A DNA stretch of 17,593 bases from Candidatus Altarchaeum sp. (GTDB taxonomy: Archaea > Altiarchaeota > Altiarchaeia > Altiarchaeales > Altiarchaeaceae), in contig JAGTWP010000028.1 of assembly GCA_018260755.1 (NCBI GenBank), positions 1 to 17,593 of the forward strand, given 5' to 3'. Made by a program: the position numbers and the translations under genes. Under the pieces are notes generated by a model. That model was not told where the DNA came from. It worked only from the letters and a program-made list of their open reading frames with translations, and ran no database searches. Below are positions 1-17,593 of the stretch, piece by piece (within the stretch, counting starts at the first letter, position 1; every line of letters starts with the position of its first letter).

Positions 1-85
1 AATATTTGGAAAAAGAATTGAAGGAAAAGAAAATTTAAGAAAAGAGGGAATTTTAGCGTATGATCTAGAAGATATTAACAAATAG
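1..85 (+). CDS. 3' end of an unidentified protein gene (partial)
   Basis: An open frame (codons from position 2) runs in from the left edge and stops at TAG 83-85. The 27 visible residues end in RIEGKENLRKEGILAYDLEDINK, a charged, protein-like sequence. The pattern EG..NL...GI...L.DI loosely resembles the C-terminus of orotate phosphoribosyltransferases (DREEG..NL...GI...L..DL). That match is too short to name the gene. It is followed by about 60 bp of AT-rich DNA and then the truncated pssA copy. It is probably a real gene tail of unknown identity. Confidence 0.5.
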   Translation, partial: IFGKRIEGKENLRKEGILAYDLEDINK

Positions 86-147
86 GTAGAAATAAACAAG
101 TGAGTATATAGTATAGTTAAATAAGTATGTGGTTAAATTTTATGTAG

Positions 148-331
148 TTAAATTTTCCTGAAATTTATTGTTGAAATCATCAGATAAGCGGAAATCAAAG
201 TAAGGAAAAACAGATTAAAATTTAAATATTCTGACAACAAATAAAGCAGCGGAATTATCAAAGCATTAAATGTTATGGGCAATCCAACATAAACCTTTGC
301 TTTCTGGTTTTTACTTTCTTTCGTAATTGTT
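148..331 (-). pseudogene. Truncated duplicate of the 3' end of archaetidylserine synthase
   Basis: Positions 148-300 match 1052-1204, the 3' end of the intact pssA downstream, with five mismatches in 153 bp. The match begins exactly at the stop codon (TTA 148-150, TAA on the minus strand). Read on the minus strand it encodes the AKVYVGLPIT...NFRKI tail. Four of the five differences are synonymous and one is His to Tyr, as if this tail diverged while still part of a working gene. Weaker homology continues to about 331 (TKESKNQKAK against AKESENENTNKNAK, with four residues missing). Then the frame meets a stop, so there is no N-terminal part. The toxin-antitoxin pair lies between the two copies. 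Confidence 0.85.
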
Positions 332-342
332 ACCTAACATTT

Positions 343-756
343 TTATATATTTAACATATTCAAAATTTTACGCGTCCTTACTATTTTTATTCCTTTGTAT
401 TCTTCCAGTACCAGTAAATCCTTATCTCCTGAAACAAGTATATCACATTGCTTATATGCTGCTGCCAGCAAATGCCTATCTTTTTTATCCCGTACAATAT
501 TGTATTTATCTATGTTCTTTTGATATATTTTTCTTTCTATAATTTTTATCCCGGCAGATTTTATAAAAATATCCACCTGATCAATATATTCTGGAAATTT
601 GATACGGATTACTCTTTTTACCTCATCTATAACATCTTCAGAAGTAATTAATTCAACATTACCATCTTTTCCATGAAATAAAAAATCATGTTCGTTTCCA
701 CGAAACACCATGCCTGATATCAGGGTATTAGAATCAATCATTATCTTTATTGCCAT
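343..756 (-). CDS. PIN-domain toxin (VapC-like ribonuclease)
   Basis: A 137-residue PIN domain. Visible acidic residues are D8 in MIDSNTLISG, E45 in the DVIDEVKRV helix, D93 in RDKKDRHLLAAA and D111 in VSGDKDLL, the arrangement that binds the catalytic metal in this nuclease fold. It resembles the COG1569 type of PIN toxins. Family members are Mg-dependent RNases that cut tRNA, rRNA or mRNA; the target here cannot be read from sequence. Its ATG overlaps the end of the AbrB gene by 10 bp, so the two are translationally coupled. Unlike most genes in the window, the start is preceded by SD-like purines (AGAGG six bases upstream), which may reflect a foreign origin. The pair sits between duplicated pssA tails. 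Confidence 0.88.
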   Translation of the reverse strand: MAIKIMIDSNTLISGMVFRGNEHDFLFHGKDGNVELITSEDVIDEVKRVIRIKFPEYIDQVDIFIKSAGIKIIERKIYQKNIDKYNIVRDKKDRHLLAAAYKQCDILVSGDKDLLVLEEYKGIKIVRTRKILNMLNI

Positions 757-998
757 TTTTTCCTCTGCACCTCTCTCAACGTCTTAATCAGTTCCTTCTT
801 TGTAATCCCCTTTTCCTTTGCCTTTTCTTGAAAAATATCTGTAATTTCATCCAGATCAGAAGTTATTTTTTTCATTAAAATATATTTTCCGACTTTGTCG
901 ATTGTGAGATAACTGTCTTTACCCAGCCCAAATTCTTCTCTTATATCTTTCGGCAGAGTGATTTGTCCTTTTGGTGCTACTTTTGTAAGATATGTCAT
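747..998 (-). CDS. AbrB/SpoVT-family antitoxin (VapB-like)
   Basis: An 83-residue protein. Residues 4-48 form a swapped-hairpin AbrB domain (LTKVAPKGQITLPKDIREEF, then GLGKDSYLTIDKVGKYILMKK). The acidic and basic helical tail (residues 49-83) would be the toxin-binding region. AbrB antitoxins bind their own promoter as dimers and neutralise the PIN partner. It is the first gene of a two-gene unit, overlapping the PIN gene by 10 bp. It starts 53 bp beyond the pssA stop codon on the same strand. No SD is visible upstream (TATAAA immediately precedes ATG). Confidence 0.87.
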   Translation of the reverse strand: MTYLTKVAPKGQITLPKDIREEFGLGKDSYLTIDKVGKYILMKKITSDLDEITDIFQEKAKEKGITKKELIKTLREVQRKKWQ

Positions 999-1051
999 TT
1001 TATACTTATTTGATTTTTTATCACTTAAAAATTATACTTTCAACAAAATAA

Positions 1052-1627
1052 TTAAATTTTCCTGAAATTTATTGTTGAAATCATCAGATAAGCAGAAATC
1101 AAAGTAAGGAAAAACAGATTAAAATTTAAATGTTCCGACAACAAATAAAGCAGCGGAATTATTAAAGCATTAAATGTTATTGGCAATCCAACATAAACCT
1201 TTGCGTTTTTGTTTGTATTTTCATTTTCGCTTTCTTTTGCCAGACATAAATATCTTGCCAGCCGCATAAGTCCTGCACACAGAACAATTATTGAAATTGC
1301 CAAGTAAAAGGTAGCAGATATATCCAAAAAGTTATCCCCCGTAAATTTTAATGCGTAAAAGTATATAAAGGCAGCGGGAGCAATCCCAAATGCAACCGCA
1401 TCTGCAACTGTATCAATATTTGCCCCATACTCTGTCGGAAAGGAAAATTTCCTTGCAATAAATCCGTCCATATAATCGGATATTCCCGCAAGTCCGAGAA
1501 ACAAAACAGCAATCAAAAAATTTCCTGCAAAAACTTCAATTATAGCAAAAAATCCAAAGACCGCACAAAGCAGCGAAAATACATCCTTCCACTTAAAAAA
1601 ATTTAATATACTGTTATTATTCATCAT
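1052..1627 (-). CDS. pssA: Archaetidylserine synthase (CDP-alcohol phosphatidyltransferase)
   Basis: A 191-residue integral membrane enzyme with the complete CDP-alcohol phosphotransferase motif: D51-x2-D54-G55-x2-A58-R59-x8-G68-x3-D72-x3-D76. Hydrophobic segments lie near residues 18-48, 76-93, 103-120 and 145-185. The N-terminal IL-FFKWKDVFSLL...FGFFAI resembles the archaeal serine-transferring branch, which makes archaetidylserine from CDP-archaeol and L-serine; substrate choice is inferred from that resemblance. It lies 25 bp downstream of the DUF35 gene, probably in one operon. The start could be either of two adjacent ATGs. Its last 51 codons, stop included, are duplicated at 148-300, suggesting that an insertion event involved this gene's 3' end. 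Confidence 0.85.
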   Translation of the reverse strand: MMNNNSILNFFKWKDVFSLLCAVFGFFAIIEVFAGNFLIAVLFLGLAGISDYMDGFIARKFSFPTEYGANIDTVADAVAFGIAPAAFIYFYALKFTGDNFLDISATFYLAISIIVLCAGLMRLARYLCLAKESENENTNKNAKVYVGLPITFNALIIPLLYLLSEHLNFNLFFLTLISAYLMISTINFRKI

Positions 1628-1652
1628 TCCAAATTTTATCCGTTCCGAAATT

Positions 1653-2051
1653 TTACTCCACCAGCTTAAATTTATATCCGTATAAAATCACACCTTCGTC
1701 ACCTTCTTCAACGATTTTTCTAAAGACCGACTTAACCTTGCTTCCTATTTTCACATCTTCCGGTTTGCAGTCAATAATCTGTGCGGTGAGTTTAGGACCT
1801 TCTTTTAATTTTATTATTGCCATAAGGTACGGCTTGATATTCTCAAAACCCTTCGGGGGAGAATAAATCAGAGTATATGTAAGCACTTCGCCTTCGCCGC
1901 AAAATTTATGCTCGTCCATTCTTCCCTTCCTTCTGCATTTCGGGCATATAATCCTCGGCGGAAAATAGTATGTTCCGCAGGTTACACATTGTGTTCCTAC
2001 CAAATTATATCTCTGTGGAATTTTTCTCCAGTTTAATGCAATTCTTGTCAT
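1653..2051 (-). CDS. DUF35 / OB-fold protein with zinc ribbon
   Basis: A 132-residue protein. The N-terminal rubredoxin-like zinc ribbon has C22-x2-C25 and C36-x2-C39 (CVTC...CPKC). The C-terminal OB-fold (about 48-130) includes GEGEVLTYTLIYSPPKGFE and a GSKVKSVFRKI strand. In archaea DUF35 proteins scaffold the acetoacetyl-CoA thiolase/HMG-CoA synthase complex of the mevalonate pathway, channelling the intermediate toward isoprenoid lipids. The partner enzymes are not in this window. It is first in a minus-strand operon with archaetidylserine synthase, which fits a lipid role. The start has no SD (CCAATCAAA before ATG). Confidence 0.85.
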   Translation of the reverse strand: MTRIALNWRKIPQRYNLVGTQCVTCGTYYFPPRIICPKCRRKGRMDEHKFCGEGEVLTYTLIYSPPKGFENIKPYLMAIIKLKEGPKLTAQIIDCKPEDVKIGSKVKSVFRKIVEEGDEGVILYGYKFKLVE

Positions 2052-2155
2052 TTTGATTGGTTAAAATTTAGTAATTTTTAGATTTTATATTGCTAATGTA
2101 ATTAGGTAAATAATTAAATTTAAATTAAATTTATCTTTATTAAAATTTATTTGTT

Positions 2156-3130
2156 ATGAAGGTAATATTTTTAGGCAGCGGAGGAAGTGTGCCGACAAAA
2201 GACAGGGGCTTGCCTGCCGTATTAGTTGAGTATTTGAATGAACTCTTTCTGTTTGACTGCGGCGAAGGAACTCTGAGGCAGCTCATGATTTATTCGGCAA
2301 AGAATGGAAAAAACAAAGGAAAAAATGACGGAAAGAATAAGCAAGAAAAGATAAATTTTATGAACATAAATAAAATTTTCATCACACATTTTCATGCGGA
2401 CCACATTGGCGGATTAATCGGAATAATTAATACAATGAATTTTCTCGGAAGAAATAAAGTTCTTGAAATTTACGGAGGAAAAGGTTTAAATAACATAATT
2501 AAAAATTTACCTATTCCAAAGGATGCGATGCAATTTGTTAAGATTTATGAAATTTTAGGCGGAGATGTAATTGAAGGCGAGGGCTATAAATTTGTATCTT
2601 TTAAGACGATTCACACACCGGAAAGTTTGGGGTTTGTATTTGAAGAAAAGGAAAAAAGGAAATTTTTAAAAGAAAAGGCAATTGCATTGGGAATTCCCGA
2701 AGGTAAATTATACAGCAACCTTCAAAGAGGAGAAAGCATAAATTTTAACGGAAAAATAATAAATCCAGATAGTGTTTTAAGTAAGCCGATAAAAGGAAGA
2801 AAGATTGTTTATACGGGGGATACAACTCCCTGTGAAAATACGGTAAAATTTGCGAATGACTGCGATGTTCTTATCCATGATTCAACATATTCCGATGCAG
2901 ATATTAATAAAATTTCTGATCACGGGCACTCAACTGCATTACAGGCAGCGGAAACAGCAAAACAGGCAAAGGCAAAATCCTTGTTCCTAATACACATAAG
3001 TCAGAGGTATGCGGATTCAAAAATTTTGGAGGATGAAGCAAAAAAGGTATTTGAGAATAGCTGTGTTGTCAGTGATTTTATGAGTGTCCAAATTTCTCCT
3101 TCTCCCGAAAAGAGAATTTCGGCATCTTAA
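2156..3130 (+). CDS. rnz: Ribonuclease Z (tRNA 3' endonuclease)
   Basis: A 324-residue metallo-beta-lactamase-fold nuclease that removes the 3' trailer from pre-tRNAs so CCA can be added. Visible motifs are GSGGSVP (7-13), FDCGEG (33-38), the zinc motif HFHADHIGG (78-86), HTPESLGF (153-160), TGDT (220-223), HDSTY (241-245), GHST (257-260) and HISQRY (280-285). Between strand and zinc motif, residues about 48-66 form a Lys/Asn/Gly-rich low-complexity stretch (AKNGKNKGKNDGKNKQEK), an unusual loop insertion. The start ATG has no SD. The next gene downstream is a tRNA-Lys without encoded CCA, a natural substrate. Confidence 0.93.
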   Translation: MKVIFLGSGGSVPTKDRGLPAVLVEYLNELFLFDCGEGTLRQLMIYSAKNGKNKGKNDGKNKQEKINFMNINKIFITHFHADHIGGLIGIINTMNFLGRNKVLEIYGGKGLNNIIKNLPIPKDAMQFVKIYEILGGDVIEGEGYKFVSFKTIHTPESLGFVFEEKEKRKFLKEKAIALGIPEGKLYSNLQRGESINFNGKIINPDSVLSKPIKGRKIVYTGDTTPCENTVKFANDCDVLIHDSTYSDADINKISDHGHSTALQAAETAKQAKAKSLFLIHISQRYADSKILEDEAKKVFENSCVVSDFMSVQISPSPEKRISAS

Positions 3131-3198
3131 AAAGTAAATTCTTTAATATTTTTATTCTGATTTGTAATTATTACAGCAAATTAAATTTTTAAATTTTT

Positions 3199-3272
3199 GG
3201 GCTTGTAGCTCAGTTTGGTAGAGCACCGGACTTTTAATCCGATGGTCGCGGGTTCAAATCCCGTCAAGCCCG
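3199..3272 (+). tRNA. tRNA-Lys (anticodon TTT)
   Basis: Complete 74-nt cloverleaf: acceptor GGGCTTG/CAAGCCC, D arm GCTC/GAGC, anticodon loop CTTTTAA with TTT at 3233-3235, T arm GCGGG/CCCGT with loop TTCAAAT, discriminator G. CCA is not encoded. The top pair of the anticodon stem (27-43) is a C-A mismatch and 49-65 is G-U. A T-run follows directly and may end transcription. It lies between RNase Z and the PurE-like gene. Confidence 0.95.
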
Positions 3273-3293
3273 CATTTTTGAAACGAATGTTAA

Positions 3294-3677
3294 ATGGATA
3301 TTTTGATAATTGCAGGGAGCAAAAGCGATGAGGAAATTGTTAAAAAAGCGGAAAAAATTTTAAACGAAAATCAAATTTTATACGGTGTTGAATACTGTTC
3401 TTTTCACAGAGAGCCGGAACGATTAATTAAAATTGTAAAAAACAGCGAGGCAAAAATTTTTATTGCAATTGCGGGACTTTCTGCGGCACTTCCCGGAGCA
3501 GTTGTCGCTTTTACGGACAAGGTTGTTATCGGTGTTCCTGTTTCTGCTAAACTGGATGGAATGGATGCGTTATTGAGCATTGCACAGATGCCAAAAGGAG
3601 TTCCGGTTGCATGTGTCGGAATTGATAATGGGGAAAATGCTGCATATCTGGCGATAAGGATATTAAAGTTAAAATAA
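3294..3677 (+). CDS. purE: PurE-like N5-CAIR mutase / AIR carboxylase family protein
   Basis: A 127-residue protein, shorter than typical bacterial PurE (about 160-170). Family landmarks are GSKSD (8-12), SFHREPERL (36-44, aligning with SAHRTPERL and its catalytic His), [10 protein letters not shown] (61-70), [33 protein letters not shown] and a C-terminal [13 protein letters not shown] helix. PurE converts N5-CAIR to CAIR (or AIR + CO2 to CAIR) in purine synthesis. The second histidine of bacterial PurE (in AHLPG) is Ala here, so the exact reaction is uncertain. It ends 6 bp before the HPS/RraA gene, almost certainly one operon. No SD. Confidence 0.8.
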
Positions 3678-3683
3678 ATTTCT

Positions 3684-4973
3684 ATGAAAGCAAAACTACA
3701 ACTTGCACTGGATTTTGTTGAATTAGAGAGAGCGATAAATATTGCAAAAGAAGCAGAAAATTTTGTTGATATAATTGAGGTTGGCACGCCGCTCATTAAA
3801 AGTGAGGGTATGAATGCGGTCAGGAAATTCAGGAAGGACTTTCCGAATAAAGAAATTTGTGCGGATATGAAAACAATGGATGTCGGAAGAATGGAGGTTG
3901 AAATGGCTGCAAAAGCAGGGGCGGATATCGTTGCAATTTTAGGGGCAAGTGATTATTCAATGCTCTTTGAATGTCTTAAAGCAGGCAGAAATTATGGCTG
4001 CAAAATTATGGTTGATATGCTGAATGTTGAAAATTTAACGGAAAAGGCAAATAAAATAAAGGAATTTGCGCCTGAGGTTTATATTTGTGTTCATCTCGGA
4101 ATAGACCAGCAAATGAAAGGAATGAAGATTTCCTGCGAGGTTGAAAAATTGGCAAAAGCAGGCATAAATAACATTGCCGTTGCGGGCGGAATAAATTCCG
4201 AAAATGTAGGTGAATTGGCAAAATTTTGCGCTCTTATAATTGTTGGTGCGGCAATAACAAAAAGCAGGAATGTTGCCGAAAGCGCGAGAAAACTAAAGGA
4301 AGCAATAGAAAAAGAAATTTCAATAAAATCGGAATTCAAGAAAGCAAGTTCCGAAGATGAAATTTTAGAAATTTTTAAAAAGGTCTCCACTGCTAATATA
4401 AGCGATGCTATGCATAGGGCACAGGTGATGAATTATATTAAGCCGATAAAACCCGGAATGAAGGTGTGTGGGAAGGCATTTACGGTCCGAACATTTTCAG
4501 GCGACTGGGCAAAAGCAGTTGAAAGTATAGATAAAGCAAAAGCAGGGAATGTTATTGTTATTGATGCCAACGGAAAATCGCCCGCTGTCTGGGGTGAATT
4601 GGCAACTCTGAGCTGCATACAGAAAGGAATTAAAGGAGTTGTTATTGACGGGGCGATAAGAGATACGGGAGAAATTTCAAAATTAAATTTTCCGGCGTTC
4701 GTTAAATTGATAACTTCAAATGCAGGCGAACCAAAGGGCTTTGGAGAATTAGGTGTTAAAATTTCCTGTGGAGGAGTTGATGTCCGGCCGGGTGATTATA
4801 TTATCGGAGATGATGACGGGGTTATCGTTGTTCCGGAAGAAGATGCAATTGAAGTAGCAAACAGGGCATTGGATGTTTATGAGAAAGAAGACCGTATAAA
4901 GGAAGAAATTGCAAATAAAAGCACATTAGCGAGTGTTGCCGAAATAGAGAAATGGGAATCTTGTAAGAGGTAA
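3684..4973 (+). CDS. 3-hexulose-6-phosphate synthase fused to an RraA-like domain
   Basis: A 429-residue two-domain protein. Residues 1-210 are a TIM-barrel 3-hexulose-6-phosphate synthase of the OMP decarboxylase superfamily: catalytic DxKxxD (D61-K63-D66, ADMKTMD), VDMLNV, VHLGID and the phosphate-binding VAGGI and IIVGAAIT. Archaea lacking the oxidative pentose phosphate route run this enzyme in reverse to release ribulose 5-phosphate and formaldehyde. Residues about 223-429 are an RraA/HMG-aldolase-like domain with WGELATL and the VIDGAIRD motif (R326-D327), plus GDYIIGDDDGVIVVP. This fusion is known in archaea and is often annotated as a bifunctional synthase/ribonuclease regulator; the role of the second half is unsettled. 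Pairing with PurE suggests ribose-phosphate supply for purines. No SD at the start. Confidence 0.88.
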   Translation: MKAKLQLALDFVELERAINIAKEAENFVDIIEVGTPLIKSEGMNAVRKFRKDFPNKEICADMKTMDVGRMEVEMAAKAGADIVAILGASDYSMLFECLKAGRNYGCKIMVDMLNVENLTEKANKIKEFAPEVYICVHLGIDQQMKGMKISCEVEKLAKAGINNIAVAGGINSENVGELAKFCALIIVGAAITKSRNVAESARKLKEAIEKEISIKSEFKKASSEDEILEIFKKVSTANISDAMHRAQVMNYIKPIKPGMKVCGKAFTVRTFSGDWAKAVESIDKAKAGNVIVIDANGKSPAVWGELATLSCIQKGIKGVVIDGAIRDTGEISKLNFPAFVKLITSNAGEPKGFGELGVKISCGGVDVRPGDYIIGDDDGVIVVPEEDAIEVANRALDVYEKEDRIKEEIANKSTLASVAEIEKWESCKR

Positions 4974-5000
4974 AATTTAAAAAATTTAATCGGTTAGTAA

Positions 5001-5534
5001 ATGGGTTTAACAAAAAAGTTGTTTTTAATTGCAGTAGCACTTATTGTCTTGGGAATATGTCTTTTTTTGGCAGCAAATTATCTTAATCTGAATCAAATTT
5101 TTGAGGGCAAAAACGGAGGAATTATCACTGATTATGTAACAAGTGTTCATGACGGAGACACAATTCGCACCCAAAATTTAAGCGAATCAATCAGAGTATT
5201 GCATATTGACACACCGGAAATTCCACCAGCAGGGAAAGATTATTACGGGATTGAAGCGAGGGACTTTTTAAAAAGCGAAATTTTAAAGAAAAACATCAAA
5301 TTAAAATGCAAAGGCAAAGATAAATATGACAGAAATTTATGCGAAATTTATCCGATAGACGCAGATACGGATGATATTAAAGAGTCCTATGATTATCAGA
5401 TGGTTAAGAATGGTTATGCGTGTCCGTTTATGACCGAAAATAAAGAAATAAAGAATGCAGGAATTGAAGCAAGAAATAAAAAAATAGGTATTTTTTCTGA
5501 AAATTCAACATATAAATGCAGGGACGAATTTTAA
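5001..5534 (+). CDS. Thermonuclease (SNase-like), membrane-anchored or secreted
   Basis: A 177-residue protein. Residues 5-27 form one hydrophobic segment after KK, a signal peptide or N-terminal anchor. The rest is a staphylococcal-nuclease OB-fold: VTSVHDGDTIR (D51, D53), IRVLHIDTPE (R65, D70, E73), YGIEARDFL and DKYDRNLCEIY (R111). These match the Ca-binding Asp and catalytic Arg/Glu/Arg of S. aureus nuclease, so it should be an active Ca-dependent DNA/RNA nuclease outside the membrane. Cysteines at 103, 114, 141 and 173 could form disulfides. It may serve nucleotide scavenging. It starts 27 bp after the HPS/RraA stop with no SD. Confidence 0.88.
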   Translation: MGLTKKLFLIAVALIVLGICLFLAANYLNLNQIFEGKNGGIITDYVTSVHDGDTIRTQNLSESIRVLHIDTPEIPPAGKDYYGIEARDFLKSEILKKNIKLKCKGKDKYDRNLCEIYPIDADTDDIKESYDYQMVKNGYACPFMTENKEIKNAGIEARNKKIGIFSENSTYKCRDEF

Positions 5535-5633
5535 AATTTTGATTATTGAGTAATAAGAAATTTAATAAGAAATTTAATCAAAAAATTTGATTGTGTAAAT
5601 TTAATTGTTTATTAGTTTTTATTAAATTTTAAA

Positions 5634-6671
5634 ATGGAGTTGTTAAAAAATTTATGTTTGGCAGGTGGGATAAGCGGAAATGAGGGAGAAGCAGCAGATA
5701 TAGTAAAAGCGGAACTGAAAAAATTTTGTGATGATGTAAGCACAGATAATTTTGGAAATGTTATAGGCAGAAAAGGAAAAGGCGGGAAGAAAATTTTAAT
5801 TGCCGCACATATTGACGAAATCGGGTTGATGGTGAAATATATATCAAAAGATGGTTTTATAAATTTTGTTAAAGTCGGAGGCATTGATGACAGAGTGCTG
5901 TTTGGACAAAGAGTAATAATAAAAGGAAGAAACGGAGATGTTTTCGGAATTATTGGAAGTAAGCCGCCGCATTTACAAAAAGACGAAGAAAAAAAGAAAG
6001 TTGTTGAGCATACTGATTTATTCATAGATATTGGCTGCGAAAGCAAGGAGGAAGCAGAGACAAAGATTGAAATTGCCGATGCAATTATATTTGAGCCGAA
6101 TTTTGGAAATTTAAATAAGGATTTATATTATGGAAAGGCGATAGACAACAGAGTAGGATGCTATGCTATGCTCAAAATCATGGAAAAAATCAATGTAAAA
6201 AATTTAAATGCGGAAATTTACGGCGTTGCGACTGCACAGGAAGAAGTGGGGCTGAAAGGAGCAAGAACCGTTTCATTTAAAATAAATCCAGATTATGCGA
6301 TTGCCATAGATACGACAATTGCAGGCGGAACACCGCAAATCAAAGAAACAGAATCATCGTTAAATGTCGGAAAAGGTGTTGCAATCACATTAATTGAAGC
6401 AAGCGGCAGAGGGGTTATTGTCAGTGATAAAATAAAGAAAATTTTTATTGAAGCGGCAAAAGAAAATAAAATTCCTTATCAGATTGATGTTCTTGAAGGA
6501 GGAATGACAGACGGTGCAATTATTTATATGAACAGAGAAGGAATTCCGACAGGTGTTTTAAGCATTCCGACGAGATATATTCATTCGCCGACAGGAGTTT
6601 TCAGCATGAAGGATGTTGAGGCGACAATTGATTTGTGTATTAAAGGGATTGAAAAGTTGTGTAGGGAGTAA
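5634..6671 (+). CDS. M42-family aminopeptidase (TET type)
   Basis: A 345-residue metallopeptidase of the M42 family (often misannotated as endoglucanase M), which forms dodecameric cytoplasmic shells that trim peptides from the N-terminus. The dinuclear metal-site motifs are complete: AAHIDEIG (H59, D61), AIDNRVG (D171), AQEEVGLKGA (E203-E204), AIDTTIAGG (D226) and YIHSPTGVF (H317). The N-terminal GGISGNEG motif and full length fit the family. The lack of a signal peptide supports a cytoplasmic role. It lies about 100 bp downstream of the thermonuclease. ATG is preceded by AAATTTTAAA without an SD. Confidence 0.92.
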   Translation: MELLKNLCLAGGISGNEGEAADIVKAELKKFCDDVSTDNFGNVIGRKGKGGKKILIAAHIDEIGLMVKYISKDGFINFVKVGGIDDRVLFGQRVIIKGRNGDVFGIIGSKPPHLQKDEEKKKVVEHTDLFIDIGCESKEEAETKIEIADAIIFEPNFGNLNKDLYYGKAIDNRVGCYAMLKIMEKINVKNLNAEIYGVATAQEEVGLKGARTVSFKINPDYAIAIDTTIAGGTPQIKETESSLNVGKGVAITLIEASGRGVIVSDKIKKIFIEAAKENKIPYQIDVLEGGMTDGAIIYMNREGIPTGVLSIPTRYIHSPTGVFSMKDVEATIDLCIKGIEKLCRE

Positions 6672-6689
6672 AATTTTATAATTTTATTT

Positions 6690-6790
6690 GTAACTATTCA
6701 GAGGGTACAAAAATTTACCTGTGAAAATTTCAAAAAATTTAAAAAAGTCAAAAAATTTACCTTTAATTTTTTGGGTGGCTGAATAGTTAC
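6690..6790. mobile_element. MITE-like inverted-repeat element, copy 1
   Basis: A 101-bp AT-rich element bounded by perfect 12-bp inverted repeats, GTAACTATTCAG (6690-6701) and CTGAATAGTTAC (6779-6790). It is flanked on both sides by TTTTATTT (6682-6689 and 6791-6798), a candidate 8-bp target duplication, though the low complexity weakens this. The first 29 bp and last 43 bp are nearly identical to the element at 11519-11697. There is no coding capacity, so it would be a non-autonomous element moved by a transposase elsewhere. Confidence 0.75.
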
Positions 6791-7008
6791 TTTTATTTTT
6801 AATATCTAAAAATAAATATTTATTTATTTATTTATTTATTATAACGGTTATAATATATAAAAATTGGTATTGCTAAAATGTTAATGATAGATTTAATAAT
6901 AAATTTAATATTTGTACCAAAATTCAATATCTGGAAAGGAAAAGATGCATGAAATTCTTACAAAAACTATCTTATATTTTTATATCTTTATCTACTAAAA
7001 AATACAAA

Positions 7009-7053
7009 AAATCAAAAAATTTACTCGTAATTTTTTGGGTTGCTAAATGGCCA
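7009..7053. repeat. Decayed solo right end of the 6690/11519 element family
   Basis: Matches the last 45 bp of the element at 11519-11697 (tcaaaaaatttactcgtaat, then TTTTTTGGG) but ends TTGCTAAATGGCCAC instead of TGGCTGAATAGTTAC. No matching left end is found, so it appears to be a truncated, mutated copy. It ends about 30 bp upstream of the GYD gene and could influence its promoter. Confidence 0.6.
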
Positions 7054-7085
7054 CAAATTTAAAAAACAAAACTTAAGAATTTATA

Positions 7086-7364
7086 ATGGCAACATACATA
7101 ATGTTGGGAAGGTATAGCACAGAAGGAATTAAGGAAATATCTAAGAAAAGAACAAAGGCAGTTGTTGGTGCAATTAAAAAGAACAAGGGAAAGGTTAGTG
7201 CAATGTATGCAATGCTCGGAAATTATGATTTGTGCTTTGTTGTGGATTTTCCGACAAATAATGAAGCAATGAAGGCATCTGTAAATATTGCAAAAGCAAC
7301 GGGAATTGGATTTAGAACACTTCCTTCAATATCTGTGGATGAATTTGACAAAGTGGTAGGATAA
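7086..7364 (+). CDS. GYD-domain protein
   Basis: A 92-residue ferredoxin-like-fold protein similar to the GYD family (PF08734). It starts MATYIMLGRYSTEGI, contains the signature LGNYDLCFVVDFP (residues 44-56, a GNYD variant of GEYD) and ends in a helix followed by GFRTLPSISVDEF. Family members are small cytoplasmic proteins without an established reaction. The ATG follows an A/T-rich segment (ATTTAAAAAAC, about 29 bp upstream) that could serve as a TATA element for a near-leaderless mRNA. It is bordered upstream by mobile-element remnants and downstream by the unassigned cassette. Confidence 0.8.
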   Translation: MATYIMLGRYSTEGIKEISKKRTKAVVGAIKKNKGKVSAMYAMLGNYDLCFVVDFPTNNEAMKASVNIAKATGIGFRTLPSISVDEFDKVVG

Positions 7365-7396
7365 ATAAAATAGGAAAATTAAAAGAGAGACAATCA

Positions 7397-7427
7397 AAAA
7401 ACGAACAAGGATAATAAAAACGAACAA
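7397..7427 (+). promoter_or_regulatory. 12-bp direct repeat at the start of the two-gene cassette
   Basis: AAAAACGAACAA occurs at 7397-7408 and again at 7416-7427, 19 bp apart, the second copy running into the ATG of the next gene. Two identical 12-mers on one DNA face just upstream of a start could be an operator for autoregulation. This is inferred from spacing only. Confidence 0.4.
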
Positions 7428-7987
7428 TGGAAATAATAAAACTCTTTAATAAGTTGCTAGGCAAAGCACCCCATAACAAAGAGATAGTTGATGTTTTGGG
7501 ATTAGATAAATATGATTTATTGTTAGATATTCTTTGGGTTGCTAAAAAAATAGAGACCACTATAAGGTTACATATGACTGTATTTTTACTACAAGAAGAA
7601 TCTCGTGAAATAAAAGGAATTTTGGATTATACATTTTACAATACATTAATGGGACCTTATTCCCCGAAATTGGCTGATGATGTTGAAGACTTGGCGAATG
7701 GGGGGTGGATTAGAGGAGATGACAAGGTTGCAAGGGGTAAAGGATTTGGACATAGTTATATGTTAAGTGATTTTGGAATAAATGATTTTAAGTTCCATAA
7801 GACAGCAAAAGAAAAACTAAAAGATAGAGGAGTTGAAGATAAAATTAAAGAAATTTTTAAAAATTATAACATTTTAAAAGGACATCCATACGATCTGATA
7901 AAAAAAATAAAGCAAAAAGAATATAATCAAAAAGAATATGAGGAAGTTGTAAGACCTGCGGAAGAACTTCATTTATTTAATTGGTAG
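7427..7987 (+). CDS. YwgA/Panacea-like winged-helix protein
   Basis: A 186-residue soluble protein. Residues about 31-96 carry the pattern LLDILWVAKKIE...LHMTVFLLQEES...YTFYNTLMGPYSPKLADDVEDLANGGWI. This resembles the YwgA/DUF4065 (Panacea) group, whose hallmark is a leucine-rich first helix and a GPYS motif followed by an acidic helix. Panacea domains serve as antitoxins that neutralise varied toxins; other relatives are uncharacterised. The C-terminal third is Lys/Glu-rich. It precedes a 412-residue membrane-anchored protein by 3 bp, so the two are surely co-expressed. A direct repeat overlaps its start. Assignment to the superfamily rests on motif resemblance only. Confidence 0.6.
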   Translation: MEIIKLFNKLLGKAPHNKEIVDVLGLDKYDLLLDILWVAKKIETTIRLHMTVFLLQEESREIKGILDYTFYNTLMGPYSPKLADDVEDLANGGWIRGDDKVARGKGFGHSYMLSDFGINDFKFHKTAKEKLKDRGVEDKIKEIFKNYNILKGHPYDLIKKIKQKEYNQKEYEEVVRPAEELHLFNW

Positions 7988-7990
7988 AAA

Positions 7991-9229
7991 ATGGCATTTT
8001 ATTATTGCAACCTTTTACCCGTAATTAGTGACAGCAAAATTTCTATTCCTCGTAAAGACGAACTTTTTTACTATGGCTGTCCGAATGATTGTGGCGAATA
8101 TGATGAATATAAAGTAACACTGACTGAAAAAGGGAAAGAAGAGTATAAAAATAACCTTGTGAAGAATGGGTTGAGCGAACGCCCCGAAATAATTGACAAA
8201 ATAATCTCTTCTACATATAGTTTAAAAATATATAAAGATAAAATAATAGAGATAAGAGCGGATTTAGTAGATATAAAATCGGAAGAAGAAAAGTTCGTTC
8301 ATGATATATTTATGAGTATCTATACTGCCATAAAATCTATAATTCATAATCATTTGTTTCCCAATTTGGAAAAAGGGGTATATATAACATATAGGAGCTT
8401 GTTTAGCTGGGATGATGTTCCTAAAAACAATACAGAACTTATAAAATTTTTAAAGGATGGCCTAAATGTAATGTGGGTAGAAAATGCGACGATTAATAAA
8501 AGCAAGGATAACAAAACAATAAACATTACTGATAAAAATGACTGCTCTAATAAAATCACCATCAACCTTAACAAAACAGAAAAGAAGGCAATTTTAGAAA
8601 TTGCTGGTGGTGAGAGATACGAATATGCTTTAAAAGAAGAAAATGGCAGGATGGATATTGCTCCTATACAAAACATAAGAAAAGAGATATATAAAAAATA
8701 TATAAAAATAAAAGAAAGAACTTTTGAACTACACCTCCTCAAAAACACAAAAGAAAGACAGGTTGTATCGGGTTTGATGACAGGAGATCTAAGATTATAT
8801 CTAGAAGTGTATTTTTGGTTATCAAAAAAGATAGCAAACTCCAAAAATCTTATAGGAACATTTGCGTATTTAGAATCCATAATAGATGGGTTTGAAAAGA
8901 ACATAAAAAAAGATCACAAGACCGATGTTGTGAAAACATGGATTTCAAAATTACAGGATATTCAAAATGGTATAAAATTTGCTTATCAGCTATCTGCACT
9001 TTTGTTTGTTTGCCTTGTTGCTATTGCCGATCATATGGCCAGTATTATAGAACCTGTCTCCTACATTACTGACACGAATCTTTTTTACATATGTATATTT
9101 TTTATCTTCGGGGCTTTCATTTTTATATATATAAAGGTTATATTTTCTCCGTTATTTAATAGCATTGTAGGGGAAGAAATGAAAGCCATATTTAATGTTA
9201 AAAATGTAGAAATAAAGCACGACCTTTGA
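7991..9229 (+). CDS. Uncharacterised protein with C-terminal transmembrane hairpin
   Basis: A 412-residue protein I do not recognise. The N-terminus (about 20-60) has C30-x3-C34 and YKVTLTEKGKEEYK, which looks like the wing of a winged-helix domain. The middle (about 100-325) is charged, alpha/beta and largely soluble, with a likely coiled region at 225-255. Two hydrophobic segments (about 330-352 and 363-386) make a membrane hairpin, followed by a short charged tail. It is translated 3 bp after the YwgA/Panacea-like gene and shares its wing-like sequence. One reading is a membrane effector with its controller, as in a toxin-antitoxin or defence pair; another is a membrane sensor. There is no direct evidence for either. 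Confidence 0.75.
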   Translation: MAFYYCNLLPVISDSKISIPRKDELFYYGCPNDCGEYDEYKVTLTEKGKEEYKNNLVKNGLSERPEIIDKIISSTYSLKIYKDKIIEIRADLVDIKSEEEKFVHDIFMSIYTAIKSIIHNHLFPNLEKGVYITYRSLFSWDDVPKNNTELIKFLKDGLNVMWVENATINKSKDNKTINITDKNDCSNKITINLNKTEKKAILEIAGGERYEYALKEENGRMDIAPIQNIRKEIYKKYIKIKERTFELHLLKNTKERQVVSGLMTGDLRLYLEVYFWLSKKIANSKNLIGTFAYLESIIDGFEKNIKKDHKTDVVKTWISKLQDIQNGIKFAYQLSALLFVCLVAIADHMASIIEPVSYITDTNLFYICIFFIFGAFIFIYIKVIFSPLFNSIVGEEMKAIFNVKNVEIKHDL

Positions 9230-9366
9230 TGTTACAAAGATACAATAATGCATGTTAAAAATCTGTTTGTCTCCTTTATTTTCACATTTAACGATTAAAT
9301 TTTTCATGAGGTCAAATTGTCTTTTCAAGTTCATTTTGTGTTTTGAAAAATTTATCCCTCAATTAT

Positions 9367-9476
9367 TAATTAGTGTCTGTCTTTTAAGTAAAAAAATTTA
9401 AAAAATTTTTCAATTCTTCCTCATAAATTTTATCGATTTCAACAAAAAATATGACTTTACGGACAGACACTAATTA
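9367..9476. mobile_element. MITE-like inverted-repeat element, second type
   Basis: A 110-bp element with perfect 15-bp inverted repeats, TAATTAGTGTCTGTC (9367-9381) and GACAGACACTAATTA (9462-9476). Similarity continues inward (TTTAAGT against CGTAAAGT). The interior is AT-rich and non-coding. It is the only content of note in the 291-bp gap between the cassette and the DUF1858 gene. No convincing target duplication is visible. Confidence 0.7.
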
Positions 9477-9520
9477 TTACTATTATTTAAGGTACAATAC
9501 AAAAATACAAATTTAATAAA

Positions 9521-9718
9521 ATGTTTACCAAAGAAAGCGCATATCAGGAGGTTATAGCCAATGAAAAAAATTATGAAATTTTGGCAAAACACGGTGTTCC
9601 GTGTGTATCCTGCCCGATGGCAAAATATGAAATGGGAAAATTAAAATTAGGGGATATTTCGGAAATCTATGGAATTGATTTAAAAGCACTGCTTGATGAC
9701 TTGAACAAAAGCAAGTGA
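9521..9718 (+). CDS. DUF1858 redox-disulfide domain protein
   Basis: A 65-residue protein matching the DUF1858 / hybrid-cluster-protein-associated disulfide domain: TKESAYQEVIANEKNYEILAKHGVPCVSCPMA with C28-x2-C31, then KLKLGDISEIYGIDLKALLDDLNK. The CxxC suggests a redox or metal-binding role, but no reaction is established for the family. It sits 12 bp upstream of scpB and is likely co-transcribed. ATG follows AATTTAATAAA, without an SD. Confidence 0.85.
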   Translation: MFTKESAYQEVIANEKNYEILAKHGVPCVSCPMAKYEMGKLKLGDISEIYGIDLKALLDDLNKSK

Positions 9719-9730
9719 ATAAATTTTTAA

Positions 9731-10249
9731 ATGGAAGATAACAAAATAAAAAAACTTATTGAAGGTGCATTATTCCTTTCGGGAAGAAATTTAGGTCTTG
9801 AGGACTTGGCGAGAATATGTGGATTGGGAAATTTAGGAAAGGTGAGACAAATTGCAGATGAGCTGAAGAAGGACTACGAAGTCAGGGACTGTGCAATAAA
9901 AATCTCTACCAGTGAAAATACATATCTTATGGATATTGAGGAAAATTTAAAATCAAAGGTCTCAAATTTTTCACTTAATCCAGAAATAACAAAAGGAGAC
10001 CTTAAAATACTCGGATTTATTGCCTATCATCAACCCATCAAACAGGCAGATGTATTTAAAAATTTAGGTTATGTTTATGAACACATAAAAAAACTTGAGG
10101 ACTTAAAATTTATTGAATCATACAGAGAGAAAAATTATAAAATTTTAAAAACAACAAAGAAATTTGATGACCATTTTTGTATAAAAGCATCGGATTTAAA
10201 GTCAAATTTAAAAGCAAAAAATGATAGTTCTATTTTCAACTACGAATAA
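9731..10249 (+). CDS. scpB: Segregation and condensation protein ScpB
   Basis: A 172-residue kleisin-associated protein with two winged-helix domains. Residues about 4-75 contain IEGALFLSGRNLGLEDLARICGL; residues about 86-145 contain EITKGDLKILGFIAYHQPIKQADVFKNLG and YEHIKKLEDLKFIESY. ScpB dimers bind ScpA and SMC to compact and segregate chromosomes. Neither partner is in this window. The last 10 codons or so (10218-10249) lie inside the first copy of an 81-bp duplication of the rdgB start, so scpB and rdgB probably overlapped originally. No SD at ATG. Confidence 0.85.
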   Translation: MEDNKIKKLIEGALFLSGRNLGLEDLARICGLGNLGKVRQIADELKKDYEVRDCAIKISTSENTYLMDIEENLKSKVSNFSLNPEITKGDLKILGFIAYHQPIKQADVFKNLGYVYEHIKKLEDLKFIESYREKNYKILKTTKKFDDHFCIKASDLKSNLKAKNDSSIFNYE

Positions 10250-10298
10250 ACACAAAATCAGGGAAGCAAACGAAACCGGAAAAATTTATGGAATTGGC
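10218..10298 (+). repeat. 81-bp direct repeat, copy 1 (duplicated rdgB start)
   Basis: Identical to 10354-10434. It overlaps the end of scpB and contains a second rdgB ATG at 10221. The two copies are 136 bp apart, with 55 bp of new sequence between them. Confidence 0.95.
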
Positions 10299-10313
10299 AA
10301 TCGGTTTTTTTGA
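10221..10313 (+). pseudogene. Truncated duplicate 5' end of rdgB
   Basis: From ATG 10221 the frame reads the first 26 codons of rdgB unchanged (MIVLFSTTNKHKIREANETG, then KIYGIG). It then runs into inserted sequence (NRFF) and stops at TGA 10311-10313. The nucleotide-binding start is present but all later motifs are missing, so it cannot be functional. Confidence 0.85.
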
Positions 10314-10353
10314 GTTTAAGTAAGTAAAAAACCGATGGCAAAAAACATATCTT
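10299..10353. repeat. 55-bp insert with strong hairpin between rdgB repeats
   Basis: It contains ATCGGTTTTTT (10300-10310) and its perfect complement AAAAAACCGAT (10326-10336), an 11-bp stem with a 15-nt loop. This could be a small palindromic element or a terminator-like hairpin. It lies just upstream of the functional rdgB start, so it also supplies that gene's new 5' flank. Confidence 0.7.
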
Positions 10354-10434
10354 AAAATGATAGTTCTATTTTCAACTACGAATAAACACAAAATCAGGGA
10401 AGCAAACGAAACCGGAAAAATTTATGGAATTGGC
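10354..10434 (+). repeat. 81-bp direct repeat, copy 2 (functional rdgB start)
   Basis: Identical partner of 10218-10298. It contributes the first 26 codons of the intact rdgB gene. Perfect identity points to a recent duplication. Confidence 0.95.
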
Positions 10435-10926
10435 TTTGAGCAGATAAATTGTATTTATCCCGAAATAAGGGATGAGAAATTTGAGAATATAGCAAGCGAG
10501 GGCGTCAAATATGTTTATGAAAAAATAAAAAAGCCGGTAATTGTTGAGGATTCCGGCATAATTATTGACGCATTGAATAGTTTTCCGGGAACATTTTCCG
10601 CTTATATTGAAAAAAAGCTCGGAAATAAAGGAATTCTAAATTTAATGCGGGATGTTGAAGAACGAAACAGAACCGCAAGATACATTTCTGCAGTTGCGTT
10701 TTTTGACGGGAAAATATTGAAAACATTCGTCGGAACGGTTGAGGGAAAAATTTCAACAGGGGAAAGAGGAAGCGGCGGATTCGGATACGATCCTATATTT
10801 ATTCCCAACGGATACAAAGAGACATTCGGAGAAAATCCCGAACCAAAGAAGGAAATTTCCCATAGGAGAAAGTCAGTTGAGACATTTTGTAAATTTTATG
10901 TAAAATATAATGAGGATATAAAATAA
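10357..10926 (+). CDS. rdgB: XTP/dITP pyrophosphatase (Ham1/RdgB)
   Basis: A 189-residue house-cleaning enzyme that hydrolyses dITP, ITP and XTP to monophosphates and keeps deaminated purines out of nucleic acids. Landmarks are FSTTNKHKI (5-13, phosphate binding), VEDSGIIIDALNSFPG (63-78, with D65 as the likely general base), GSGGFGYDPIFIP (138-150) and ISHRRKS (167-173). Length is normal. The start chosen here is in the second copy of an 81-bp duplication; the first copy is dead. No SD (ATATCTTAAA before ATG). Confidence 0.93.
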   Translation: MIVLFSTTNKHKIREANETGKIYGIGFEQINCIYPEIRDEKFENIASEGVKYVYEKIKKPVIVEDSGIIIDALNSFPGTFSAYIEKKLGNKGILNLMRDVEERNRTARYISAVAFFDGKILKTFVGTVEGKISTGERGSGGFGYDPIFIPNGYKETFGENPEPKKEISHRRKSVETFCKFYVKYNEDIK

Positions 10927-11020
10927 GATAATGAGAAAGTATAGAGAAATAAAGTCGGAGAAATTTAAAAATTTAATTTATATCTATTTTTAAACAAAGA
11001 CCTAATTATTTATAACTTTA

Positions 11021-11027
11021 TTATAAA
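11021..11027 (+). promoter_or_regulatory. Candidate TATA box of the S12 gene
   Basis: TTATAAA is centred about 24-26 bp upstream of the S12 ATG at 11048, the distance expected between an archaeal TATA box and the transcription start. The mRNA would therefore be leaderless or nearly so. A second TTTATAA-like match lies about 11 bp further upstream. Confidence 0.5.
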
Positions 11028-11047
11028 ATTTGCATAAATTTAACAAA

Positions 11048-11479
11048 ATGGGTAATGGATTATTTGCAGGAAAGAAATGTTCGAGTAAAAGGAAAGAATA
11101 CAGGTGGAGTGATCCGAGGTATATAAGAAGAACATTACATTCAAAAGAGAAGACAGATCCTTTGAGCGGTGCTCCGCAAGGAAAAGGTATTGTACTTGAA
11201 AAAGTTGAAATAGAAGCAAGACAGCCGAATTCGGCAATGCGAAAGTCCGTAAAGATTCAGCTTGTCAAAAACGGAAAAAAAGTTACCGCATTTGCTCCGA
11301 AAAACAGGGCAATTACATTCATAGATGAACACGACGAAGTTGAGATTGAAGGAATTAATGGTAGAAAAGGAGGAAGTTATGGTGACCTTCCAGGAGTAAG
11401 ATTTAGAGTACTTAAAGTTAATAACCTCTCATTAAACGAGCTCGTTCATCACAGAAAAGAAAAACCACAAAGAAAGTAA
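11048..11479 (+). CDS. rps12: 30S ribosomal protein S12 (uS12)
   Basis: A 143-residue archaeal/eukaryotic-type S12 near the ribosomal decoding centre. It starts [10 protein letters not shown] as in archaeal relatives (MGKGLFAARK). A TTG 18 bp upstream would add six residues but is not needed. Signature stretches are [67 protein letters not shown] and [14 protein letters not shown]. The usual neighbours (S7, elongation factors, NusA) are not present; it stands alone between rdgB and the rRNA operon, cut off by an inverted-repeat element just downstream. Confidence 0.96.
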
Positions 11480-11518
11480 ATCTATCGGAGTTGCTACAAA
11501 ACAGATTGTACTTATTTT

Positions 11519-11697
11519 GTAACTATTCAGAGGGTACAAAAATTTACTGAAAATTTATAAATAAATTTTCAATCTTAAAAAATATTTCAAATATTTTTAA
11601 TACCTGCGATTTTCAAACTTGTTTGAAAATGCACGAACGAAGTGAGCGTAAAAATCAAAAAATTTACTCGTAATTTTTTGGGTGGCTGAATAGTTAC
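11519..11697. mobile_element. MITE-like inverted-repeat element, copy 2
   Basis: A 179-bp element bounded by GTAACTATTCAG (11519-11530) and CTGAATAGTTAC (11686-11697), with the same ends as the 6690-6790 copy but a longer interior. The interior holds a perfect hairpin ATTTTCAAAC-TT-GTTTGAAAAT and a GAACGAAGTGAGCG segment absent from copy 1. No target duplication is seen. It separates S12 from the rRNA promoter region. Confidence 0.75.
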
Positions 11698-11698
11698 C

Positions 11699-11725
11699 AT
11701 TTATATTCCTTTAACTAATTTATAA
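11699..11725 (+). repeat. 27-bp direct repeat A, copy 1, with TATA-like end
   Basis: Identical to 11808-11834. It ends in AACTAATTTATAA, a plausible BRE/TATA element for rRNA transcription. Here it abuts repeat B directly. Confidence 0.85.
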
Positions 11726-11774
11726 TCGCTTTGAGTAAAATTTTGATGTTGAGCGGTGTACTATGAAAAAGTTG
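11725..11774 (+). repeat. 50-bp direct repeat B, copy 1
   Basis: Identical to 11884-11933. It begins ATCGCTTTGAG and ends TGAAAAAGTTG. It is followed by sequence making further pairings with it (GTTGAGCG with CGCTCAAC; AAAAGTTG with CAACTTTT). Confidence 0.9.
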
Positions 11775-11807
11775 AAAAGGAGATTTGACGCTCAACTTTT
11801 ATTTAAT

Positions 11808-11834
11808 ATTTATATTCCTTTAACTAATTTATAA
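11808..11834 (+). promoter_or_regulatory. Repeat A copy 2, candidate rRNA promoter
   Basis: A 27-bp copy of 11699-11725 ending in TTTATAA. With a start about 25 bp downstream it would begin a pre-rRNA leader of roughly 250 nt. Together with copy 1 it may form tandem rRNA promoters. The assignment is by TATA-like sequence and position only. Confidence 0.5.
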
Positions 11835-11883
11835 ACCCTAAAATTAATGGGTTCAGCAAATAAATTTAACAACTTGGAGAACT

Positions 11884-11933
11884 ATCGCTTTGAGTAAAAT
11901 TTTGATGTTGAGCGGTGTACTATGAAAAAGTTG
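11884..11933 (+). repeat. 50-bp direct repeat B, copy 2
   Basis: Perfect copy of 11725-11774, but here 49 bp of unique sequence separates it from repeat A. It would be transcribed as part of the pre-16S leader. Confidence 0.9.
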
Positions 11934-12055
11934 TTGCATAGTTATTAAGTTTTAGACATATAGAAAGCAAAAAAGAAATTCATGTAAGCCAAAAAATAAT
12001 TATCACGATAGATATATAATGTTGTAGGAAAGAATATAGAAATTTAATGTGATGA

Positions 12056-12082
12056 TTTATTATTGAAGGCAAAACAAGCATA
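12056..12082 (+). other. 5' arm of the pre-16S bulge-helix-bulge
   Basis: TTTATTATTGAA (12056-12067), GGCA (12068-12071), bulge AAA (12072-12074) and CAAGCATA (12075-12082) pair with 13598-13624. The result is a 12-bp helix, a 4-bp central helix with one G-U, an 8-bp helix and opposed 3-nt bulges. This is the canonical archaeal splicing-endonuclease substrate that releases pre-16S. Confidence 0.9.
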
Positions 12083-12106
12083 GAAGTGTAATGCTTTGCG
12101 ACTATA

Positions 12107-13571
12107 AATCCAGTCGATCCTGCTGGAGAGTATTGCTATTGGAGTTCGACTAAGCCATGCAAGTCAGATGCTACGCAAGTAGTATCGGCGACCAGCTCAG
12201 TAAAACATAGATAACCTGCCCACAAATACAGAATAACATTGGGAAACTGATGATAATGCTGTATAAATGTAGAGTTCTGGAATGACCTACATTGAAAGCG
12301 CAAGCGTTTGTGGATGGATCTATGGCGGATTAGGCAGATGGCGGTGTAACAGACCACCATACCTATGATCCGTACCCGCCATGGGAGTGGAAGCGGGGAG
12401 ATGGATACTGAGACAAGGATCCAGGCCCCACGGGGCGCAGCAGGCGCGAAACCTTCCCAATGCGCGAAAGCGTGAGGGGGAAACTCCGAGTTCCTCCATT
12501 AGGAGGATTTTGTAGTGTGTAAGAAGCACTGCGAATAAGGGCCGGGCAATGCCAGTGCCAGCCGCCGCGGTAATACTGGAGGCCCGAGTGATACTCACTA
12601 TTATTGGGCTTAAAGCGTTCGTAGCCGGTTTTTTAAGTCTTTTGTGAAATCCTGCTGCTTAACAGTAGGTCGGGCAAGAGATACTGAAAGACTAGAGGAT
12701 GGGAGAGGTTGGAGGTATTTCAGGGGTAGGGGCGAAATCCTATAATCCTAGAAGGACCATCTGGGCGAAGGCGTCCAACTAGAACATGCCTGACGGTGAG
12801 GAACGAAAGCTAGGGGAGCAAACCAGATTAGATACCTGGGTAGTCCTAGCCGTAAACTATGTGGACTGTGTACTGCGGGTGCTTAGGGCTCCCGCAGTGC
12901 TGAAGGAAAACCGTTAAGTCCACCGTCTGGGGAGTACAGTCGCAAGGCTGAAACTTAAAGGAATTGGCGGAGGAGCACCACAAGGGGTGGAGTCTGCGGT
13001 TTAATTGGATACAACGCCAGACAACTCACCAGGGGCGACGGCAGAATGACAGTCAGATTTAAGATCTTGCTTGACAAGCCGAGAGGTAGTGCATGGCCAC
13101 CGTCAGCTCGTACCGTAAGGCGTACCCTTAAGTGGGTTAACGAGCGAGACCCATACTTTCATTTGCTACCGTTCATCTTTGAACGGGCACTATGGAGGGA
13201 CCGCTGACGACGAGTCAGAGGAAGGAATGGGCGATGATAGGTCAGTATGCTCCGAATCCCTTGGGCTACACGTGGACTACAATGACATGAACAATGGGAT
13301 GCAACTCCGAGAGGAGGAGCCAATCCCCCAAATCATGCCTCAGTTCGGATTGAGGGTTGTAACTCACCCTCATGAAGATGAAATCCCTAGTAACCGTAAG
13401 TTAACATCTTGCGGTGAATATGTCCCCGCTCCTTGCACACACCGCCCGTCAAGCCAAGCGAGTGGGCGTGATGTGAGGCGCTATCATTTGGTAGTGTCGA
13501 ACATCATGTTCGCAAGAAGGGCTAAGTCGTAACAAGGTAGCCGTAGGGGAATCTGCGGCTGAATCACCTCC
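12107..13571 (+). rRNA. rrs: 16S ribosomal RNA
   Basis: About 1465 nt, full length, ends placed by alignment to known archaeal 16S. The 5' part reads CCAGTCGATCCTGCTGGAG; landmarks are GTGCCAGCCGCCGCGGTAA (about 12551), ATTAGATACCTGGGTAGTCC (12828-12847), AAACTTAAAGGAATTGGCGG (about 12951), the archaeal TTTAATTGGATACAACGCC, and CACACACCGCCCGTC (about 13435). The decoding bases (CTAAGTCGTAACAAGG) and the anti-SD CACCTCC (13565-13571) are present. Variation includes a compensated change in the first helix (CCAG/CTGG), a C to T in the 790-loop stem and GAATCACC in place of GGATCACC near the 3' end. It is first in the operon and flanked by BHB arms. Confidence 0.97.
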
Positions 13572-13597
13572 ACATCATAAATACAAGTATGCATTCA

Positions 13598-13624
13598 TAT
13601 GCTTGTGCTATTTTCAATAATAAA
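13598..13624 (+). other. 3' arm of the pre-16S bulge-helix-bulge
   Basis: TATGCTTG (13598-13605), TGCT (13606-13609), bulge ATT (13610-13612) and TTCAATAATAAA (13613-13624) complete the stem with 12056-12082. Confidence 0.9.
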
Positions 13625-13680
13625 CTTTCATAAAGCAACATTTATAAAATAAAATACAGGATATATTTTATCTTGCCATC

Positions 13681-13752
13681 GGGCTCGTAGCTCAGTGGTA
13701 GAGTGCCCGACTTGCACTCGGGAGGCCCCGAGTCCGAATCTCGGCGAGTCCA
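13681..13752 (+). tRNA. tRNA-Ala (anticodon TGC)
   Basis: A complete 72-nt cloverleaf in the 16S-23S spacer, as in many Euryarchaeota. Acceptor GGGCTCG/CGAGTCC includes the G3-U70 pair that AlaRS recognises. D arm is GCTC/GAGT, anticodon stem CCCGA/TCGGG with TGC at 13713-13715, T arm CCGAG/CTCGG with loop TCCGAAT, discriminator A. CCA is not encoded. Confidence 0.96.
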
Positions 13753-13759
13753 TTAGAGT

Positions 13760-13828
13760 TGTTGCAAATTAAAAATTTTAAAGATGAAAACCAATAAAAT
13801 TTAAAGGTAAAAAAGTTATTTTGCAACA
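13760..13828. repeat. Inverted repeat in the tRNA-Ala/23S spacer
   Basis: TGTTGCAAA (13760-13768) and TTTGCAACA (13820-13828) form a 9-bp stem around 51 nt of AT-rich sequence that has further internal complementarity. It may aid pre-rRNA folding or be a small element. Confidence 0.45.
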
Positions 13829-13995
13829 TGTCTATTGTGATTTTATAATTTATAGCCTTTTATATTTTTGGGTAATTTTGTATGTTTATAACTTACTAAC
13901 TTTTATATTTAATTTTTTTATGTTCACATTTTTACATTTACGTGCAATCCTCGAAATTATTTTATGTTTGAGGATGAAGGGTTGATAATAATATG

Positions 13996-14021
13996 AAACC
14001 ATACATAAACAACTCGTCATA

Positions 14022-14028
<7 letters not shown>
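13996..14028 (+). other. 5' arm of the pre-23S bulge-helix-bulge
   Basis: A 19-nt arm (13996-14014), CGTC (14015-14018), bulge ATA (14019-14021) and AGGGGAC (14022-14028) pair with 16894-16926. The geometry is exact: 19-bp helix, 3-nt bulge, 4-bp helix, opposed 3-nt bulge, 7-bp helix. Confidence 0.9.
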
Positions 14029-16893
<2,865 letters not shown>

Positions 16894-16900
<7 letters not shown>

Positions 16901-16926
16901 GACGAAAAGTTGTTTATGTATGGTTT
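16894..16926 (+). other. 3' arm of the pre-23S bulge-helix-bulge
   Basis: GTCCCCT (16894-16900), GACG (16901-16904), bulge AAA (16905-16907) and a 19-nt arm (16908-16926) pair perfectly with 13996-14028. Confidence 0.9.
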
Positions 16927-17593
16927 GTAATTATATTATATAATTTAAGCTATAATTATATAAAAGTTAGATAAGAAGATATTATTATAATAATAATTTG
17001 TAGTTTTCATTTTATATATTGGAAATTGTCGATTTTAGAAATTTTTAGTGTGAATATATAAAATACTAATTTATTTTATATCACGCAAAATTAAATTTAG
17101 TATATTCTTTTAATTTTACTTTCCAATTGTTGCTTTATTCACAAAGGTAACAAAGGTAAATAAATTTATATTTGTTAAATAAATCTATGCTTTGCATCTA
17201 TATAAATTGAGTTTTTTAAATTTTTGAAAATGCAATATAAACAAGTGCGGTTTTTGATGTTGTCAGATATATAACCTTATATATCTCAACTACAAAATTA
17301 TAGTTTTATATAATATTATAGTATAAATTTATATAGTTTTTTAAAATATAGAGTCCTACTGTTAAAGTAATTATAACTTTTCTTTTCTGATTGTTAATCT
17401 TGTTGAAAAATCCTATTTTTTTGAAAAACATGACTATCGGCTTTTGACCGAATTAAATGATACCAAAATAAACCACTAAACAACATACTTAAGGTAGAGT
17501 TATGTCAAAAATAGTATCATTTAATTCGATTTATTTTCAAATTTAGCCCAACTTCCCCTCGTTAAACGTAATTTTTACTTGTAATTTTTTAAA
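16927..17593 (+). other. AT-rich non-coding region after the rRNA operon
   Basis: No protein, tRNA or 5S rRNA gene is seen. AT-rich palindromes just after the operon (about 16927-16966) and T-runs may end transcription. A perfect 22-nt palindrome of AGATATATAA and its complement lies at 17265-17286. An inverted-repeat element is at 17449-17528. The final bases (ACTTGTAATTTTTTAAA) faintly resemble the right end of the 6690/11519 element family. Confidence 0.7.
17449..17528. repeat. 80-bp inverted-repeat (MITE-like) element, third type
   Basis: Perfect 15-bp inverted repeats, CGAATTAAATGATAC (17449-17463) and GTATCATTTAATTCG (17514-17528), enclose 50 bp without coding capacity. The ends are unlike the other two element types. 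No target duplication is evident. Confidence 0.6.

Follow-up and report, generated by a model that had tools for sequence, protein, structure and literature searches.

Introduction

Rickettsia palindromic elements (RPEs) are small repeats that lie in-frame within unrelated housekeeping genes, where each of them encodes a conserved peptide (PMC10969869), and the QMITE elements of Coxiella burnetii are MITEs that overlap or extend genes (PMC5896051). Here, we describe an element from Candidatus Altarchaeum sp. for which RPEs appear to be the closest known kind, the likeness lying in the mode of insertion. As in RPEs, coding insertions with a conserved peptide are found in-frame in unrelated protein genes. 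However, RPEs are bacterial and about 150 bp long, whereas the present element is archaeal and ~260 bp long, has 8-bp target duplications and MITE/IS66-type ends, ranges over distant archaeal groups, and encodes a complete predicted domain of ~88 aa with measurable purifying selection. It also resembles the QMITEs as a MITE that overlaps or extends genes, but QMITEs mostly change the 3' ends of genes or intergenic regions, while internal in-frame insertion is the rule here. No archaeal description of the element was found in the openly licensed literature searched.

The element was identified in a 17,593-nt stretch of contig JAGTWP010000028.1 (hereafter the window), within the second gene of an adjacent pair, ORF1 and ORF2. 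Taking the evidence together, ORF2 is very probably a host gene with one old copy of a coding but non-autonomous transposable element inside it. The element creates 8-bp duplications and is likely mobilised in trans by an IS66-type transposase.

An in-frame insertion within ORF2

The initial annotation had marked two genes 3 bp apart at 7427-9229, and we confirmed both, encoded on one strand and separated by a 3-bp gap (Table 1). It had also taken ORF2 for one large novel protein, a view that we revise, as ~22% of ORF2 is an in-frame transposable-element insertion. Residues ~135-226 correspond to the element copy, and the ORF2 homologue of the sister species has no such segment; this homologue is only ~30% identical, so the insertion boundary can be placed only to within about 5 residues. 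This segment is assigned as an element copy because it matches the element profile (E 4.5e-36) and is missing from the sister protein. Its left terminal inverted repeat, taken alone, does not match above chance. Its right end is eroded and, the copy being old, the right boundary is uncertain; because the ends are eroded, the target duplication is unreadable.

Table 1. Features of the ORF1-ORF2 pair and of the element copy within it (window positions).
Feature	Positions	Strand	Evidence
ORF1, 186-aa SocA/Panacea-like protein with GPYSPKL motif	7427..7987	+	PF13274 match of sister homologue; PADLOC PDC-M19A matches
ORF2, 412 aa, host protein with in-frame mobile element inside	7991..9229	+	
ORF2 N-terminal host segment, residues 1-134	7991..8392	+	alignment to element-free sister homologue L010:4265-5374
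In-frame mobile element copy, coding, MITE-like	8395..8669	+	profile match E 4.5e-36; missing from sister ORF2; right boundary +/- about 10 bp
Eroded left terminal inverted repeat, GAGCTTGTTTAGCT against consensus GTATTTGTTTAGCT, 3 mismatches	8395..8408	+	position in element alignment
ORF2 C-terminal host segment, predicted helical membrane hairpin, helices 312-353 and 362-392	8669..9226	+	sister comparison and AlphaFold

A multicopy element in unrelated host genes

With ORF2 as the query, its own genome gave 16 matches and relatives gave 10-22; almost all of these were to residues ~135-225 and within large open frames. The element is ~245-275 bp long, encodes an alpha/beta domain but no transposase, and is present in 16-17 copies in its own genome and in 10-22 in relatives (Ca. 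Altarchaeum, WOR_SM1). The host proteins, some assigned by Pfam, include DNA ligase, archaeal Lon (LonB), CTP synthase, RadC, CODH, PRPP synthase, Cas3, a methyltransferase and others, with five copies in the ATP-dependent DNA ligase and two in Lon; further unrelated host proteins were found in ANME/Methanoperedens. Nested element copies occur.

The element ends in 14-bp terminal inverted repeats (GTATTTGTTTAGCT ... AGCTAAACATATAC), with 13 of 14 positions matching in the best copies, and the end sequence has 44 matches in its own genome compared to 1 for a reversed control pattern. The 8-bp sequences flanking the copies match one another at a mean of 4.28 of 8 positions, compared to 2.79 (sd 0.24) in shuffled flanks, and 0 of 5000 shuffles gave so high a value; independent copies from other archaea gave a very similar result (4.25 compared to 2.78, 0 of 3000 shuffles as high). 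Duplications are a perfect 8 bp at L018, L099, L105, L131 and L189. The same Altarchaeum genomes also contain non-coding MITEs of 139-325 bp (L171-L187) that share the element's ends and are flanked by perfect 8-bp target duplications.

Empty sites were found in relatives. In HURL_140 the pyrG site reads CATATTAAACAAATCAATG (core ATTAAACAAATC), while in the element's own genome it reads CATATTAAACAA-[element]-AAACAAATCAATG, with AAACAA on both sides. At the corresponding place in the pyrG gene of CG2_30_32_3053 (L069, G002:C153) there is a low-complexity NKDDDAK repeat. The DNA ligase has 564-579 aa and zero copies in three sisters, compared to 1112 aa and five copies in the element's own genome. 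At that locus (L014, G000:C67:244-3579) the copies lie in two clusters and the size of the protein is doubled; the ligase insertions are not simple, as additional non-element sequence is present between the copies. The attributes of a MITE were all found: the element is short, multicopy and without transposase, with terminal inverted repeats, target duplication and empty sites in relatives.

Reading frame, selection and predicted fold

The coding frame (YLFSWDDVP...KLNIY) is open end to end in 92 of 92 full-length copies, a count that is partly a selection effect since copies were gathered by translation, while the other two sense frames contain 7.6 and 11.6 stops on average. In 78 of the 92 copies at least 20 extra codons are present on both sides. 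As the element length and the 8-bp duplication add up to a multiple of 3, an insertion in the right phase and orientation keeps the host gene open.

Selection was estimated by a simple counting method. Between Lon orthologues, dN/dS was 0.25-0.37 for the element and 0.11-0.15 for the host; for the ligase it was 0.12-0.17 with five elements compared to 0.11-0.14 without; and for the PyrG host it was 0.118. The median pN/pS over all copies was 0.46. By these measures the element domain is under purifying selection at the amino-acid level. Judging from the open frames and dN/dS, the host proteins are apparently not destroyed by the inserts, and the domain would be retained in the mature protein and tolerated by the host enzymes.

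AlphaFold predicted a confident fold for the isolated element segment (pLDDT 94.9, pTM 0.86); in the prediction of ORF2 the element part reached pLDDT 93-98, with the rest far less certain. The sequence matched no solved structure, and no convincing fold was obtained with Foldseek or VIA-align. Comparison of the domain to frataxin gave Z 4.0-4.8 and rmsd 3.9-4.6, with a best Foldseek E of 0.025, and yielded no clear relative.

Distribution and candidate mobiliser

The element has a patchy distribution, occurring in 8 of 29 genomes of its own phylum and in 12 of 394 archaeal genomes. Among the carriers are Ca. Altarchaeum (A3, HURL_140, CG2_30_32_3053) and Altiarchaeales WOR_SM1_SCG, as well as ANME-1/Methanophagales, ANME-2, Argoarchaeum, many Methanoperedens and a Methanosarcina (Methanosarcinales). 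Searches of phage records and of IMG/VR viral contigs yielded no copy.

A complete 1464-bp IS66 element was found in Methanoperedens BLZ2 (L228), with the terminal inverted repeat GTATTTGTATAGCT, one mismatch from the end of the coding element, a perfect 8-bp duplication (GCCTTATT) and a transposase matching PF03050 (E 2.6e-27). The coding element therefore has near-identical inverted ends and the 8-bp target duplication in common with the IS66 family, but it differs in carrying no transposase, and its resemblance to the family is confined to the ends. An IS66-type transposase acting in trans is most likely the mobiliser and our best guess, which we infer from an element that sits in another species. 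Altarchaeum draft assemblies, which break at repeats, yielded no intact autonomous element with these ends; only PF03050 relics were found (A3, CG2_30_32_3053), and these were rejected as mobiliser because their ends do not match. An IS630 element of A3 lying between two copies of the terminal inverted repeat (L141, 1501-2881) was rejected as the autonomous partner, having its own ends and being nested in a MITE. Several matches to the terminal inverted repeat in ANME-2 (L229-L233) were also set aside, having no partner end.

In WOR_SM1 (G026; L050, L059, L190-L193), at least 6 identical insertion-sequence copies with different flanks carry the element in-frame in the transposase gene. By inspection this transposase is IS1634/IS4-like, with no Pfam match. 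Since the copies are identical and their flanks differ, the transposase probably stayed active despite the insert.

Alternative explanations

The repeated segment is conserved as protein, folds confidently in prediction, and is found in multi-domain and very large proteins, all of which would fit an ordinary shuffled domain spread by gene duplication and recombination with no transposition. This explanation is strongly disfavoured by the terminal inverted repeats, the 8-bp duplications found in each of two independent sets, the clean empty sites, the nested copies, and the ends held in common with non-coding MITEs, and we give it hardly any weight. It is also very unlikely that the insert is lost before the protein becomes functional, whether as an intron, by translational bypass or as an intein-like segment. 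Such removal would account for the interruption of essential enzymes, and the inverted ends could pair in RNA; yet purifying selection at the amino-acid level inside a host gene, and likewise a confident predicted globular fold, would be expected only if the segment is translated. Inteins have conserved end residues, whereas the aligned segment, which starts YLFSW and ends NIY, is by inspection without them. Similarly improbable is that insert-bearing genes are decaying pseudogenes in organisms that rely on intact copies elsewhere. The RadC gene of CG2_30_32_3053 does have stop codons at the insert, and A3 has one insert-free RadC paralogue, but the window's own genome yielded one CTP synthase and one DNA ligase, both of them open, dN/dS values are as low as those of intact orthologues, and two Lon inserts predate the divergence of the genus's four genomes.

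A different question is whether the pair is no more than a toxin-antitoxin or abortive-infection module of Panacea type, with an incidental repeat in ORF2. Several membrane-disrupting toxins are known to be neutralised by Panacea antitoxins (PMC8832971). ORF1 had been placed in the YwgA/DUF4065/Panacea group for its GPYSPKL motif and helices, and its SocA/Panacea-like character was borne out by matches of its homologues: ORF1 itself matched nothing in Pfam, while PF13274 SocA_Panacea scored 25.3 bits against the sister homologue, just below the cut-off of 25.7 (E 3e-5), and PADLOC PDC-M19A matched both ORF1 (E 3.6e-6) and several distant homologues (best 7e-21). These PDC-M19A matches are weak to moderate and cover the profile in part only, and the partner gene matches nothing. 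The C-terminal membrane hairpin previously proposed for ORF2 is likewise supported by AlphaFold with moderate confidence. In HURL_140 (Ca. Altarchaeum sp.), a locus between rpL10 and gatB, different from that in the window, carries an ORF1 homologue (37-40% identity) next to an ORF2 homologue (~30%), so the pairing is conserved.

The toxin-antitoxin or abortive-infection layout suggested in the initial annotation thus stands in part. The similarity of ORF1 to Panacea, the retention of the pair, though relocated, in a sister species and the existence of Panacea systems with membrane toxins make a toxin-antitoxin-like module plausible, and a partner ending in a membrane hairpin is in keeping with them. 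Against it, the adjacent pair was found in only 2 of 394 archaeal genomes, weak ORF2 matches in further archaea (E 1e-4 to 1e-2) probably being chance, and ORF2 has no toxin domain by Pfam, NCBIfam, PHROGs or PADLOC, none of which returned a family for ORF2 or for the element. Without its insert ORF2 is still large (about 320-350 aa) and unlike any known toxin. The module reading also leaves the repeat in ORF2 unexplained, though it is compatible with the mobile-element explanation. We consider it possible, at somewhat less than even chances, that the module reading accounts for the pair, and we hold just as tentatively that ORF1 and ORF2 may be a Panacea-type antitoxin and a membrane effector, a matter separate from that of the element.

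Proposed mechanism and significance

Under the mobile-element explanation, which we prefer, a transposase acting in trans, most likely of IS66 type, would move the element, which would insert with an 8-bp target duplication and, when in the right phase and orientation, add the ~88-aa domain while leaving the host frame open. The domain would fold alone in surface loops or linkers, so that host enzymes stay active, and selection would keep it foldable, during its stay in a host gene as well as during transposition. The sequences themselves document that the element bears marks of mobility, has empty sites, resides in-frame, is constrained at the amino-acid level and ranges widely among archaea. 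We lean, by a modest degree, toward regarding the element as a protein-domain transposon, in which a self-folding cargo makes insertion harmless, permits life in essential genes, allows spread among distant archaea and supplies inserted domains.

The element shows a route by which folded domains can enter essential archaeal enzymes, namely transposition, backed by empty sites and target duplications, and the origin of inserted domains thereby becomes directly testable. It also accounts for many proteins of odd, enlarged size and for many repeated 'unknown' segments in the genomes of Altiarchaeota and ANME. In addition, it offers a natural insertion domain that is apparently highly tolerated and lends itself to study in laboratory enzymes.

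Surroundings of the pair

The left neighbour of the pair is a GYD-domain gene (7086-7364), and downstream lie a DUF1858-like gene and then scpB. Inverted repeats had been reported on both sides of the pair. On the left we found mainly an AT-rich 52-nt direct repeat (6733 / 6997, 83%) and no clear inverted-repeat element, while the repeat 3' of the pair was recovered, with arms of 26 nt at 85% identity (9364-9389 / 9454-9479). Together these arms delimit a 116-bp inverted-repeat element at 9364-9479 that resembles an IS630-type MITE, and its ends (ATTAGTGTCTGTC) are similar to those of the IS630 element at L141 (TAGTGTCTTGACAAC). Elsewhere in the window, a PIN-domain-like ORF follows an AbrB-like ORF on the minus strand (343-998) and looks by inspection like an ordinary VapBC-type pair, and a 429-aa ORF at 3684-4973 reads, also by inspection, as a hexulose-phosphate synthase / RraA-like fusion.
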